NCBI GenBank assembly: GCA_001592145.1
Contig: BCWJ01000003.1
Coordinates: 62,001 to 126,000 of the forward strand
Length of the DNA stretch: 64,000 nucleotides
From: Xylanimicrobium pachnodae JCM 13526 = NBRC 107786
Lineage (GTDB): Bacteria; Actinomycetota; Actinomycetes; Actinomycetales; Cellulomonadaceae
Direction: 5' to 3'
Position 1 is the stretch's first letter. Each line of letters begins with the position of its first letter. The notes beneath the pieces were generated by a model, which did no database searches, was not told the origin of the DNA, and worked only from the letters and a program-made list of their open reading frames with translations. Of the stretch, positions 1-64,000 are shown piece by piece. The translations under genes and the position numbers were made by a program.

Positions 1-1393
1 CCTGGCGGACCAGTCGGGGCTCCTGGTGTGGCAGGACTTCCCGTTTGCGTGCGCCGCGTACCCGGAGGATCCCGGGACGTGGGCGGAGGTCGAGGCGGAG
101 GCGCGCGAGAACGTGACCCGGCTCTCGCCCCACCCGTCCCTGGTCATCTGGAACGGCAACAACGAGAACACGTGGGGGTCGGTGGACTGGGGGTGGGGCC
201 ACGAGCTCGCGGGCCGGGCCTGGGGCGACGGCTACTACACGCGCCTGCTGCCGGGCGTGCTGGCCGAGCTGGACCCGACCCGCTGCTACGCCCCGGCCTC
301 CCCGTTCTCGTTCGGCGACTACCGCCACCCGAACGACGAGCGCTACGGCACCATGCACATCTGGGACGTGTGGAACCGCGCGGACTACACGGTGTACCGG
401 GACTACCGGCCCCGGTTCGTCTCCGAGTTCGGCTTCCAGGCCCCGCCGGCGTGGTCCACGCTGACCTCCGTGGTGCACGACGCCCCGCTGGACCCGTTCG
501 GCCCGCAGATGCTGGTGCACCAGAAGGCGCACCTGGGCAACCGCAAGCTCGAGCGCGGCTGGCAGGGGCACCTGCCGGACCCGCGCGGCATCGAGGACTG
601 GCACTGGACCACCCAGCTCAACCAGGCCCACGCCGTCCGGCTCGGGGTCGAGCACTTCCGGTCGCTGACCCCGCACTGCACGGGTGCCATCCTGTGGCAG
701 CTCAACGACAACTGGCCCGTGGTGTCCTGGGCGGTGGTGGACCACCACGGGCACCGCAAGCCCGTGTGGCACGCCCTGCGGGACGCGTTCGCGCCGCGCC
801 TGGCGACGGTCCAGCCCCGGGCGTCGGCCGCCGCGCGCGAGGCGGCCTGGGAGGGCCTGGACCCCGTGCCGGACACGACCGCGCTCGTGCTCGTCAACGA
901 CACCGGCGCGCCGTTCGCGGGGACCTTCACCGCGACCCGGCAGCTCTTCGACGGGACGGTCCTGGCGCGGGCGAGCCTGAGCGCCGCGGTGCCCGCGCGG
1001 GGCGCGGCCGAGGTGGTGCTCCCGCCCGAGGTGGTGACGTTCGCCGACGCGTCGCGCGAGGTCGTCGTGGTCACGCCCGACGCCGCCGCCTCCGGCTTCG
1101 CCCGTGCGTACCTCGACGGCGCCGACGTCGTCGGGCAGGCGCTCGACCCGGACCCGCTCACCGTCACGGCGCAGGCCGTGGCCGGCGGGGTGGACGTGAC
1201 GGTGACGGCGTCGTCGTACGCGCGCGACGTGATGGTGCTGGCGGACCGGGCCGACCCGGCCGCGCGCGTGGACGGCGGGATGGTCACGCTCACGGCCGGG
1301 CAGGCGGTGACGTTCCACGTCACGACGTCCGCGGGGGCCGATGCGGCGGCGTTCGCGGCGACCGTGCGGTGCGCGAACGACCTGCTGCGCTGA
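1..1393 (+). CDS. Beta-mannosidase, GH2 family, C-terminal part (5' end outside window)
   Basis: The reading frame is open from base 2 to the stop at 1391-1393, so the start lies upstream of the window. The fold is a GH2 TIM barrel followed by a beta-sandwich tail. The acid/base motif WNGNNE has its Glu codon at 164-166, and the nucleophile motif FVSEFGFQ has its Glu codon at 425-427. The early LLVWQDFPFACAAYP stretch is typical of beta-mannosidases rather than beta-galactosidases. The enzyme would remove terminal beta-1,4-mannose from manno-oligosaccharides. No secretion signal can be judged without the N-terminus. The gene ends 10 bp from the convergent ROK gene. The mannosidase call is confident; the exact substrate is inferred from family resemblance. 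Confidence 0.9.
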   Translation, partial: LADQSGLLVWQDFPFACAAYPEDPGTWAEVEAEARENVTRLSPHPSLVIWNGNNENTWGSVDWGWGHELAGRAWGDGYYTRLLPGVLAELDPTRCYAPASPFSFGDYRHPNDERYGTMHIWDVWNRADYTVYRDYRPRFVSEFGFQAPPAWSTLTSVVHDAPLDPFGPQMLVHQKAHLGNRKLERGWQGHLPDPRGIEDWHWTTQLNQAHAVRLGVEHFRSLTPHCTGAILWQLNDNWPVVSWAVVDHHGHRKPVWHALRDAFAPRLATVQPRASAAAREAAWEGLDPVPDTTALVLVNDTGAPFAGTFTATRQLFDGTVLARASLSAAVPARGAAEVVLPPEVVTFADASREVVVVTPDAAASGFARAYLDGADVVGQALDPDPLTVTAQAVAGGVDVTVTASSYARDVMVLADRADPAARVDGGMVTLTAGQAVTFHVTTSAGADAAAFAATVRCANDLLR

Positions 1394-1403
1394 GCGCCGC
1401 CGG

Positions 1404-2567
1404 CTACCCGCCGAGCGGCGGGTGGACGGTGGCGGGCGCCGCCACGAACTCCTGGACGGCCAGCACCGCGGCGCCGCGCGCCCACTCGGAGAAGTCGACG
1501 CCGTGCACGTCCAGCAGGGGCGGCGGGTCGGTCGGGCGGCGCACGCGCATGGCGTCGTCGAGGGCGGCACGGTTGAGCGTCGCGAGCGCGGCGCCCTCAC
1601 CCGAGAGCACCACGTGCTCGACGAGGGCGAAGTCCGCGACGGACGCGACCAGGTCGCCCAACACCGCCACGGCGTCGTCGACGACGCGGCGGCAGGCGGG
1701 GTCGCCGTGGTCGGCGAGCGTGAGCACGTCGTCGTAGGACAGGTCGCGGCCGTGGTCGGCTGACGCGCGGGCGCAGATCTCCGTGGTGGTCAGGAACGAG
1801 GCGACCGTGCGCACCGCCCCGTCGGCGGCCACGGACACGACGTGCTGCCCCAGGCCGTTGAGGTCGGCGGCCCGGCTGCGCAGGTTCCGGTTGTGCACCA
1901 CGAGCGCGAACCCGACGCCGGCGCCGATGGTGATCACCGCGAACCGGTCCAGCTCGCGCGCCGATCCGTACCAGTGCAGGTACCCGGCCAGCCCGGCGAC
2001 GTCGTTGTCGACGACGGCGGGAAGGCCCGTGCGGGCGGTCAGGCCCCCGGCGACGTCGACGCCGGACCAGCCCATGAACGGGGCGGCCGTGACGGTGGCC
2101 CGGTCGGGGGCGTGACCGCCGACGGTCACGCCGATGCCACGCAGCAGGTCGGTGCCGCCCGGCGTCTGCTCGACCAGCCGGGCGATCTGCGCCAGCACCG
2201 CGTCGGGTGCGGTGGACGCCAGGGGCTCGCGCGCCTCCGCGACGACGGCGGCGCGCAGGTCGGTGCGCACCACGTAGAGGTGGTCCCCGGTGATCTTCAC
2301 GCCGGCCACATGGTGGTTCTCGATGACGACGTCGAGGGGCATGCGGGGCCGCCCGCCCGTGCCGGGAACCCGCTCGGCGGCCGTCTCGGCGAGCACCCCG
2401 AGCGCGATGAGCGGGCGCGTCAGCCGGGTCACGTTGGGGAGGGTCAGGTGCAGGGTGGCCGCGAGCTCGGTGCGGGACTGGGGTCCGCGCACCAGGACCT
2501 CGCGCAGGATCGAGCGCGACCCCAGCGGGGTGTCGGTGAGGGTGCGCAAGGGGGGCCGCGTGGACAC
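1404..2567 (-). CDS. ROK-family transcriptional regulator (winged HTH plus sugar-kinase-like domain)
   Basis: This 387-residue protein has an N-terminal winged helix (about residues 15-70, with TELAATLHLTLPNVTRLTRPL as the helix-turn-helix region) joined to a ROK kinase-like domain (about 85-380). That layout fits NagC/Mlc/XylR-type sugar-responsive repressors. The NDVAGLAG segment keeps the catalytic-Asp neighbourhood of glucokinases. The usual ROK zinc motif with three cysteines (CxCGxxGCxE) is replaced by GLGQHVVSVAADGAV without cysteines. The GTG start sits 6 nt after a TAGCGT box. It is divergent from guaB3 and convergent with the mannosidase gene, which it might regulate; that link is inference. 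Confidence 0.85.
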   Translation of the reverse strand: MSTRPPLRTLTDTPLGSRSILREVLVRGPQSRTELAATLHLTLPNVTRLTRPLIALGVLAETAAERVPGTGGRPRMPLDVVIENHHVAGVKITGDHLYVVRTDLRAAVVAEAREPLASTAPDAVLAQIARLVEQTPGGTDLLRGIGVTVGGHAPDRATVTAAPFMGWSGVDVAGGLTARTGLPAVVDNDVAGLAGYLHWYGSARELDRFAVITIGAGVGFALVVHNRNLRSRAADLNGLGQHVVSVAADGAVRTVASFLTTTEICARASADHGRDLSYDDVLTLADHGDPACRRVVDDAVAVLGDLVASVADFALVEHVVLSGEGAALATLNRAALDDAMRVRRPTDPPPLLDVHGVDFSEWARGAAVLAVQEFVAAPATVHPPLGG

Positions 2568-2573
2568 GGGGTC

Positions 2574-2579
2574 ACGCTA
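2574..2579 (-). promoter_or_regulatory. Leaderless -10 box of the ROK gene
   Basis: On the minus strand TAGCGT lies 6 nt before the GTG start, the TANNNT spacing seen for leaderless actinobacterial transcripts. Confidence 0.5.
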
Positions 2580-2617
2580 ACCCGCCCGGCGCCCGCGGCG
2601 GTGCGGGTGAGCGCCGG

Positions 2618-2623
2618 TAGTCT
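2618..2623 (+). promoter_or_regulatory. Leaderless -10 box of guaB3
   Basis: TAGTCT is followed by 6 nt and then the GTG start. There is no Shine-Dalgarno sequence, so transcription probably begins at the start codon. Confidence 0.6.
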
Positions 2624-2629
2624 GGCCCG

Positions 2630-3754
2630 GTGAGCAACGAGATCGAGATCGGCCGTGGCAAGCGCGGACGCCGGGCATACTCCTTCGACGACATCGCCGT
2701 CGTCCCCTCCCGTCGCACCCGCGACCCCAAGGACGTCTCGGTGGGGTGGCAGATCGACGCCTACCACTTCGACCTGCCGATCATGGCCGCCCCGATGGAC
2801 TCCGTGATGAGCCCGGCCACCGCGATCGCGCTCGGCCACCACGGTGGCCTGGGCGTGCTGGACCTCGAGGGGCTGTGGACGCGGTACGAGGCGCCCGAGG
2901 CGCTGCTCACGCAGATCGCGCAGCTTCCCGCCGACCAGGCGACGCGGCGCATGCAGGAGATCTACGCCGAGCCCATCAAGGCGGAGCTGATCGCGCACCG
3001 CCTGAAGGAGATCCGGGCGGCGGGCGTCTCGGTCGCGGGCGCGCTGAGCCCGCAGAACACGCAGGAGCACTACAAGGCCGTCGTGGACGCCGGGGTGGAC
3101 CTGTTCGTCATCCGTGGCACCACGGTCTCGGCGGAGCACGTTTCCACGAACGCGGAACCGCTCAACCTCAAGCGGTTCATCTACGAGCTGGACGTGCCCG
3201 TCGTCGTGGGTGGCGCGTCCACCTACACCGCGGCGCTGCACCTCATGCGCACGGGAGCCGCGGGCGTGCTGGTCGGCTTCGGCGGGGGCGCCGCGCACAC
3301 CACGCGCGTCTCGCTGGGCATCCACGCGCCCATGGCCACCGCCGTCTCCGACGTCGCCGCGGCCCGCCGCGACTACCTCGACGAGTCCGGCGGCCGGTAC
3401 GTGCACGTGATCGCGGACGGCGGCGTCGGGCGCTCGGGCGACATCGTCAAGGCCGTCGCGTGCGGCGCGGACGCCGTCATGCTGGGCGCCGCGCTCGCGC
3501 GGGCGGCCGAGGCGCCGGGCCAGGGCTGGCACTGGGGGCCCGAGGCGCACCACTCGCAGCTCCCGCGCGGCGAGCGCGTCGAGGTGGGCACCGCGGGCAC
3601 GCTCGAGGAGATCCTGTTCGGCCCGGGTCGCCAGGCAGACGGCTCCCTGAACCTGGTGGGCGCCCTCAAGCGTGCGATGGCCACGACGGGGTACTCGGAC
3701 CTCAAGGAGTTCCAGCGCGTCGAGGTCGTGGTCTCCCCGTACCGCCCGAACTGA
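2630..3754 (+). CDS. guaB3: GuaB3 family IMP dehydrogenase-related protein
   Basis: This 374-residue protein is a TIM-barrel relative of IMP dehydrogenase without CBS domains, matching the length of actinobacterial GuaB3. The substrate-binding features VVGGASTY, HVIADGGVGRSGD and the LKEFQRVEV tail are conserved. The loop that holds the catalytic Cys in IMPDH (SxCxT type) reads GGGAAHTTR here, with His at residue 223 instead. It therefore probably does not run the standard covalent IMPDH mechanism, and its reaction in purine metabolism is uncertain. guaA lies 32 kb downstream, not adjacent. The GTG start is fixed by the TAGTCT box. The family call is firm; the function is not. Confidence 0.92.
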   Translation: MSNEIEIGRGKRGRRAYSFDDIAVVPSRRTRDPKDVSVGWQIDAYHFDLPIMAAPMDSVMSPATAIALGHHGGLGVLDLEGLWTRYEAPEALLTQIAQLPADQATRRMQEIYAEPIKAELIAHRLKEIRAAGVSVAGALSPQNTQEHYKAVVDAGVDLFVIRGTTVSAEHVSTNAEPLNLKRFIYELDVPVVVGGASTYTAALHLMRTGAAGVLVGFGGGAAHTTRVSLGIHAPMATAVSDVAAARRDYLDESGGRYVHVIADGGVGRSGDIVKAVACGADAVMLGAALARAAEAPGQGWHWGPEAHHSQLPRGERVEVGTAGTLEEILFGPGRQADGSLNLVGALKRAMATTGYSDLKEFQRVEVVVSPYRPN

Positions 3755-3813
3755 CGGGGCGACCCGCCCTTCGGGGCCCACGACGTCCCTGACGGCGTGT
3801 CCCACGGCATGGG

Positions 3814-3819
3814 TAGTGT
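3814..3819 (+). promoter_or_regulatory. Leaderless -10 box of the SSADH gene
   Basis: TAGTGT lies 7 nt before ATG 3827. This argues against the longer reading from 3797, whose start would lie upstream of the promoter. Confidence 0.55.
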
Positions 3820-3826
3820 GCGACGT

Positions 3827-5431
3827 ATGGACAGCGGTCATGCAGCGTCGCACACGCCCGGTCTCGTCGATCCCGATCTGCCCGCCGGGACCTACCGGCT
3901 CGAACCCGACGCGGTCGCGCCGCTCGTCGCGCGCATCGCCACCGCGCACGCCGCAGGGGAGCATCGCGCGCTGACCCCGTTCACCGGGGCGCCGCTCGTC
4001 ACGATCCCGCTCTCGTCGCCCGACGACGTCGCCGCCGCCGTCACGGGTGCGCGTGCGGCGCAGCCGGCGTGGGCAGGGGTCCCGGTGCGCGAGCGCGCCC
4101 GGGTGCTGCTGCGGTTCGCGGGCGACGTGCTCGACGGGCAGGCCGACGTGCTCGACCTGCTCCAGCTCGAGGGCGGCAAGGCGCGCGCCCACGCGTTCGA
4201 GGAGGTCGCGTACGCCTCCCAGGTGGCGCGCCACTTCGCGGTCGCCGGGCCCCGGTACCTGGCGCCACGCGCCGTCGGCGGCATGATCCCGTTGGCCACG
4301 GCCGCGCAGGTGCACCTGTGGCCGGTGGGCGTCGTCGGCGTCATCGCGCCGTGGAACTACCCGCTGTCCATGGTGGTCTCCGAGGCGCTGCCCGCCCTGC
4401 TCGCGGGCGACGCCGTCGTCGTCAAGCCGGATCCGCAGACCACGCTGACGGCGCTGTGGGTGGCGCAGCGGCTGGAGGCGTGCGGGCTGCCGCCCGGGCT
4501 GTTCCAGGTGGTCGCGGGCGGCGCGACGGTGGGGGGAGCGCTGGTCGACGCCGTCGACCACGTGGTGTTCACCGGGTCGACCGCCACGGGCCGCACGGTC
4601 GCGGCGCAGGCCGCGGGCCGGCTCATCGGCGCCACGCTGGAGCTCGGCGGCAAGAACGGCATGTACGTGGCCGCCGACGCGAACCTCGACGCGGCGGTGC
4701 ACGGCGCGGTGCGGGCCTGCTTCGCGAACGCCGGGCAGCTCTGCGTGTCGGTGGAACGGCTGGTGCTGCACGAGGCGGTCGCGGACGAGTTCACGGACCG
4801 GTTCGTCGCCGCGACCCGGGCGCTGCGGCTCGGCCCGCAGCTCGACTACACGGCCGACGTCGGCTCGCTCGTCTCCGCCGACCAGCTTGCCCGCGTCACC
4901 GACCACGTGGACGACGCCCTGGCGCGCGGGGCGCGGGCGCTCGCGGGGGCCGTGCACCGCCTGGACGTCGGCCCGTACTTCTACGCGCCCACCGTGCTGG
5001 ACCAGGTGCCCGACGACGCCGTGTGCGCCCGCGAGGAGACGTTCGGGCCGGTGGTCTCGCTGCGCCGGGTCGCGTCCGACGACGAGGCCGTGGCCGTCAT
5101 CAACGACTCGCCCTACGGGCTCAACGCGTCGGTGTGGTCGCGCGACGCGCGGCGGGCACGGGCCGTCGCGGGGCGGCTGCGCGCCGGGACCGTCAACGTG
5201 AACGACGGGTACATGGCGGCGTTCGGCTCCGTCGCGGCACCCATGGGCGGGTTCGGCGCGTCCGGCCTGGGGCGGCGGCACGGGCGCCAGATCATCGAGG
5301 CTCTCACCGAACCGCAGACCATCGCGACCCAGCGGGTACCGCTCGACCGCCTGTACGCGCTGGGTGGGGACACGGTGGCGGGCGCGCTGACGGCGTCGAT
5401 GCGCGCGCTGCGGGCGTTGCGGCGGCCGTGA
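3827..5431 (+). CDS. gabD2: Succinate-semialdehyde dehydrogenase, NADP-type (GabD2-like)
   Basis: This 534-residue aldehyde dehydrogenase would oxidise succinate semialdehyde to succinate with NAD(P), linking GABA or 2-oxoglutarate breakdown to the TCA cycle. Visible motifs are the cofactor loop FTGSTATGR, the general base in LELGGKNG, the catalytic Cys in ANAGQLCVSVERL and the C-terminal VNVNDGYMAAFGSVAAPMGG. The protein ends with an extra region of about 45 residues as in actinobacterial GabD2. A start at 3797 is possible by frame, but the TAGTGT box selects ATG 3827. The FAD oxidoreductase follows 17 bp downstream on the same strand and may be co-transcribed. Substrate is inferred from family resemblance. 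Confidence 0.87.
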   Translation: MDSGHAASHTPGLVDPDLPAGTYRLEPDAVAPLVARIATAHAAGEHRALTPFTGAPLVTIPLSSPDDVAAAVTGARAAQPAWAGVPVRERARVLLRFAGDVLDGQADVLDLLQLEGGKARAHAFEEVAYASQVARHFAVAGPRYLAPRAVGGMIPLATAAQVHLWPVGVVGVIAPWNYPLSMVVSEALPALLAGDAVVVKPDPQTTLTALWVAQRLEACGLPPGLFQVVAGGATVGGALVDAVDHVVFTGSTATGRTVAAQAAGRLIGATLELGGKNGMYVAADANLDAAVHGAVRACFANAGQLCVSVERLVLHEAVADEFTDRFVAATRALRLGPQLDYTADVGSLVSADQLARVTDHVDDALARGARALAGAVHRLDVGPYFYAPTVLDQVPDDAVCAREETFGPVVSLRRVASDDEAVAVINDSPYGLNASVWSRDARRARAVAGRLRAGTVNVNDGYMAAFGSVAAPMGGFGASGLGRRHGRQIIEALTEPQTIATQRVPLDRLYALGGDTVAGALTASMRALRALRRP

Positions 5432-5448
5432 GCTGACGGGAGAGCGCG

Positions 5449-6918
5449 GTGCAGGACGCCGTCGTCGTCGGGTCCGGCCCCAACGGGTTGGCCGCGGCCG
5501 TGACCCTGGCGCAGGCCGGGGCGCACGTCACCGTGCTGGAGGCGAACGACACGATCGGGGGCGGGGCGCGCACGCTCGACCTGGGCCTGGCGCCCGGGGT
5601 CGTGCACGACGTGTGCTCGGCGGTGCACGCGATGGCGTGGGCGTCGCCGTTCTTCCGGGCGTTCGACCTGGCCGCGCACGGCGTCGAACTCATCACCCCG
5701 GAGGTGTCGTACGCGCAGCCCCTGGACGGCCGGTCGCCCGCCGTCGCGTACCGGTCGCTGGAGCGCACCGTGGCCGAGCTCGGGGCGGACGGGCCGGCGT
5801 GGCGGTCGCTGGTCGGCGCGGCATCGCGGCGGTGGGAGGCGGTCGCCGCGGTGGGCCTGGGCGACAAGCGGTCCCTGCCGCCGGGGCTCGGGTCGCCGGG
5901 CGCCCTGGTGGCGGCGGCCCGGTTCGGGCTCGGGGTGCTCGAACAGGGCACGCGCGTGTGGGATCGCCGGTGGCGCACGCCCGACGCTGCCGCCCTGCTC
6001 ACGGGGGTCGCGGCGCACGCCATCACGCCCCTGCCGTCGCTGGCCGGGGCGGGCACGGCCCTGCTGCTGGCGTCGCTGGCCCACGCGGGCGCCGGGTGGT
6101 CGATCCCGCGCGGCGGGTCGCAGGCCATCACCGACGCCCTGGTGCGGGACCTGCTCGCCCACGGCGGCGAGGTGGTCACCGGGGTGCGCGTGCGCGGGCG
6201 CGCCGACCTGCCCGCCGCGCGCGCCTACCTGTTCGACACCGCGCCGCGCACGCTGCTCGACGTCGTCGGGCCTTCCCTGCCCGTCGGCGTCCGGCGTGCG
6301 CTGGCCGGGTTCCGGTACGGGAACGGCGCCGCCAAGGTGGACTTCGTGCTCAGCGGGCCGGTGCCCTGGGCGGACCCGGACGGCGTCGGCGCCGTGGCCC
6401 GGGCGGGGACGCTGCACGTGGGCGGCACGCGCGAGCAGATGGCGCACGCGGAAGCCCAGGTGGCGGCCGGGCGGCACGCCGAGCGGCCCATGACGCTGGT
6501 CAGCGACCCGTCCGTGGCCGACCCGGGCCGGGTCGTGGGTGGCCTGCGGCCCCTGTGGACGTACGCGCACGTGCCCGCCGGGTCCGACGTCGACGTCACC
6601 GAGGCGGTCACCGCGCAGCTCGAACGGTTCGCGCCCGGGTTCCGCGACGTCGTCGTCGCCTCGCGGTGCGTCCCGGCTGCGCGCATGGGCCGCCACAACC
6701 AGAACTACGTGGGCGGGGACATCGCGGCAGGCGCCGTGACGATGTGGCAGATGATCGCCCGGCCCACCGCCCGCGCGAACCCGTACGCGGCGGGCGGGGG
6801 CGTGTACCTGTGCTCGCAGTCGACGCCGCCCGGGCCCGGCGTGCACGGCATGTCCGGCTACCACGCTGCCCGGCGGGCGCTGCGCGACGTGTTCGGGGTG
6901 CGCGTCCCGGCGCTCTGA
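5449..6918 (+). CDS. FAD/NAD(P)-dependent oxidoreductase, phytoene-desaturase-like
   Basis: The 489-residue protein opens with a Rossmann FAD motif (VVVGSGPNGLAAAVTLAQAG, residues about 6-25, then the ribose-binding acidic VLEAN). It carries the amine-oxidase/phytoene-desaturase signature GGGARTLDL and ends with a second cofactor-contact region (GPGVHGMSGYHAARRAL). Related proteins are annotated as CrtI-like oxidoreductases of unknown substrate. A GGGAG element precedes the GTG start. It lies 17 bp after the SSADH gene. No carotenoid genes are nearby, so a role in pigment synthesis is not supported. Confidence 0.8.
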   Translation: MQDAVVVGSGPNGLAAAVTLAQAGAHVTVLEANDTIGGGARTLDLGLAPGVVHDVCSAVHAMAWASPFFRAFDLAAHGVELITPEVSYAQPLDGRSPAVAYRSLERTVAELGADGPAWRSLVGAASRRWEAVAAVGLGDKRSLPPGLGSPGALVAAARFGLGVLEQGTRVWDRRWRTPDAAALLTGVAAHAITPLPSLAGAGTALLLASLAHAGAGWSIPRGGSQAITDALVRDLLAHGGEVVTGVRVRGRADLPAARAYLFDTAPRTLLDVVGPSLPVGVRRALAGFRYGNGAAKVDFVLSGPVPWADPDGVGAVARAGTLHVGGTREQMAHAEAQVAAGRHAERPMTLVSDPSVADPGRVVGGLRPLWTYAHVPAGSDVDVTEAVTAQLERFAPGFRDVVVASRCVPAARMGRHNQNYVGGDIAAGAVTMWQMIARPTARANPYAAGGGVYLCSQSTPPGPGVHGMSGYHAARRALRDVFGVRVPAL

Positions 6919-6939
6919 CGCTGCGCTCGGGACGCGGCG

Positions 6940-7476
6940 CTACCAGTTCGACACCCGCTCGAACGACAGGTCCGCGATCACCTGCGTGCCGTGCTCCTGG
7001 GCGGCGATGCACACGCGGCGCAGGTCGAACCAGGCGACCGTCGTGCACACCCCGTCCTGCGCGAGCAGATCGGCGCGCGCCGTGCCGGGTAGCCCCGCGT
7101 CGTCGAAGGTCACCCGCAGCCAGCACCCGCCCGGCCCGCACTCGCGGCCCGACCGGGTGGCCTCCACGCCCGCGGGCAGGGTGGCCTGGCTCGCGGTGGG
7201 GACCGCCGACCCGTCGAACTGGACCGCCAGCACGGGGAACATGAAGAACGCACCCACCGCGAGGACGATCAGCACCCGGACTCCGAGCCACCGACGCCGG
7301 CGCGGCGGGGTCGCGGGGCGGCGGCCGGTCGGGCGGCCTGGGGTGGCGCGGCCTGGGGTGGGGCGACCTGACGTGGGGCGACCTGACGTGGGGCGGCGGG
7401 CGGCGGTGGCCTGCGGCCGCTTCCCGCCTCCGCGCGCCGGGCTCCGGCCCGTGGCAGCACCCGGCTTGGTCACCAT
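6940..7476 (-). CDS. Hypothetical protein with repeat-rich basic N-terminus and one membrane segment
   Basis: The 178-residue product has a basic, proline-rich head (residues about 1-60) containing repeated GRPT units, one hydrophobic helix (about 63-82) and an extracytoplasmic domain of about 95 residues with four cysteines. I do not recognise the domain. GAGGA lies 8 nt before the ATG. The frame can be read on upstream to 7983, but that part is antisense to YdcF and lacks support. The head is encoded by a 15-bp tandem repeat, so its length may vary between strains. Confidence 0.55.
   Translation of the reverse strand: MVTKPGAATGRSPARGGGKRPQATAARRPTSGRPTSGRPTPGRATPGRPTGRRPATPPRRRRWLGVRVLIVLAVGAFFMFPVLAVQFDGSAVPTASQATLPAGVEATRSGRECGPGGCWLRVTFDDAGLPGTARADLLAQDGVCTTVAWFDLRRVCIAAQEHGTQVIADLSFERVSNW
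7335..7394 (-). repeat. 15-bp tandem repeat, four units, inside the hypothetical gene
   Basis: On the plus strand the units read GGCCTGGGGTGGCGC, GGCCTGGGGTGGGGC and then twice GACCTGACGTGGGGC. They code for the GRPTS/GRPTP/GRATP repeats of the protein head. The period is a multiple of three, so unit gain or loss keeps the frame. Confidence 0.85.
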
Positions 7477-7559
7477 GACAGCGATCCTCGCCGATGCCGC
7501 ACCCCCGCGCCGGGAGTTGGCGTTCGCGCCGCCCTCCCCGTCGGCCTCGGGGGATGAAC

Positions 7560-7607
7560 GTTGCGGATTGTCACGGCAACGCCGCGGTTGCCGTGACAGA
7601 CCGCAAC
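7560..7607. repeat. 21-bp inverted repeat with 6-nt loop, dispersed hairpin copy 1
   Basis: The arms at 7560-7580 and 7587-7607 match at 19 of 21 positions (GTTGCGG, three variable bases, GTCACGG, CAAC). It lies 23 bp past the YdcF stop codon. There is no U-tract. A second copy with the same core is at 55551-55598, which suggests a mobile or regulatory repeat family rather than only a terminator. Confidence 0.85.
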
Positions 7608-7630
7608 GCGGATCGGCGTCGGCGTCGTCG

Positions 7631-8242
7631 TCAGCGGCCCAGGGCCTCGCGGGCGGCCGCCTTCCAGGACGCCGGGACCTCCCGCACGTGCCACCACAGC
7701 CACTGGGCGCGGGTGGCGCTCGCGGCGGAGACGCCCACGCCCACGGCGTCGAGGCCCGCGCGGGCGCAGGAGAACAGGGCGCGCGGCAGGTGGTAGTCCT
7801 GCGTGATGACGACGGCGGTGCGCGCCCCGTACACGTCACCGGCGCGGCGGCAGGTGGCGGTGGTGTCGAACCCTTCGCGGTCGAGCACGAGCGCGTCATC
7901 GGGAACGCCCAGGTCCAGGATCCAGTCGCGCATGGACGCGGGCTCGTCGTAGGAGCCGCCGCCGGGGGTGTCGTGGGCGTCACCCGAGAGGATCACGGTG
8001 GGCGCGGCGCCGGCGGCGTAGAGGTCGGCGGCGGCCGCGAGGCGGCGGCGCAGATACGTCGACGGGGTGCCGTCGGGGCGCAGGCCCGCGCCGAGCACGA
8101 CGATGGCGTCGACCGAGGGGACGTCGTCGATCGCCCGGGTGTGCGCCCGGCCCACGCCCTGCACCCACGCGACGGGGGCGACCAGTGCGATCACGAGCAC
8201 TCCGGCCGTGGTCAGCAGCGCGCGGCGGTGCCCGGTTCTCAT
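7631..8242 (-). CDS. YdcF/SanA-like membrane protein (DUF218 domain)
   Basis: This 203-residue protein has one N-terminal membrane helix (about 9-28) and an outside DUF218 domain. The conserved pieces are DAIVVLGAGLRPDGTPS, TVILSGDAHD, the acidic GGGSYDEP region and VVITQDYHLPRALF. Family members (YdcF, SanA, ElyC) affect envelope integrity and vancomycin tolerance in other bacteria; the reaction is unknown. The ATG lies 6 nt after a TAGCGT box, so the transcript is probably leaderless. It is divergent from the serine hydrolase gene. Confidence 0.88.
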   Translation of the reverse strand: MRTGHRRALLTTAGVLVIALVAPVAWVQGVGRAHTRAIDDVPSVDAIVVLGAGLRPDGTPSTYLRRRLAAAADLYAAGAAPTVILSGDAHDTPGGGSYDEPASMRDWILDLGVPDDALVLDREGFDTTATCRRAGDVYGARTAVVITQDYHLPRALFSCARAGLDAVGVGVSAASATRAQWLWWHVREVPASWKAAAREALGR

Positions 8243-8248
8243 GGGGGG

Positions 8249-8254
8249 ACGCTA
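8249..8254 (-). promoter_or_regulatory. Leaderless -10 box of the YdcF-like gene
   Basis: The minus strand reads TAGCGT, then six C residues, then the ATG. Confidence 0.55.
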
Positions 8255-8426
8255 CCCGCGGCTCGGCATCAGCGGCGGGGTCGCAACCGGTGCGGGCGCC
8301 CGGAAAACGATTCCCGTGGCGCCGCGTGTCGCGCTACGCTCGCGCCCGGCGGCGCGCAACTGTGGTGCCCGTCACAGGAGCCCGCGCCCGGGTCGTCCGG
8401 CGTGGGAGGTCAGGGAGGAGCCGGAG

Positions 8427-9596
8427 TTGCAGGTCATCGCTGGTGAGGTCGACTGTTCACCCGCCGACGTCGGGTTCGACGAGAGCCGGGCCGACGCCCT
8501 GCTGCGCCACTTCGGGCGCCTGATCGACGAGGGCAAGCTCCAGGGCGCCTCGTACTGCCTCTCGCGGGGCGGACGGGTGTTCCTGCACGGCGCCATCGGG
8601 GCGCGCTCCTGCCTGGACGGCGACGACTCCGCCCTGCGGCCCGACGACCTCCAGTTCGTCGCGTCGATGACCAAGGTGTTCACGGCGACGGCGATCATGC
8701 AGCTCGTCGAGGACGGGCTGATCCGCCTGGACCAGGGCGTGGGCGAGATCCTGCCGCAGTTCGCCACGCCGCCGTTCGACCGGATCACCCTCTTCCACCT
8801 GCTGACGCACACCTCCGGGATGCACCCGGACACCGGCTGCCTGCCCAACAAGTACGAGGTCAACTACTGGGGTGCCATGGAGTACGCCTACCGGTTGTAC
8901 GACGCCGCATCGGGTGAACCGTTCGACCCGATCGCGGCGGCCCTCGCCGTCGGGGTGCGCGACGAGCCGAACCGGCAGTGGCTCTACTCGACGTTCGGGT
9001 ACGTGGTGCTCGGCTGGGTGATCGAACAGGTCACGGGTCGTTCGGCGCACGCCGTCATCGAGGACCGGATCGCCGCACCGCTCGGCCTGGCGGACACGTT
9101 CTTCGCCCCGCCGTCGGACGCGTTGGACCGGTACATGGTCACGCCGTGGTTCTCGAACCGGATCGAGAAGGCCCGCCGCGGGGAGGACATCTTCCGCGGC
9201 CTGCCCGGCACGGGCGGCGGGATGAGCTCCACCCCGTACGACCTCAACCGGCTCGGCAACGCGTTCCTCAACGGGGGCGTGCTGGACGGTGCCCGGATCC
9301 TGGGGCGCAAGACCGTGGAGAAGATGACCACGCCCGCGGTCGCGCTGCCCAACTACTGCTGGGGGGCCGACGGGGCGCCGCGCCGCTACGGCATCGGCTT
9401 CGACATGGTGGACCGGCTGGAGTTCACGTTCTCGGACAGCACCTACTGCCACGAGGGTGCCGGGTACGTGCAGCTCGTCGTCGACCCGCGTGAGGAGCTC
9501 GTCTCCTCGGTGTTCGTGCCGTTCACCGAGCCGGGTCAGTTCCACCCCGAGGCGCTGCACGGCACGCAGAACGTCATCTGGTCAGGGCTGACGTGA
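8427..9596 (+). CDS. Serine hydrolase, class C beta-lactamase/esterase fold
   Basis: The 389-residue protein has the SxxK catalytic motif SMTK at residues 80-83, a YST at 187-189 in the position of the class C YxN motif, and HEGAGY in the position of the third (KTG-like) motif. These fit the EstB/DD-peptidase-like group better than a true beta-lactamase. There is no signal peptide, so it is probably cytoplasmic. The start is a TTG: GGGAGGAG lies 6 nt before it, whereas extending the frame upstream enters antisense YdcF sequence. Its stop overlaps the GTG of the ABC-2 permease, so it leads a four-gene operon with an exporter. A role in hydrolysing an amide or ester compound that the exporter also handles is inference. 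Confidence 0.85.
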   Translation: MQVIAGEVDCSPADVGFDESRADALLRHFGRLIDEGKLQGASYCLSRGGRVFLHGAIGARSCLDGDDSALRPDDLQFVASMTKVFTATAIMQLVEDGLIRLDQGVGEILPQFATPPFDRITLFHLLTHTSGMHPDTGCLPNKYEVNYWGAMEYAYRLYDAASGEPFDPIAAALAVGVRDEPNRQWLYSTFGYVVLGWVIEQVTGRSAHAVIEDRIAAPLGLADTFFAPPSDALDRYMVTPWFSNRIEKARRGEDIFRGLPGTGGGMSSTPYDLNRLGNAFLNGGVLDGARILGRKTVEKMTTPAVALPNYCWGADGAPRRYGIGFDMVDRLEFTFSDSTYCHEGAGYVQLVVDPREELVSSVFVPFTEPGQFHPEALHGTQNVIWSGLT

Positions 9597-10441
9597 CCGC
9601 CGCGCCGATGGCGCGGCAGGGGATGCGGGGGTGGACGCGGGGCTGGGCGGTCCTGCGGGCCGTGTCGGTGGTCACGTACAAGGAGTGGGCGGCGTACCGC
9701 ACGCACTCGCTCGTGTCCGCGTTCGTGGGGCCGGTCTACTTCGTGGTCCAGTACTTCATCTGGACGGCGGTGTACGCCGACGCCGGCACGCTGCACGGCC
9801 TGGAGCTCACGCAGATGATCCGGTACTTCGGCGCCGCGACCCTGATCGGCTACCTGACCATGGACTTCGCTGACTGGAACCTGTCGATGCTGGTGCGCAC
9901 GGGCCGGTACCTGACGTTCGCGCTGCGCCCGGTGCACCACCGCTCGTTCGCGTTCGCGCAGAAGGTGGGGCACCGCACGCTGGGGTTCGCGTTCGAGTTC
10001 GTGCCGTGCCTGGCGATCTTCGTGCTGCTCTTCCGGGTGGACATGCGTCCCGCCGCCATCGGGTGGCTGGTCGTGACGCTGGCGCTGGCCTTCCTCATGG
10101 GCTTCCTGGTGCGGTACTGCCTGGGGCTCACCTCGTTCTGGCTCGTGGAGGCCGGTGGGCTGCAGGGCGTGTTCGCGCTGCTCAGCGGGCTGTTCTCGGG
10201 TGCGCTGATCCCGCTGGTCTTCTTCCCGCACTGGCTGCAGGTGGCGCAGTTCTTCCTGCCGTTCCAGTACATGGTCTACGTCCCGGCGATGGTGTTCACG
10301 GGCACGTACTCGCTGGGCAGCATCGCGATGTCCGTCCCGCAGGTGGTGGGCTGCCAGGCGGGCGCCGTCGTCGTCATGTACGCGCTGAGCGAGGTGCTGT
10401 ACCGGGCGGCGATGCGGCGGTTCACGGATGCGGGCAGCTGA
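9593..10441 (+). CDS. ABC-2 family transporter permease, first subunit
   Basis: This 282-residue membrane protein has about six hydrophobic segments (starting near residues 40, 75, 133, 150, 185 and 235) and resembles the ABC-2 family permeases that occur as tandem pairs with one ATPase. It starts with GTG overlapping the hydrolase stop by 4 nt and ends 1 nt into the next permease. It would form half of the channel of an exporter. The substrate is unknown. Confidence 0.85.
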   Translation: MTAAPMARQGMRGWTRGWAVLRAVSVVTYKEWAAYRTHSLVSAFVGPVYFVVQYFIWTAVYADAGTLHGLELTQMIRYFGAATLIGYLTMDFADWNLSMLVRTGRYLTFALRPVHHRSFAFAQKVGHRTLGFAFEFVPCLAIFVLLFRVDMRPAAIGWLVVTLALAFLMGFLVRYCLGLTSFWLVEAGGLQGVFALLSGLFSGALIPLVFFPHWLQVAQFFLPFQYMVYVPAMVFTGTYSLGSIAMSVPQVVGCQAGAVVVMYALSEVLYRAAMRRFTDAGS

Positions 10442-11226
10442 TGCGCCGCTATCTGGCCGCCTACCGCGTCTGCCTGCGGATCGCGGTGCGGCAGGCCACC
10501 ACCTACCGGGCCAGCTTCGTCCTGTCGAGCCTCATCGCGCTCGCGGCCAACCTCGCCTTCCCGTTGGTCACCGTGCTGATCTACGGCTCCGGGGCCGGGT
10601 TCCCCGGCTGGACGGCCGACGAGGTGCTGCTGATCCAGGCTGTGTTCACGCTGTCCACCGGCCTGTCGGGGATGGTGCTGGGCGCGGTGGTCTGGGTGAC
10701 CACGCTGCGGGTGCGCGAGGGAACGCTCGAGGTGGTGCTGCTCAAGCCCCTGCGCCCGCTGCCCTTCATCGTGCTGACCACGGTGCAGCCCGAGAGCGCG
10801 GGTGTCGGCCTGGGAGGCGCGGTGCTGATGGGCTGGGCGGCGTCCCGCTCGGTGCACGGGCTCACCGCCGCCGGGGTGCTGGCGTTCCTCGGGCTGTTCG
10901 TGGCCGGGCTGTGCGTCATGGCCGGGGTGGCCCTGATCATGGCGGCAACCTCGTTCCGGTGGGTGGGGAACGCCCGCCTGCCGGAGATCGCCGACAGCGT
11001 GCACGCGTTCGGCCGCCACCCGCTGCGAGTCTTCCCGGGGGCCGTGCAGGGGGCGGTCACGTTCGTCGTGCCCGTGGCCATGGTGGGCTTCTACCCGGCG
11101 TCGGCCCTGCTGGGGCGCGAGGCGGCCGGCATGTGGCCGGCGGCGGCGATGTGCGTGGCCTTCCTGGCCGGGGGCGTGTGGCTCTACCACCGGCAGATCC
11201 GGAACTATCAAGGGGTGGGCGGGTAA
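10441..11226 (+). CDS. ABC-2 family transporter permease, second subunit
   Basis: The 261-residue protein has about six membrane segments and the pattern RVREGTLEVVLLKPL between the second and third segments, which is typical of this ABC-2 permease pair family. Its ATG overlaps the previous stop by one base (TGATG), so the two are translationally coupled. It should pair with the first permease and the downstream ATPase. Export of a compound linked to the serine hydrolase is inference. Confidence 0.85.
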   Translation: MRRYLAAYRVCLRIAVRQATTYRASFVLSSLIALAANLAFPLVTVLIYGSGAGFPGWTADEVLLIQAVFTLSTGLSGMVLGAVVWVTTLRVREGTLEVVLLKPLRPLPFIVLTTVQPESAGVGLGGAVLMGWAASRSVHGLTAAGVLAFLGLFVAGLCVMAGVALIMAATSFRWVGNARLPEIADSVHAFGRHPLRVFPGAVQGAVTFVVPVAMVGFYPASALLGREAAGMWPAAAMCVAFLAGGVWLYHRQIRNYQGVGG

Positions 11227-11231
11227 CGCCG

Positions 11232-12212
11232 ATGGAACCTGTCATCGAGGTCGAAGGCCTCTCCAAGAGCTATGTGACCTACCGGCGCGGCAAGGGCCTG
11301 CTGCGCCGTGAGCGCGTCACCGTCACGGCCGTCGACGACGTCTCCCTGACCATCGGTGCGGGCGAGATCTGCGGGATGCTGGGCCCCAACGGGGCGGGCA
11401 AGTCCACCACGATCAAGATGCTGTGCGGCGCCCTGCTGCCGTCCGCGGGCACCGTGCGCGTGCTCGGGTATGAGCCGTTCCGCGACCGGCGCCGCTACGT
11501 CCAGGAGATCGGCGCGGTGTTCGGCCAGAAGTCGCAGCTCGTGTGGGACATCGCGCCGATCGACAGCTTCGCGATGAACAAGGCCATCTACGCCGTTCCC
11601 GACGCGCAGTACCGCGAGACGCTGGACGAGCTCGTGACGCTGCTCGACGTGGCCGACAAGATCCAGGTGCCCACGCGCGTGCTCTCGCTGGGGGAGCGCA
11701 TGAAGTGCGAGTTCATCATGGCCATGCTCCACCGGCCGAAGGTCGTGTTCCTCGACGAGCCGACCATCGGCCTGGACGTCATCGCGAAGGCCGCGATCCG
11801 GGACTTCGTGCGCGGCATGCAGGCCCGCGGCACCACGTTCGTGCTCACCACGCACGACCTGGAGGACGTCGAGCGGCTAGCCGAGCACGTGGTGATCATC
11901 GGCGGCGGCACCAAGGTCTTCGACGGCACCCTCCACGACCTGCGCCGCAGCCTGGGCGAGACCAGGATCGTCGAGCTGACCCTGGCCCGGCCGGCGGGCG
12001 GCGCGGATCTCGCCGGCCTCGGCGCGGCGGGCCTCGCCGTCGTCGGGCGGCGCTCCGAGCTGGAGGTCACGATCGAGGCAGACCTGCGGTCGCTCAACCC
12101 CGCCGAGCTGCTCGCCACCCTCTCGCAACGCCTGGAGATCACCGACATCTCCATCCGGGAGCTCCCCATGGAGCGGGTGATCACCGAGATCTACGCCACG
12201 AACGGGCGGTGA
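11232..12212 (+). CDS. ABC transporter ATP-binding protein of the ABC-2 exporter
   Basis: This 326-residue ATPase has Walker A GPNGAGKST (about residues 55-63), a Q-loop at GAVFGQKSQLVWD, the signature LSLGERMKCEF in place of LSGGQ, Walker B VVFLDEPTIGLD and switch His in TTHD. The LSLGERMK form is usual for ATPases paired with this ABC-2 permease family. A tail of about 80 residues follows the core, like a regulatory domain. The ATG at 11232 follows the permease stop by 5 bp. The 3' end overlaps the convergent DUF4031 gene by 22 bp. Confidence 0.93.
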   Translation: MEPVIEVEGLSKSYVTYRRGKGLLRRERVTVTAVDDVSLTIGAGEICGMLGPNGAGKSTTIKMLCGALLPSAGTVRVLGYEPFRDRRRYVQEIGAVFGQKSQLVWDIAPIDSFAMNKAIYAVPDAQYRETLDELVTLLDVADKIQVPTRVLSLGERMKCEFIMAMLHRPKVVFLDEPTIGLDVIAKAAIRDFVRGMQARGTTFVLTTHDLEDVERLAEHVVIIGGGTKVFDGTLHDLRRSLGETRIVELTLARPAGGADLAGLGAAGLAVVGRRSELEVTIEADLRSLNPAELLATLSQRLEITDISIRELPMERVITEIYATNGR

Positions 12213-13111
12213 TCCAGCGCGGCCAGCTCCGCGCGGAGGTTGGCCGCCGCCCGCTGTGACCAGCGCGCTCGCGCCTGCGGGGTGCGGTAGAGGGAGGGCA
12301 GGGAGAGCAGCTGCTCCAGGACCTCGCCCCGCCCGCGGCGGAAGTCGCCGTCGGGCACGTGCCCGTACTCGGCGCGCACCTGCTGGGCGTACCGGGTGTA
12401 CCGGGCCGGAGCGCCGCCCAGCACGGCCAGGTCGGCGTCGCTGACGAGGGCGCCAGGAACGTCGCCCGGCTCCGGGTCGTGGGTCGCGGTCACCAGCACC
12501 AGGCGTGCGACGTCGTCGGCGGCCACCCCGGGGAACGCGCCGAGGAGGCTGACGGCGAGGGTCGCGGACCGCTCCTCGTCGCGGTTCGCCTCCCCGCCGT
12601 GGACGGCGTCGTGGAACCACACGGCCAGGCGGGCGGTCCGTGCGGCGTGCGCGCCGAGCCCGGACCCGGCGAGCAGCAGGTCGAACGCGTCGAGCGTCGC
12701 GGCCAGGTGCAGCCGCCCGTGGTAGACGCGGTGCGGTTCGTTCCAGCGGGTGAACAGGTCGTCGCCGACGGCGATCCAGGCCGCATCGTGTGCCGACGAC
12801 GGCGTAGCCAGCCGTGCCCACCGCGCGGTCAACGCGGCGCGCGAGGCCGGGAACCGCTCGCGGCCCGGCACCCGCACCCCGGACGCGCCGAGCCGGCGGG
12901 CCAGGGTGCCCCCGTCGACGGGGACCGCCCCGGCCGCCACCAGGTCGTCATGGCGCCGGTCGGGGACGTCGTAGTGGTCCAGGTCGAAGCCCCGGTCGGG
13001 CAGGTCGGCCGCGCGCGCGAAGGTGCGCAGCTCGTGCAGCGACGTGTCGGAGACGAGGTGCGACCACAGCCGCCCGTGCGCGGGCCACGCCGGCGGATCG
13101 ATGAGGATCAC
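12191..13111 (-). CDS. DUF4031 domain fused to an HD-type predicted phosphohydrolase
   Basis: The 306-residue protein starts with a DUF4031 domain (about 1-85; MILIDPPAWPAHGRLWSHLVSD is nearly diagnostic). It continues with an HD-superfamily domain (about 105-290) that shows metal-ligand motifs YHGRLHL, WFHDAVH and NRDEERS, plus a late Asp in VSDADLAVLG. Such HD proteins are predicted metal-dependent phosphohydrolases of unknown substrate. The GTG start lies 7 nt after TAGGAT. The convergent overlap with the ABC ATPase gene means read-through would give antisense RNA at both 3' ends. Confidence 0.85.
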   Translation of the reverse strand: MILIDPPAWPAHGRLWSHLVSDTSLHELRTFARAADLPDRGFDLDHYDVPDRRHDDLVAAGAVPVDGGTLARRLGASGVRVPGRERFPASRAALTARWARLATPSSAHDAAWIAVGDDLFTRWNEPHRVYHGRLHLAATLDAFDLLLAGSGLGAHAARTARLAVWFHDAVHGGEANRDEERSATLAVSLLGAFPGVAADDVARLVLVTATHDPEPGDVPGALVSDADLAVLGGAPARYTRYAQQVRAEYGHVPDGDFRRGRGEVLEQLLSLPSLYRTPQARARWSQRAAANLRAELAALDHRPFVA

Positions 13112-13118
13112 GCGCCTG

Positions 13119-13124
13119 ATCCTA
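13119..13124 (-). promoter_or_regulatory. Leaderless -10 box of the DUF4031-HD gene
   Basis: The minus strand reads TAGGAT, seven bases, then the GTG start. Confidence 0.55.
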
Positions 13125-13152
13125 CGAACCCCACATCCAGAGGGGCGGTGGG

Positions 13153-14334
13153 TCAGGCGATCGCGGCGACCGACTGGCGGGCGATGGCCAGCTCCTCGTT
13201 GGTGGGCACCACCATGACGAGCGGGCCCTCGTGACCGTCGGGGGAGATGCTGCGCGGCTCCTTGGACCGGACCGAGTTCTTGGCCGGGTCGACGGCCAGG
13301 CCCAGGAACCCGAGCGCGTCGGCCACCTCCTGGCGGATGGGGTAGGAGTTCTCGCCCACCCCGGCGGTGAAGGTCAGCACGTCGATGCCGCCCATGACGG
13401 CCGCGTACGCGCCCACGTACTTCACGAGGCGGTGGCGGTACACGTCGAGCGCGGCGATGGCCAGGGCGTCACCGGCGTCGGCGGCGTCGCGCAGGTCGCG
13501 CATGTCGGCGCGCCCGGACAGGCCCAGGATGCCGGACTTCTTGTTGAGCAGGTTGTCGATGTCGTCGACGCTCATGCCGGCGACGCGCTTCAGGTGGAAC
13601 ACGATGGCCGGGTCCAGGTCGCCCGAACGGGTGCCCATGACCAGGCCCTCCAGCGGGGTGAGCCCCATGGAGGTGTCCACGGCCACGCCGTTCACGACGG
13701 CCGACGCCGACGCGCCGTTGCCCAGGTGCAGCACCACCTGCTTGAGGTCGTCCCGGCCGAGGACCTCGGAGACCTTCTGCGACACGTACTCGTGCGAGGT
13801 GCCGTGGAAGCCGTAGCGGCGCACCTGGTACTGCTCGGCCACGCCGCGGTCGATGGCGTAGGTGTACGCGGCCGGGGGCAGGGTGGAGAAGAACGCGGTG
13901 TCGAAGACGGCCACGTGCGGCACGTCGAACAGCTCGCGCGCCGCGACGATGCCGGTCAGGTTGGCGGGGTTGTGCAGCGGGGCCAGCGGGATCAGCTCGC
14001 GGATGCCCTCGACGACGTCGTCGTCGATCACGGTGGGCGCCGAGTAGTGGGTGCCGCCGTGCACGACGCGGTGGCCGACGGCCACGATCCCGGCCTCGTC
14101 CAGCGACGGGCCGTGCTCCTGGAACAGGTCGAGCACCAGGTGCAGCGCGACGGCGTGGTCCTTGATGGGCGCCTCGACCTCGTGCTCGGCGTCGCCTGCC
14201 TCGTGGACCACACGCCCCGACTCGAGGCCGATGCGCTCGACGAGCCCGACGGCGAGAACCTCTCCCGTGGAGGGGTTCAGCAGCTGGTACTTCAGCGACG
14301 ACGAACCGGAGTTCAGGACGAGGACTGTGCTCAC
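13153..14334 (-). CDS. ackA: Acetate kinase
   Basis: The 393-residue protein converts acetyl-phosphate and ADP to acetate and ATP. It carries the family start VLVLNSGSSSLKYQL, the GHRVVHGGTHYS and FHGTSHEYV motifs, HLGNGASA, and the ATP-site FTAGVGENS. The length is normal. The GTG start overlaps the pta stop by 4 nt, so it is translationally coupled. It is the last gene of the phosphoketolase-pta-ackA operon. Confidence 0.97.
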   Translation of the reverse strand: MSTVLVLNSGSSSLKYQLLNPSTGEVLAVGLVERIGLESGRVVHEAGDAEHEVEAPIKDHAVALHLVLDLFQEHGPSLDEAGIVAVGHRVVHGGTHYSAPTVIDDDVVEGIRELIPLAPLHNPANLTGIVAARELFDVPHVAVFDTAFFSTLPPAAYTYAIDRGVAEQYQVRRYGFHGTSHEYVSQKVSEVLGRDDLKQVVLHLGNGASASAVVNGVAVDTSMGLTPLEGLVMGTRSGDLDPAIVFHLKRVAGMSVDDIDNLLNKKSGILGLSGRADMRDLRDAADAGDALAIAALDVYRHRLVKYVGAYAAVMGGIDVLTFTAGVGENSYPIRQEVADALGFLGLAVDPAKNSVRSKEPRSISPDGHEGPLVMVVPTNEELAIARQSVAAIA

Positions 14335-16421
14335 TCGGGGGCTCCCTGGGCCTGGATCGCCGTGATGGCGACCGTGTTGATGATGTCCTGGACGAGCGCG
14401 CCCCGGGACAGGTCGTTGACCGGCTTGTTGAGGCCCTGGAGCACCGGGCCCACGGCCACGGCACCGGCAGAGCGCTGCACGGCCTTGTACGTGTTGTTGC
14501 CCGTGTTGAGGTCGGGGAACACGAAGACCGTCGCGCGGCCGGCGACGTCGGACCCCGGCAGCTTGGACGCCGCCACGGCGACGTCGACCGCGGCATCGTA
14601 CTGGATGGGCCCCTCGACCGAGAGGTCGGGGCGGCGCTCCTTGACCAGCGCGGTGGCGGCGCGGACCTTGTCGACGTCGGCGCCCGAGCCGGACTCGCCC
14701 GTCGAGTAGCTGAGCATGGCGATGCGGGGCTCCACCCCGAACTGGGCCGCCGTCGCCGCCGAGGCGATGGCGACGTCGGCGAGCTGCTCGGCGGTCGGGT
14801 CGGGGATGACGGCGCAGTCGCCGTACACCAGCACCCGGTCCTCGAGGCACATGAGGAACACGCCGGACACCGAGGAGATGCCGGGGGCGGTCTTGATGAT
14901 CTCGAACGACGGCCGGATGGTGTGGGCCGTGGTGTGCGCGGCGCCCGAGACCATGCCGTCGGCGTCGCCTAGGTGCACCATCAGCGTGCCGAAGTACGAG
15001 ACGTCCGTGACCACCTCGCGGGCCCGCTCGATGGTCATGCCCTTGTGGGCGCGCAGGCGCGTGTACTCGGCGGCGTAGCGCTCCACGTGCTCCGGGTCGT
15101 GCGTCGACAGCACCTGGGCCGCGGAGATGTCGAGGCCCAGCTCGGCGGCGCGGGCCCGCACGGCGACCTCGTCGCCCAGGATGGTCAGGTCGGCGATGCC
15201 GCGGGCCAGCACCGACGACGCGGCGCGCAGGATGCGGTCGTCGGAACCCTCGGGGAGCACCACGCGGCGGCGGTCGCCGCGGGCGCGCTCGATGAGCTCG
15301 TACTCGAACATCAACGGGGTCACCGCCGTGGGGCGGGGCACCTCGAGCCGGGCCAGCAGGTCGGCGCCGTCCACCGACGCCTCGAACAGGCCGCGGGCCA
15401 CGTCGATCTTGCGCGTCGCGTCCAGCGACATGCGGCCCGTGGTCTGCCCGGCCGTGCGGGCCACGGGGAACGTGTCCTGCTCGGTGACGATGATCGGCAC
15501 GTGCGGCTGCAGGCCGGCGATGAGCTGGCCGGTGCGGCCGCCGGGGGTGAGCCCGCCGGTCAGGATGATGCCGGCCAGCGACGGGAAGCTCGCTGCGGCC
15601 TGCGCGGAGAGCAGCGAGAGGATGACGTCGGAGCGGTCGCCCGGCGTGATGACCACGGCGCCGTCGCTGAGGTGGTCGAGCAGGTGCTCGGTGGACATGG
15701 CGCCCACCAGGACGTCGAGCGCCTCGCGGGACAGCAGCTCAGGGTCACCCAGCCACAGGGTGCCGTCCACCGCCTCCATGAGCTGCGCGACCGTGGGGGC
15801 GTGCAGGAACGTCTCCTCCGGCACCACCCACACGGGCAGCCCCGGGTCGGCGGTCACCGCGGCGAGGTCGGCCGGCGTCGGGCCGTCGTACCGGTTGATC
15901 ATCACGCCGATCGGCTGCGCGTGGTTGTTGCGCAGCTCGACCAGGCCGATCTGGGTCAGCGCCCGGATCTCCTCGTCCGCGCGGCCGTGGCCCGAGACCA
16001 CGAGCAGCACCGGGGCGCCCAGGTTCGCCGCGATGCGCGCGTTGAACGCGAGCTCCGTGGGGGAGGACACGTCCGTGTAGTCGGTGCCCAGCACCAGCAC
16101 CGCGTCGCAGAGCGCGGAGATCTCGTGGAACCGCGCCACGATGCGGCTCATGGCGGCGTCGGGGTCCGCGTGGACGTCCTCGTACGTGACGCCCACCGAG
16201 TCGTCGTAGCTGAGGTCGACGCCGTCGTGCTCGAGCAGCATCTCCAGCACGTGGTCCCGCCCGGCGACCGCGACCTGGCCGGCGGCCACCCGCGACACCG
16301 GCCGGAAGACGCCGACGCGCAGGCCCTGACGGACCAGCAGGTCGATGACGCCCAGGGCGATCGTGGACTTGCCGGACTCCCCCTCGGGGGAGGCGATGAC
16401 GATGGTGCGCTTGGACGGCAT
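14331..16421 (-). CDS. pta: Phosphate acetyltransferase, long form with DRTGG-type N-terminus
   Basis: This 696-residue enzyme interconverts acetyl-CoA and acetyl-phosphate. The N-terminal third has a P-loop-like BioD/CobQ-type domain (EGESGKSTIALGV) and a DRTGG domain, and the last 330 residues are the PTA catalytic domain (VVLPEGSDDRIL, MVSGAAHTTAHTIRP, FPDLNTGNNTYKAVQRSAGA). AAGGAG lies 9-10 nt before the ATG. It sits between the phosphoketolase gene (40 bp upstream) and ackA (4-nt overlap). Confidence 0.97.
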   Translation of the reverse strand: MPSKRTIVIASPEGESGKSTIALGVIDLLVRQGLRVGVFRPVSRVAAGQVAVAGRDHVLEMLLEHDGVDLSYDDSVGVTYEDVHADPDAAMSRIVARFHEISALCDAVLVLGTDYTDVSSPTELAFNARIAANLGAPVLLVVSGHGRADEEIRALTQIGLVELRNNHAQPIGVMINRYDGPTPADLAAVTADPGLPVWVVPEETFLHAPTVAQLMEAVDGTLWLGDPELLSREALDVLVGAMSTEHLLDHLSDGAVVITPGDRSDVILSLLSAQAAASFPSLAGIILTGGLTPGGRTGQLIAGLQPHVPIIVTEQDTFPVARTAGQTTGRMSLDATRKIDVARGLFEASVDGADLLARLEVPRPTAVTPLMFEYELIERARGDRRRVVLPEGSDDRILRAASSVLARGIADLTILGDEVAVRARAAELGLDISAAQVLSTHDPEHVERYAAEYTRLRAHKGMTIERAREVVTDVSYFGTLMVHLGDADGMVSGAAHTTAHTIRPSFEIIKTAPGISSVSGVFLMCLEDRVLVYGDCAVIPDPTAEQLADVAIASAATAAQFGVEPRIAMLSYSTGESGSGADVDKVRAATALVKERRPDLSVEGPIQYDAAVDVAVAASKLPGSDVAGRATVFVFPDLNTGNNTYKAVQRSAGAVAVGPVLQGLNKPVNDLSRGALVQDIINTVAITAIQAQGAPE

Positions 16422-16461
16422 GGGGTGACTGCTCCTTCTGATAACCGCGGGTTCGCGGGGG

Positions 16462-18948
16462 TTACTCGTTGTCGCCGCCCGTGGAGAGCGTCGCCTCGAC
16501 CTGCTGGCTGTCCGCGATGTCCTGCGCGTCGGGCCACACCCAGTCGCGCACCTCCGGGATGTCGTCGCCGTGCTCGCGCGTGTAGGCGCGCGCCCGGATC
16601 CGGGCGTCCTGCATGCGCTGGCGCAGCCCGGCGTAGCGGGCCGGCATCCCCTCGACACGGTCGATGACGTCCATGACCAGGTGGTACCGGTCCATGTCGT
16701 TCAGCATGACCATGTCGAACGGCGTCGTCGTCGTGCCCTCCTCCTTGTACCCGCGCACGTGCAGGTTGTCGTGCCCGCCGCGGCGGTACGTGAGGCGGTG
16801 GATGAGCCACGGGTAGCCGTGGTAGGCGAAGATGATCGGCTTGTCCGTGGTGAACAGCCCGTCGAACTCCTTGTCGCTGAGCCCGTGCGGGTGCTCCTTG
16901 GGGTCCTGCAGCTTCATGAGGTCGACGACGTTGATGACGCGCACCATCAGGTCCGGCACCTCGCGGCGCAGGATGTCGGCCGCGGCCAGCACCTCGATGG
17001 TGGGCACGTCACCCGCGGCGGCCAGCACCACGTCCGGTTCCACGCCGTCGCGCTCCGTGCCGGCCCACTCCCAGATGCCGACGCCGCGCGTGCAGTGCTC
17101 CACGGCCTGGTCCATGGTGAGCCACTGCGGGGAGGGCTGCTTGCCGGAGACGACCACGTTGACGAGCTGGCGCGAGCGCAGGCAGTGGTCGTACGTGGAC
17201 AGCAGGGTGTTGGCGTCGGCAGGCAGGTAGACCCGCACCACCTCGGCCTTCTTGTTGACCACGTGGTCGATGAAGCCCGGGTCCTGGTGGCTGAAACCGT
17301 TGTGGTCCTGGCGCCACACGTGGGACGACAGCAGGTAGTTCAGGGAGGCGATGGGCCGGCGCCACGGGATCTCGTTGGTGACCTTGAGCCACTTGGCGTG
17401 CTGGTTGAACATCGAGTTCACGATGTGGATGAAGGCCTCGTAGCTGGACATCATGCCGTGGCGGCCCGTGAGCAGATAGCCTTCCAGCCAGCCCTGCACC
17501 TGGTGCTCGCTGAGCATCTCCATGACCCGGCCCACGCGGGCCATGTGCTCGTCCACGTCGGGGCCGAAGAAGTCGGCGTTCCACTGCTTGTCCGTGACGT
17601 CGTACACGGCCTGGAGGCGGTTCGACGCCGTCTCGTCCGGGCCGAAGATGCGGAAGTTGTCCGGGTTGCGCCGGATCACCTCGGTGAAGAACTTGCCGAG
17701 CTCGCGCGGGGCCTCCGCGATCGCGCCGCCCGGCGTGGGCACGTCCACCGCGAAGTCGCGGAAGTCCGGCAGCCGCAGGTCGTGCAGCAGCAGGCCGCCG
17801 TTCGCCACCGGGTTGTCGCTCATGCGCAGGGCGGCCGGCGGCGTGATGGCCTCGGTGATCTCCGGGAACACCGCGCCCGTCGCGTCGAACAGCTCCTGTG
17901 GCCCGTACGAGCGCAACCACGTCTCCAGGGTGCGCAGGTGCTCGTCCGTGTCGCGGGCGTTGGACAGCGGCACCTGGTGGGCACGCCACGACCCCACGGT
18001 CTTGTGCCCGTCGATTTCGGCCGGGCCGGTCCAGCCCTTGGGGGTGCGGAACACGATCATGGGCCACTGCGGGCGGGACTCGTCACCCGCGGCCGCGCGC
18101 GCCTTGATCGCCGCGATCTCGTCCAGCACCTCGTCCAGCAGGCGGGCGAACCGCCGGTGGATGTCCACGTGCGACTCGGTGGACCCGTCCGGCACCTCGA
18201 AGAAGTGCGGCTTGTGCCCGTACCCCTCCAGCAGTGCCTGCAGCTCCTCCTGCGGGATGCGGGCCAGCACCGTCGGGTTCGCGATCTTGTACCCGTTCAG
18301 GTGCAGGATCGGCAGGACGACGCCGTCCTGGACGGGGTTGACGAACTTGTTGGAGTGCCACGACGTCGCCAGCGGGCCCGTCTCCGCCTCACCGTCGCCC
18401 ACCACGGCCGCGACCAGCAGGTCCGGGTTGTCGAACGCCGCGCCGTACGCGTGGGACAGCGCATACCCCAGCTCCCCGCCCTCGTGGATCGACCCCGGCG
18501 TCTCCGGGGCCACGTGCGAGGGGATGCCGCCCGGGAACGAGAACTGCTTGAACAGGCGCTGCAGGCCCTCGTCGTCGTGCGTGATGTCCGAGTACACCTC
18601 GGAGTACGTGCCGTCCAGGTAGGCGGCCGCCACCAGGCCCGGGCCCCCGTGGCCGGGGCCGGTGATGTAGATGGTGGACTGCTCGCGCTGCTTGATCGCG
18701 CGGTTCAGGTGCGCGTACAGGAACGTCAGGCCCGGCGTCGTGCCCCAGTGCCCCAGCAGCCGCGGCTTGACGTCGTCGCGGTGCAACGGGGTGCGCAGCA
18801 GCGGGTTGTCCAGCAGGTAGATCTGGCCCACCGACAGATAGTTGGCGGCTCGCCACCACTTGTCGATCAGGCTGAGCGTCTCCTCGGAGAGGTCGGCCAC
18901 ACCGGTCGCCTGCCACCCACCGGGCGCGGAGGGGATCGTCGTCGTCAT
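16462..18948 (-). CDS. xfp: Xylulose-5-phosphate/fructose-6-phosphate phosphoketolase
   Basis: The 828-residue thiamine-diphosphate enzyme splits xylulose-5-P or fructose-6-P to acetyl-phosphate and an aldose phosphate. The TPP/Mg motif [19 protein letters not shown] and the phosphoketolase signatures [15 protein letters not shown] and [11 protein letters not shown] are clear. GGGAG lies 6 nt before ATG 18948, preferred over the adjacent GTG at 18951. With pta and ackA downstream it forms a complete bifid-shunt-style route from sugar phosphate to acetate with ATP gain. Preference between the two sugar phosphates cannot be read from sequence. Confidence 0.96.
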
Positions 18949-19086
18949 CACTAGCTCCCATTCCTCGTGCAGTTCGCTGGGGGTCCGACGTTCATTCCAC
19001 CGCAGAACCGGGTGCTGTGCGCGGGAGCGGAGCGCCTGATGGCGCGGTGTCGCCCGTGCCTCGTCGGCGTACGGCGCATGACCGTG

Positions 19087-19100
19087 GACTGACCACAGTC
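19087..19100. promoter_or_regulatory. Candidate operator in the xfp/SURF1 divergent region
   Basis: GACTG-ACCA-CAGTC is a small perfect palindrome about 140 bp upstream of the phosphoketolase start. On the minus strand it overlaps a TTGACT that could be a -35 element. The rest of the 276-bp gap (18949-19224) shows no gene or clear repeat. Confidence 0.25.
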
Positions 19101-19211
19101 AAGCACCTTCGCGACGACATCGCCGCACGTCTGGCATCCCTTCCGGGGCGCACGGCCGTGAGTCGCGGCACATCGGGGACGGGCAGTTCGTGGCCCGAGC
19201 GCCACCGCCGA

Positions 19212-19217
19212 TACCGT
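19212..19217 (+). promoter_or_regulatory. Leaderless -10 box of the SURF1 gene
   Basis: TACCGT lies 7 nt before GTG 19225. The frame could also start at GTG 19216, but that codon overlaps the box. Confidence 0.5.
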
Positions 19218-19224
19218 GGGCCAC

Positions 19225-20133
19225 GTGCCACCCCTTCGAACCCCGCGCGCGCGGGCGTGGCAGGCGCTGGTCCGCCCGCGCATGCTCGCCGCCCTGCTGA
19301 TCGCGCTCGCCGTCGCCGCGGGCTGCCTGCGGCTCGGCATGTGGCAGCTCTCGCGGGCCACGGAACGCTCGGCGGCCGCCGCCCGCACTGCCGCCGCCGA
19401 GCTCGCCGCCGCCGGACCCGTCGGGCTCGGCACCCTCGTCGCCCCGCAGGCGCCAGTGCCCGGCGACCACGTGGGCCGCGCCGTGTGGGTCGAGGGCACG
19501 TACGACGTCGACGGGCAACGGCTGGTCACGGGCCGCGCCGTGGACGGCCGGGTCGGCTACCTGGTGCTGACCCCCCTGTACGTGACCGACGACGGCACCG
19601 GCGGCGCCTCCTGGGCCGGCCTGTCCGGCGATCCCGTGCTGCCCGTGGTGCGCGGCTGGGTCGCCACGCCCGACGACGCCCCCGGGCTCGCCGTGCCCGA
19701 CGGGACCGTGCGCGTCACCGGATGGCTCCAGGCCGCCGAGGCCACCTCCCGTGAGGCCGTCCCCGACAACCCCGGCGGCCCTCCGCTCACCGACGACATC
19801 GCCCCCGCCTCCCTGGTCAACGACTGGGGCGGACCCATCTGGGACGGCTACGTCGTCGTCACCGCCTCCGCGCCCGCGCAGGTTCCCGCCGACGCCGGAG
19901 GGCCCACCCTGCTGCCGCGCCCCGTCGCCGAGGGCGGCACCGGGCTCAACCTCCAGAGCGCGTTCTACGCCCTCGAATGGGCCGTGTTCGCCCTGTTCGC
20001 CCTCGCGTTCTACGCGCGCCTGGCCCGCGATGAGGTCCGCGCGGAACGGGCGGCGCTCGCGGCCGGGGTGGCCGGGGGAGCGGCCCCGCCACGACGCGGC
20101 GAGGACCCGGGGATCGCGGGCCTGCCGGGCTGA
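19225..20133 (+). CDS. SURF1 family cytochrome oxidase assembly protein
   Basis: The 302-residue protein has the SURF1 layout: a membrane helix near the N-terminus (about 20-38, LAALLIALAVAAGCLRLGMWQ), a long extracytoplasmic domain with VWVEGTYD and VLTPL motifs, and a C-terminal helix (about 255-275) followed by a basic cytoplasmic tail. SURF1 helps insert heme into cytochrome c oxidase. No oxidase gene is adjacent. The start was moved to GTG 19225 because of the promoter box. Confidence 0.85.
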   Translation: MPPLRTPRARAWQALVRPRMLAALLIALAVAAGCLRLGMWQLSRATERSAAAARTAAAELAAAGPVGLGTLVAPQAPVPGDHVGRAVWVEGTYDVDGQRLVTGRAVDGRVGYLVLTPLYVTDDGTGGASWAGLSGDPVLPVVRGWVATPDDAPGLAVPDGTVRVTGWLQAAEATSREAVPDNPGGPPLTDDIAPASLVNDWGGPIWDGYVVVTASAPAQVPADAGGPTLLPRPVAEGGTGLNLQSAFYALEWAVFALFALAFYARLARDEVRAERAALAAGVAGGAAPPRRGEDPGIAGLPG

Positions 20134-20262
20134 CGGCGTCCTGAGTCCACGGTCGTCCCTGCGTACGTGTCGGCGGCTCATTCCGAGATATCGGGACGGC
20201 CAGATTCCAGCCGATACCACGGCTAGATCTCATTTCCCCGGGCGGCTGAATCACAACCGGGC

Positions 20263-20268
20263 TAGCAT
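20263..20268 (+). promoter_or_regulatory. Leaderless -10 box of the first AAA ATPase gene
   Basis: TAGCAT is followed by 7 nt and GTG 20276. The 142-bp gap upstream also holds CCGA-GATA-TCGG near 20184-20195, a weak palindrome. Confidence 0.55.
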
Positions 20269-20275
20269 CTTCCCC

Positions 20276-21526
20276 GTGAACAGCCTGATTGCTCGCCGCA
20301 TCGCGCCGGTCGTGGCACGGAGATCCGCGGCGACGCCGGTGCTGCTCCTGGAGGGCCCTCGCGGGGTCGGAAAGTCGACACTCCTGTCCGGCCTCGCGGA
20401 GTCGTCGCACGTTCCGGTGATCGATCTCGACCGGGAGGACTACCGGCAGATTGCCGTCAACAGTCCGGCCGCGGTCGTCGCCGAGGCCCCGCCCGTGGTC
20501 ATCGACGAGTATCAGCGAGTCCCTGCGCTGCTCGATGCCATCAAGGCGCGCCTGAACCGCGAGACGAGGGCAGGGATGTTCCTGCTGGCGGGGTCGGCGA
20601 GCTTCGACTCGCTCCCGCGAGGGACCCAGGCGCTCACCGGCCGGGTCCAGCGTGTCCCGGTGATGCCCCTGACGCAGACGGAGATCGACGGTACGGCGAA
20701 CAACCTCCTTGAGCGGGCCTTCGAAGGAGACGTCGCGCATACCGTCCGCCTGGTGAGCACCACGCGGGTCGAGTACGCCGAACGTGTCATGCGTGGTGGC
20801 ATGCCACTGGCGCTGGCTCACGAAGCAGAGGCGGACCGAGCGCGGTGGTTCGAGGCGCACGTCCGGCAGTCGATCGAACGAGACGCGGGTGAACTACGCC
20901 GCATCGGTCGCCGATCCGACCTTGGTGCCGTTCTGACCCGAACGGTCGGGCAGACGGCGAGCGTGCTCAACGTTGCCAAGGTGGCTTCCGATGTGTCCCC
21001 GTCGTGGGGCACGACATCGGCATATATCGAGCTCCTCGAGTCGCTGTTCCTGGTCGCGCGGCTCCCTGCCTGGGGGGTGACACTCCTTCCCCGGAGCGTG
21101 GAGGCGCCCAAGATCCACGTCGTCGACTCCGGGATCGGCGCGCACCTGCTGCGCCTCAGCGCTGCGAAGCTCAGCCGCCTCGACCCCTCGGCCATGACCG
21201 AGTTCGGGCACCTCCTGGAGTCCTTCGTGGTGCAGGAACTGATCCGTCAGTCCACCTGGATGGACGCTCCCGTGACGGCCGGGTACTGGCGCACTCGGGA
21301 CAATGTCGAGGTCGACCTGGTCCTGGAGCGCCACGACGGAGCGGTCGTCGCGGTCGAGGTCAAGGCCGGCGACCACGTCCAGAAGGGACAGGTCGCGCCG
21401 CTCCGGGCCCTGCGGGACCGTCTGGGGGCGTCGTTCGCGGCGGGCCTCATCCTCTACACGGGAGCTGCCGGGTACGAGGTCGACGATCGCATCCACGTGC
21501 TGCCGATCGAGCGTCTGTGGACGTGA
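20276..21526 (+). CDS. AAA ATPase with DUF4143 and nuclease-like C-terminus
   Basis: The 416-residue protein has an N-terminal P-loop GPRGVGKST (residues 27-35), a Walker B with VVIDEYQRVP, and a C-terminal DUF4143 part whose end looks like a PD-(D/E)xK core: D347 in EVDLVLE and E361-x-K363 in VAVEVKAG. Family members are widespread, often on mobile DNA, and their role is unsettled; defence or toxin-like roles have been proposed. The GTG start is set by TAGCAT; longer frames up to 19751 run through the SURF1 gene out of phase. By eye its codon use is less extreme in GC than its neighbours, consistent with transfer. Two relatives occur at 54383 and 60604. Confidence 0.85.
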   Translation: MNSLIARRIAPVVARRSAATPVLLLEGPRGVGKSTLLSGLAESSHVPVIDLDREDYRQIAVNSPAAVVAEAPPVVIDEYQRVPALLDAIKARLNRETRAGMFLLAGSASFDSLPRGTQALTGRVQRVPVMPLTQTEIDGTANNLLERAFEGDVAHTVRLVSTTRVEYAERVMRGGMPLALAHEAEADRARWFEAHVRQSIERDAGELRRIGRRSDLGAVLTRTVGQTASVLNVAKVASDVSPSWGTTSAYIELLESLFLVARLPAWGVTLLPRSVEAPKIHVVDSGIGAHLLRLSAAKLSRLDPSAMTEFGHLLESFVVQELIRQSTWMDAPVTAGYWRTRDNVEVDLVLERHDGAVVAVEVKAGDHVQKGQVAPLRALRDRLGASFAAGLILYTGAAGYEVDDRIHVLPIERLWT

Positions 21527-21538
21527 CGACCGGCCGTC

Positions 21539-22711
21539 TCAGCGCGCGGTGAGCGCCGCCGTCATCCGGTCCAGGATGTCCTGCAGGATCGGGCGTGGCG
21601 TCGCCATGGTGAGGCGCGCGTGCCCCGCGCCGGCCGCGCCGCAGCGCAGCCCGTCGGTCACCGCGACGCCCGCGTGCTCGCGCAGCCACCGGCCCGGGCG
21701 GTCCAGGCCGTAGGCCCGCAGGTCCAGCCAGGCCAGGTAGGTGCCCTCGGGGGCGGTGTAGCCCACGTCCGGCAGGCGCGCGGCCAGGTGGTCGGCCACC
21801 AGGCGCCGGTTGCCGTCCAGGTAAGCGACCACGTCGTCGAGCCACGCCTCGCCGTGGGTGTACGCGGCGGTGTGGGCGAGCACGCCCACCGTGGACGTCG
21901 TCTTCTCCGTCCACAGGCAGTGCTCGCGCCAGTGCGCGGCGACGCCGTCGTCGGCCAGGATCACCTGGGCGGCCTTGAGGCCGGGGATGTTCCACGCCTT
22001 CGACGCCGACGACGCCGTGACGGTGTGGGCCGCCGCCTCCTCGCACACCGACGCGTACGGGACGTGGGCGTGCCCGGCGTACACGAGCGGCGCGTGGATC
22101 TCGTCGGAGAACACCATGCCGCCGTACGTGTCCACCAGGTCGGCGAGGGCCGCCAGCTCGGCCGGCTCGTACACGCGTCCCGTCGGGTTGTGCGGGTTGA
22201 CCAGCACCAGGAGCTGGGCGCCGGCCGCGAACGCCGCGGCCAGCGCGTCGAGGTCGTGCACGTACCGGTCGCCGTCGCGCACCAGGGGCACCTCGACCAC
22301 CTCGCGGCCCAGGTGGCGCAGCAGGGGAGCGAAGGGCATGTACGCGGGCGTGGGCAGGACGACGGCCGCCCCCGGGGACGTGAAGTGCCGGATCGTGGCC
22401 TCGAACGCGGCGAGCACGTCGGGCACGTGCCGCACCCAGGCGGGGTCCACCTCCCAGCCGTAGCGGCGCAGCGCGAACCCGGCCGTCGCCTCCTGGTGCG
22501 CCGCGAGCACGGGGGCGGACAGGTAGCCGAGGCGGCCCGTGTCCACGGCGTCGTGCACCGCCGCGCGGATCGCGGGCGCGGTACCGAAGTCCATCTCCGC
22601 CACGAAAGCGCCGATCGCGTCGGGGAAGGTCGACCACTTCTCGGACGGGACGGCCCGCAGGTGGTCGAGGGTGATGGCGTCGAGGTCGCTCGGGGTCGGC
22701 ATGGCGTCCAT
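21539..22711 (-). CDS. MalY/PatB-type PLP-dependent aminotransferase (probable cystathionine beta-lyase)
   Basis: This 390-residue fold-type I PLP enzyme has the MalY/PatB marks VAEMDFGTAPAI, NPHNPTGRVY, FSDEIHAPLVY and the Schiff-base Lys in SASKAWNIPGLKAA. Relatives cleave cystathionine to homocysteine, or in E. coli MalY also dampen the maltose regulator. Two in-frame ATGs (22711 and 22702) are possible and neither has a strong ribosome site. It is convergent with the AAA ATPase gene, with 12 bp between stops. Confidence 0.85.
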   Translation of the reverse strand: MDAMPTPSDLDAITLDHLRAVPSEKWSTFPDAIGAFVAEMDFGTAPAIRAAVHDAVDTGRLGYLSAPVLAAHQEATAGFALRRYGWEVDPAWVRHVPDVLAAFEATIRHFTSPGAAVVLPTPAYMPFAPLLRHLGREVVEVPLVRDGDRYVHDLDALAAAFAAGAQLLVLVNPHNPTGRVYEPAELAALADLVDTYGGMVFSDEIHAPLVYAGHAHVPYASVCEEAAAHTVTASSASKAWNIPGLKAAQVILADDGVAAHWREHCLWTEKTTSTVGVLAHTAAYTHGEAWLDDVVAYLDGNRRLVADHLAARLPDVGYTAPEGTYLAWLDLRAYGLDRPGRWLREHAGVAVTDGLRCGAAGAGHARLTMATPRPILQDILDRMTAALTAR

Positions 22712-22763
22712 CCTGCCCCGACTGTTCGCGGGCGTGTCCTCAGGGTTGCGAAATGACCGAAAG

Positions 22764-22789
22764 CGCGCCGCGCGAGGGTGCGCGGCGCG
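22764..22789 (-). terminator. Hairpin downstream of the ABC exporter genes
   Basis: A perfect 10-bp stem (CGCGCCGCGC with its complement) and a 6-nt loop lie 44-69 bp past the stop of the exporter operon, before the aminotransferase start. There is no U-tract, as is common in GC-rich actinobacteria. Confidence 0.45.
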
Positions 22790-22832
22790 ATGTGGGGAGT
22801 GCCGCGCGCCGGGCAGGCGGTATGGTTCGCCG

Positions 22833-24566
22833 CTACTCGTGCTGCCAGCTCTGCCAGAGGGCCGCGTAGCTGCCGCCCGCCGCGACCAGCTCGTCGTGCG
22901 GACCCAGCTCCGTGATGCGGCCGTCCTCGACGACTGCGACCCGGTCGGCGTCGTGCGCGGTGTGCAGCCGGTGCGCGATGGCCACGACGGTGCGCCCGTG
23001 CAGCACGGCCGCGAGCGACCGTTCCAGGTGGCGGGCCGCGCGCGGGTCCAGCAGCGACGTCGCCTCGTCGAGCACCAGCACGTCCGGGTCCAGGAGCACC
23101 AGGCGGGCGAGCGCGATCTGCTGCGCCTGGGCCGGGGTGAGCGGGGCCCCGCCCGACCCGACCTCGGTGCGGATGCCGTCCGCGAGCTCGTCCACCCAGC
23201 CCAGCGCGTCGACGGCGGCCAGGGCGTCGCGCAGCCGCTCCTCGGACGCGCCGACGTCGGCCAGGCGCAGGTTGTCCGCGATCGAGCCGACGAACACGTG
23301 GTGCTCCTGGGTGACCAGGGCGACGCGGCGGCGCAACTCCTCGAGCGGCAGGTCCACGAGCGGCACCCCGCCCACGGTGACCGAGCCGCCTGTGGGCGGG
23401 TGGATGCCCGCGAGCATGCGCCCGAGCGTCGACTTGCCCGCCCCGGACGGCCCCACGATGGCCAGCCGCTCGCCCGGGCGCAGGTCCAGGTCGATGCCGT
23501 GCAGCACGTCCACGCCCTCGCGGTACGCGTACCGCACGCCCGTGGCCGCCACCTCGCCCGACGACGGGGCGGCGCCGGACGCCACCCGGTCGGTCGGCAC
23601 CAGGCGCACGCCGATGATCCGCGCGAGCGAGACCGCCGCGACCGACATCTCGTCGAGCCAGTACACGAGGTTCCACACCGGGCCGGTGAGCTGGAACGTG
23701 TACATGACCAGGGCCGTGACCACACCGATCGACACCCGGCCCTGGGAGGCGAGGAACGCGCCCCACACCAGCACCGCGATCGGCGCGATCACGAACGTCC
23801 CGTCCACCCCGGGGAACAGCACGGACCGCAGGTTCAGCGTGCGGACCTCGGCCCGGTACGCGGCGGCGATGTCGGCGTCGGACCGGTCGTTGCGGCGCCC
23901 GCCCAGCTCGAGCGCGTCCACGGTCCGCACGCCCTCCACGGACTCCGTGATCGTGCCGTTGAGGTCCGCGTACGTGGCCGACGAGCGCTGGTACGCCTCC
24001 GGTGCCCGGCGCAGGTACCAGCGCACCGCGGCGATCAGCAGCGGCAGGCCCACGAACATCGCCGGGGCCACCAGCGGCGCCATCACCACGGACGCTGCCA
24101 CGGTGAGCACGATCGTCACCACGGCCACCGTGAGCTGCGGCACCCCGAAGCGCACCGCGTTCTGGATCTTCGCGACGTCGTTCGTGGTGCGGGCCACCAG
24201 GTCGCCCGTACCGGCCCGCTCGACGGTGGACAGCGGCAGGGCCGTGACCGTGTCCAGGAACTCCTCGCGCATGGCCGCGAACACCGTCTCGCCGAACACC
24301 ATGGCGCGCTGCTGGGCGATCTTCTGCACCACGCCGCGCAGCAGCGTCGCGGCGACCGCGATGAGCACCAGGTCGCGCACGTGGTCGGCCGTGGTACCGG
24401 AGCGCACGTCGTCGACCAGGCGGCCCAGCAGCCACGGCCCCACCAGGCCCGCGACGGCGGACAGCATGGTCATGGCCGCGATGAGCAGGAACTCGCGGCG
24501 ATGGGTGAGCAGCAGGCGCCGGGTGTAGTCCCAGGTGGTGCGCGCGTCCGCGATGGGCAGCTTCAT
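22833..24566 (-). CDS. ABC exporter half-transporter, subunit with intact Walker motifs
   Basis: This 577-residue protein has six membrane helices (about 20-310) and a nucleotide-binding domain. Walker A is GPSGAGKST and Walker B is VLVLDEATS, both intact. The signature loop reads LTPAQAQQIALARL, not LSGGQ. Its start overlaps the stop of the partner gene (ATGA), so the two are coupled and should form a heterodimer. In such dimers its Walker A pairs with the partner's intact LSGGQ. The substrate is unknown; the family covers drug, lipid and peptide export. Confidence 0.92.
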   Translation of the reverse strand: MKLPIADARTTWDYTRRLLLTHRREFLLIAAMTMLSAVAGLVGPWLLGRLVDDVRSGTTADHVRDLVLIAVAATLLRGVVQKIAQQRAMVFGETVFAAMREEFLDTVTALPLSTVERAGTGDLVARTTNDVAKIQNAVRFGVPQLTVAVVTIVLTVAASVVMAPLVAPAMFVGLPLLIAAVRWYLRRAPEAYQRSSATYADLNGTITESVEGVRTVDALELGGRRNDRSDADIAAAYRAEVRTLNLRSVLFPGVDGTFVIAPIAVLVWGAFLASQGRVSIGVVTALVMYTFQLTGPVWNLVYWLDEMSVAAVSLARIIGVRLVPTDRVASGAAPSSGEVAATGVRYAYREGVDVLHGIDLDLRPGERLAIVGPSGAGKSTLGRMLAGIHPPTGGSVTVGGVPLVDLPLEELRRRVALVTQEHHVFVGSIADNLRLADVGASEERLRDALAAVDALGWVDELADGIRTEVGSGGAPLTPAQAQQIALARLVLLDPDVLVLDEATSLLDPRAARHLERSLAAVLHGRTVVAIAHRLHTAHDADRVAVVEDGRITELGPHDELVAAGGSYAALWQSWQHE

Positions 24567-26377
24567 GACCGGACCTCCTCCATCGATGTCGCGGTGATCG
24601 GTTCCCCGTGGTCAGCGGTCTCGTCGCCGGTCTCGTCGTCGAGCGAGCGTCCGACGACGGAGCGGTAGCGTGCGGCGGCGCCGTCGTCGTCGGCCGCGCG
24701 CCGTGCCAGCAGGTCCCGGTGCACCCCGGACGCGACCACCCGGCCGCCCTCCAGGTACAGCACCTCGTCCACGTGGTCGAGCACGAGCGGGCTGGCGGTG
24801 ACGATGAGCGTGGTGCGGCCGCGGCGCTCGGCGGCCAGCCGGGCCGCGATGCGTGCCTCGGTGTGCGCGTCCACGGCGCTCGTGGGCTCGATGAGGATGA
24901 GGATCTCGGGCTCGGTGAGCAGGGCGCGCGCGAGTGCCACGCGCTGACGCTGCCCGCCCGAGAGCGACCGGCCCTTCTCGGGCAGCTCGCCCGTCAGGCC
25001 GCCGGGCACGGAGTCGAGGACGTCGTGCGCGTCGGCCACGTGCATGGCGCGGTCCAGGTGCTCCCGTGCGGCGCGGCCCCGGGAGTCGAGCTCGGCGTCC
25101 AGGCGTCCCGAGAAGATCGTGGGCGTCGCCTCGGACACCACGATCCGCGCGCGCAGGTGCTCCTTGGGCAGCGTGGCCAGGCGCACCCCGCCGAGCGTCA
25201 CGGGTGTGGCGGCCTCGGCGTCGTCGTCGAACCGGCCCAGGCGCAGCGCGACGGCGGCGGACTCGTCCGGGTCGGCCGCCACGAGCGCGACCACGCGGCC
25301 GGGGTGCAGCGTCACCCCGGTCGTCTCGTCGTGCAGCACCGCACCCGGGGCGGGGGGCTGAGCCGTGGGCGGGGTCGCGCCCGTGGCCGGGACCACGCGC
25401 AGCACCTTGACCACCTTCGCGGCGGAGACGTGCGCGTTCGTGGCGATCTTGAGGAACTGCACGGCGAGCTGCACGGGCCAGGAGAGGAACGCGGCGAACC
25501 CGAAGAACGACACGAGCTGCCCGGCCGTGATCTCGCCGCGCACCGCGGACAGCGCGCCCAGGTACACCACCAGCACGGTGAACAGCCCCGGCAGCACCAC
25601 CTGGAGCGCGTCGAGCCACGACTGCACGCCCGCCACGCGCACCCCGGCCGCGCGCACCTTCTGCGACTGCTCGCGGTAGCGGGCGGCGAACACGTGCTCG
25701 CCGCCGATGCCGCGCAGGATGCGCAGGCCGGACACCGTGTCGGCGCCCAGGGTCGTCAGCCGGCCCGACTCCTCACGCTGTGCGGCCTGACGGCGGCTGA
25801 GCGGCTTGACGAGGAACGCGAGGATGGCCGCCACCGCGGGCAGGCCCAGCGCGATGACCACGCCGAGCTGCACCGACGCGCGCAGCATGAGCGCCGTCGT
25901 CACCCCGTACGCCACCAGCGAGCCCAGGAACTGGGCCGACATCGCGAACAGGTCGCCCATGCGGTGCACGTCGTTCGCGATCGACGCCACCACCTCGCCC
26001 GTGGGCAGCTCGGCCGAGACCGCGTGACCGGAGCGGGACACGGTGCGCGAGACGAGCTGCGAGGAGCGGAACGCGCCCTCCATCCAGTTGCGGATGTCGA
26101 ACCGGTGCCCCACCACCGCGACGCCCGTGATGACGACGCCGACCGCGAGCAGCCAGCCGACCCAGCGCCACGTCTCTCCGTCCAGCCCGCCCGACGTCGC
26201 CGCGTCCACCACGCGACCCACCAGGTAGGGCTGGAGCGCCTGCAGCCCGAACGTGACGACGCCGCAGGTCAGGGCCGCCGCGAGCATCCAGCCCTGCCGG
26301 CGCGCGAGCCAGCCGAGCAGCCGCCACGGCCCGCCGAGCGGGGGTGTGCCGGGATCCGGGAGGGGAAGGGGGCGCAT
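24563..26377 (-). CDS. ABC exporter half-transporter, subunit with degenerate ATP-binding motifs
   Basis: The 604-residue partner has six membrane helices (about 25-310) and an NBD whose Walker A region reads VALVAADPDESAAVALRLG, without the glycines or lysine of a P-loop. Walker B reads ILILIEPTS, where Ile replaces the Asp of the LDEPTS consensus. The signature LSGGQRQRVALARAL is intact. It can therefore complete one catalytic site with its partner but cannot bind ATP normally itself. ATG 26377 lies 8 nt after TAGCCT. A start at 26908 is possible by frame but would run antisense through the arabinanase operator and gene. Confidence 0.9.
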   Translation of the reverse strand: MRPLPLPDPGTPPLGGPWRLLGWLARRQGWMLAAALTCGVVTFGLQALQPYLVGRVVDAATSGGLDGETWRWVGWLLAVGVVITGVAVVGHRFDIRNWMEGAFRSSQLVSRTVSRSGHAVSAELPTGEVVASIANDVHRMGDLFAMSAQFLGSLVAYGVTTALMLRASVQLGVVIALGLPAVAAILAFLVKPLSRRQAAQREESGRLTTLGADTVSGLRILRGIGGEHVFAARYREQSQKVRAAGVRVAGVQSWLDALQVVLPGLFTVLVVYLGALSAVRGEITAGQLVSFFGFAAFLSWPVQLAVQFLKIATNAHVSAAKVVKVLRVVPATGATPPTAQPPAPGAVLHDETTGVTLHPGRVVALVAADPDESAAVALRLGRFDDDAEAATPVTLGGVRLATLPKEHLRARIVVSEATPTIFSGRLDAELDSRGRAAREHLDRAMHVADAHDVLDSVPGGLTGELPEKGRSLSGGQRQRVALARALLTEPEILILIEPTSAVDAHTEARIAARLAAERRGRTTLIVTASPLVLDHVDEVLYLEGGRVVASGVHRDLLARRAADDDGAAARYRSVVGRSLDDETGDETADHGEPITATSMEEVRS

Positions 26378-26385
26378 GAGGGACA

Positions 26386-26391
26386 AGGCTA
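26386..26391 (-). promoter_or_regulatory. Possible -10 box of the ABC exporter operon
   Basis: The minus strand has TAGCCT 8 nt before ATG 26377, slightly wider than the usual leaderless spacing. Confidence 0.4.
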
Positions 26392-26447
26392 GGGCTGGGC
26401 ACCGACACGGGTCGAATCGTTTTTTGCCCGGGGAACCTGTTGCCAGG

Positions 26448-26487
26448 TCGTTCTGCAACGTTGTAGTTTTCCAACGTTGCAGAACGA
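26448..26487. promoter_or_regulatory. Double LacI-type operator, 16-bp perfect inverted repeat
   Basis: Arms at 26448-26463 and 26472-26487 are perfect complements, with an 8-nt spacer. Each arm holds its own CAACGTTG palindrome (26456-26463 and 26472-26479), the CG-centred form bound by LacI-family repressors. It lies 60-100 bp upstream of the arabinanase and 70-110 bp upstream of the divergent exporter, so either or both could be controlled. A smaller palindrome (ACCTG-TTGC-CAGGT, 26435-26448) abuts it. The rest of the 169-bp gap shows only a T6 run near 26420. Confidence 0.75.
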
Positions 26488-26546
26488 GCGGTGCTCGTCG
26501 TCGAGCGCCGTGGACCTCCTCTCCGACGTCGTACTGGGAGCCCTCG

Positions 26547-28925
26547 TTGAACCCGATCCGTCGTACCCTCACCAGCGCCCTCGCGGTCGGCGTGCTCCTC
26601 GCCGCCGGCAGCGTCCCCGCCGACGCCGATCCCGGCCCCGGGGTGCCCGGCCAGAAGACCGCCCCACCCGCGCCCGCCTTCACGGACGTCACCGTCCACG
26701 ACCCCTCGATCGTCACCGCGGGCGACGACATCTGGGTGTTCGGCTCGCACGGCGCCTCCGCGTTCACGCAGGACCTGATCTCGTGGCAGCAGCACACCGT
26801 CGACCTGTCCGAGAACCCCGACAACGCGCTGTTCGACGACGTCTGGACGGAGCTCGCGGACACCTTCGCATGGGCGCGTACCGCGACCCTCTGGGCCGCC
26901 GACGTCATCCAGCTCCCCGACGGCCGCTACGCCATGTACTACAACGCCTGCGAGGGCAGCTCGCCGCTGTCCGCGCTCGGCCTCGCCACGTCTGACGACG
27001 TCGACGGCCCCTACGAGAACCAGGGCATCCTGCTGAAGTCGGGCATGGTCGGCGAGTCGGAGAACCCCGGGGAGACGTACGACGCCCGCATCCACCCGAA
27101 CGCCGTGGATCCCGACGCGTTCTACGACGCCGACGGTGGCCTGTGGATGGTGTACGGCTCGTACTCGGGCGGCATCTTCCTGCTGCAGCTCGACCCCGCC
27201 ACGGGCAAGCCCCTGCCGGGCCAGGGCTACGGCGAGCACCTGGTGGGTGGCAACCACAGCCGCATCGAGGGCCCCACCATCCAGTACGACGCCAGCACCG
27301 GGTACTACTACCTCTACGTCTCGTTCGGCGGCCTCGACGCGAGCGGTGGCTACGACGTGCGCGTCGCCCGTTCCCGCAGCGTCACCGGCCCGTACCTCGA
27401 CGCGTCCGGCAACGACATGCGCACCGTGAAGGCGGACCCGGCCCAGCCCCTGTTCGACGACGCCTCCATCGAGCCGTACGGCACCAAGCTGATGGGTGGG
27501 CACCTGTTCACCCGTGAGCTGGGGGAGCCCGGTACCGGCACGGGCTTCGGCTACGTCTCGCCCGGGCACACCTCCTGGTACACCGACCCGGACACCGGGC
27601 AGATGTTCATGGTGTTCCACAGCCGCTTCCCGGGTACCGGCGAGGTCCACCACGTGCGGGTGCACCAGATGTGGATGAACGCGGACGGCTGGCCCGTCGT
27701 CTCCCCGATGCGGTACGCGGGCGAGACCGCCGGCAAGATCAAGCGCGCCGACGTCGTCGGCACGTGGCAGCTCGTGGACATGGGGCACGACATCACCGCG
27801 GTCGCCGCGACGTCCACCGACATCACGCTCGGCAAGACCGGCACGATCACCGGTGCCGCGAGCGGCACCTGGAAGCTCACCGGTCAGAACACCGCCACGC
27901 TCACCATCGACGGGCAGACGTACGACGGTCGGTTCGTGCCCACCTGGGACCCCGCCACCGAGGCCTGGTCCGTCGGCTTCACCGCACTGTCCGACGCCGG
28001 GGTCACGGTGTGGGGCCGGCGCACCACCGAGCTGAGCGGCGCCACCGCGGTCGCGGCCGTGCTCGCCGACCTCGATCTCGGGGACACCTCCGCCGTCGTC
28101 GCGCCGCTCACGCTGCCCACCAGCGGCACCAACGGCACCACGATCACGTGGGCGACGTCCGACGCCGCGGTGATCAGCGCCGACGGTGCCGTCACCCGGC
28201 CCGACGCCGGGCAGCCCGATACGCATGCCACCCTCACCGCGACCGTGACGAACGGTTCCGCCACCAGGACCGTCACGTTCGACGTCACCGTCCCCGCCCG
28301 CGTTCCCGGGGTGCTCGCGGCATCCTGGTCGTTCGACGGCGACCTCGCCGACGGGACCGGTACCCACCCGGACGGCGTGCCGACCGGCAGCCGGATCGAC
28401 GCCCTCGGCGGCACGGCCGCCTACGTGGCCGACGGCGTCACGGGTAGCGCCCTGCACCTGGACGGCGCCGCCGGGGTGCGGCTGCCCGACGGCCTGGTCG
28501 CGGACGACACCTACTCGGTGAGCCTGTGGCTGCGCCCCTCGGCCCTGACGCAGTACACGACCGCGTTCTTCGCCGGCTCGACCGACTCCTGGGTGAGCCT
28601 GGTGCCGCGCGGTCACGACGGCGTCGGCGGCTCGACCATGCTGTGGTCCGGGTCCGCCTGGTACGACGCCGGGACGGGCCTGAGCCTGCCCCTGGGCGAG
28701 TGGAGCCACGTCGCGTTCGTCGTCGACGGCGGGGCGGTCACCGTCTACGTCGACGGCGAGGAACGGTTCGCGGGCACCGGGTTCCCCGACGTGCTCACCG
28801 CCACCAGCGCGTTCGGCCTGGGCGTGAACTGGTGGGATGCCCCGTACCAGGGCGACCTCGACGAGCTGACCGTCTGGGACTCGGCCCTCTCCCCGAAGGA
28901 GATCGCCGCGCTGGCAACGGCCTGA
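26547..28925 (+). CDS. Secreted arabinan endo-1,5-alpha-L-arabinosidase, GH43 with LamG domain
   Basis: The 792-residue enzyme begins with a signal peptide (about 1-27, ending near ADA-DPG). The GH43 five-blade propeller covers about 40-390, with the general base Asp52 in VHDPSIV, an Asp at 188 or 190 in VDPDAF, and the acid Glu241 in SRIEGPTI. A GH43 C-terminal barrel (about 395-495), an atypical bacterial Ig-like domain (about 500-590) and a concanavalin/LamG-like domain (about 595-790) follow. It should cleave arabinan outside the cell. The start is a TTG: GGGAG sits 6 nt upstream and the signal peptide begins there. The upstream operator suggests sugar-controlled expression. Confidence 0.9.
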   Translation: MNPIRRTLTSALAVGVLLAAGSVPADADPGPGVPGQKTAPPAPAFTDVTVHDPSIVTAGDDIWVFGSHGASAFTQDLISWQQHTVDLSENPDNALFDDVWTELADTFAWARTATLWAADVIQLPDGRYAMYYNACEGSSPLSALGLATSDDVDGPYENQGILLKSGMVGESENPGETYDARIHPNAVDPDAFYDADGGLWMVYGSYSGGIFLLQLDPATGKPLPGQGYGEHLVGGNHSRIEGPTIQYDASTGYYYLYVSFGGLDASGGYDVRVARSRSVTGPYLDASGNDMRTVKADPAQPLFDDASIEPYGTKLMGGHLFTRELGEPGTGTGFGYVSPGHTSWYTDPDTGQMFMVFHSRFPGTGEVHHVRVHQMWMNADGWPVVSPMRYAGETAGKIKRADVVGTWQLVDMGHDITAVAATSTDITLGKTGTITGAASGTWKLTGQNTATLTIDGQTYDGRFVPTWDPATEAWSVGFTALSDAGVTVWGRRTTELSGATAVAAVLADLDLGDTSAVVAPLTLPTSGTNGTTITWATSDAAVISADGAVTRPDAGQPDTHATLTATVTNGSATRTVTFDVTVPARVPGVLAASWSFDGDLADGTGTHPDGVPTGSRIDALGGTAAYVADGVTGSALHLDGAAGVRLPDGLVADDTYSVSLWLRPSALTQYTTAFFAGSTDSWVSLVPRGHDGVGGSTMLWSGSAWYDAGTGLSLPLGEWSHVAFVVDGGAVTVYVDGEERFAGTGFPDVLTATSAFGLGVNWWDAPYQGDLDELTVWDSALSPKEIAALATA

Positions 28926-28930
28926 CCTGC

Positions 28931-28970
28931 CTCCGTCGTCCTGCGGGTGTCGGGCCGCAGGACGACGGAG
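28931..28970. terminator. Bidirectional terminator-like hairpin
   Basis: A perfect 16-bp stem (28931-28946 with 28955-28970) and an 8-nt loop fill the 55-bp gap between two convergent genes. Confidence 0.8.
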
Positions 28971-28980
28971 CATGCGGGCG

Positions 28981-31803
28981 TTACTCCGCCACGCGGCGGG
29001 TCAGCACCAGGCGTGAGCGCGTCGCGAGCCAGGCGGCCGTCACCGCGAGCAGGGGCAGGCCCACCAGCAGCGCGAGCAGCCACGGCCACGGGAACGTCAG
29101 CGCCCAGGCCAGGTCCGGGGCCTGCCAGCGGTGCCGCTCGAACAGCACGAACGCGGCCCCGAGCGGGTACCCGGACAGCACCCCGACCAGCGCCCCGACG
29201 GCGACGATCGTCCCGGCCTGGGCGGCGACGATGCGCTTGCGGGTCGAGGGGGTGGCGCCGACGGCGGTGAGCGTGGCCAGGTCCGGCCGGGACTCGGTGG
29301 CGGCCAGGGCGGCCGCGATCCACGCCGCGGCGAGGGCGAGAATGCCGCCCGCGCCCGCGATGAGCAGGGTGGCGAGCCAGTCGGGCGCGCCGTAGTCCAC
29401 CAGGTCCGCGCCGACGCTCACCGAGACCTTGCTCAGGCCCCACTCGTCCTGACCGAACTGGTCGTCGAGGCGGGCCTGGAGGGTCTGCTGCTCGGCCGTC
29501 GTGAGGTGGACGGCGTCGGCGGAGACGAGCCCGCCGAGCTCGGTATGCATCCCCAGGTCGTCGACGAGCGAGGCGGGCACGAGGGGCAGGCTGGTGTTGG
29601 ACGGGCCGCGGGGGTTGCCCACGCCGGCGCCCGGCACGCTGACCGTCGTGGTCTTCAGGAGTTGCGAGTCGTCGCCGTCGGTCTTCCGCGTCTCGACGTC
29701 GAACGTCGCGGTGCCGTCCTCGCTGGTCAGCCCGGCAAGGGTCACGACGCGGCCGGCGGCAAGCGCCGCGCGGGCGGCGTCAGGGTCGGGGATGCCGAGC
29801 GGGTCGACAAGGCCGCCGTCGTCGACGATGGGACCCCAGATCGCGTTGCCGGACGCGCCCCACGACGTGCCCTCCGGTTGCTGCAGGTGGATGTACGTGG
29901 AGACGCCGTCCTGCTCCGCCGGTGGGCGGGCCACCGTGACGGGGAGCAGGTCCCCGATCCGGGGGACCACGTCGTGCACGATGGCGGTGACGGCGTCGAC
30001 GCCGTCGTCGGTGAGCGGCTCGCTGCCCGACGAGAGCATGACGACGCCGGGCGCCGCGATCAGGGCCTGCGAGAAGTAGTCGTGCTGGGACTGCGCGGTC
30101 GAGTAGACGAGCCCCGCGGTGGCCCCGGCGGTCGCGACCAGCACGGCGGCGATGGCCGGCGAGGTGCGCGACCGGTTGCGGGCGGCGTCGCGCAGTGCGA
30201 AACGCCAGCTCAGCGGCAACGCGCCCGCGAGGCGTCCGAGCCCGGCCACGATGCCGCCGCACGCGAGCACCAGGCCGATCTCCCCGGCGACCACGCCGCC
30301 CATGATGAGCATCGGTTGCGTGGTCAGGCCGCCGACGATCGCCGCGGCGAACCCGCCCACGGCGAGCACCGTGCCGACCACGGCGGGCCAGCGCCGGGCC
30401 GTCACCTCGCCGCGGCGCCCCGCGAGGACGGCGACGACGTCGGCCTTGGATGCGCCGCGTGCGGGCAGCCACGCACCGGCCGCGGCGATGAGCAGGCCCA
30501 CCAGTGCGATCCCGCCGAGGATCGGCCAGGGCGGGGAGAGGAACCGGAGCGTCCCGTCGACGGCCATCAGGATCGCGGCGGCCCCTACGGCGAGCGCGGC
30601 CCCGGCCAGCGAGGCGAACGTCCCGATCACGACGGCGGTGCCGAGCACGATCGCGCGCAGCGAGCGCGCCGTCCCGCCGTTCGCCGCGATGATCGCGAGG
30701 GCGCGGGACGACCGGCGCGCGCTGACGGCGAAGGCGGGACCGATGAGCAGCACGGCTTCCAGCAGGGCGACGACGATGACGGCGCCGAACACGCCCCACG
30801 TCATGAGGAAGTCGCTCGATGACGATGACGATGACGACGACGATGACGACGGGGTGGTGGCGAACAGCGGCACGGCCGAGTCGGGTGGCGGGTCGAGGAG
30901 CACGGCGCGGCTGGTGACGAGAAGGGAGGACTCGTTGAGGGCGACGACGTCGTCCCACGTCACGGGGGACTCACCCGAGATGAACCAGCGGGGCTGGATG
31001 TCCCTGCCGGAGTCCGTGGTGGTCAGGTCGGCCGGGGCGACGAGCGGACCCGTACCGGGGTACAGCACCGAGGTGCCCGCGGGTTGGTCGGCGGCGAGGA
31101 TGCCGGAGAGGGTCGCCGAGCCGAGCTCGGTCTGCCCGTCACCCGTGCCCGTGCCCACGCCCGAGCCCGCGTTGAGGCGGGCCGAGACCGGGTCGCCGAT
31201 CGACAGGTGCAGGTCGTTCGCGATGCTGCGGGTCAAGGCCACCTCGCCCGGCCCGGGCAGGGCACCGTCGGCCAGGGGGAAGGCGGCGGCGACGGCCGGG
31301 ACGGTCAGGTCGACCTGTAGCGCCGGCGCGTAGGTCAGCAGATCGGTGCCGTAGGCGACCACCGGGGCGGTCAGGCCCATGGTCGCCCGCGACCCGGCAG
31401 GGAGCGTCGCGGCGAGCGTGGCGGCCACGTCGTCCTGCGTGACCGGGCCGGGGAGCGCCTCTCCGCTCTGGCTGCTCATGGATAGGTCGGGTGCCTGCTG
31501 GAGGCCGGGCAGGTTGGTGAACGTCACCGACGCGACCAGGTCGGGGCCGAGTTCCCGGGCCGCCATGCGCTCCGGCGTCTCCTGAGTGGACCACAGCACC
31601 GTCGCGGCGAACGACCCGAGGGCCACCGGCAGGGTCACCATGATCGCGATCAGCGCCGTGCGGCCCTTGTTGCGGCGGGCGTCGCGGGCGCCGTACCGCA
31701 GCGCCACCCGCCAGCGTCCGCGGAACCGGGCGCCCGGCCCGCCGGGCTTCGCCCCGGCCGCGCGGGAGCCGTCCCTCGTGGTCCGGTCGAGCGTGGCGGT
31801 CAC
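28981..31803 (-). CDS. ABC transporter permease, FtsX-like (MacB/LolC type)
   Basis: This 940-residue protein has a first membrane helix near residue 50, a large extracytoplasmic domain, and two FtsX-like four-helix regions (one following the serine tract, one at the C-terminal end). The layout fits the large actinobacterial FtsX-type permeases that move lipids or peptides or sense antibiotics. A run of 12 serines precedes FLMTWGVFG, where the chain re-enters the membrane. The GTG start overlaps the ATPase stop by 4 nt. With the ATPase and PadR genes it forms one operon. Confidence 0.88.
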   Translation of the reverse strand: MTATLDRTTRDGSRAAGAKPGGPGARFRGRWRVALRYGARDARRNKGRTALIAIMVTLPVALGSFAATVLWSTQETPERMAARELGPDLVASVTFTNLPGLQQAPDLSMSSQSGEALPGPVTQDDVAATLAATLPAGSRATMGLTAPVVAYGTDLLTYAPALQVDLTVPAVAAAFPLADGALPGPGEVALTRSIANDLHLSIGDPVSARLNAGSGVGTGTGDGQTELGSATLSGILAADQPAGTSVLYPGTGPLVAPADLTTTDSGRDIQPRWFISGESPVTWDDVVALNESSLLVTSRAVLLDPPPDSAVPLFATTPSSSSSSSSSSSSDFLMTWGVFGAVIVVALLEAVLLIGPAFAVSARRSSRALAIIAANGGTARSLRAIVLGTAVVIGTFASLAGAALAVGAAAILMAVDGTLRFLSPPWPILGGIALVGLLIAAAGAWLPARGASKADVVAVLAGRRGEVTARRWPAVVGTVLAVGGFAAAIVGGLTTQPMLIMGGVVAGEIGLVLACGGIVAGLGRLAGALPLSWRFALRDAARNRSRTSPAIAAVLVATAGATAGLVYSTAQSQHDYFSQALIAAPGVVMLSSGSEPLTDDGVDAVTAIVHDVVPRIGDLLPVTVARPPAEQDGVSTYIHLQQPEGTSWGASGNAIWGPIVDDGGLVDPLGIPDPDAARAALAAGRVVTLAGLTSEDGTATFDVETRKTDGDDSQLLKTTTVSVPGAGVGNPRGPSNTSLPLVPASLVDDLGMHTELGGLVSADAVHLTTAEQQTLQARLDDQFGQDEWGLSKVSVSVGADLVDYGAPDWLATLLIAGAGGILALAAAWIAAALAATESRPDLATLTAVGATPSTRKRIVAAQAGTIVAVGALVGVLSGYPLGAAFVLFERHRWQAPDLAWALTFPWPWLLALLVGLPLLAVTAAWLATRSRLVLTRRVAE
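30817..30850 (-). repeat. Serine-codon microsatellite in the permease gene
   Basis: Plus-strand CGATGA repeats encode 12 serines (TCG/TCA alternating, then AGC). The tract sits at the outside edge of a membrane helix. Its 6-bp units keep the frame if the number changes. Confidence 0.8.
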
Positions 31804-32546
31804 GCCGTCACCGCCCCGTCGAGCAGCGTGTCCGCGTCCGTTGCCGTGCCGGTCTCGTCGATCACCAGGCCGTCGCGCAGGAACACGATGCGGTCGGCCC
31901 ACGCGGCGTGCCGTGCGTCGTGCGTGACCAGTAGCCCGGCGGCCCCGGCGTCGACCCGGGCGCGCAGTACCCGCATGACGGCCTCGCCGGTCACGGAGTC
32001 GAGCGCACCCGTGGGCTCGTCGGCGAGCAGCAGGCGGCGCGGCCCCACGAGCGCGCGGGCGATGGCGACGCGCTGCGCCTGCCCGCCCGACATATCGTCC
32101 GGGAACCGGTCGGCCAGGTCGTCCATGTCCACCTCGGCCAGCGCCGCCGTGGCCGCCGCGCGGGCCCGGCGCGCGGAGACGCCGTCGAGCTCCAACGGCA
32201 GGGTCACGTTCTCCATCGCGGTCAGTGCCGGCACCAGGTTGAGGTCCTGGAACACGTAGCCCACGTGCTTGCGCCGCAGGCGGGCGCGGCCCTTTGCGTC
32301 CAGGGCGCCGACGTCGTCGCGCCCCACCCGCACGGTGCCCGACGTCGGGGAGTCGAGCCCGCCCGCCAGGTGCAGCAGCGTGGACTTGCCCGAACCGGAC
32401 GGGCCCATGACGGCGACGAGCTCGCCCATGGCGACGTCCAGGTCGACGCCGCGCAGGTCCGTGCCACCCAGGGCGTGCACCTGGGCGGCGCCATGGCCGT
32501 GGACGCGGGTGACCCCGCGCATCGTGAGCATGACGGGGGAGGACAT
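31800..32546 (-). CDS. ABC transporter ATP-binding protein, LolD/MacB type
   Basis: The 248-residue ATPase has Walker A GPSGSGKST (about residues 40-48), signature MSGGQAQR, Walker B LLLADEPTGALD and switch His in VTHDARH. It energises the FtsX-like permease encoded next. Its ATG overlaps the padR stop by one base and its stop overlaps the permease GTG. Confidence 0.95.
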   Translation of the reverse strand: MSSPVMLTMRGVTRVHGHGAAQVHALGGTDLRGVDLDVAMGELVAVMGPSGSGKSTLLHLAGGLDSPTSGTVRVGRDDVGALDAKGRARLRRKHVGYVFQDLNLVPALTAMENVTLPLELDGVSARRARAAATAALAEVDMDDLADRFPDDMSGGQAQRVAIARALVGPRRLLLADEPTGALDSVTGEAVMRVLRARVDAGAAGLLVTHDARHAAWADRIVFLRDGLVIDETGTATDADTLLDGAVTA

Positions 32547-33205
32547 CAGCGGCCTGCCTTCGTGTGGGTGTTCTTGGTGGTTTTCGGGGTGGTGGTGGTT
32601 TTGGCGGGCTCCACCACCGGGGGATCAACTACCGGGTGTGCGTGCGCGGCCCGCAGCACCGACGCCTCGACGTGGTCGAGCCAGCGCACCTCGGCCTCGG
32701 CCGCGAAGATCAGCGAGTCCAGCACGAGCGTCCAGGCGAGCCCCGGCCCGTCGGCAGCGGCGTCCTTCTTGAGCCGGGTGTAGTCGCGCAGCGCCCGCAG
32801 CGTCTCGGTGCGCTGCCGCTGGACGACGGCGCCGACATCGACCCCGTGACCGTCGACGTGGATGGTGACGGCGAGGGCGAGCTTGATGGCGAGCTCGTCG
32901 CGGGCGGGGGCGTTGCGCTCGACGGGCCGTTGCCACCAGCTCGTCGCCTCGGCGCGTCCAGCAGCCGTGAGGCGGTACCGCTCGCCGCGCGACTCGGCCG
33001 GGGTGTCGGCACCGGCACCGGCACCGGCGTCGTCGGGCACGGGCTCGACGAGCCCGTCGCGCTCCAGGCGCTGCAGCGTGGTGTAGGCCTGCCCGATGTT
33101 GAGCGGCCAGGTGCCGCCCGTGCGCGCCTCGAACTCCTGGCGGAGCTGGTAGCCACCCATGGGCTCCTCCGAGAGAAGGGCGAGGAAGCCTTGCCTGATC
33201 GACAT
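32546..33205 (-). CDS. PadR family transcriptional regulator
   Basis: The 219-residue protein has an N-terminal winged helix (LLSEEPMGGYQLRQEFEART, with YTTLQRLERDGLV as the recognition part) and a PadR C-terminal dimer region. The tail is unusual, Thr/Lys-rich after about residue 195. ATG 33205 is preferred over ATG 33217 because GGAG lies 6 nt before it. Two operator-like palindromes lie just upstream. It should repress the ABC operon, including itself, with release by an inducer; the ligand is unknown. Confidence 0.9.
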   Translation of the reverse strand: MSIRQGFLALLSEEPMGGYQLRQEFEARTGGTWPLNIGQAYTTLQRLERDGLVEPVPDDAGAGAGADTPAESRGERYRLTAAGRAEATSWWQRPVERNAPARDELAIKLALAVTIHVDGHGVDVGAVVQRQRTETLRALRDYTRLKKDAAADGPGLAWTLVLDSLIFAAEAEVRWLDHVEASVLRAAHAHPVVDPPVVEPAKTTTTPKTTKNTHTKAGR

Positions 33206-33218
33206 CGTCAACTCCATG

Positions 33219-33231
33219 CTTACCGAGTAAG
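33219..33231. promoter_or_regulatory. PadR operator candidate 1
   Basis: CTTACCGAGTAAG is a 13-bp palindrome (arms CTTAC/GTAAG) 14 bp upstream of the padR start codon. Confidence 0.65.
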
Positions 33232-33252
33232 GACGTGGTGCTGATGGTCATA

Positions 33253-33265
33253 CTTACCGGGTAAG
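33253..33265. promoter_or_regulatory. PadR operator candidate 2
   Basis: CTTACCGGGTAAG repeats the first palindrome with its centre 34 bp away, about three helical turns, so both sites face the same side of the DNA. Confidence 0.65.
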
Positions 33266-33357
33266 CGTGCGGCGTCAAGCGCTGTGGCCCGCTGTACGAC
33301 CACTCGCTGTGGTGCACGCCTCGCGAGACACGAGCGATCGACGCGCGCCACCCTGGA

Positions 33358-33363
33358 TAGGGT
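33358..33363 (+). promoter_or_regulatory. Leaderless -10 box of the DUF3817 gene
   Basis: TAGGGT, then 6 nt, then GTG 33370. Confidence 0.55.
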
Positions 33364-33369
33364 GGGACG

Positions 33370-33774
33370 GTGACCGACGTTTCCAGCGCCCAGGCCGCCA
33401 CCGCCATCCGCAAGGCCCGCGGGGCGCTCGCCCGCTACCGGGTCATGGCGATCGTCACCGGCGTCATGCTGCTGCTGCTGACGACGTCGATGATCATCAA
33501 GTACGGGTTCGGCTCGTGGCTCGGGTTCGACGTCGACTGGGCCACCACCCTGACCATGTACGTCGGCATCGTGCACGGGTGGATCTACGTGATCTACCTG
33601 GTCACCGTGCTGCACGGGTGGTCCGTCATGCGCTGGAGCTGGGGCCGCCTCGCCGCGCTCGTGTTCGCGGGCGTGATCCCCGTCATGTCGTTCGTCGTCG
33701 AGCGCCGCGTCCACGCCGACGGCGTCGCCAAGCTCGACGGGCTCGCCGCCCGGTACGACGTCGCCGCCGCCTGA
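33370..33774 (+). CDS. DUF3817 integral membrane protein
   Basis: The 134-residue protein has three membrane segments (about 27-48, 62-82 and 92-110) with the family pattern HGWIYVIYLVTVLHGWSVMRW. This small family is common in actinobacteria and lacks a known function. It may be transcribed alone from the box 6 nt before its GTG. Confidence 0.85.
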   Translation: MTDVSSAQAATAIRKARGALARYRVMAIVTGVMLLLLTTSMIIKYGFGSWLGFDVDWATTLTMYVGIVHGWIYVIYLVTVLHGWSVMRWSWGRLAALVFAGVIPVMSFVVERRVHADGVAKLDGLAARYDVAAA

Positions 33775-33849
33775 CCGCCACCCGCTCGCCGCGGCTCACC
33801 CCGGTCGCTGCCTACCCCTGACGCCGCCTGCCCCGACCCCGGAGTTCCC

Positions 33850-34542
33850 ATGACCCCGTTGCGCCGCACCACGACACCCCTCCGCCGTGCCGCCGCCCTC
33901 GCCCTCGCGGCCGGCCTCCTGCTCGCCGGGTGCACCGGCAGCGGGGACGACGCCGCAGACGACGCGACCACCGCAGGTCAGGCGGCCGGAGACGACGCCG
34001 GCACGACGGGTTCGGGCACCACCGGTCCGGGCACCGCGAACGCCGCCGACCAGGTGATGGCCGAGCAGACCAGTGCGGCCCCCGGCGACGTCGGCGGCGA
34101 GCTCACCCTGACGCTGCGCGCGGTCGAGGTGGGCGGCGGGAACATGACCGTGCGCTGGGCGCTGCGCTGGGACAATGACGACGCCGCCGCCGACGCCACG
34201 GTGCGGTACATCGACATGGGACTCGGCGGGGCGACCCTCGTCACGGATCGCTCCGGGCTCAAGGCATACCGCCCGTACTGCACCGACGGATCGTGGCAGG
34301 CGCCGGAGGGGGCAACGGCGACCGAAGCAGGTATCGCGGCGATACGGTGCGGGGGTTCGATGCTGGTCTCACCGCTCGACACCGGCGGCTCCTTCTACTT
34401 CCCCAACCACGGCGCCATCGAGTCGTGGGCCATCCTCCCGGCTCCCGAGGGCAACCCCGCCACGGTCGACGTCGCGCCGGTCGAGGGCCTGCCCCTGTTC
34501 ACCGATGCCACCGTCACCTACCTCGACGGCGGTGCCGAGTGA
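33850..34542 (+). CDS. Putative lipoprotein of unknown function
   Basis: The 230-residue product has a lipoprotein signal with lipobox LLAGC (Cys near residue 27), an Asp/Ala/Gly/Thr-rich linker, and a folded region (about 80-230) with beta-rich segments such as LTLTLRAVEVGGGNMTVRWALRW. I recognise no domain. GGAG lies 6 nt before the ATG. Its stop overlaps the GTG of the OmpA-like gene, so the two are co-translated and probably work together at the cell surface. Confidence 0.75.
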   Translation: MTPLRRTTTPLRRAAALALAAGLLLAGCTGSGDDAADDATTAGQAAGDDAGTTGSGTTGPGTANAADQVMAEQTSAAPGDVGGELTLTLRAVEVGGGNMTVRWALRWDNDDAAADATVRYIDMGLGGATLVTDRSGLKAYRPYCTDGSWQAPEGATATEAGIAAIRCGGSMLVSPLDTGGSFYFPNHGAIESWAILPAPEGNPATVDVAPVEGLPLFTDATVTYLDGGAE

Positions 34543-35264
34543 CTCTCCGCCGTCGTCGGCGCGCAGGGGTCACCGCGGTGACCGCGGTGCTGCTCGCCGG
34601 TGCGGGGATCGCGGTAGGGACCATCACGGCGGGTGCTGCGGCCGCGGACACGCCGTCGCCCTCGGGCGCCACCTCGGCGACCGCGGCCACGGCGCCCGAC
34701 CCGGACCTCATGGCCGAGGCCCAGGAGGTACTCGACGAGCGCGCGGCGGAGGTCGCGGAGATCGAGATCACCGACGCGATGCGCGCCGCCGCCGTCATCG
34801 ATCTCACAGGGGCGGGTGCGGCGCTCACGATCGACGCCGACGACGCCGCCTTCGACCTGCGCCCCGACGACTCGACCATCACCGTGGAGCGCACGGCCGA
34901 GGTGGAGGACGACACGGTCGTCACCCTGACCGCCGATCTGCTGTTCGAGTTCGGCGAGGCGGCGCTCACGGACGCCGCGCAGGCCGCCGTTGCCGACCTC
35001 GCCGCGACCATCCCGCAGGACGCCGCGGTGCTCGTCACGGGGCACACGGACTCGGTGGGCGAGGAGGACTTCAACCTCACGCTCTCCCAGCAGCGGGCGC
35101 AGGCCGTCGCGGACGTGCTGGCTGCCGCGCGCCCCGACCTGGGGCTCACGGTCGAAGGCCACGGCGAGGCCGAACCGGTCGCGGACAACGAGGTGGACGG
35201 GGTGGACAACCCGGCCGGCCGGGCGCTCAACCGCCGCGTCGAGGTCACGTACCCGACCGGCTGA
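34539..35264 (+). CDS. OmpA-like peptidoglycan-binding domain protein
   Basis: The 241-residue protein has a basic start and hydrophobic signal (about 8-35), then a C-terminal OmpA domain (about 130-240) with LLFEFGEAAL, VTGHTDSVGEEDFNLTLSQQRAQ and the late ALNRRVEV. This domain binds diaminopimelate-type or related peptidoglycan. The Gram-positive context suggests it holds the partner lipoprotein near the wall. The GTG start overlaps the lipoprotein stop by 3-4 nt. Confidence 0.85.
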   Translation: MTLRRRRRAGVTAVTAVLLAGAGIAVGTITAGAAAADTPSPSGATSATAATAPDPDLMAEAQEVLDERAAEVAEIEITDAMRAAAVIDLTGAGAALTIDADDAAFDLRPDDSTITVERTAEVEDDTVVTLTADLLFEFGEAALTDAAQAAVADLAATIPQDAAVLVTGHTDSVGEEDFNLTLSQQRAQAVADVLAAARPDLGLTVEGHGEAEPVADNEVDGVDNPAGRALNRRVEVTYPTG

Positions 35265-35309
35265 GCCAGGCCACCCCGACCCCATGAGCCAGGCCGCGGG
35301 AGGCCCACC

Positions 35310-35315
35310 TAGAAT
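35310..35315 (+). promoter_or_regulatory. Leaderless -10 box of guaA
   Basis: TAGAAT, then 6 nt, then GTG 35322. Confidence 0.6.
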
Positions 35316-35321
35316 GCTCGG

Positions 35322-36911
35322 GTGACCGCCCCCACCGCTTCTGCCCCTGCCGCCCTGCGCCCGGTCCTCGTCGTCGACTTCGGCGCCCAGTACGCCCAGC
35401 TCATCGCCCGCCGCGTGCGCGAGGCGAAGGTGTACTCCGAGGTCGTCCCCCACTCGATGCCGGTCTCCGCGATGCTCGCCAAGAACCCGGCCGCGATCAT
35501 CCTGTCCGGCGGCCCGTCGTCGGTGTACGCCGACGGCGCCCCCTCCGTGGACCCGGCGCTGTTCCGCGCCGGCGTGCCCGTGCTGGGCATCTGCTACGGC
35601 TTCCAGGTCATGGCGCAGGCGCTGGGCGGCGAGGTCGCCAAGACGGGGCTCAGCGAGTTCGGTGGCACCCCGGTGGACGTGTGTGAGGCCGGCGTGCTGC
35701 TCGCCGGCACCCCCGTGCAGCAGTCCGCGTGGATGAGCCACGGCGACTCCGTGCATCGCGCCCCCGAGGGTTTCGCCGTGCTCGCGACGACGGCGGGCGC
35801 GCCCGTGGCCGCCTTCGAGAACCGCGAGCAGCGCCTGTTCGGCGTCCAGTGGCACCCCGAGGTCAAGCACTCCGAGACCGGCCAGACCGTGCTCGAGCAC
35901 TTCCTGTACGACGGCGCGGGGCTCGCCCCCGACTGGACGCCGTCGTCGATCGTGGACGACCAGGTGGCCGCCATCAAGGCCCAGGTGGGCGACGCCCGCG
36001 TCATCTGCGCGCTGTCCGGCGGCGTCGACTCCGCCGTCGCCGCCGCCCTGGTGCAGAGGGCCGTGGGCGACCAGCTCACGTGCGTGCACGTCGACCACGG
36101 CCTGATGCGCGCGGGCGAGGTCGAGCAGATCGAGCGCGACTTCGTGGCGTCGACCGGCGTGCGCCTCATCGTGCGCGACGAGAAGGAGCGGTTCCTCACC
36201 GCGCTCGCGGGCGTGACCGACCCGGAGACCAAGCGCAAGATCATCGGCCGCGAGTTCATCCGCGTGTTCGAGGACGCGCAGCGCCAGATCGTCGCCGAAG
36301 CAGGTGCCCACGGCGAGGAAGTGAAGTTCCTGGTCCAGGGCACCCTGTACCCCGACGTCGTCGAGTCCGGCGGCGGCGAGGGGGCGGCCAACATCAAGTC
36401 GCACCACAACGTGGGCGGCCTGCCCGACGACCTGCAGTTCGAGCTGGTCGAACCCCTGCGCGCCCTGTTCAAGGACGAGGTGCGCGCCGTGGGCCGCGAG
36501 CTCGGCGTGCCCGAGGACATCGTGTCCCGCCAGCCGTTCCCCGGCCCCGGCCTGGGCATCCGCATCATCGGCGAGGTCACCGAGCACAACCTGGACATCC
36601 TGCGCCGGGCCGACGCCATCGCGCGCGAGGAGCTCACCAAGGCCGGGCTGGACGGCGAGATCTGGCAGTGCCCCGTGGTGCTGCTCGCCGACGTCCGCTC
36701 GGTGGGCGTGCAGGGCGACGGCCGCACCTACGGCCACCCGGTGGTGCTGCGCCCCGTGTCCTCCGAGGACGCGATGACCGCCGACTGGACGCGCCTGCCC
36801 TACGAGACCCTCGCCGTGATCTCCACCCGCATCACCAACGAGGTGCGCGACATCAACCGCGTGGTGCTCGACGTGACCTCCAAGCCGCCGGCCACCATCG
36901 AGTGGGAGTGA
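35322..36911 (+). CDS. guaA: GMP synthase (glutamine-hydrolysing)
   Basis: The 529-residue enzyme converts XMP to GMP using glutamine and ATP. The N-terminal class I amidotransferase has nucleophile Cys in [11 protein letters not shown] and His/Glu in VQWHPEVKH. The ATP pyrophosphatase has the P-loop [11 protein letters not shown], and the C-terminal dimerisation domain ends [12 protein letters not shown], the usual end of GuaA. Its length is normal. It is transcribed alone from a leaderless promoter. Confidence 0.98.
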
Positions 36912-36920
36912 CCTGAGCCG

Positions 36921-36946
36921 GGGCCCGGGCCGGGGGCCCGGGCCGG
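36921..36946. repeat. Tandem 13-bp GGGCCCGGGCCGG duplication
   Basis: Two perfect copies lie 10 bp past the guaA stop. Each is largely self-complementary, so the RNA can fold into a GC hairpin and may end guaA transcription. Confidence 0.6.
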
Positions 36947-37025
36947 TCGGCACCGCTCACCAGGCAGGGCGCGGGCTGCACGGATAGCGTGTTCGTCAGG
37001 CGCCCAACGTCTGGGAGGAGCACTC

Positions 37026-37724
37026 ATGTCGAGCACAGTCACCGTCCGGCCGGTCCGCGGGGTTCGCGGGATCGGATCGTTCGCCGTCATCGCGGGCATC
37101 GTGATGATCGTCGCCGGGATCCTCGTCTGGATCCTCGTGGCCACCCAGCTGGCCGCCGAGAAGATCACCGTCGCGGACGACGCCCCCTTCCTGGGTGGCA
37201 TCTTCCAAGGTGACCCCGTCCGCGGGCCGCTGACCGCGTTCGCGCAGGCGGACATCATCAACCACCACGCCCTCGACTCGACCAACGGCCAGACGTACGC
37301 CGAGCTGGCCCAGGACGACCCGCTGCGCGAGGTCGTCATGACCGCGTCGTTCCTGCGCGCGTCGCTGTTCACGTCGGTCGTGTCGTTCGGCCTGTGCGCG
37401 CTGGTCATCGCGCTCGGCCTGCTGTTCCTCCTGGTGGGCGTCGCGCTGCGCAAGCTGGCGAACGGCCCCGACGTCGCACTCGCGGGTGCGCCCGCACCGG
37501 CGCTGTCCTCCGCGGTGCCGTCGTCCCTGCCGTCGTCCGCAGCGCCGTCGTCGTCCCCGTCCTCGACGGGGTCAGCCCTGCCGGGAGCGTCGGGGGAGGG
37601 CCTGGGCCGCCACTCCGGTCCCACGGCAGCCGGTTCTTCGGCAGCCGGTCCTGCGGCGGCGGACCTCCCGCCGTCGGCGATCACCCCGGATCCCGGGGCG
37701 ACGCCGCCCCGGCCGGCCGACTGA
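37026..37724 (+). CDS. Hypothetical two-helix membrane protein with Ser/Pro/Ala-rich tail
   Basis: The 232-residue protein has membrane helices at about 18-40 and 118-142, an extracytoplasmic loop between them containing DPVRGPLTAFAQADIINHH, and a long low-complexity cytoplasmic tail (about 155-232). I recognise no named family, although similar small proteins are common in Micrococcales. GGGAGGAG lies 5 nt before the ATG. Confidence 0.7.
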   Translation: MSSTVTVRPVRGVRGIGSFAVIAGIVMIVAGILVWILVATQLAAEKITVADDAPFLGGIFQGDPVRGPLTAFAQADIINHHALDSTNGQTYAELAQDDPLREVVMTASFLRASLFTSVVSFGLCALVIALGLLFLLVGVALRKLANGPDVALAGAPAPALSSAVPSSLPSSAAPSSSPSSTGSALPGASGEGLGRHSGPTAAGSSAAGPAAADLPPSAITPDPGATPPRPAD

Positions 37725-37733
37725 CCGCTCGAC

Positions 37734-37788
37734 GACCGGGACAGAACGACCGGGACAGAACGACCGGGACAGAACGACCGGGACAGAC
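37734..37788. repeat. 14-bp tandem repeat, about 3.9 units
   Basis: The unit GACCGGGACAGAAC starts at 37734, 37748, 37762 and 37776, with the last copy ending GACC. It lies in the convergent gap right next to a strong hairpin. Confidence 0.9.
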
Positions 37789-37789
37789 C

Positions 37790-37832
37790 GTGGGCCGGGT
37801 CCTGCACCGCTGAGGTGCAGGACCCGGCCCAC
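37790..37832. terminator. Bidirectional terminator hairpin, perfect 19-bp stem
   Basis: Arms 37790-37808 and 37814-37832 are perfect complements around the loop GCTGA. It stands between convergent genes ending at 37724 and 37858. Confidence 0.85.
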
Positions 37833-37857
37833 GTCCGACGTCGGTCACCGGCCGTCC

Positions 37858-38445
37858 CTACCCCTGAACGGTGCCCTCCGCACGGTTGCGCCGCCGGGCC
37901 GCCCCCACCACGGAGGCGACGATGAGCACGGCGCCTGCCGCCGCGAGCAGCCAGATCATCGCCAGTCCGACGTCGAGCGTGGCGCCGGCCGCGACCGAGA
38001 TGGCACCGACCCCGATCGCCAGGATGATGAAGCCCCACACGATCGTCGACGTGCGCGGCGTCGTGCGCACCAGCGGTTTCGGCGGCACCGCCCAGCCGAC
38101 GGTAGGTGCGGGGCCGTACGACGCTGTGCCGTACGACGTCGGCCCGTACGACGCAGTGCCGTACGGTGCCGTGCCGTACGACGTCGTGGGGGGTGTCGCG
38201 TACTGCGGTGCCTCAACGTCCGGGGCGGACTCGGGCTGCGCGGCGTCGGCGTCCAGGGGCACGCCCCGGTCGAACACCGACAGCGGGTCGTCCTGCGTGA
38301 ACTGACGGTCCGTCCCGGCGGTGTCGAGCACCTGGGTGGCGTCTGTGTCGGCTCCGTCCACGGCGTCCGGTGCCGTCGTGTCGGCCGGGCCGGTCTCCGC
38401 GGCGGTGGTGTCCAGCGGCTGGTCGTCGTTCGGGTTCTGGCTCAT
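37858..38445 (-). CDS. Hypothetical membrane protein with Tyr-Gly repeat region
   Basis: The 195-residue product has an acidic N-terminal half, a Tyr-Gly-rich stretch of five units (about 85-110), and two membrane helices (about 133-152 and 158-180) with a basic tail. I do not recognise the family. It lies 13 bp after the PspC-domain gene on the same strand and is probably its operon partner, which suggests an envelope-related role. Confidence 0.65.
   Translation of the reverse strand: MSQNPNDDQPLDTTAAETGPADTTAPDAVDGADTDATQVLDTAGTDRQFTQDDPLSVFDRGVPLDADAAQPESAPDVEAPQYATPPTTSYGTAPYGTASYGPTSYGTASYGPAPTVGWAVPPKPLVRTTPRTSTIVWGFIILAIGVGAISVAAGATLDVGLAMIWLLAAAGAVLIVASVVGAARRRNRAEGTVQG
38116..38190 (-). 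repeat. 15-bp tandem repeat, five units, coding
   Basis: Five units starting GTACG at 38116, 38131, 38146, 38161 and 38176 encode the Tyr-Gly repeats of the hypothetical protein. The sequence of the units has drifted, so the array is not new. Confidence 0.75.
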
Positions 38446-38458
38446 CGTCTTCTCCTCG

Positions 38459-39997
38459 TCAGTCGTTGGCCACGGTGACGTTGCCGGCGCCGGCGGAGAC
38501 GAGCAGGCGCAGCACGGCGCCGTCGTCCTCGGCCTGGTCGGAACGCAGGTGTGCGGTGCCGGGACCCACTCGGGTCAGCGTGCGGTCGTCGTCGTCGACG
38601 TTCCAGGTGATCTCCCCGGCCAGCAGCCGGATGTCGGCCTCCACCGCGATGCCCTCGGGGACGATCACGGTCAGGTCCCCGGCGGCGATCTGGATGGGCA
38701 CCTCGACCGGGTCGGTGACGGTGGCGCCGGACAGGTCGAGGCCCGTCAGGTCGATGGTCGGGTCACCGAACTGGGCGCGGAAGCCGCGTTCGGCCTCGGT
38801 GACGGAGGTGGGCGTCACGGTGCCCGCGCCCACCTCGACGCCGTCGGTGACGGTGCGCCACGTGCCGGAGTCCTGACCGATCCAGACGCCGCGCGCGGGG
38901 GAGTCGCTCACCGACGCGCTCCACGGGAGGGCGACCACCAGGCCGACGATCGCCAGGAAGCCCAGCCACCCCGAGGACCGGCCGCGCACGCCGCTGATCA
39001 CGATCCCGGCGCCCACGATCGCGAGCGAGATGCCCACCCACAGCAGCATCGGGTCGAAGGACCCGTCGAACGGTGCGGGGAAGCGGAACCCGGAGCGGTC
39101 GGCGGCCAGCAGCAGCGCCCCCGCCACCAGGACGAGGCCGAACACGATGCCGATCGTTCCTCCGCCGGCGCTCTTGGTGATGGGCCGGGTCGCACGCTCG
39201 GCAGCCTTCGCCTCGGCACGCTGACGGGCGGCGAACGCGCGCGCCTGCGCCTGCTCGCGGCTGGCGGCGGCCCGCTGGCGGGCGGCCTCCGCGCGGGCGC
39301 TGGCCGCGGCGCGCGTGGACTCGGCCTTGGCCCATGCGTCCGGCGGGGCGGTGTACGCGGCGCCGGACGTGTACGGGGCGGTGCCGCCGTACGGCGTCGG
39401 CGGCACGGGCGGCACCGGCGGCACCGGCGGCACCGGCGGCACCGGCGGCTGGCCCGGGCCGGGCCGGTTGCGGTGCCGCTCGCGCAGGAAGTGCACCAGC
39501 AGCCAGATCGCGGTGATCCACACGGCGAACCAGAAGAGACGCAGGATCCAGCCCCAGCCACCCCAGTCGCCCGTCCACCAGGTGCCGACGCCGTTGGTGT
39601 TGCTCAGCCCGGCGATCACGGCGACGATCGCGCCCACCAGGGCGACGTCGAAGTCCCCGCGGATCGCCTGCTGCAGGTGGATGCGGCCGTCACGCCGTTC
39701 GGGCAGCAGCGCCCAGCCGATGCCGTAGGCGACCAGGCCGACGCCGGTGATGAAGAAGCTGAGGAACAGCAGGCCGCGCACCAGCAGGGCGTCCCAGCCG
39801 AGGCGCTCGGCGATGCCGCCGGCGACGCCGCCCACCCACCGGTCCTCCGACCGGGCCAGCCCCGTGCGGCGGATCGAGTCGAAGAACCGGTCGCTGCTGG
39901 AGCCGACCGGTGGCGGCGGGGAGTAGGGGGGAACGCCGGGAGGTGGCACCTGCTCGCCACCGGCCTCCGGCTGCGGGGGGTACGGGTTCTCGCTCAT
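38459..39997 (-). CDS. PspC domain membrane protein with LiaF-like C-terminus
   Basis: The 512-residue protein begins with a proline-rich head, then a PspC domain (about 43-100, VGGVAGGIAERLGWDALLVRGLLF). More helices, a VPP repeat linker, an Ala/Arg/Gln-rich coiled stretch (about 215-260) and further helices follow. The C-terminal beta-helix-like region (about 390-512, DLSGATV, GDLTVIVPEGIAVEADI, GEITWNV) resembles LiaF/YvqF toast-rack domains. Such proteins sense envelope stress. AAAGGA lies 7 nt before ATG 39997, preferred over ATG 40021. It diverges from the PspC-fused kinase gene. Confidence 0.85.
   Translation of the reverse strand: MSENPYPPQPEAGGEQVPPPGVPPYSPPPPVGSSSDRFFDSIRRTGLARSEDRWVGGVAGGIAERLGWDALLVRGLLFLSFFITGVGLVAYGIGWALLPERRDGRIHLQQAIRGDFDVALVGAIVAVIAGLSNTNGVGTWWTGDWGGWGWILRLFWFAVWITAIWLLVHFLRERHRNRPGPGQPPVPPVPPVPPVPPVPPTPYGGTAPYTSGAAYTAPPDAWAKAESTRAAASARAEAARQRAAASREQAQARAFAARQRAEAKAAERATRPITKSAGGGTIGIVFGLVLVAGALLLAADRSGFRFPAPFDGSFDPMLLWVGISLAIVGAGIVISGVRGRSSGWLGFLAIVGLVVALPWSASVSDSPARGVWIGQDSGTWRTVTDGVEVGAGTVTPTSVTEAERGFRAQFGDPTIDLTGLDLSGATVTDPVEVPIQIAAGDLTVIVPEGIAVEADIRLLAGEITWNVDDDDRTLTRVGPGTAHLRSDQAEDDGAVLRLLVSAGAGNVTVAND
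39401..39445 (-). repeat. 9-bp tandem repeat encoding a Val-Pro-Pro array
   Basis: The unit CGGCACCGG (first copy CGGCACGGG) is repeated five times and codes for the PPVPPVPPVPP linker of the PspC protein. The near-perfect copies suggest recent change in number. Confidence 0.8.
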
Positions 39998-40143
39998 GGC
40001 TCGATCCTTTCCGGTGCGCAACCCCGCCCGCTATGGGGTGCCGCCCTGACCGGACCCTGAACCCGCCCCGGAGCCCCCGGCGGAACCCCTGATTCCGCGG
40101 CCCGGATGCCGGTGACGGCCCGGGGGCGTGCCACGATCTGAGG

Positions 40144-41472
40144 GTGAGCCCCGCCAGCAGCCCCCGTGGCGCACCCCCGGTGCGCCTGCCGTTGCGCCGC
40201 CCCGAGAACGGCCGCGTCATCGGCGGCGTGTGCGCCGGCCTGGCCACCCACCTGCGCCTGCCCGTGCGGCTCGTGCGTGTGCTCATGGTGCTGCTCGTCC
40301 CGGTGGGTGGGGCCGGGCTGGCCGGGTATGTGTTCTGGTGGGTCACCGTCCCGAGCGGGGACCCGCAGGCGGCCGCCGAGCAGGAGCTGCCGGCCGCGCT
40401 GCGACGGCTCGCACCGCGGCTGCGGATCGACCGGATCGTGTCCCGCGTCCAGGTGCGCGACCTGATCATCGGCGGCGTGCTGCTCGCCGTCGCCGTGTTC
40501 CTCGTCGCGGTGCGGTTCGGGTGGCAGTGGCGCCAGACGTGGGTGATCCCCGTCGCGCTCTCCCTGGGCGGGCTCGCGCTGGCCTGGTCACAGCTCGACG
40601 CCGTGCAGCGCGGCACGGACGACGCCGTCGGCGCCGCACGCCGGTGGACGGTCTGGGTGCGTCCCGCGGCCGGTCTGGCCCTCGTCGTCGTCGGCGCGCT
40701 GCTCATCGTGGGCCAGGACACCCCGAGCTGGGCGCTGCTCCAGGCGGCGACCGCGGCGGTCGCGGTGCTCATCGGGTTCGCCCTGGTGCTCGCCCCCTGG
40801 TGGTTACGGCTCGTGCGGGCGCTCGGCGACGAGCGCGCCGCGCACGCCCGCGCCGCCGAGCGCGCCGACATCGCCGCGCACCTGCACGACTCCGTGCTCC
40901 AGACGCTCGCCCTGATCCGCTCCCGGTCGCACGACGCCGACGCCGTCGCCCGCATGGCGCGCGCCCAGGAACGCGAGCTGCGCGAGTGGCTCTACGCCGA
41001 ACGGCACGAGGCGGGCACGTCGCTGGCGGCCGAGCTGCGCGACCTGGTGGGGCAGGTCGAGGACGGGCGCGTCGGCAAGCCCGGCGGGGGACCCGTCGCG
41101 ATCGACGTCGTCGTCGTCGGTGACTGTGCCCCCACCGAGGCGACCACCGCGCTGCTCCAGGCCACCCGGGAGGCGCTGGTCAACGCGGCCGCGCACGGGC
41201 GCCCGCCCGTCACCGTCTACCTGGAGGTGACCGAGCGGGAGGTGGCCGTGTTCGTGCGCGACCGGGGCGACGGGTTCGCCATGGACGACATCGCACCCGA
41301 CCGGTTCGGGGTGCGCGAGTCCATCCTGGGCCGGGTGCGTCGCCGGGGCGGTACGGCCGAGGTGACGAGCCGCGAAGCGTGGGGCACCGAGGTCCGGCTG
41401 CGCATGCCGCGCCTGGTTCCGGCCGGCTCGGCCAACGCTGGGGTGTCGCAGGACCCGGGGGCGCCCCGCTGA
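40144..41472 (+). CDS. Sensor histidine kinase with N-terminal PspC domain
   Basis: The 442-residue kinase has a PspC domain (about 17-75, NGRVIGGVCAGLATHLRLPVRL), several membrane helices (about 50-225), a HisKA_3 dimerisation region with phospho-acceptor His248 in AAHLHDSVLQTLALI, and a C-terminal HATPase with TREALVNAAAHG and DRGDGF. It should phosphorylate the LuxR-type regulator encoded 63 bp downstream. The GTG lies 6 nt after CACGAT, a weak leaderless box. PspC fused to a kinase couples membrane stress sensing to transcription, as in actinobacterial PspC-HK pairs. Confidence 0.9.
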   Translation: MSPASSPRGAPPVRLPLRRPENGRVIGGVCAGLATHLRLPVRLVRVLMVLLVPVGGAGLAGYVFWWVTVPSGDPQAAAEQELPAALRRLAPRLRIDRIVSRVQVRDLIIGGVLLAVAVFLVAVRFGWQWRQTWVIPVALSLGGLALAWSQLDAVQRGTDDAVGAARRWTVWVRPAAGLALVVVGALLIVGQDTPSWALLQAATAAVAVLIGFALVLAPWWLRLVRALGDERAAHARAAERADIAAHLHDSVLQTLALIRSRSHDADAVARMARAQERELREWLYAERHEAGTSLAAELRDLVGQVEDGRVGKPGGGPVAIDVVVVGDCAPTEATTALLQATREALVNAAAHGRPPVTVYLEVTEREVAVFVRDRGDGFAMDDIAPDRFGVRESILGRVRRRGGTAEVTSREAWGTEVRLRMPRLVPAGSANAGVSQDPGAPR

Positions 41473-41535
41473 CATGATGGGTGGTTCCGGACCGGTCCGA
41501 CAGCCGCCAGGCTCAACCATCCCTGAGGAGTCCCC

Positions 41536-42213
41536 GTGATGACCCCGAACGCCGAGGTCGCCCTGCCCGTGCCCGTCGTGCTCGTCGACGATCACGCCAT
41601 GTTCCGGGCGGGCGTGCGCGCCTCCCTCGACGAGCGCGTGACCGTGGTCGGGGAGGCCGCCACCGTGGACGAGGCGGTGGCCGTGGTGCGTCAGACCCGC
41701 CCGCCCGTCGTGCTGCTCGACGTGCACCTGCCCGGCGGGACGGGCGGGGGCGGCGCCGAGGTGGTGCGGTTGTGCGCCGACCTGCTGGGGGAGACGAAGT
41801 TCCTCGCGCTGTCCGTGTCCGACGCCGCGGAGGACGTCGTGGCCGTCATCCGCTCGGGCGCACGCGGGTACGTCACCAAGAACATCTCGGCGCGTGAGCT
41901 GTCCGGGGCGGTCGTGCAGGTCGCGGGCGGGGACGCCGTGTTCTCGCCGCGCCTGGCCGGGTTCGTGCTCGACGCGTTCGGTACCGCAGCCGGTGAGGTC
42001 TCCGTGGCGGACGACGAGCTGGACCGGCTCTCGCGTCGCGAGCAGGAGGTCATGCGGCTCATCGCGCGCGGGTACTCGTACCGCGAGGTGGCCTCCGAGC
42101 TGTTCATCTCGATCAAGACCGTGGAGACCCACGTGAGCGCCGTGCTGCGCAAGCTCCAGCTCTCCTCGCGCTACGAGCTCACGCGCTGGGCGGCGGCACG
42201 CCACATCCTGTGA
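41536..42213 (+). CDS. LuxR/NarL-type response regulator
   Basis: The 225-residue regulator has a receiver domain with acidic pocket VLVDDH, phospho-acceptor Asp62 in VVLLDVHLPGG and Lys in VTKNISA, then a LuxR HTH (about 155-215, LSRREQEVMRLIARGYSYREV, IKTVETHVS). TGAGGAG serves either GTG 41536 (5 nt) or ATG 41539 (8 nt). It is the partner of the upstream PspC kinase. Targets may include the divergent PspC protein operon; that is inference. Its last 43 bp overlap the convergent cobA gene. Confidence 0.93.
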   Translation: MMTPNAEVALPVPVVLVDDHAMFRAGVRASLDERVTVVGEAATVDEAVAVVRQTRPPVVLLDVHLPGGTGGGGAEVVRLCADLLGETKFLALSVSDAAEDVVAVIRSGARGYVTKNISARELSGAVVQVAGGDAVFSPRLAGFVLDAFGTAAGEVSVADDELDRLSRREQEVMRLIARGYSYREVASELFISIKTVETHVSAVLRKLQLSSRYELTRWAAARHIL

Positions 42214-42962
42214 CCCCCGGCGACCTCGCCCACCCAGGCGGGGGCCAGGGTGACCACGTCGCCCACCACGACGACCGCCGGGTTGCGCACCCCCGCCTCG
42301 GCTGCCACCTGCGCGACCGTGCCGAGCGTCGCGATCGTGGTGCGCTGCCGCGGCCCGTACCCGTCCTCGACGATCGCCACGGGCGTGTCCTGCGGGCGGC
42401 CCCCCGCCACGAGCGCCCACGCCGTGTGGGCCAGCCCACCCACGGCCATGAGCAGCACCACCGTGTGCTCCGGGCCACCGGGGACCCCGCCCAGCAGGTC
42501 GGCGACGTCGTCGTGCCCGGAGATCACGGTGAACGCGCGCGCGACGCCGCGGTGCGTGAGCGGGATGCCGGCCGCGGCGGGCACGGAGACCGCGCTGGTG
42601 ACGCCCGGGACCACCTCGACCGGGACGCCGGCCGCGACGCACGCCGCGACCTCCTCGCCGCCGCGGCCCAGCACGTACGGGTCGCCACCCTTGAGGCGCA
42701 CCACCCGGCGTCCGGCGAGCGCGTGCGCCACGAGCAGCTCGTTGATCTGCGGCTGCCGCACCGGGTGGTGCCCCGGCTGCTTGCCGACGTCGACCACCGT
42801 GACCTCGCCGGACACGACGCGCGGCAGCGAGTCGAGCAGGGCGCGCGGGCCCAGGCGGTCGACGACGATGACGTCGGCCGCCTCTAGCAGGCGCAGGCCC
42901 TTGACGGTGATGAGGTCGGGGTCCCCGGGACCGCCGCCCACGAGCCACACCTTGCCGCTCAT
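42171..42962 (-). CDS. cobA: Uroporphyrinogen-III C-methyltransferase (SUMT)
   Basis: The 263-residue enzyme uses S-adenosylmethionine to methylate uroporphyrinogen III twice, giving precorrin-2 for siroheme. The family marks are VWLVGGGPGDPDLITVKGLR, the VVRLKGGDPYVLGRGGEE loop and VPGVTSAVSVPAAAGIPLTHRG. AGGAGG lies 6 nt before the ATG. It is the last gene of the sulfur operon and feeds the siroheme-dependent sulfite reductase upstream. No oxidase/ferrochelatase part (CysG-type fusion) is present. Confidence 0.95.
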   Translation of the reverse strand: MSGKVWLVGGGPGDPDLITVKGLRLLEAADVIVVDRLGPRALLDSLPRVVSGEVTVVDVGKQPGHHPVRQPQINELLVAHALAGRRVVRLKGGDPYVLGRGGEEVAACVAAGVPVEVVPGVTSAVSVPAAAGIPLTHRGVARAFTVISGHDDVADLLGGVPGGPEHTVVLLMAVGGLAHTAWALVAGGRPQDTPVAIVEDGYGPRQRTTIATLGTVAQVAAEAGVRNPAVVVVGDVVTLAPAWVGEVAGGHRMWRAAAQRVSS

Positions 42963-43046
42963 GCGCGCCTCCTGTCTGTGGTGTTTGCCGGTGCCCAGAA
43001 TCGCTGACGGATGTTTCCGGATGGTCACAACCCGTGGTCGGCGGCG

Positions 43047-43994
43047 TCACGCATCCTGGCGCAGCCCGCGGCGGCGCAGCACGGCCCGCTCCACGGGCGC
43101 GAAGACGACCAGCTCGATGGCGATGCCGACGGCGAGGATGAGCAGGATCGCGGTGAACACGAGGGCCATGTCCGCGAGCTGGCGGCCCTGGTCGAGGAAC
43201 TGGCCGAGGCCGAACCCGATGGAGCCGCCCACGGCGATGATCTCGGCGGCCATGAGGGAACGCCACGAGAACGCCCAGCCCTGCTTGAGACCGGCCAGGT
43301 AGCCGGGCAGCGCGGCGGGCAGCACGATCTCGGTGACCATCGCGAGCCGCCCCGCACCCAGCACCCGCCCCACCGACCGCAGCAACGGTGGCACCTGGTC
43401 CACCCCCGCGACGATGCCGTTGATGACGGACGGCACCGCACCCATGAGGACGACGAAGTAGACGGTGCCGTTGGACAGCCCGAACCAGATGATCGCGGCA
43501 GGCACCCACGCGACCGAGGGCAGCACCTGCAGCCCCGTGATGATCGGGCCGAACGCCACGCGCACCCACTTCACGCGAGCCACGACGATGCCGAGCGGCG
43601 TCCCGATGGCCACGGCGGCGAGGAAGCCGAGCACGCCACGTGACAGCGACGTCGTCAGCGCCTCCCACAGCGAGCCGTCCTGCGCGGCGCGGCCGACGGC
43701 CTGGGCCACCTCACGCGGGCCGGGCAGGTTCCAGATGGGCTGGACGCCCGACCACACCACGGCCTGCCAGATCACCAGCACGACGGCGACGGCGAGCAGC
43801 GGGGGCCAGACGCGACGCCAGGCGACGGCCATGGCGCCGGGGATCGCCCCGGCCGGGGTCTGGAGCGCGTCGAGGCCCGCCGTGACGTCGGTCCCCGTGT
43901 CGGCGGGCGGCTCGTGGGCCACGGCGTCGGCGATCCTGTCCTTGTCCTCGGTGGACAGGCCGGACGTGAACCAGGTGCGGGCGTCAGTGGGCAT
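43047..43994 (-). CDS. ABC transporter permease, SsuC/TauC type
   Basis: The 315-residue membrane protein has a cytoplasmic head of about 55 residues, longer than usual, and six helices. The EAA-loop region lies around VGRVLGAGRLAMVTEIVLPAALPGYLAG. The type serves import of sulfonates, taurine, nitrate or thiamine precursors. Operon context with sulfur genes favours alkanesulfonate or taurine. It overlaps the ATPase gene by 11 bp. Confidence 0.9.
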   Translation of the reverse strand: MPTDARTWFTSGLSTEDKDRIADAVAHEPPADTGTDVTAGLDALQTPAGAIPGAMAVAWRRVWPPLLAVAVVLVIWQAVVWSGVQPIWNLPGPREVAQAVGRAAQDGSLWEALTTSLSRGVLGFLAAVAIGTPLGIVVARVKWVRVAFGPIITGLQVLPSVAWVPAAIIWFGLSNGTVYFVVLMGAVPSVINGIVAGVDQVPPLLRSVGRVLGAGRLAMVTEIVLPAALPGYLAGLKQGWAFSWRSLMAAEIIAVGGSIGFGLGQFLDQGRQLADMALVFTAILLILAVGIAIELVVFAPVERAVLRRRGLRQDA

Positions 43995-44808
43995 GGCGGC
44001 TGATCTCCTCGCGCAGGCGGGCCGTGATCTCGCCCGTCAGGGCCACGGGGTCGGTGGTCCCGGCGTCGCCGACCACCCACTCGTGCACCACGCGGCCCGG
44101 GCGGGAGGACAGCAGGAGTACCCGCTGCCCCAGGCGCACCGCCTCGCGCACGTTGTGGGTCACGAACACGATGGTCCGGCCGGTGGCGCGCCAGATGCGC
44201 TCCAGCTCGTCGTGCAGCAGGTCGCGGGTGATGGCGTCGAGCGCCGCGAACGGCTCGTCCATCAGCAGCAGGTCGCGGTCCTGGGCGAGCGCGCGGGCCA
44301 GGGCGACGCGCTGACGCATGCCGCCCGAGAGCTCGTGGGCGCGCTTGTCGGCCGCGCCGCTGTCACCCCGGCGGGCCTCGCGCCGCCCCGCGGGGGAGCG
44401 GAGGGCACCCGGCGGCGGCCCGAGCCGCACCAGGTGGAGCAGCTCGGCGGCCCGCGTGCGGCGCTCCTCGCGGGGCACGCCGCGCAGCTTGAGCGCCAGC
44501 TCCACGTTGCGTGAGGCGGTGAGCCAGGGCAGCAGCGCCGACTCCTGGAACATGAGGGCGGCCGGCTCGGCCACCACGTCGCCCGTCGTGGCAGGTTCCA
44601 GCCCCGCGAGCAGGCTCAGCAGGGTCGACTTGCCGCACCCGGACGCGCCGATCAGGCAGACGAGCTCGCCGTGCGCGATCTCCAGGTCGACGCCGTCCAG
44701 CACGGGTGGTCCGTCGCCGAACCGCTTGCCGACGCCGGTCAGGCGCACGGCGGGCGCGGGGTCCCGCTCGGCGGTGGTGGCCGCGGCGGCGGACGTGACG
44801 GTGGTCAT
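43984..44808 (-). CDS. ABC transporter ATP-binding protein, SsuB/TauB type
   Basis: The 274-residue ATPase has Walker A GASGCGKST (about residues 56-64), signature LSGGMRQR, Walker B LLLMDEPFAALD and switch His in VTHNVRE. A Gly/Arg-rich insert of about 25 residues just before the signature is longer than in typical SsuB. GGAG lies 7 nt before the ATG. It works with the permease and binding protein on either side. Confidence 0.93.
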   Translation of the reverse strand: MTTVTSAAAATTAERDPAPAVRLTGVGKRFGDGPPVLDGVDLEIAHGELVCLIGASGCGKSTLLSLLAGLEPATTGDVVAEPAALMFQESALLPWLTASRNVELALKLRGVPREERRTRAAELLHLVRLGPPPGALRSPAGRREARRGDSGAADKRAHELSGGMRQRVALARALAQDRDLLLMDEPFAALDAITRDLLHDELERIWRATGRTIVFVTHNVREAVRLGQRVLLLSSRPGRVVHEWVVGDAGTTDPVALTGEITARLREEISRHAH

Positions 44809-44812
44809 GGTT

Positions 44813-45877
44813 CTACTCCTTGCCGAGGCCGGCTGCCGAGACCGGGTCCTGGCCGTCGGCCGTCAGGACCGCGTTGAGCGGGCGCAGGTCGTAGATGCCG
44901 GTCAGGTCGGCATCCTGGGTCGTGCCGGCCGCCACCCCGTGGTCGATGACCGTCTGGAGGGTGCCCGCCAGCGGGTCCACGGTGAACTCGATGTTCGAGA
45001 ACGCCCGGTCCAGGACCTCCTGCGGCAGCGGCTTGCCGGACGCGTCGGCGATCAGGTCGTTGACGAGCTTCGACGACCCGGTCGGGTCGTCCGTCAGCGC
45101 CTTGATGGCCGCGAGCTCACCGCGCAGCAGCGCCTCGACGGTCTGCGGGTGCTCCTCCAGGAACTCGGTGCGCACCACCACGTTCGTCGTGACGAACTTG
45201 CCGTCGGGCCACAGGTCCTTCTCGTCGACCAGCACGTGCGCCCCGGCTTCGAGCACCAGGCGCGACGCCCACGGCTCGGGCAGCCACCCGCCGTCCAGGT
45301 CGCCGCTGCGGAAGAGCTGCAGGGTCTGGGCGTTGTCGGTGGGGGTCACCGCGACGTCACCGCCGCCCTTGAGGTCGGCGGTGTACCCCTGGTCGGCCAG
45401 CCACACCCGCAGCGCGACGTCCTGCGTGTTGCCGAGCTGCGGCGACGCGATCTTCGTGCCCTTGAGGTCCGCCGGGGAGTCGATCCCGTCCCGCACCACG
45501 AGCGCGGCACCGCCCGAGGCGGCCCCGGCGACGATCTTGAGGGCCTCGCCGTGCGACTTCACGAACCCGTTGATCGCGGGGTTCGGGCCGATGAAGGCGA
45601 CGTCGATCGCCCCCGCGTTGAGCGCCTCGAGCTCGGCCGGGCCGGCGTTGAACACCTCCGTCGTGAGGGCGGTGTCGCCCAGCTCCTTCTCGAAGTAGCC
45701 GCCGCCCACGCCCACCAGGGCCGCCGCATGCGTCACGTTCGCGAAGTACCCGACGCGGACCTCGTCCGCCGGGCCGGTCGTGGCGTCCCCCGCCGCCGAC
45801 GACGGGCCGGCGCACGCCGCCATCGCCGCCACGAGCGCGGTGGCGAGCAGGGCGGCGGGCAGGCGGGTCGTCTTCAT
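44813..45877 (-). CDS. ABC transporter substrate-binding lipoprotein, SsuA/TauA type
   Basis: The 354-residue lipoprotein has a signal ending in AMAAC (Cys near residue 22) and a periplasmic-binding-like fold with VRVGYFANVTHAAALVGVGGGYFEKEL and the VWLADQGYTADLKGGGDV region. This group binds sulfonates, taurine or related small anions. AGGAG lies 8 nt before the ATG. The gap to cysN is 87 bp and holds one GGTCTCGACAGG element. Confidence 0.9.
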   Translation of the reverse strand: MKTTRLPAALLATALVAAMAACAGPSSAAGDATTGPADEVRVGYFANVTHAAALVGVGGGYFEKELGDTALTTEVFNAGPAELEALNAGAIDVAFIGPNPAINGFVKSHGEALKIVAGAASGGAALVVRDGIDSPADLKGTKIASPQLGNTQDVALRVWLADQGYTADLKGGGDVAVTPTDNAQTLQLFRSGDLDGGWLPEPWASRLVLEAGAHVLVDEKDLWPDGKFVTTNVVVRTEFLEEHPQTVEALLRGELAAIKALTDDPTGSSKLVNDLIADASGKPLPQEVLDRAFSNIEFTVDPLAGTLQTVIDHGVAAGTTQDADLTGIYDLRPLNAVLTADGQDPVSAAGLGKE

Positions 45878-45926
45878 CAGGTTCTCCTTGGGGTGGGTCC
45901 TGCGGCCTTGCGCAGGATGACGGGGC

Positions 45927-45950
45927 GGTCTCGACAGGCTCGACCAGCGG
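45927..45950. repeat. GGTCTCGACAGG-type dispersed element, intergenic copy
   Basis: GGTCTCGACAGGCTCGACCA lies in the SBP-cysN gap. Related copies occur at 47258 (in cysN), 52191 (in the 54-residue gene) and as a full hairpin at 58264-58307. Confidence 0.6.
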
Positions 45951-45964
45951 GATGGGAGGGTGGC

Positions 45965-47329
45965 TCAGCCGGCCGCCGTGACCATGCCGGCGGCGAGCGT
46001 GGCGCCGTCGTCGGGGTCGATGAGCAGGAACGCGCCGGTGCGGCGTGCCCGTGCGTACGGCTCGACGGGCACGGGTGCCGCGAGGCGCAGTACGACCCGG
46101 CCCAGGTCGTTGAGGTCCAGCCTGTCGGTGGCGGTGAGCCCGACGGTGTCGCCGTGCAGCGAGTCCAGGTCGATCCGGCCTGGGATCTCACGCACCTGCG
46201 CCTTGACCGTGCGGGTGCCGTGCTTGAGCAGCACGGTGGTGCGGGCGGCCAGCGGGCGGTCCGCGAGCCACGCGAGCGTCGCGGTGACGTCCTGCGTGGG
46301 GACAGGGGCGTCGTCGGCCGCGGCGAGCAGGTCGCCGTGCGCGACGTCGACGTCGTCGGCCAGGCGCAGGGTGACCGACTGCGGCGCGTACGCCGCCGGG
46401 AGCGTGTCCCGTCCCGCGGCCAGCGAGTCCGCCGTGTCGATCCCCACCACCGTGGTGCGGCGCCCGCTCGGGAGCACGACGACGGCGTCCCCCGGCCGGA
46501 CCACCCCGGCGGCCACCTGGCCGGCGTAGCCGCGGTAGTCGCGGAACAGGTCGTCGTCCGTGCGGGGACGCACCACGTGCTGCACCGCGAGGCGGAAGGA
46601 CCCCGACTCGGCGGAGTCGGCCGCGGGCAGCGTCTCCAGCAGCTCCAGCAGCGTCGGACCGTCGTACCAGGGCGTGTTCCCCGACGGGTCCACCACGTTG
46701 TCACCGCGCAGCGCGGACACCGGGACGGCGTGCACGGCGTCCTCGGCCACCCCGAGTGCGCCGGCGGCACGCCGCAGGTCGGCGGCGATCTGCGCGAACC
46801 GGTCCTGCGACCAGTCCACCAGGTCGATCTTGTTGACCGCGACCACCACGTGCGGCACCCGCAGCAGGGCGGCCACGGCCAGGTGGCGGCGGGTCTGCTC
46901 CAGCAGCCCCTTGCGCGCGTCCACGAGCAGCACGACGACGTCCGCCGTCGACGCCCCCGTGACCGTGTTGCGCGTGTACTGCACGTGGCCGGGGCAGTCG
47001 GCGAGCACGAAGCTGCGCCGCGCCGTGGCGAAGTAGCGGTACGCGACGTCGATCGTGATGCCCTGCTCCCGCTCGGCGCGCAGGCCGTCCGTGAGCAGCG
47101 CCAGGTCGGTGACGTCGTACCCCTTGTCCCGGCTGACCCGTTCGACGGCGTCGAGCTGGTCGGTCAGCACCGACTTGGAGTCGTACAGCAGGCGGCCCAC
47201 CAGGGTGGACTTGCCGTCGTCGACGGACCCGGCCGTCGCGATGCGCAGCAAGGTGGTGGTCTCGACAGGCCCCACCGCCCGGATCGGCTCGGTCACCGGC
47301 ACGGTCGCTTCTTCGGTCAGGGTGCTCAT
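45965..47329 (-). CDS. cysN: Sulfate adenylyltransferase large subunit (GTPase)
   Basis: The 454-residue EF-Tu-like GTPase drives ATP sulfurylase. Motifs are G1 GSVDDGKSTLVGRLL, G3 DCPGHVQYTRN and G4 NKIDLV, with beta-barrel domains after about residue 250. There is no C-terminal APS kinase (CysC), which fits direct use of APS by the reductase in this operon. ATG 47329 overlaps the cysD stop by one base. Bases 47258-47277 carry a GGTCTCGACAGG repeat inside the N-terminal coding part. Confidence 0.96.
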   Translation of the reverse strand: MSTLTEEATVPVTEPIRAVGPVETTTLLRIATAGSVDDGKSTLVGRLLYDSKSVLTDQLDAVERVSRDKGYDVTDLALLTDGLRAEREQGITIDVAYRYFATARRSFVLADCPGHVQYTRNTVTGASTADVVVLLVDARKGLLEQTRRHLAVAALLRVPHVVVAVNKIDLVDWSQDRFAQIAADLRRAAGALGVAEDAVHAVPVSALRGDNVVDPSGNTPWYDGPTLLELLETLPAADSAESGSFRLAVQHVVRPRTDDDLFRDYRGYAGQVAAGVVRPGDAVVVLPSGRRTTVVGIDTADSLAAGRDTLPAAYAPQSVTLRLADDVDVAHGDLLAAADDAPVPTQDVTATLAWLADRPLAARTTVLLKHGTRTVKAQVREIPGRIDLDSLHGDTVGLTATDRLDLNDLGRVVLRLAAPVPVEPYARARRTGAFLLIDPDDGATLAAGMVTAAG

Positions 47330-48240
47330 CAGAAGTAGCCCTCCTTCTTGCGGTCCTCCATGGCGGCCTCGGACATGCGGTCGTCGGCGCGCGTGGCACC
47401 GCGCTCGGTGATGCGGGTGGCGGCCACCTCGGCCAGGACGTCGTCGACCGTCAACGCGATCGACCGGACCGCGCCCGTGCACGACATGTCGCCCACCGTG
47501 CGGTAACGGACCTTCTCGGCGCGCACGCTCGCCCGCTCCGCGGCGGTGCGCGGCTGCGCGTGCGGACCGAGCGCGAGCAGCATGCCGTCCCGGTCGAACA
47601 CCTCGCGCTCGTGCGTGTAGTACAGGCTGGGCAGGTCGATGCGCTCGCGAGCGATGTAGCGCCACACGTCGAGCTCCGTCCAGTTGGACAGCGGGAACAC
47701 GCGCACGTGCTCGCCCGGCCGGTGGCGCCCGTTGTACAGGTTCCACAGCTCGGGGCGCTGGTTGCGCGGGTCCCACTGCCCGAACTCGTCACGCAGCGAG
47801 AAGATGCGCTCCTTGGCCCGCGCCTTCTCCTCGTCGCGCCGGCCGCCCCCGAACACGGCGTCGAACTTCCCGGCCTCGATCGCGTCGAGCAGCGGGCGGG
47901 TCTGCAGCGGGTTGCGGGTGCCGTCGGCGCGCTCCCGCAGGCGGCCGTCGTCGATGTAGTCCTGCACCTTCGCCACCTCCAGACGCAGCCGCAGGCGGTC
48001 CACGGTGCGGTCGCGGAACGCGAGCACCTCCGGGAAGTTGTGCCCCGTGTCCACGTGCAGCAGCGGGAAGGGGACGGGCGCCGGGGCGAACGCCTTGACC
48101 GCCAGATGCAGCATGAGCATCGAGTCCTTGCCGCCCGAGAACAGCAGCACAGGCCGTTCGAGCTCGGCGGCCACCTCGCGGATGATGTGGATCGCCTCGC
48201 TCTCCAGGGCGTCCAGCAGGGAGAGAGTGGAGGTGCTCAT
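47329..48240 (-). CDS. cysD: Sulfate adenylyltransferase small subunit
   Basis: The 303-residue PP-loop protein makes APS from sulfate and ATP with CysN. It shows the SGGKDSMLMLHLA pyrophosphatase loop, VDTGHNFPEVL, and the CysD tail DRMSEAAMEDRKKEGYF. Length is normal. It is coupled to cysN (TGATG) and lies 25 bp after the APS reductase gene. Confidence 0.97.
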   Translation of the reverse strand: MSTSTLSLLDALESEAIHIIREVAAELERPVLLFSGGKDSMLMLHLAVKAFAPAPVPFPLLHVDTGHNFPEVLAFRDRTVDRLRLRLEVAKVQDYIDDGRLRERADGTRNPLQTRPLLDAIEAGKFDAVFGGGRRDEEKARAKERIFSLRDEFGQWDPRNQRPELWNLYNGRHRPGEHVRVFPLSNWTELDVWRYIARERIDLPSLYYTHEREVFDRDGMLLALGPHAQPRTAAERASVRAEKVRYRTVGDMSCTGAVRSIALTVDDVLAEVAATRITERGATRADDRMSEAAMEDRKKEGYF

Positions 48241-48265
48241 GAGTCCTTCCGGGTCTCGGTGGGGG

Positions 48266-49186
48266 TCACGTGTGCAGCCCGCACTCGGTCTTGTCGAAGC
48301 CGGACCAGCGGCCCGCGCGGGGGTCCTCGCCCGGGGCGACGCGCCGCGTGCAGGGCGCGCACCCGATCGACGGGTAGCCGTCCTCGAGCAGCGGGTTGAG
48401 CGGCACGCCGTGCCGGGCCGCGTAGCCGTACAGGTCGTCGCTGCTCCACGCGGCGAGCGGGTTGACCTTGATCAGCCCGTTCTTCTCGTCGAACGTGACC
48501 AGCGGCGTGTGCGTGCGGGTCGCGGCCTCGTCGCGGCGCACGCCCGTGAACCACACCTCGTACCCGGCCAGGGTGCGCCGCAGCGGCTCGACCTTGCGCA
48601 TCGCGCAGCATGCCGCGGGGTCGCGGGACCACAGATCCTTGCCGTGCTTCGCGTCCTGCTCGGCGACGGTGAGCTCGGGGAGCACGTCGACCACCGTGAC
48701 GTCCATCGTGGTGGCGACCGCGTCCCGCGTGCCCAGCGTCTCCGGGAAGTGATAGCCGGTCTCCAGGAACAGCACGTCCACGAACGGGAGCGCGCGCGCC
48801 ACCACGTGCGGCAGCACGGCGTCCGCCATCGAGCACGCGACGGCCGCCAGGTCGCCGCCCAGCTCGCGTGCCACCCAGGCGACCACCTGCTCGGCGCTCG
48901 CCTCGCCGTCGGTGCTGTCGGGGCCGACGCCGGAGCCGCCCAGCTCGGCTGCGCCGCGGGCTGCGATCGCCCGCAGCTCGTCCGCCGACCGCTTCACGGC
49001 GCCGCGGGCCGCGCGCGCCTCGGCATGTGCGGCGCGGGCCGCCTGACGGGCCAGGAACCGCTCGCGCGGGCCGCCGGTGCCCATGGTCGAACCGCTCACC
49101 GTGGTTGTGTGCGGTGACGGCTGCGGTTCCGCTGCGGGCGCTGGCTCGTTCCTCGCCCCCACCCTGCGCTGCACCTCCGCCGTCAC
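48266..49186 (-). CDS. cysH: APS reductase (assimilatory, 4Fe-4S type), CysH family
   Basis: The 306-residue enzyme reduces activated sulfate to sulfite. It has the cluster cysteines CCAMRK and CAPCTRR, and the catalytic tail KTECGLHT. The paired cysteines mark the APS-using form rather than E. coli-type PAPS reductase. The N-terminal 45 residues are a variable extension. The GTG start overlaps the sulfite reductase stop by 4 nt, and GAGGAGG lies 7 nt upstream. Confidence 0.95.
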   Translation of the reverse strand: MTAEVQRRVGARNEPAPAAEPQPSPHTTTVSGSTMGTGGPRERFLARQAARAAHAEARAARGAVKRSADELRAIAARGAAELGGSGVGPDSTDGEASAEQVVAWVARELGGDLAAVACSMADAVLPHVVARALPFVDVLFLETGYHFPETLGTRDAVATTMDVTVVDVLPELTVAEQDAKHGKDLWSRDPAACCAMRKVEPLRRTLAGYEVWFTGVRRDEAATRTHTPLVTFDEKNGLIKVNPLAAWSSDDLYGYAARHGVPLNPLLEDGYPSIGCAPCTRRVAPGEDPRAGRWSGFDKTECGLHT

Positions 49187-50916
49187 CGCAGGGCCTCCTC
49201 GTCCGCGCGGTGCGCCCACTGGGCGAACGTCTCGCCCGCCTCGCGGTCGGCGGCGAACCGGCGCACCAGCCGCTCCACGTAGTCGGCCACGTCCTCAACC
49301 GGGATCTTCAGGCCGCGCACCGTGCGCCCGAACCCGGGCTCGTCCCGGTTGCTGGTGACCAGGCCGCCGCCCAGGTGTACCTGGAACCCGGGCACCTGCT
49401 GGGCCTCGTCACCCGTGCCGATGGTGATGAGCTGGCCCTTGAGGCCGATGTCCACCGTCTGCGTGCGCGCGCACGCGTTGGGGCAGCCGTTGATGCCGAT
49501 CGCGATGGGTGCGTCGAGCGTGGCCAGCACGTCGGCGGCGCGCTCCTCGAGCTGGGCGATGGCCTGCGCGGCAGTGTCCTTGGTGTTGACGATGGCGAGC
49601 TTGCAGAACTCGATGCCCGAGCAGGCCAGCGTGGACTGCCGCACCAGGGACGGGGTGGCGGTCAGGCCCAGGGGTTCCAGGCCGGCCACCAGGTCGTCCA
49701 CCCGGTCGGCGGGCACCCCGAGGATCACGATCTTCTGGTGCACGGTGAACCGGGCCGCCTCCGCTCCCACCGACTCGATGAGGTCCGCGAGACCGGTCAG
49801 GGTTCCCCCGCCCACGCGCCCCACCACGGGGGCGGCGCCCACGTAGAACTTGCCGTCCTTCTGCTCGTGCACGCCCACGTGGTCGCCCGTCTGGGTCGGC
49901 TGCGCGGGGGCCGGGCCGTCCGCCAGGGCGTAGCCCAGGTACTCGGTCTCGAGCACCTCACGAACCTTCGCGGGGCCCCAGTCGGCCAGCAGGAACTTCA
50001 GGCGGGCCTTGTTGCGCAGGCGCCGGTAGCCGTAGTCGCGGAACAGGCGGACCACGCCGTGCCACACCTCCGGTGCCTGCTCGGGGGTGGCGAACGCTCC
50101 GAGCCGCTCGCCCAGGCGCGGCACCGTGGCGAGCGACCCGCCCACCCAGACGTCGTAGCCCGGCCCGAGCTCGGGGTGCACCACACCCACCAGCGCGACG
50201 TCGTTGATCTCGTGCACGACGTCGAGGGACGGATGCCCGGTGACCGCCGTCTTGAACTTGCGCGGCAGGTTGGAGATGTCCTCCGTGCCCAGCCAGCGCT
50301 CCTTGATCTCCCGGATCACGGGGGTCGGGTCGATGATCTCGTCCTTGGCGATCCCGGCGACCGGCGAGCACAGGAACCCGCGGGGGGAGTCGCCGCACGC
50401 CGTCGTCGTCTGGAGGCCCACGGACTCCAGACGACGCCAGATCTCGGGGACGTTCTCGATCTCCACCCAGTGGTACTGGAGGTTCTGACGGTCGGTGAGG
50501 TCGGCGGTGCCGCGCGCGAAGTCCGTCGAGATGCTGCCCAGCACGCGCAGCGCGGCAGGGTTCAGCGCGGCGCCGTCGGACCTCACCCGCATCATGAAGT
50601 AGCGGTCCTCCAGCTCCTCCGGCTCGAGCGTGGCGGTGCGGCCGCCGTCGATCCCGGGCCTGCGCTGCGTGTACAGACCCCACCAGCGGAACCGGCCGTG
50701 CAGATCGTCCGACGTGATCGAGTCGAAGCCCTCGCGGGAGTAGACGTTCTCGATCCGTTCGCGGACCCGCAGCGGGTGCGACTCGCCCTTGAACACCTCG
50801 ACGGAGTTGAGCGGCTCGTGACCGTCAACCTTCCACTGGCCGTTCGACCGGCCGGGGCGCGGTGTACGGATGGTGGAGTGGACCGGTGCCGAGGGGTTGT
50901 GGCTGGTGATCGTCAT
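49183..50916 (-). CDS. sirA: Ferredoxin-sulfite reductase (siroheme and 4Fe-4S)
   Basis: The 577-residue enzyme reduces sulfite to sulfide with ferredoxin. The siroheme/cluster ligands are in TLACSGIEFCKLAI and INGCPNACAR, and the siroheme-arginine region is in DLTDRQNLQYHWV. It resembles mycobacterial SirA. A nitrite reductase of the same fold is the alternative, but the sulfur operon makes sulfite the likely substrate. It lies 6 bp after the YeiH-like gene. Confidence 0.93.
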   Translation of the reverse strand: MTITSHNPSAPVHSTIRTPRPGRSNGQWKVDGHEPLNSVEVFKGESHPLRVRERIENVYSREGFDSITSDDLHGRFRWWGLYTQRRPGIDGGRTATLEPEELEDRYFMMRVRSDGAALNPAALRVLGSISTDFARGTADLTDRQNLQYHWVEIENVPEIWRRLESVGLQTTTACGDSPRGFLCSPVAGIAKDEIIDPTPVIREIKERWLGTEDISNLPRKFKTAVTGHPSLDVVHEINDVALVGVVHPELGPGYDVWVGGSLATVPRLGERLGAFATPEQAPEVWHGVVRLFRDYGYRRLRNKARLKFLLADWGPAKVREVLETEYLGYALADGPAPAQPTQTGDHVGVHEQKDGKFYVGAAPVVGRVGGGTLTGLADLIESVGAEAARFTVHQKIVILGVPADRVDDLVAGLEPLGLTATPSLVRQSTLACSGIEFCKLAIVNTKDTAAQAIAQLEERAADVLATLDAPIAIGINGCPNACARTQTVDIGLKGQLITIGTGDEAQQVPGFQVHLGGGLVTSNRDEPGFGRTVRGLKIPVEDVADYVERLVRRFAADREAGETFAQWAHRADEEALR

Positions 50917-50922
50917 GACTTC

Positions 50923-52065
50923 CTAGAGGTTGACGTGCGAGAAGATCAGGCTGGCGAGGGCCAGGCCCGCGACGAGGTTGAAGACGGCCGCCGAACCGAA
51001 CAGGACCAGGGGACGCCAGCCCGCCTCGCGGATGCCCGAGACCTTGAACTCCAGGCCGATCGAGACGAACGCGATGACGAAGAAGATCGTGCTCAGGGCC
51101 TTGAGGGTCGCGATGTCGGGGGCGGCGGCGTCGGACCCGACGGACGTGACGTAGAGCGTCGCGACGAGCGACGCGAGCACGAACCCGAGCACGAACTTCG
51201 GGAACCGGTGCCACAGCTCGGAGGCCTTCGGCGCCGCGGCACCGCCGGTGCGGTCCACCTTGAACGCGAAGTACAGCGTGAGCAGGAACGCGACGACGCC
51301 GATGAGCACGTTCTGCGAGCTCTTGACGATCGCGGCCACCTGGAGCACGTCGTCACCGGCGATGGCGGCCGACGCCGTGACGGCCGCCGTGGTGTCGATG
51401 TTGCCGCCGATCCAGGCACCCGCGACGGCGGGACTCAGGTTCAGCGCCTCGGCGAGCGGCGGCAGGATGAAGATCGACGGCAGGGCGAAGATGATCACCA
51501 GGCTGGCCGCGTAGGCGAGCTGCTCCTTCTTCGCCTGGACGGCGCCGGCCGCGCTGATCGCCGCGCTGACACCGCAGATCGAGACGGCGGACGAGAGCAG
51601 GGCGCGCAGCCTGTCGTCCACGCCCAGCCTGCCGCCCAGCCACCAGGTGAACCCGAAGACCAGGGTGATGAGCAGGACGGCCTGCAGGATGCCGGGGCCG
51701 CCCGCCTTGCCGATCGAGGCGAAGTTGATGGTGGCGCCGAGCAGCACCAGCCCGAGCTTGATGAACAGCTCGGTGCGGAACGCGGCCGCGAGCCGGTCGC
51801 GCACCCCGGCGAGCGAGAGGGCCAGGTTGCCGAGCAGGCCCAGCGCGATGGCGTAGACGGGGTACTCGATGCTCGCTGCGACGCCCGCGAGCGGCGTGTC
51901 CTCCAGCCAGACGGGGACGCCGTCGGCGAGGAAGCGGGCCAGCCACGCCAGGGCGAGCAGGATCACCAGTCCGGCGACGGCGTAGGCGGGTCCGGGGCGG
52001 GCGCCGGCCTGGACGACGGAGTTCTCGAGGGAGGCCGGGGTCGCGGTCGTGGCTTCGGCGCTCAT
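50923..52065 (-). CDS. YeiH-family membrane protein (UPF0324, putative sulfur-anion exporter)
   Basis: The 380-residue protein has about ten membrane helices. Family marks are KLGLVLLGATINF, SAVSICGVSAAISAAGAV, GAWIGGNIDTTAAVTASAAI and IVKSSQNVLIGVVAF. Family members are annotated as putative sulfate exporters, without direct proof. In this operon it could clear sulfite or another sulfur anion. ATG 52065 overlaps the stop of the 54-residue gene by one base. Confidence 0.9.
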   Translation of the reverse strand: MSAEATTATPASLENSVVQAGARPGPAYAVAGLVILLALAWLARFLADGVPVWLEDTPLAGVAASIEYPVYAIALGLLGNLALSLAGVRDRLAAAFRTELFIKLGLVLLGATINFASIGKAGGPGILQAVLLITLVFGFTWWLGGRLGVDDRLRALLSSAVSICGVSAAISAAGAVQAKKEQLAYAASLVIIFALPSIFILPPLAEALNLSPAVAGAWIGGNIDTTAAVTASAAIAGDDVLQVAAIVKSSQNVLIGVVAFLLTLYFAFKVDRTGGAAAPKASELWHRFPKFVLGFVLASLVATLYVTSVGSDAAAPDIATLKALSTIFFVIAFVSIGLEFKVSGIREAGWRPLVLFGSAAVFNLVAGLALASLIFSHVNL

Positions 52066-52229
52066 CAGGCGGCCAGCCCTTGCGGCAGGAGCGAGAACAG
52101 GCCCAGGGCGACGAGGGCCAGGCCGACGACGGTGGCCAGCCAGTCCTCCGACAGGTGGATGCGACGGGCGGAGGCGACGGAGACCTCGGGGGTCTCGACA
52201 GGTTCAGGGTGGGCGGGCTGCGCTGACAT
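52065..52229 (-). CDS. Small membrane protein (54 residues) of the sulfur operon
   Basis: The product has a 30-residue polar N-terminus ending ARRIHLSEDW and one hydrophobic helix (LATVVGLALVALGLFSLLP). AGAGGA lies 9 nt before the ATG, and its stop is fused to the YeiH start (TGATG), so it is very likely translated. It may be a small partner or assembly helper of YeiH. Alternatively it is a split-off first helix of that transporter; the SEDW-LATVVGLALVALG pattern resembles a transporter N-terminus. Bases 52191-52212 carry a GGTCTCGACAGG repeat. Confidence 0.75.
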   Translation of the reverse strand: MSAQPAHPEPVETPEVSVASARRIHLSEDWLATVVGLALVALGLFSLLPQGLAA

Positions 52230-52303
52230 GGGACGGTTCCTCTTCCGGGTGCGCGGGGTGGACGTGTGCGGCGGGGCGGGCGGCGCCCACCGGCCACCCC
52301 CGG

Positions 52304-52375
52304 TCAGAGGTGCACGCGGACGTCGCCCGGGAGACACATCTCGGGGGCGCAGTGGCGCATGCAGGTGCGAGGCAT
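52304..52375 (-). CDS. Cys-rich leader peptide (23 residues) upstream of the sulfur operon
   Basis: On the minus strand the ORF begins MPRTCMRHCAPEMCLPGD and ends VRVHL, with Cys at residues 5, 9 and 14. It lies 74 bp before the first operon gene and just after a promoter-like pair. No ribosome site precedes the ATG, but the CACGCT box 7 nt upstream fits a leaderless start. Between its stop and the next gene, GGGGTGG and CCACCCC (52255-52261 and 52294-52300) could pair. Cys-codon uORFs that control sulfur genes by attenuation are known in mycobacteria. The attenuator role here is inference. Confidence 0.6.
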   Translation of the reverse strand: MPRTCMRHCAPEMCLPGDVRVHL

Positions 52376-52382
52376 GCCGTAC

Positions 52383-52411
52383 AGCGTGAACGGTGATCTA
52401 TCAATGGGCAA
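52383..52411 (-). promoter_or_regulatory. Promoter of the sulfur operon, with palindrome in its spacer
   Basis: The minus strand has TTGCCC (52406-52411), a 17-bp spacer and CACGCT (52383-52388), then 7 nt to the leader ATG. The spacer holds TGAT-CT-ATCA (52394-52403), a possible operator. Confidence 0.4.
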
Positions 52412-52423
52412 GACGATGCCTAT

Positions 52424-52435
52424 ATGTGCTCACAT
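52424..52435. promoter_or_regulatory. Candidate regulator site upstream of the sulfur operon
   Basis: ATGTG-CT-CACAT is a perfect palindrome 12 bp upstream of the -35 element, a position suited to an activator. Confidence 0.35.
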
Positions 52436-52537
52436 GGTGGACAGCGGACGCTCGCGCATCGTGGGTTCGTGACTCGGGGCGTCGGGCGGGGCGAGGCTCG
52501 GCGCCAACGAAATGACAGCGATGGCAGGTCCGCCCGG

Positions 52538-52543
52538 TAGCCT
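52538..52543 (+). promoter_or_regulatory. Leaderless -10 box of the gene at 52550
   Basis: TAGCCT, then 6 nt, then the GTG start. Confidence 0.55.
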
Positions 52544-52549
52544 GCCCGG

Positions 52550-52918
52550 GTGAACTTCCTGTACAACGCGTTCGTCGTGCTGCACTTCGTCGGCTGGGCC
52601 ATCGTGCTCGGCGGGTACCTCGCCTCCCTGAAGACCCCTGGCCTCTACCGGGGCGTCTTCCACGGCGCCGCCACGGCCCTGGTCTCCGGCATCGTCATGA
52701 TGGGCCTCATCGAGTCCGGCACCGCCGGCCCCGCGTGGGTCGAGCGTCCCTGGCTGATCACCAAGCTGTCGATCGCGCTGATCATCACCGTGCTCGCGTT
52801 CTTCGCCCGCCGCCAGGGCCGCAAGGCCGACAACGGCACGGGGGCCGTGACCCCCGCCCTCAAGCACTCCATCGGGGTGCTCGTGCTGGTCAACATCATC
52901 GTCGCCGTCTTCTGGTGA
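52550..52918 (+). CDS. Small four-helix membrane protein, unknown function
   Basis: The 122-residue protein has four hydrophobic segments (about 5-25, 38-52, 68-86 and 104-121) and the conserved-looking LHFVGWAIVLGGY and WLITKLSIALIITVLAF stretches. It resembles the small integral membrane proteins sometimes labelled Fe-S-like in actinobacterial genomes, but no cysteines are present. GTG 52550 follows a leaderless promoter box. Confidence 0.75.
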   Translation: MNFLYNAFVVLHFVGWAIVLGGYLASLKTPGLYRGVFHGAATALVSGIVMMGLIESGTAGPAWVERPWLITKLSIALIITVLAFFARRQGRKADNGTGAVTPALKHSIGVLVLVNIIVAVFW

Positions 52919-52994
52919 CCGCACCGGCCGCCGAGGACCCTCGCGCGCCGGGTTCGTGGGGGCGCTCGGTTCGCGGGAACACGCAGAGGCGACC

Positions 52995-53474
52995 GTGAGC
53001 GGGCTCGGTGAGGTCGCCGTCGGCCTCGCGATCCTCGTCGGCCTGGTCGGCATCGTCGTCCAGGCGCTCCCCGGCAACGCCCTCGTCATCGCCGCCATCG
53101 GCATCTGGTCGTGGGCGACCGGCGGCGCCGCGTGGTGGGTCTTCGCGGCGGCCGCCGTCGTCGTCGCGCTCGCCGAGACCGGTCAGTGGCTCCTCGCGGG
53201 GCGGCACCTGCGCAAGGCCGACGTGCCCTTCTCCACGATGGCTCTGGCCGGTGTCGCGGGCATCGTCGGCTTCTTCGTCATCCCCGTGATCGGGCTGTTC
53301 CTCTTCTTCCCTGCGGCAGTGTTCCTGCTCGAGTGGCGCCGCCGCGGCGACCGGTCCGCGGCGCTCGCCGCCACCAAGGCGGCCGTGCAGGCCACCGGCA
53401 TCACCATCCTCGTCCAGCTCGCGGGCGGGCTGCTCGCGGCGGCGATCTGGATCGTGGGCCTGTTCCTCACCTGA
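52995..53474 (+). CDS. DUF456 family membrane protein
   Basis: The 159-residue protein has three or four helices and glycine-rich segments (VGLAILVGLVGIVVQALPGN, IVGFFVIPVIGLFLFFPAAVFLLEW), the DUF456/YqgC pattern. The function is unknown. AGAGG lies 6 nt before GTG 52995; GTG 52956 is a weaker option. It lies 76 bp after the four-helix gene. Confidence 0.8.
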   Translation: MSGLGEVAVGLAILVGLVGIVVQALPGNALVIAAIGIWSWATGGAAWWVFAAAAVVVALAETGQWLLAGRHLRKADVPFSTMALAGVAGIVGFFVIPVIGLFLFFPAAVFLLEWRRRGDRSAALAATKAAVQATGITILVQLAGGLLAAAIWIVGLFLT

Positions 53475-53551
53475 GCCGGCTCTCCCGGCCGCCCGGGAGC
53501 CACCCGGACAAACAGGTGGGCGCGCTTGCCCGAGGCGGTGAGAATGCTCCC

Positions 53552-54304
53552 GTGACATCCCCGGACGTTCCCCTGGACGGCGGCAACTCGGCCTCCTTCG
53601 TCGTGCGGTCCGGCGACACCGTCCGCAAGCCGTGGACGGCGTCGTCGTCGAGCGTGCACCGTCTCCTGGCGCATCTGCGCGACCAGGTGGGCGACGTCGT
53701 CCCGCGCCCGCTGGGGCGCGACGACCGTGGCCGGCAGGTGCTGGAGTTCGTCCCCGGCAGCGACGGTATGGCGGCGACGCCGACGGCGCCGGACCTGGAG
53801 CGGGTCGGGGCGATCGCCCGGTCGCTCCACGAGGCGACGGCGTCGTTCCCGCGGCGCGACACCGACGTGTGGACGACGGCGACGCGGCGCGCGGGTGACG
53901 AGATCATCTCCCACGGCGACCTCGCCCCGTGGAACCTGGTGCGCGGCCGCGAGCGGTGGGCGTTCATCGACTGGGACGGCGCCGGGCCGACGACGCGGAT
54001 CGCGGACCTCGCCTACGCGGCGCGCTCGTTCGCGCGGGCCGACCACCTGCACCCCGTCGAGGAGTCGGTGCTGCTGCTGCGCGCCGTGCTGGACGGCTAC
54101 GGGGCGTCGTCGCAGGAGCGGGTGGACCTGGTGCCCGCGATGATCGAGCGCACCGAGGCCATGCGCGACCTGCTGCTCGGAGCCGTCGCAACGGGGGAGC
54201 AGCCGTGGGCACGGATGGCCGTGGCGGGCCACGGCGACTACTGGACGCGGGCCGCAGCGCACCTGCACCGGCACGGCGCGGTGCTCGGGACCGCGGTGCG
54301 CTGA
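53552..54304 (+). CDS. Aminoglycoside-phosphotransferase-like kinase
   Basis: The 250-residue protein has the APH kinase catalytic loop HGDLAPWNLV and the metal site FIDWDGAG, but a short N-lobe. Substrates of such small APH-like kinases range from antibiotics to sugars and cannot be told here. The GTG lies 6 nt after GAGAAT, a box that differs from TAGAAT of guaA in one base. The stop at 54302-54304 is followed 18 bp later by the 23-bp repeats. Confidence 0.85.
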   Translation: MTSPDVPLDGGNSASFVVRSGDTVRKPWTASSSSVHRLLAHLRDQVGDVVPRPLGRDDRGRQVLEFVPGSDGMAATPTAPDLERVGAIARSLHEATASFPRRDTDVWTTATRRAGDEIISHGDLAPWNLVRGRERWAFIDWDGAGPTTRIADLAYAARSFARADHLHPVEESVLLLRAVLDGYGASSQERVDLVPAMIERTEAMRDLLLGAVATGEQPWARMAVAGHGDYWTRAAAHLHRHGAVLGTAVR

Positions 54305-54322
54305 CGCCGCCGGGTACGACGC

Positions 54323-54391
54323 CTGCTATCTGTAGCGCAGAAATACTGCTATCTGGAGCGTAGAAGTACTGCTGTTTGTAGCGTGCTGCAC
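54323..54391 (+). repeat. Three 23-bp direct repeats at the 5' end of the truncated ATPase gene
   Basis: Units start at 54323, 54346 and 54369, each beginning CTGCT. Units 1 and 2 differ at 4 of 23 positions; unit 3 keeps the first 15 bp. Each holds a GCTA-N4-TAGC-like palindrome (perfect in unit 1). The ATPase GTG start lies inside unit 3, so the array is both promoter region and coding junction. Confidence 0.8.
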
Positions 54392-55528
54392 CTCGACTCC
54401 GCCCAGGTTCGCGAAGCGGTCCAGGCCGACCCGGAGTCCATCCTCATCCGAGAGCGGCCCGTCCTCCTGGACGAGTGGCAGAAGGTCCCCGAGGTGTGGG
54501 ACGTCGTGCGGCGAGCCGTCGACCGGGACCGGACGCCGGCACAGTTCCTGCTCACCGGAAGTGCGACACCACGCGCCGGGGCGACGGCTCACTCCGGTGC
54601 CGGCCGCATCACCCGCGTCCGGATGCGTCCGCTCGCGTTCAGCGAACGCGGGGTGGAGACGCCGTCGGTCAGCCTGGAACACCTGCTGCGCGGTGGTGCT
54701 CCCGCAGTCGGTGGTCACACCGAGCTCAGGCTGGCGGACTACGTCGCCGAGATCATGGCGTCCGGGTTTCCCGGACTCCGAGGGCTCCCGCCGCGACTGC
54801 TCCGCGGCGAACTCGACAGCTACCTCCGCAACGCGGTGGATCGGGACATTCCGGAACAGGGCATCGCCGTACGCAAGCCCGCTGTCCTGCTGGACTGGCT
54901 TCGCTCCTACGCCGCCGCGACGTCGAGCACCGCGTCCTACACGGAGATACTCGACGCGGCGTCGGCGGGCCTGGCCGACAAGCCGGCGCGAACGACGACC
55001 GCCGGATACCGCGACGCGCTCCAGCAACTGTGGCTCGTCGACCCGCTGCCCGCATGGGCGCCTCGGGGCAGAGAGTTCGCACGGCTGGGGCAGACGCCCG
55101 TCCACCACCTTGCCGACCCGGCGCTCGCGGCGCGGCTGCTGGGGCTCACTGAGCTCTCGCTGCTCGACGGCGCCGGGGTGCCGCTCGGGCCGCAGCACGG
55201 GACGCTGCTTGGACGCCTCTTCGAGTCGCTGGCCACGCTGAGCGTGCGAGTCCTCGCCCAGCGCGCCGAGGCGACAGTTGCCCACCTGCGCACGCGTAAC
55301 GGAGACCGGGAGATCGATCTGTTGGTCACCGATCCGGAGGGACGAGTCGTGGCGATGGAGGTGAAGCTCTCCAGCACGATCTCCGACCGCGACGTCCGCC
55401 ACCTGAACTGGTTCGCGGAGGCCTACGGCTCCCGGGTCATCGACCGGGTCGTCATCACCACGGGTACGACGGCGTACCGCAGGAAGGACGGAGTCGCCGT
55501 CGTGCCCCTGGCCCTGCTGGGCCCCTGA
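54383..55528 (+). pseudogene. DUF4143 AAA ATPase lacking its P-loop (N-terminal truncation)
   Basis: The 381-residue frame opens at VLHLDSAQVREAVQADPESI, which aligns with residue about 50 of relatives, just after the Walker A strand. Walker B is present (PVLLDEWQKVP), as are the DUF4143 part and nuclease-like residues D312 and E326-x-K328 in IDLLVTD and AMEVKLS. In frame, the upstream sequence holds the 23-bp repeats and no start until the TGA at 54302. About 45-50 residues with the P-loop are missing, so ATP binding is unlikely. The rest of the frame is intact, so it is either a recent pseudogene or a repurposed protein. Confidence 0.75.
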
Positions 55529-55550
55529 CCGTCGGCGCGGGGTGACGCGT

Positions 55551-55598
55551 GTTGCGGTATGTCACGGCATCGGTACGTTTTCCGTGACGAACCGCGAC
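55551..55598. repeat. 17-bp inverted repeat, dispersed hairpin copy 2
   Basis: Arms 55551-55567 and 55582-55598 match at 14 of 17 positions and share the GTTGCGG-N3-GTCACGG core with the hairpin at 7560-7607. It lies in the 148-bp gap before pcrA, 23 bp after the ATPase stop. Confidence 0.7.
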
Positions 55599-55661
55599 GT
55601 GCGGTGGACGGTTGCTGCACGGTTGGGCGGCAGTGCGACCGTGAGTGTCGGTCGGGCCGCC

Positions 55662-55667
55662 TAGGCT
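55662..55667 (+). promoter_or_regulatory. -10 box of pcrA
   Basis: TAGGCT lies 9 nt before the ATG, so the transcript would have zero to three untranslated bases. Confidence 0.45.
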
Positions 55668-55676
55668 GAGGCCGCG

Positions 55677-58262
55677 ATGACTTCTCTCTTCGATCACCTG
55701 CCTCTGCCCGGGTTCGGCGCTGCCGTGTCCGACGAGTCCGCACGCCTTGCGCCATCGACCGCGCCGCGATGGGATGCGTGGGACGACGCCCCCGACTGGG
55801 CCGGGTCCCGCGGCCCAAGTGCGGCTCCGGCGTCGTCGGACTCCGATGACGACGCCCCGCGGCGGACCGGACCGTACGCGCATCTGGACCCGGAGAAGCT
55901 GCTCGACGGGCTGAACCCGCAGCAGCGGGCCGCCGTCGAGCATGCCGGGTCGCCGTTGCTCATCGTGGCGGGTGCCGGGTCGGGCAAGACGCGCGTGCTC
56001 ACCCACCGCATCGCGTACCTGCTGGCGACGGGGCGGGCGCGCGCGGGGGAGATCCTGGCGATCACGTTCACCAACAAGGCCGCGGCCGAGATGCGTGAGC
56101 GGGTCGAGCACCTGGTGGGCCCGTCGGCGTCGCGCATGTGGGTATCCACGTTCCACTCGGCGTGCGTGCGCATCCTGCGCCGCGAGTACAAGACCCTGGG
56201 GCTGCGGTCCAGCTTCTCGATCTACGACGCCGCGGACAGCCAGCGGCTCGTCACGCTCGTGACGCGCGAGCTCAACCTGGACCCCAAGAAGTACCCGGCG
56301 CGCGGGTTGTCGAACCGGATCAGCGACCTCAAGAACGAGCTGGTCACCCCCGACGACTACGCGGGTCGTGAGGACAAGGACCCGGTCCTCGCCGACGTGT
56401 ACACGCGCTACCAGGCCCGCCTCCAGCAGGCGTCCGCGCTCGACTTCGACGACATCATCATGTCCACGGTGCACCTGCTCCAGGCGTTCCCGAACGTCGC
56501 CGAGCACTACCGGCGCCGGTTCCGCCACGTGCTCGTGGACGAGTACCAGGACACCAACCACGCCCAGTACGTGCTGGTCAAGGAGCTGGTGGGTGGCACG
56601 GACGACGGCCTGGAGCCGGGTGAGCTGACCGTCGTCGGTGACGCCGACCAGTCCATCTACGCGTTCCGTGGTGCCACGATCCGCAACATCCAGGAGTTCG
56701 AGAAGGACTACCTGGACGCGACCACCATCCTGCTGGAGCAGAACTACCGGTCCACGCAGACGATCCTGTCCGCGGCCAATGCGGTGATCAGCCGCAACGC
56801 CGACCGCAAGCCCAAGCGGCTGTGGACGGCGGCGGGGGAGGGCGCGAAGATCGTCGGCTACGTGGCCGACGACGAGCACCAGGAGGCCCGGTTCGTCGCC
56901 GAGGAGATCGACCGGCTCGGCGACGCCGACTCCGTGCGTCCCGGCGACGTGGCGATCTTCTACCGCACCAACGCGCAGTCGCGCGCGCTGGAGGAGGTGC
57001 TGGTGCGCGTCGGCCTGCCGTACAAGGTGGTGGGCGGCACCCGGTTCTACGAGCGCCGCGAGATCAAGGACGCCATCGCGTACCTGCGTGCCCTGGCCAA
57101 CCCCGACGACGACGTGAACCTGCGCCGGGTGCTCAACGTGCCCAAGCGCGGCCTCGGTGAGCGGGCGGAAGCGCTGGTCGCGGGCCTTGCGGAACGCGAG
57201 CGCATCTCGTTCGGTGCCGCGCTCGACCGGGCGGAGGACGTGCCCGGCATGTCGAACCGCACCCTCAACCCGCTGCGCGGCTTCCGCGACCTGATGCGCG
57301 ACCTGCGCGCCCTGGTCGAGGCGGGGGAGCCGCCCGCGTCGATCCTCGGGGCCGTGCTCGACAAGACGGGTTACCTGGCCGAGCTGCGCGGCTCGGACGA
57401 CCCGCAGGACGCGTCCCGCGTGGAGAACCTGGCCGAGCTGCACGCCGTGGCCACCGAGTTCGCGCAGACCGACCCGGAGGGCACCCTCGACGACTTCCTG
57501 GAGCGCGTCTCCCTGGTCGCGGACTCCGATCAGATCCCCGACGAGGACGTGGCCGACGGCGAGACCGCCGACGTGCCGAAGGTCGACCAGGGCGTCGTCA
57601 CCCTCATGACGCTGCACACCGCCAAGGGCCTGGAGTTCCCGGTCGTGTTCCTCACCGGCATGGAGGACGGCACCTTCCCGCACATGCGGTCCCTGCACGA
57701 CGACGCCGAGCTGTCCGAGGAGCGCCGCCTCGCCTACGTGGGCATCACGCGGGCGCGCGAGAGGCTGTACATCTCGCGCGCGGGCATGCGGTCGGCGTGG
57801 GGCATGGCCAACGAGATGCCGCCCTCACGGTTCCTGACGGACGTGCCCGAGGACCTGTGGGACTGGCGGCGCAAGGAGTCCGCGACGCAGTACCTGCGCG
57901 GCGGCGGGTCGGCGTGGGGGTCGGGTCGGTCCGGCTCGGGGACCCGCGGGTCGACGTCGTGGAGCACAGGCGGCACGGGGTCGTCGGGCTCGGCGTCGTC
58001 GGGCTTCGGGTCCGGGAGGATCGGACGCCCCAAGACGGCGTCGACCGGCGGGACGGGCGCGAAGTTCGGCAGCGCCACACCGCGCAGCGACGCCGACATC
58101 CCCTCCCTCGCGGCGGGGGATCGTGTCACGCACGACGCCTACGGGCTGGGCAAGGTCGTGGCGGTCGAGGGCACCGGGCCGAACACGGTGGCCAAGGTGG
58201 ACTTCGGCTCGGACGGCACCAAGCGGCTCCTGCTGCGCTACACCCCGCTCACCAAGCTCTGA
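55677..58262 (+). CDS. pcrA: ATP-dependent DNA helicase PcrA/UvrD
   Basis: The 861-residue SF1 helicase unwinds DNA 3'-5' in repair and rolling-circle replication. Walker A is GAGSGKTRVLTHR, motif II is VDEYQDTNHAQY, and later motifs TLMTLHTAKGLEF and AYVGITRARERLY are present. The N-terminal 70 residues are extra and low-complexity. The C-terminal tail has a Ser/Gly-rich linker and the PcrA RNA-polymerase-binding Tudor-like end (GDRVTHDAYGLGKVVAVEG). Length is usual for actinobacteria. Confidence 0.97.
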   Translation: MTSLFDHLPLPGFGAAVSDESARLAPSTAPRWDAWDDAPDWAGSRGPSAAPASSDSDDDAPRRTGPYAHLDPEKLLDGLNPQQRAAVEHAGSPLLIVAGAGSGKTRVLTHRIAYLLATGRARAGEILAITFTNKAAAEMRERVEHLVGPSASRMWVSTFHSACVRILRREYKTLGLRSSFSIYDAADSQRLVTLVTRELNLDPKKYPARGLSNRISDLKNELVTPDDYAGREDKDPVLADVYTRYQARLQQASALDFDDIIMSTVHLLQAFPNVAEHYRRRFRHVLVDEYQDTNHAQYVLVKELVGGTDDGLEPGELTVVGDADQSIYAFRGATIRNIQEFEKDYLDATTILLEQNYRSTQTILSAANAVISRNADRKPKRLWTAAGEGAKIVGYVADDEHQEARFVAEEIDRLGDADSVRPGDVAIFYRTNAQSRALEEVLVRVGLPYKVVGGTRFYERREIKDAIAYLRALANPDDDVNLRRVLNVPKRGLGERAEALVAGLAERERISFGAALDRAEDVPGMSNRTLNPLRGFRDLMRDLRALVEAGEPPASILGAVLDKTGYLAELRGSDDPQDASRVENLAELHAVATEFAQTDPEGTLDDFLERVSLVADSDQIPDEDVADGETADVPKVDQGVVTLMTLHTAKGLEFPVVFLTGMEDGTFPHMRSLHDDAELSEERRLAYVGITRARERLYISRAGMRSAWGMANEMPPSRFLTDVPEDLWDWRRKESATQYLRGGGSAWGSGRSGSGTRGSTSWSTGGTGSSGSASSGFGSGRIGRPKTASTGGTGAKFGSATPRSDADIPSLAAGDRVTHDAYGLGKVVAVEGTGPNTVAKVDFGSDGTKRLLLRYTPLTKL

Positions 58263-58263
58263 G

Positions 58264-58307
58264 GGTTTCGGCAGGCTCAACCACCGGCGGTTGAGCCTGT
58301 CGAAACC
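58264..58307. terminator. Bidirectional hairpin of the GGTTTCGACAGGCTCAACC repeat family
   Basis: Arms 58264-58282 and 58289-58307 pair at 18 of 19 positions around a 6-nt loop. They fill the gap between the pcrA stop (58262) and the convergent radical SAM stop (58308). Confidence 0.8.
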
Positions 58308-59645
58308 TCACGCCGTGGCGGGCAGCATCGCCGCGAGCCGGTCCTGGTGCGGGAAGGTCCCGGGGACGTAGGTGCAGGACGGTTCCTCGGCGTACGGGTC
58401 GCCCGTGACGCCGTAGGCCCGCGACCGGGACCCGCCGCACACGGTGCGGAACTCGCACCGGCCGCACTTGCCGCCCAGGCGGTCCGGGTCGCGCAGGCCC
58501 GTGAACAGCTCGGACGTCCGGTAGATGTCCACGAGCGGGGTCCGGCGCACGTTGCCCGCGTCCATCGGGAGGAACCCGCTGGGGTGCACGGAGCCCGTGT
58601 GGGAGATGAAGACGAACCCGCGTCCGGCGTTGACGTCCAGCGGGGGCCGTCGCACGCGCCGCTGCCCCTGGTCGAGGCCGAGCTCGGCGGCTCGTGCGGT
58701 CAGGCGTGCGTAGAGGGGGCCGAGCCCGAGCACGGCCACGTGATCGTCCCCGGCCTCCTCCAGGATGCGGCGCTGCAACGCCACCCGGCGGAAGTGGTGC
58801 GCCTCGGTGGTCTTGGCGGGGATGGCCAGCCCGACGTCGTACACGAAGTTGAGGACGTCCTCGGTCTCGGCGGGCGTGAGGGCGGCGAGCACCCGGCCGC
58901 GGCCGGTGGGCACCAGGAAGAACGCGCTCCACAGCATGGCCCCGTGCTCGCGCACGAGCTGGACGACGTTCGGCAGGTCGTCGACGTTGTCGCGGGTGAC
59001 GGTCGAGTTGATCTGCACGCGCAGGCCGATGCGCCGGGCGGCGTCCCATGCGTCGAGGGTCCAGCCGAACACGCCGTCCACCCCGCGGAACCCGTCGTGC
59101 AGGGCCGCGGTCGAGCCGTCGAGGCTGAGCGACAGGGCGGTCGCGCCCGCGTCGTGCGCGGCCTGGAGCCGGTCGGCGGTGAGCGTGGGGGTGCCCGACG
59201 GCGACACCGCGACGTTGAGCCCGATGCCCTTGCCGTAGGCGATCAGCTCGAACAGGTCGGGGCGCTGGAAGGGGTCGCCGCCCGTGATGACGAACAGTGG
59301 TGCGGGGTGCCCGAAGGCGGCCACCTGGCGCATCAGGTCCTGGGCGGCCGCCGTGTCCAGCTCGAACGGGTCCCGGTCCGGGACGGCTTCTGCCCGGCAG
59401 TGCAGGCAGGCGAGCGGGCAGGCGCGGGTGCACTCCCAGATGACGATGAACGGCTTGTCGCCGACGTCCTGGTGCTGGTGGCGCAGCACCCGCGACGAGT
59501 CGGGACGCCGCTGGTTCTGCCGTCCGGGCCAGGTGGCCATGGGGTCTGGCACGCCGGTCGCCTCCGAGGGTCGCTGGTGAGCGGGTGTGGCGGGTGCGGC
59601 CACGCCAGACGTCACGCCCGCGAGGGTGGGACGTGCTGCTGACAC
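58308..59645 (-). CDS. Radical SAM/SPASM protein, NirJ-like (TIGR04053-type)
   Basis: The 445-residue protein has the radical SAM cluster motif CTRACPLACLHC (about 72-83), the SAM-binding TGGDPF, and a C-terminal SPASM region with CGRCEFRTVCGG and a further Cys in EEPSC for extra clusters. It resembles the NirJ/AhbD heme-modifying group and TIGR04053. No peptide precursor or heme d1 gene is adjacent. The GTG at 59645 gives a 60-residue lead; ATG 59540 would start closer to the usual N-terminus and is a real alternative. Confidence 0.85.
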   Translation of the reverse strand: MSAARPTLAGVTSGVAAPATPAHQRPSEATGVPDPMATWPGRQNQRRPDSSRVLRHQHQDVGDKPFIVIWECTRACPLACLHCRAEAVPDRDPFELDTAAAQDLMRQVAAFGHPAPLFVITGGDPFQRPDLFELIAYGKGIGLNVAVSPSGTPTLTADRLQAAHDAGATALSLSLDGSTAALHDGFRGVDGVFGWTLDAWDAARRIGLRVQINSTVTRDNVDDLPNVVQLVREHGAMLWSAFFLVPTGRGRVLAALTPAETEDVLNFVYDVGLAIPAKTTEAHHFRRVALQRRILEEAGDDHVAVLGLGPLYARLTARAAELGLDQGQRRVRRPPLDVNAGRGFVFISHTGSVHPSGFLPMDAGNVRRTPLVDIYRTSELFTGLRDPDRLGGKCGRCEFRTVCGGSRSRAYGVTGDPYAEEPSCTYVPGTFPHQDRLAAMLPATA

Positions 59646-59783
59646 ACACCTGAGGAACGTCAGTTAACCACTCGGGCGACGGTCTCCGGGCGCGGCAGTC
59701 CCGCTCGGGTACCGTGTCCGGATCGTCCGGGTTGACTCCGCGGGTGGGCGACCCATCTCCGACCCGTCTCCAGGGAGGTACAG

Positions 59784-60548
59784 ATGCTCGAGGCACTGCT
59801 CACGGGCCAGGTCTCGCTCGTCACGGGCGGAAACCGGGGGATCGGTCGCGCCGTCGCGCTCGCGCTCGCCGACGCCGGGTCCGACGTCGCCGTCGGCGTG
59901 CGCCGTCCGGGTGCGGGCGCCGACGTCGTCGCGCAGATCGAGGAGCGCGGGCGCCGGGCCGTCGAGGTGCTCACGGACGTGCGCGACCTGGAGGGCGCGC
60001 GGGCCGGGATCGACGCCGCGGTGGCCGCGCTGGGTCGGCTCGACGTGCTGGTCAACAACGCGGGTGGCGGCATCGACTGCCCGGCGATCGACGTGACCGA
60101 GGCGGACTTCGAGGCCGTGTGGCAGCTCAACGTGCGCTCCACGTTCTTCCTCTCGCAGCACGTGGCGCGGCATCTGCGCGACGCGGGGCGCGGCGGCACG
60201 ATCGTCAACATCGCGTCGCAGGCGGGACTGGTGGCGCTGCCCACGGAGGCGTCGTACTGCGCGGCCAAGGCGGCCGTGGTGCACCTGACCAGGTGCCTGG
60301 CCGTCGAGTGGGGCGAGCTCGGCATCCGCGTCAACGCCGTCGCGCCCACGTTCGTGGAGACGGAGGGCACCGCGCGCGTGCTGGGTGATCCGGCCCGGCG
60401 TGCCGACGTCGAGGAGCGCATCGCCGCGCTGCACCGGGTGGGCCGGCCGGAGGAGGTCGCCTCGGCGGTGGTCTACCTGGCGTCACCGGCGTCGTCGCTG
60501 GTCACAGGGGTCACGCTGCCCGTGGACGGCGGCTGGACGGCCCGCTGA
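59784..60548 (+). CDS. Short-chain dehydrogenase/reductase
   Basis: The 254-residue SDR has the cofactor motif VTGGNRGIGRA, NNAGG, catalytic Ser in NIASQAG and YCAAK, and ends LPVDGGWTAR. NAD(P) choice and substrate are not evident; FabG-like or sugar dehydrogenases are closest in form. AGGGAGG lies 5-6 nt before the ATG. It diverges from the radical SAM gene across a 138-bp gap that shows no clear repeat. Confidence 0.9.
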   Translation: MLEALLTGQVSLVTGGNRGIGRAVALALADAGSDVAVGVRRPGAGADVVAQIEERGRRAVEVLTDVRDLEGARAGIDAAVAALGRLDVLVNNAGGGIDCPAIDVTEADFEAVWQLNVRSTFFLSQHVARHLRDAGRGGTIVNIASQAGLVALPTEASYCAAKAAVVHLTRCLAVEWGELGIRVNAVAPTFVETEGTARVLGDPARRADVEERIAALHRVGRPEEVASAVVYLASPASSLVTGVTLPVDGGWTAR

Positions 60549-60577
60549 CGCGAACCTGCGGCACAACCGCGGTTAAA

Positions 60578-60594
60578 CATACGTCTGATGTATG
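60578..60594. promoter_or_regulatory. Operator-like palindrome over the -10 box of the third ATPase
   Basis: CATAC-N7-GTATG overlaps the TATGCT box (60591-60596), so a bound protein would block transcription of the ATPase. Confidence 0.5.
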
Positions 60595-60596
60595 CT
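60591..60596 (+). promoter_or_regulatory. Leaderless -10 box of the third AAA ATPase gene
   Basis: TATGCT, then 7 nt, then ATG 60604. An in-frame ATG at 60592 lies within the box and is not a credible start. Confidence 0.6.
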
Positions 60597-60603
60597 ACAC
60601 GAC

Positions 60604-62064
60604 ATGAACGCTACGTCTCGTGATGGTTTCTACGGTCGTGGCGACGTCCTTGCATCGTTCGCCGACCATCTGGCCGAGGTCGCGCACACGGGAACGGGCC
60701 GGATCGTCGCGATGCGGGGCCGCCGTCAGGTGGGCAAGTCGACGGTGGTCGAGCGGTTCACCGAGCAGGCCACGGTTCCCTGCGTGTTCGTGACCGGCGT
60801 GTACGGCATCGCGACGGCGCGCCAGCTTGCCGACGCGACGTCCGCGCTGCGCGAGACCCGCGTGCCGCTGCCCGACCTGGAGACGCTCACCGTGACACCT
60901 GCCGCGTCGTGGCGCGAGTGGCTGGGGCGCATCGCGGTGGCGGCCCGATCGGGGCCTGTCGTGGTCGTCCTCGACGAGTTTCCGTGGATGGCTGCCGCCG
61001 ACGCCTCGCTGGAGGGGGAGCTTCAGGCGGTGTGGGACCGCACCCTGGAGAAGTTGCCCGTCCTCCTGATCCTGATCGGTTCGGATGTCGCGATGATGGA
61101 GCGGCTGGGCGAGCACGGTCGACCGCTGTTCGGCCGACTTCGGCCCCTTGTCGTCCCAGCACTCAACCCGGCGGAGGTGGCTCAGGCGCTGCCGGGCCTC
61201 AGCGCCTTCGACGTGTTCGACGCCTACCTGGTGACGGGCGGGTATCCCCGGCTCGTTGCCGGCCTTGGCGGATCGGGACACGGGAATGCGGCCGACTACG
61301 TGCGTGCTTCCTTCGAGGACGTCTACAGCCCGCTCGTGGCCACCGCGAGGATCACGCTCGACGCTGAGTTTCCTGACGCTACTGCTGCATACCGGGTGCT
61401 GTCCGCGATCGGGGCGGACGACACGGGGCAGCCTGCGTTCAGTCGCCTGCTCGACGGTGCGGCGGACCCCGCCGAGCGGAAGCGGATCGAGACGCAGACG
61501 ACCCGCGCGCTCTCCACGCTGACTGACGTCAACGGCCTGGTCGAGCGGGAGGTGCCCGCTTGGGCTGCGGCGTCGTCGCGGCTACGCCGCTACCGCGTCA
61601 CAGACCCGTACCTCCGGTTCTGGTTCCGGTACGTCGAGCGGCACGTCGATGCGATCTCACGCGGCCGCGGCGATCTGGCCGTCCGGGCATTCGACCGTGA
61701 CTGGTCCAGCTGGCGTGGCCGCAGCGTCGAACCCGTCGTTCGTGAGGCGCTGCTCCGGCTGGCCCGCACCGACGCCGATCTCGCCGACGTCGAGACCGTT
61801 CGCCCGTGGTGGGTGCGTGACGGCAGCATCGAGGTCGACGTCGTCGCCGGGACCCGTGCCGAGACGGCGGTGCTCGGCACCATCAAGTGGCGTGCGAGAG
61901 GTGGGGTCACCGCCGCGGAGATGCGGGCGCTGGATCGGGTTCGTGACCGGGTTCCCCGCAGCGGGGGCGCGCTTCTGGCTGCTGTCTCGCCAAACGGGGA
62001 GCGGCCCGCCGGGGCCGATGTTGCCTGGAGCGCGGACGGCTTGCTCGCGGCGTGGAACGCCTGA
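60604..62064 (+). CDS. AAA ATPase of the archaeal type with DUF234 C-terminus
   Basis: The 486-residue protein has FYGRGDVLASF, P-loop RGRRQVGKST (K45), Walker B VVVLDEFPWM, and a DUF234 end (YLRFWFRYVERHVDAISRGR) that carries a nuclease-like core. The Asp in SIEVDVVA is kept, but the usual Glu of the ExK pair reads GTIKWRARG, so the nuclease site may be dead. The protein resembles the DUF4143 ATPases at 20276 and 54383 in plan, not in close sequence. By eye codon use is less GC-extreme than in flanking genes. Function in the family is unsettled. Confidence 0.85.
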   Translation: MNATSRDGFYGRGDVLASFADHLAEVAHTGTGRIVAMRGRRQVGKSTVVERFTEQATVPCVFVTGVYGIATARQLADATSALRETRVPLPDLETLTVTPAASWREWLGRIAVAARSGPVVVVLDEFPWMAAADASLEGELQAVWDRTLEKLPVLLILIGSDVAMMERLGEHGRPLFGRLRPLVVPALNPAEVAQALPGLSAFDVFDAYLVTGGYPRLVAGLGGSGHGNAADYVRASFEDVYSPLVATARITLDAEFPDATAAYRVLSAIGADDTGQPAFSRLLDGAADPAERKRIETQTTRALSTLTDVNGLVEREVPAWAAASSRLRRYRVTDPYLRFWFRYVERHVDAISRGRGDLAVRAFDRDWSSWRGRSVEPVVREALLRLARTDADLADVETVRPWWVRDGSIEVDVVAGTRAETAVLGTIKWRARGGVTAAEMRALDRVRDRVPRSGGALLAAVSPNGERPAGADVAWSADGLLAAWNA

Positions 62065-62074
62065 CCGCCGTCGG

Positions 62075-62746
62075 TCACACCGCCTGCGGGCGGCGGGTGG
62101 AACGCGCGGCGACGTCGTCGGTGACCTCGGAGGCTGCCTCGGAGCCAGGCCGGTGGCGGACCTCCTGGCCGAGCCGTGCGAGCTGCCGGGTGCGGCGTCG
62201 CCGCAGCAGCGCTCCGGCCCCCTGGACGACGGCGCTGAGCGCGACGGCGATGACGATGGCGAGGACGATCCCCCACAGCGGGTGGTTGGCCAGCCGCCCG
62301 CCGAGGGCCCCGATCGCGGCGTAGACGGCGGCCCACAGCGCGCAGGCCACGGCGTCGTACGCCACGAATCGCCGCAGCGGGTAGCGGCCCAGGCCGAGCG
62401 CCATGATGACGGGCGCGCGCCCGCCGGGAACGAGTCGCCCGGTCACGACGGCGCTGAAGGCGTTGAGGTGCAGCTTCCGCTCGGCCTGGTGGACGCGGGC
62501 CGCGAAGGTGCGCTGGTCGATCCACCGGCGGATGCGGCGGGCGCCGAGCCGGGCTTCCAGCAGGAGCGCGGTGTCGCCGACGACGGACGCGGCCCAGGCG
62601 ATGAGGAAGATGACGACGACGTTGCCGTGGGAATGGGCCGCGAGCGCGGCCGCTCCGCTGACCATCTCGCCGGTCGGGAGGAAGGGGATGGCGGATCCGG
62701 CGGCGACTGCTGCGAAGAGCAGCAGGTAGCTGCTGGTCAGGTCCAC
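62075..62746 (-). CDS. DedA family membrane protein (VTT domain)
   Basis: The 223-residue protein has the DedA plan: short entry helices (SAIPFLPTGEMVSGAAALA), the GDTALLLEARLGARRIRRW segment, and the VTGRLVPGGRAPVIMALG arginine motif, then two to three further helices and a polar tail. DedA proteins take part in lipid flipping and membrane potential balance. GTG 62746 follows TAGCAT by 6 nt. It is convergent with the ATPase gene, 10 bp away. Confidence 0.88.
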   Translation of the reverse strand: MDLTSSYLLLFAAVAAGSAIPFLPTGEMVSGAAALAAHSHGNVVVIFLIAWAASVVGDTALLLEARLGARRIRRWIDQRTFAARVHQAERKLHLNAFSAVVTGRLVPGGRAPVIMALGLGRYPLRRFVAYDAVACALWAAVYAAIGALGGRLANHPLWGIVLAIVIAVALSAVVQGAGALLRRRRTRQLARLGQEVRHRPGSEAASEVTDDVAARSTRRPQAV

Positions 62747-62752
62747 CGTCGC

Positions 62753-62758
62753 ATGCTA
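62753..62758 (-). promoter_or_regulatory. Leaderless -10 box of the DedA gene
   Basis: The minus strand reads TAGCAT, six bases, then GTG. Confidence 0.55.
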
Positions 62759-62834
62759 GGGGGCGTGCCGCCCAGGAACGGCATCGCGGGGCCGATTGTG
62801 GCGAGCGCAACACCGGCACCGGCCCCGCAGCCGG

Positions 62835-63680
62835 TCACTTCAGCCCGGACATCGCCTCGAGCCCGCGCATGTAGGGCCGTTCCAGGATGAGGAAGAACAC
62901 CAGCGGTGGGACGATCGCGATCGTGGCCCCCGCCATCCACACCTGGTAGTCGGTCTGGAAGGTGGCGCCGATGCCGAGCAGCGACAACCCGAGCGGGGCG
63001 GTGAAGTTCCGCTGGGACGACTCGACGACCAGTGGCCACAGGAACATGGTCCACGAGGTCATGAACGTCATCACGGCCACCGTGGTGATGACCGGGCCGG
63101 ACATCGGCACGATGATGCTGCGGAAGACGCGCCACTCCGAGGCCCCGTCGAGCCGGGCGGCCTCCAGGTAGTCGTCGGGGACGGCCGTGAGGAACTGCCG
63201 GGAGATGAAGACGGCCTGGCCGGACACGACGAACGGGATGATCAGTGCGATCAGGGAGTCGTACGCGCCCATCGACTTGATGATCAGGAACAGCGGGATC
63301 ACCACGGAGGAGAACGGCAGCAGCGTCGAGCCGAGCAGCGTCCACAGCAGCGCCTCCCGCCCGCGGAAGCGGAACTTTGCGAAGCCGTAGCCGACCGCGA
63401 TCGACAGGCCGACCGCGGCCAGCGCCGTGACGGTCGCGACGATCGTGCTGTTCACCAGGAACTCCCCGAAGGAATGCCCCGAGAAGCGTGGCTCCAGCAG
63501 CGCCCTGGCGAAGTTCTCCGGATGCCAGGACGGCGGGATCCACTCCACGGGCACCGCCAGGACGTCCTCGCGGGCCTTGAACGCGGCGGACAGCATCCAG
63601 GCCAGCGGGAGCAGGGCGAACACCAGGTAGCCGGCGAGCAGCGCGTACTTCAGGGCGAGCCCGGTGCTGAAGTGCTTCAT
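62835..63680 (-). CDS. Carbohydrate ABC transporter permease, MalG type
   Basis: The 281-residue protein has six membrane helices and the EAA loop DDYLEAARLDGASEWRVFRS. It belongs to the CUT1 sugar importer group. The partner permease gene overlaps by 4 nt upstream. The sugar is unknown; the glycosidases in the window suggest plant-derived oligosaccharides. The 88-bp gap to the DedA gene shows no clear terminator. Confidence 0.93.
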   Translation of the reverse strand: MKHFSTGLALKYALLAGYLVFALLPLAWMLSAAFKAREDVLAVPVEWIPPSWHPENFARALLEPRFSGHSFGEFLVNSTIVATVTALAAVGLSIAVGYGFAKFRFRGREALLWTLLGSTLLPFSSVVIPLFLIIKSMGAYDSLIALIIPFVVSGQAVFISRQFLTAVPDDYLEAARLDGASEWRVFRSIIVPMSGPVITTVAVMTFMTSWTMFLWPLVVESSQRNFTAPLGLSLLGIGATFQTDYQVWMAGATIAIVPPLVFFLILERPYMRGLEAMSGLK

Positions 63681-64000
63681 GACTCCTCCTTCATGATCCG
63701 GGAGCACACGACGGCGAAGACGAGCGACCCGACCAGGAACAGCACCCCGGCGGCGGAGGCGTACCCGCTGCGTGCGTACGTGAAGAAGTTCTCGTACAGG
63801 AAGATCGGGAGCGTTCGGGTCGCGTTCGCCGGCCCGCCCCCGGTGAGCATGTACACCGGCTCGAAGAGGCCGAGGGTCGTGATGAACGACAGCACCACGA
63901 CGAACACCGTGATGGGCCGCATGAGCGGCCACTTGATCCGCCAGAAGACCTGCCAGCCGGTGGCGCCGTCGACGTGCGCGGCCTCGACCACGTCGCCGGG
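63677..64000 (-). CDS. Carbohydrate ABC transporter permease, MalF/UgpA type (5' end outside window)
   Basis: Only the last 107 codons are present, and the frame is open to base 64000. The EAA loop (VVEAAHVDGATGWQVFWRI) and the last two helices are visible. It pairs with the MalG-type permease, coupled by an ATGA overlap. The binding protein is expected further upstream of the operon. Confidence 0.9.
   Translation of the reverse strand, partial: PGDVVEAAHVDGATGWQVFWRIKWPLMRPITVFVVVLSFITTLGLFEPVYMLTGGGPANATRTLPIFLYENFFTYARSGYASAAGVLFLVGSLVFAVVCSRIMKEES

Follow-up and report, generated by a model that had tools for sequence, protein, structure and literature searches.

A putative cysteine-sensing leader peptide with a conserved UGU codon and a spaced hairpin upstream of a sulfur-assimilation operon in Xylanimicrobium pachnodae

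How might the sulfur-assimilation genes of Xylanimicrobium pachnodae be adjusted to the supply of cysteine? In the stretch of DNA analysed here (the window, 64,000 nucleotides), a ten-gene minus-strand operon encodes a small 54-aa protein, a YeiH-type exporter, sir, cysH, cysD, cysN, three SsuA-type ABC genes and cobA, and is preceded by a short ORF with three Cys codons. The first-pass annotation proposed that ribosomes stalling at these codons would tie operon output to Cys-tRNA, with a GGGGTGG/CCACCCC pair as the switchable stem. We consider it very probable that the ORF is a leader that senses cysteine, namely a cysteine attenuator of what is called below the yeiH type. The sensing role is well supported by comparison, since the leader is conserved in the genus, Cys leaders precede sir throughout the family and a further candidate lies before cysK, all of which makes a regulatory function likely; the proposed switch stem is not conserved. 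The features of the leader region are the following.

52406 to 52411, minus strand: -35-like TTGCCC, 17 nt before the -10-like box
52383 to 52388, minus strand: -10-like box CACGCT, 7 nt ahead of the ATG
52304 to 52375, minus strand: leader ORF, MPRTCMRHCAPEMCLPGDVRVHL and a stop codon, read from the sequence, with homologues in G002, G003, G006 and G010
52334 to 52336, minus strand: Cys14 codon TGT, conserved and probably the sensing codon
52318 to 52328, minus strand: 5' arm of hairpin P1, GGGCGACGTCC, starting 5 nt after TGT, one more outer C-G pair possible
52278 to 52288, minus strand: 3' arm of hairpin P1, GGGCGCCGCCC, 10 pairs and one A-C mismatch, with similar flanks in relatives

The operon itself reads as follows.

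52065 to 52229, minus strand: first gene, 54-aa small membrane-protein-like ORF before yeiH, no NCBIfam match, a similar small gene in relatives
50923 to 52065, minus strand: YeiH-family putative sulfate exporter (TIGR00698, E 3.3e-25, below the curated cut-off)
49183 to 50916, minus strand: sulfite/nitrite reductase sir, NirA/CysI-like (best E 2.7e-86, all models below cut-offs)
48266 to 49219, minus strand: cysH, (P)APS reductase (NF002537, above cut-off)
47329 to 48240, minus strand: cysD, sulfate adenylyltransferase subunit (TIGR02039, above cut-off)
45965 to 47332, minus strand: cysN-like sulfate adenylyltransferase GTPase subunit, start estimated, from reading the translation only
44813 to 45877, minus strand: SsuA-family substrate-binding protein (TIGR01728, above cut-off)
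43984 to 44808, minus strand: ABC transporter ATPase of sulfonate/taurine/nitrate type (models below cut-offs)
43047 to 43994, minus strand: ABC transporter permease (models below cut-offs)
42171 to 43028, minus strand: cobA/cysG-type uroporphyrinogen-III C-methyltransferase (TIGR01469, above cut-off)

The 54-aa protein carries an EDWxAT motif and a hydrophobic stretch and is possibly a small partner of the YeiH exporter.

The basic layout had been described correctly: a 23-residue minus-strand ORF with Cys at 5, 9 and 14 is present at 52375-52304, and 74 nt separate its stop from the first operon gene (start 52229). The Cys codons (5, TGC; 9, TGC; 14, TGT) are spaced and form no adjacent run, again as had been noted. 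The two promoter-like boxes are also where they were placed, and the whole arrangement (TTGC.., 17 nt, CA...T, 7 nt, start) is found again in G002, G003 and G006 of the same genus; G010 retains the -10-like box at the same distance and lacks the -35-like TTGC.. with its 17-nt spacer, which is seen also in G181 from another genus. A strict sigma-70 scan at the window leader found no promoter. On the basis of the conserved spacing between box and start codon, the mRNA is probably leaderless, with its 5' end at or beside the leader ATG. Two ATAG boxes (52398-52401 and 52420-52423, minus strand) lie 22 bp apart and flank the -35 box; their spacing is kept in G002, G003 and G006, not in G010, and they may be a regulator site that acts besides the leader.

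Taken alone, such an ORF is weak evidence, because the window holds two ORFs on both strands together that have the same box spacing, at least two Cys codons and TGT as the last of them; it is position and conservation that carry the case. The other one lies at 20991-21080 on the plus strand; no further ORF of the window combines a -10-like box at 6-8 nt from its start with at least two Cys and TGT last. Searches of other kinds returned nothing for the leader: the peptide matched no NCBIfam model, a scan of 51900-52700 against Rfam gave no match up to E 10, distant blastn with 301 bases around the leader found no match among plasmids, and the motif GARATGTGTCTC followed by GGGCG occurs in its own genome at one place, that of the window, with no second copy.

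The genus group comprises 11 genomes, five of which have sir at E ≤1e-60 (the window genome, G000, and G002, G003, G006, G010), and a homologous leader is present in all five. Their peptides are MPRTCMRHCAPEMCLPGDVRVHL (G000), MPRMCTCRPAMEMCLQGGARMHL (G002), MPRMCFRRPTPEMCL (G003), MPRMCPRPCRPETCL (G006, with a GTG start) and MSRTRPRSTRATCP (G010). Start codon, TGT and -10 spacing are conserved in 5/5, G006 having GTG as its start. Conservation of the Cys codons, to which the first-pass annotation had tied its proposal, was uneven: the Cys14 position is TGT in all five, Cys5 is retained in four (absent from G010) and Cys9 in two. The ORF stops one codon past the Cys14-position Cys in G003, G006 and G010; in G000 and G002 the triplet corresponding to that TAG is CCG or CAG, and beyond the codon that follows Cys the ORF continues for another eight. 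The leader of G006 stands directly before sir, without yeiH.

Similar leaders occur well beyond the genus. A search of 221 family genomes gave yeiH at E ≤1e-60 in 16, and by reading the upstream sequence we saw a short Cys leader before the small gene preceding yeiH in 15 of them; the exception was G037, where none was seen. Adding G006 and G220, whose leaders immediately precede sir, gives a yeiH-type set of 17 leaders from five genera. Their last Cys codon is TGT in 17/17. Twelve of the leaders come from outside the genus, nine with one or two Cys codons and three with three, and peptides of g16 go down to MQIFRTSQVCP in length; few or spaced Cys codons are thus typical of the yeiH type, as far as its candidate members can be read. 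We also scanned 80 named yeiH loci outside the family (up to 700 nt upstream, Cys required in the last 8 residues). This picked up yeiH-type leaders at two Cellulomonas loci, L056 and L060; L053 and L054 also have one, missed by the demand for Cys in the last 8 residues, and others may have been missed likewise. Matches at L057, L092, L093 and L104 were taken as chance.

A second design precedes sir. This gene was found at E ≤1e-100 in 160/221 family genomes; 111 upstream regions were taken (31 + 80 loci), and six were dropped (L050, which runs off the contig end, and the genus loci L022, L023, L024, L026 and L140, where yeiH lies in between), which leaves 105. To count as a leader, an ORF had to span 8-50 codons, to have a (T/C)ANNNT box 6-8 nt ahead of its start and to carry two or more Cys among its final 12 codons, a stricter definition under which the window leader itself does not fall. 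Such a Cys leader, probably leaderless, is present in 90/105 regions, compared with 1/105 on the reverse strand and 2, 0, 0, 1 and 0 in five rounds of shuffling. The 15 misses include L046, whose Cys codons lie farther from the stop, and L198, whose box has a different first base; the remaining ones showed no clear leader. Many of these peptides are polycysteine, for example MTTAAHRLLVTTRHEMPACVRRSMRSCLCCCR with its stop. The stop codon is TAG in 15/17 yeiH-type leaders and TGA in 87/90 sir leaders (two of the 90 being yeiH-type). There are, on the reading of these candidate leaders, at least two Cys leader designs in the family. A candidate anti-SD element, GTCGGTCnTC, occurs in 23/50 of the sir type by exact match, and the RNAalifold consensus of 50 aligned sir-type leaders showed little structure. 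Between leader and sir, the sir-type loci L027-L051 share a conserved block, GGCGCGCGCCGTCGGTCCTC...GCTGAG...CGTCGTCGCGCGTCC, with a possible anti-SD GGTCCTC opposite GAGGAC near the start codon. Loci L193-L212 (mostly genus g4, three g5) show a third leader type before sir, with a GTG start and mostly a CANNNT box, for example MNLPGNRRLCRCCRAAAVPCACCPRNR.

Outside the family, a sir leader was found in 9/12 other actinobacteria (Mycolicibacterium, Nocardia and Rhodococcus among the matches) and, at the level of the order, in 14/78 regions (1/78 on the reverse strand; L274 and L234 dropped as too short). Sir leaders are patchy in the order, and the TGT rule described below is looser there. Five loci of family f3 (L289-L291, L256 and L231) have sir leaders that end in VMCCQA or VMCCRA, a further form of Cys leader.

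The most regular property of all these leaders is the identity of the last Cys codon, which is TGT in 88/90 family sir leaders. Counted back from the end, TGT makes up 54/90 of the second, 46/89 of the third, 37/83 of the fourth, 9/55 of the fifth and 15/30 of the sixth Cys codons; because of these lower shares, only the last codon can be said to follow the rule strictly. Over all Cys codons of the 90 leaders TGT outnumbers TGC by 255 to 198, while the sir coding regions of 29 loci have no TGT and 148 TGC, and the nine operon genes of the window that were counted have none and 19. Other two-fold codons ending in C or T are used in the same sir leaders with C 299 times and with T 7 times (Fisher exact test, p ~2e-64, relatedness ignored). 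Grouped by genus, the last codon is TGT throughout in 17 of 19, varies in one and is TGC in one. The last codon is TGT in 9/9 sir leaders of the other actinobacteria, and at order level TGT ends 10 leaders and TGC 4. UGU is read through wobble pairing by a single tRNA-Cys, whose anticodon is GCA, and such reading presumably slows decoding.

What follows the TGT codon also recurs. The GGGGTGG/CCACCCC pair of the first-pass annotation exists, but only in G000 and G002, and it would compete with P1, the conserved hairpin, which is another one and begins about 5 nt after TGT. A P1 stem of 9-11 pairs starts 5 nt after the last TGT in 16/17 yeiH-type leaders (G006 is without it), the 11-nt window having been placed there by hand; one or two extra outer pairs are possible in G000, G124, G128 and G130. 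With the position left free, a sliding window located the strongest downstream complement at +8 (counted from the T of TGT) in four genera, g1, g16, g5 and g25, and at +7 in the fifth, g6. The mean over genera at +8 is -21.6 kcal/mol for yeiH-type leaders; the 90 sir leaders, drawn from 20 genus groups and including two of the yeiH type, served as control, and have no peak at +8 and a mean of -12.0. A P1 common to all Cys leaders was accordingly rejected, single sir-leader groups being variable (g16 is best at +4).

Leader by leader, the +8 window ranks first among 55 in 11/17, second or third in four, tenth in G010 and 29th in G006. Shuffled downstream sequence did as well in 0-3 of 200 trials for eight leaders and in 7-18 of 200 for six; for the genus members the numbers are 10/200 (G000), 9 (G003), 35 (G002), 81 (G010) and 191 (G006). 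P1 is strong in four other genera and weak in the window genus. In the window species alone P1 is marginally better than chance, so the case for it rests on comparison, and on other genera more than on the window genus. The arms vary by genus (GGGCGACG/CGTCGCCC, GCCGAGAGG/CCTCTCGGC, GCCGGGAGG/CCTCCCGGC and GGCGGCGGCC/GGCCGTCCGCC), with both-sided changes of pair type at 8/11 positions. Own arms pair at 8.5/9 and arms from different genera at 5.6/9, figures that are inflated since partner arms were chosen by complementarity; the arms of g6 and g16 are interchangeable, and the two g5 forms are connected via G-U pairs. From the end of the 3' arm to the first gene start there are 38-47 nt, or 70-78 nt in g5 (G006 excluded).

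These elements can be put together as follows. The promoter would start the mRNA at or next to the leader ATG, and ribosomes would begin on the leader without delay. With ample Cys-tRNA they would pass the conserved UGU and leave, P1 would fold and the sulfur operon would stay low. When Cys-tRNA is short, a ribosome would wait with UGU in its A site. The leading edge of a ribosome lies ~12 nt ahead, and that of the waiting one would cover the base of P1, which would stay open and allow the operon to be expressed. Because a ribosome so placed would cover this base, P1 is most simply taken as a repressing structure, a role we favour slightly over its absence. A UGU that is read by wobble and nearly absent from genes would sharpen the response. 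In a stronger version, cysteine would be sensed by nothing more than one rare, wobble-read UGU lying about 5 nt from a hairpin, and UGU at the sensing position would be a general actinobacterial rule; we put this forward tentatively, as something we incline slightly to doubt. A U-tract intrinsic terminator was looked for in 51950-52600, and none was found.

How P1, or another structure, would act on the operon admits several readings. RBS sequestration is the proposed mode of action of mycobacterial polycysteine leaders, and here too an RNA pairing might hide the RBS of the first gene until a stalled ribosome frees it; two papers state, in the parts drawn on here, that the Cys leaders of M. 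smegmatis act on translation. In the window the pairing would join CACCTCTGACCGGGGGTGG with CCACCCC...CCGGAAGAGG, and the free fold of the leader does pair CCTCT and its neighbours with the RBS side, the fold of G002 being alike. Yet this pairing is seen in G000 and G002 only and conflicts with P1, and when ribosome masking was simulated for 17 leaders, the predicted access to the RBS rose in some species and fell in others, with no consistent effect; we regard this reading as unlikely. Control by Rho appears unlikely as well. Release of the leader ribosome would let a C-rich stretch before the first gene recruit Rho, and such a stretch does follow the 3' arm of P1 in relatives, but C-rich sequence is common at the present GC content, and if stalling opens P1, the amount of C-rich RNA left exposed would rise, not fall. 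Rho was suggested for mycobacterial cys leaders (Seliverstov 2005, PMC1262725), where the part of the paper used here terms the prediction rather weak.

P1 might also be a mechanical brake: by keeping ribosomes in place while UGU occupies the A site, it would let one codon suffice to sense Cys-tRNA. Its spacer resembles that of frameshift-stimulating stems and is 5 nt (arms as defined) in 16/17 leaders of five genera, and the prevalence of one or two Cys codons in yeiH-type leaders of other genera (9/12) would suit such a device. The 3' arm, however, is made ~30-100 nt later, when the first ribosome may already have passed, and a brake of this kind seems to us distinctly improbable. Even the leader itself could be a chance ORF, with control of the operon left entirely to a DNA-binding regulator whose site is the ATAG repeats flanking the -35 box. 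The repeats are conserved, 22 bp apart, in G000, G002, G003 and G006, and one of the two leader-like ORFs of the window does lie elsewhere, yet a chance ORF would hardly keep its start codon (GTG in G006), TGT and -10 spacing in all five genus members, or belong to a family-wide pattern with clean controls; we give this explanation very little credence. The preferred reading remains a cysteine attenuator, with P1 as its candidate repressing stem.

A further leader candidate stands before cysK of the window genome (L308), where an SD-led ORF, MSVAVASSPTATSCTPACRPSRSRSLACR, with TGT as its last Cys codon lies ~190-280 nt upstream. For comparison, matches were obtained in 36 of 39 relatives, and 30 of the loci were read, with no promoter-box criterion and with counts that have no shuffle control. 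Under these terms an ORF with at least two Cys in its last 12 codons precedes cysK in 19/24 loci of the family and 2/6 outside it, and the last Cys codon is TGT in 20/21. Within the genus the leader is present in 5/10 and was not found in the five other members. The pattern suggests a set of operons that may be sensed through ribosomes.

Cys leaders in M. smegmatis were reportedly tested by Canestrari in 2020. That work is cited in PMC9094748, PMC13236596 and PMC9031893. Cys leader peptides in actinobacteria were predicted in 2005 (PMC1262725), and polycysteine leaders were seen by ribosome profiling in mycobacteria (Shell 2015, PMC4633059). Like the latter, as far as the sections of that paper used here describe them, the window ORF is short and Cys-rich and directly precedes sulfur genes; it is probably leaderless, and stalling on Cys codons is what we propose for it. 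Mycobacterial-type sir leaders differ, in the accounts drawn on here, in their adjacent Cys runs, a recurring HVD.KR.C stretch and a reported action on translation, whereas the window leader has a single conserved TGT, Cys codons that do not adjoin, a hairpin at an almost constant distance and another peptide. The sir leaders of mycobacterial kind in 9/12 other actinobacteria share TGT as last Cys codon with it. The leaders of the 2005 prediction are likewise candidates before actinobacterial cys operons and without obvious terminators; they come, in the part of that paper considered, from Mycobacterium, P. acnes and B. longum, have Cys runs near the stop and show no conserved terminator-like hairpins.

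The uORFC-8-2 motif before cysS in Rhodobacterales (PMC8632094) also combines a Cys-codon uORF with structured RNA and proposed ribosome-mediated attenuation, but, according to the portion of that report used here, its Cys codons are tandem, UGC dominates, an intrinsic terminator with a U run is present and the phylum is another. The family's own sir-type polycysteine leaders are similar to the window leader in being probably leaderless, ending in TGT and standing before sir; they differ in the peptide, in TGA rather than TAG stops and in the absence of a mean hairpin peak at +8. A reannotation of Streptomyces (PMC8079986) lists eight leader peptides, none assigned to cysteine in the part consulted. 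The principle, cysteine attenuation by a leader peptide, is known from mycobacteria, and the layout with one codon and a spaced hairpin differs. In the open literature we found no report of a UGU rule or of such hairpin geometry in Cys leaders.

It is an old question whether leader peptides pick between synonymous codons that a single tRNA decodes in order to tune how sensitively an amino acid is sensed, and the UGU rule bears on it. A T-to-C change at codon 14 alters the codon without altering the peptide, and offers a sharp and cheap test of this question. The nearly fixed spacing of the hairpin provides a simple model for how one codon can suffice. For the family, which is high in GC and includes Cellulosimicrobium and Cellulomonas, the candidate leaders described here would extend cysteine attenuation to a further branch of the actinobacteria, in at least two leader designs.
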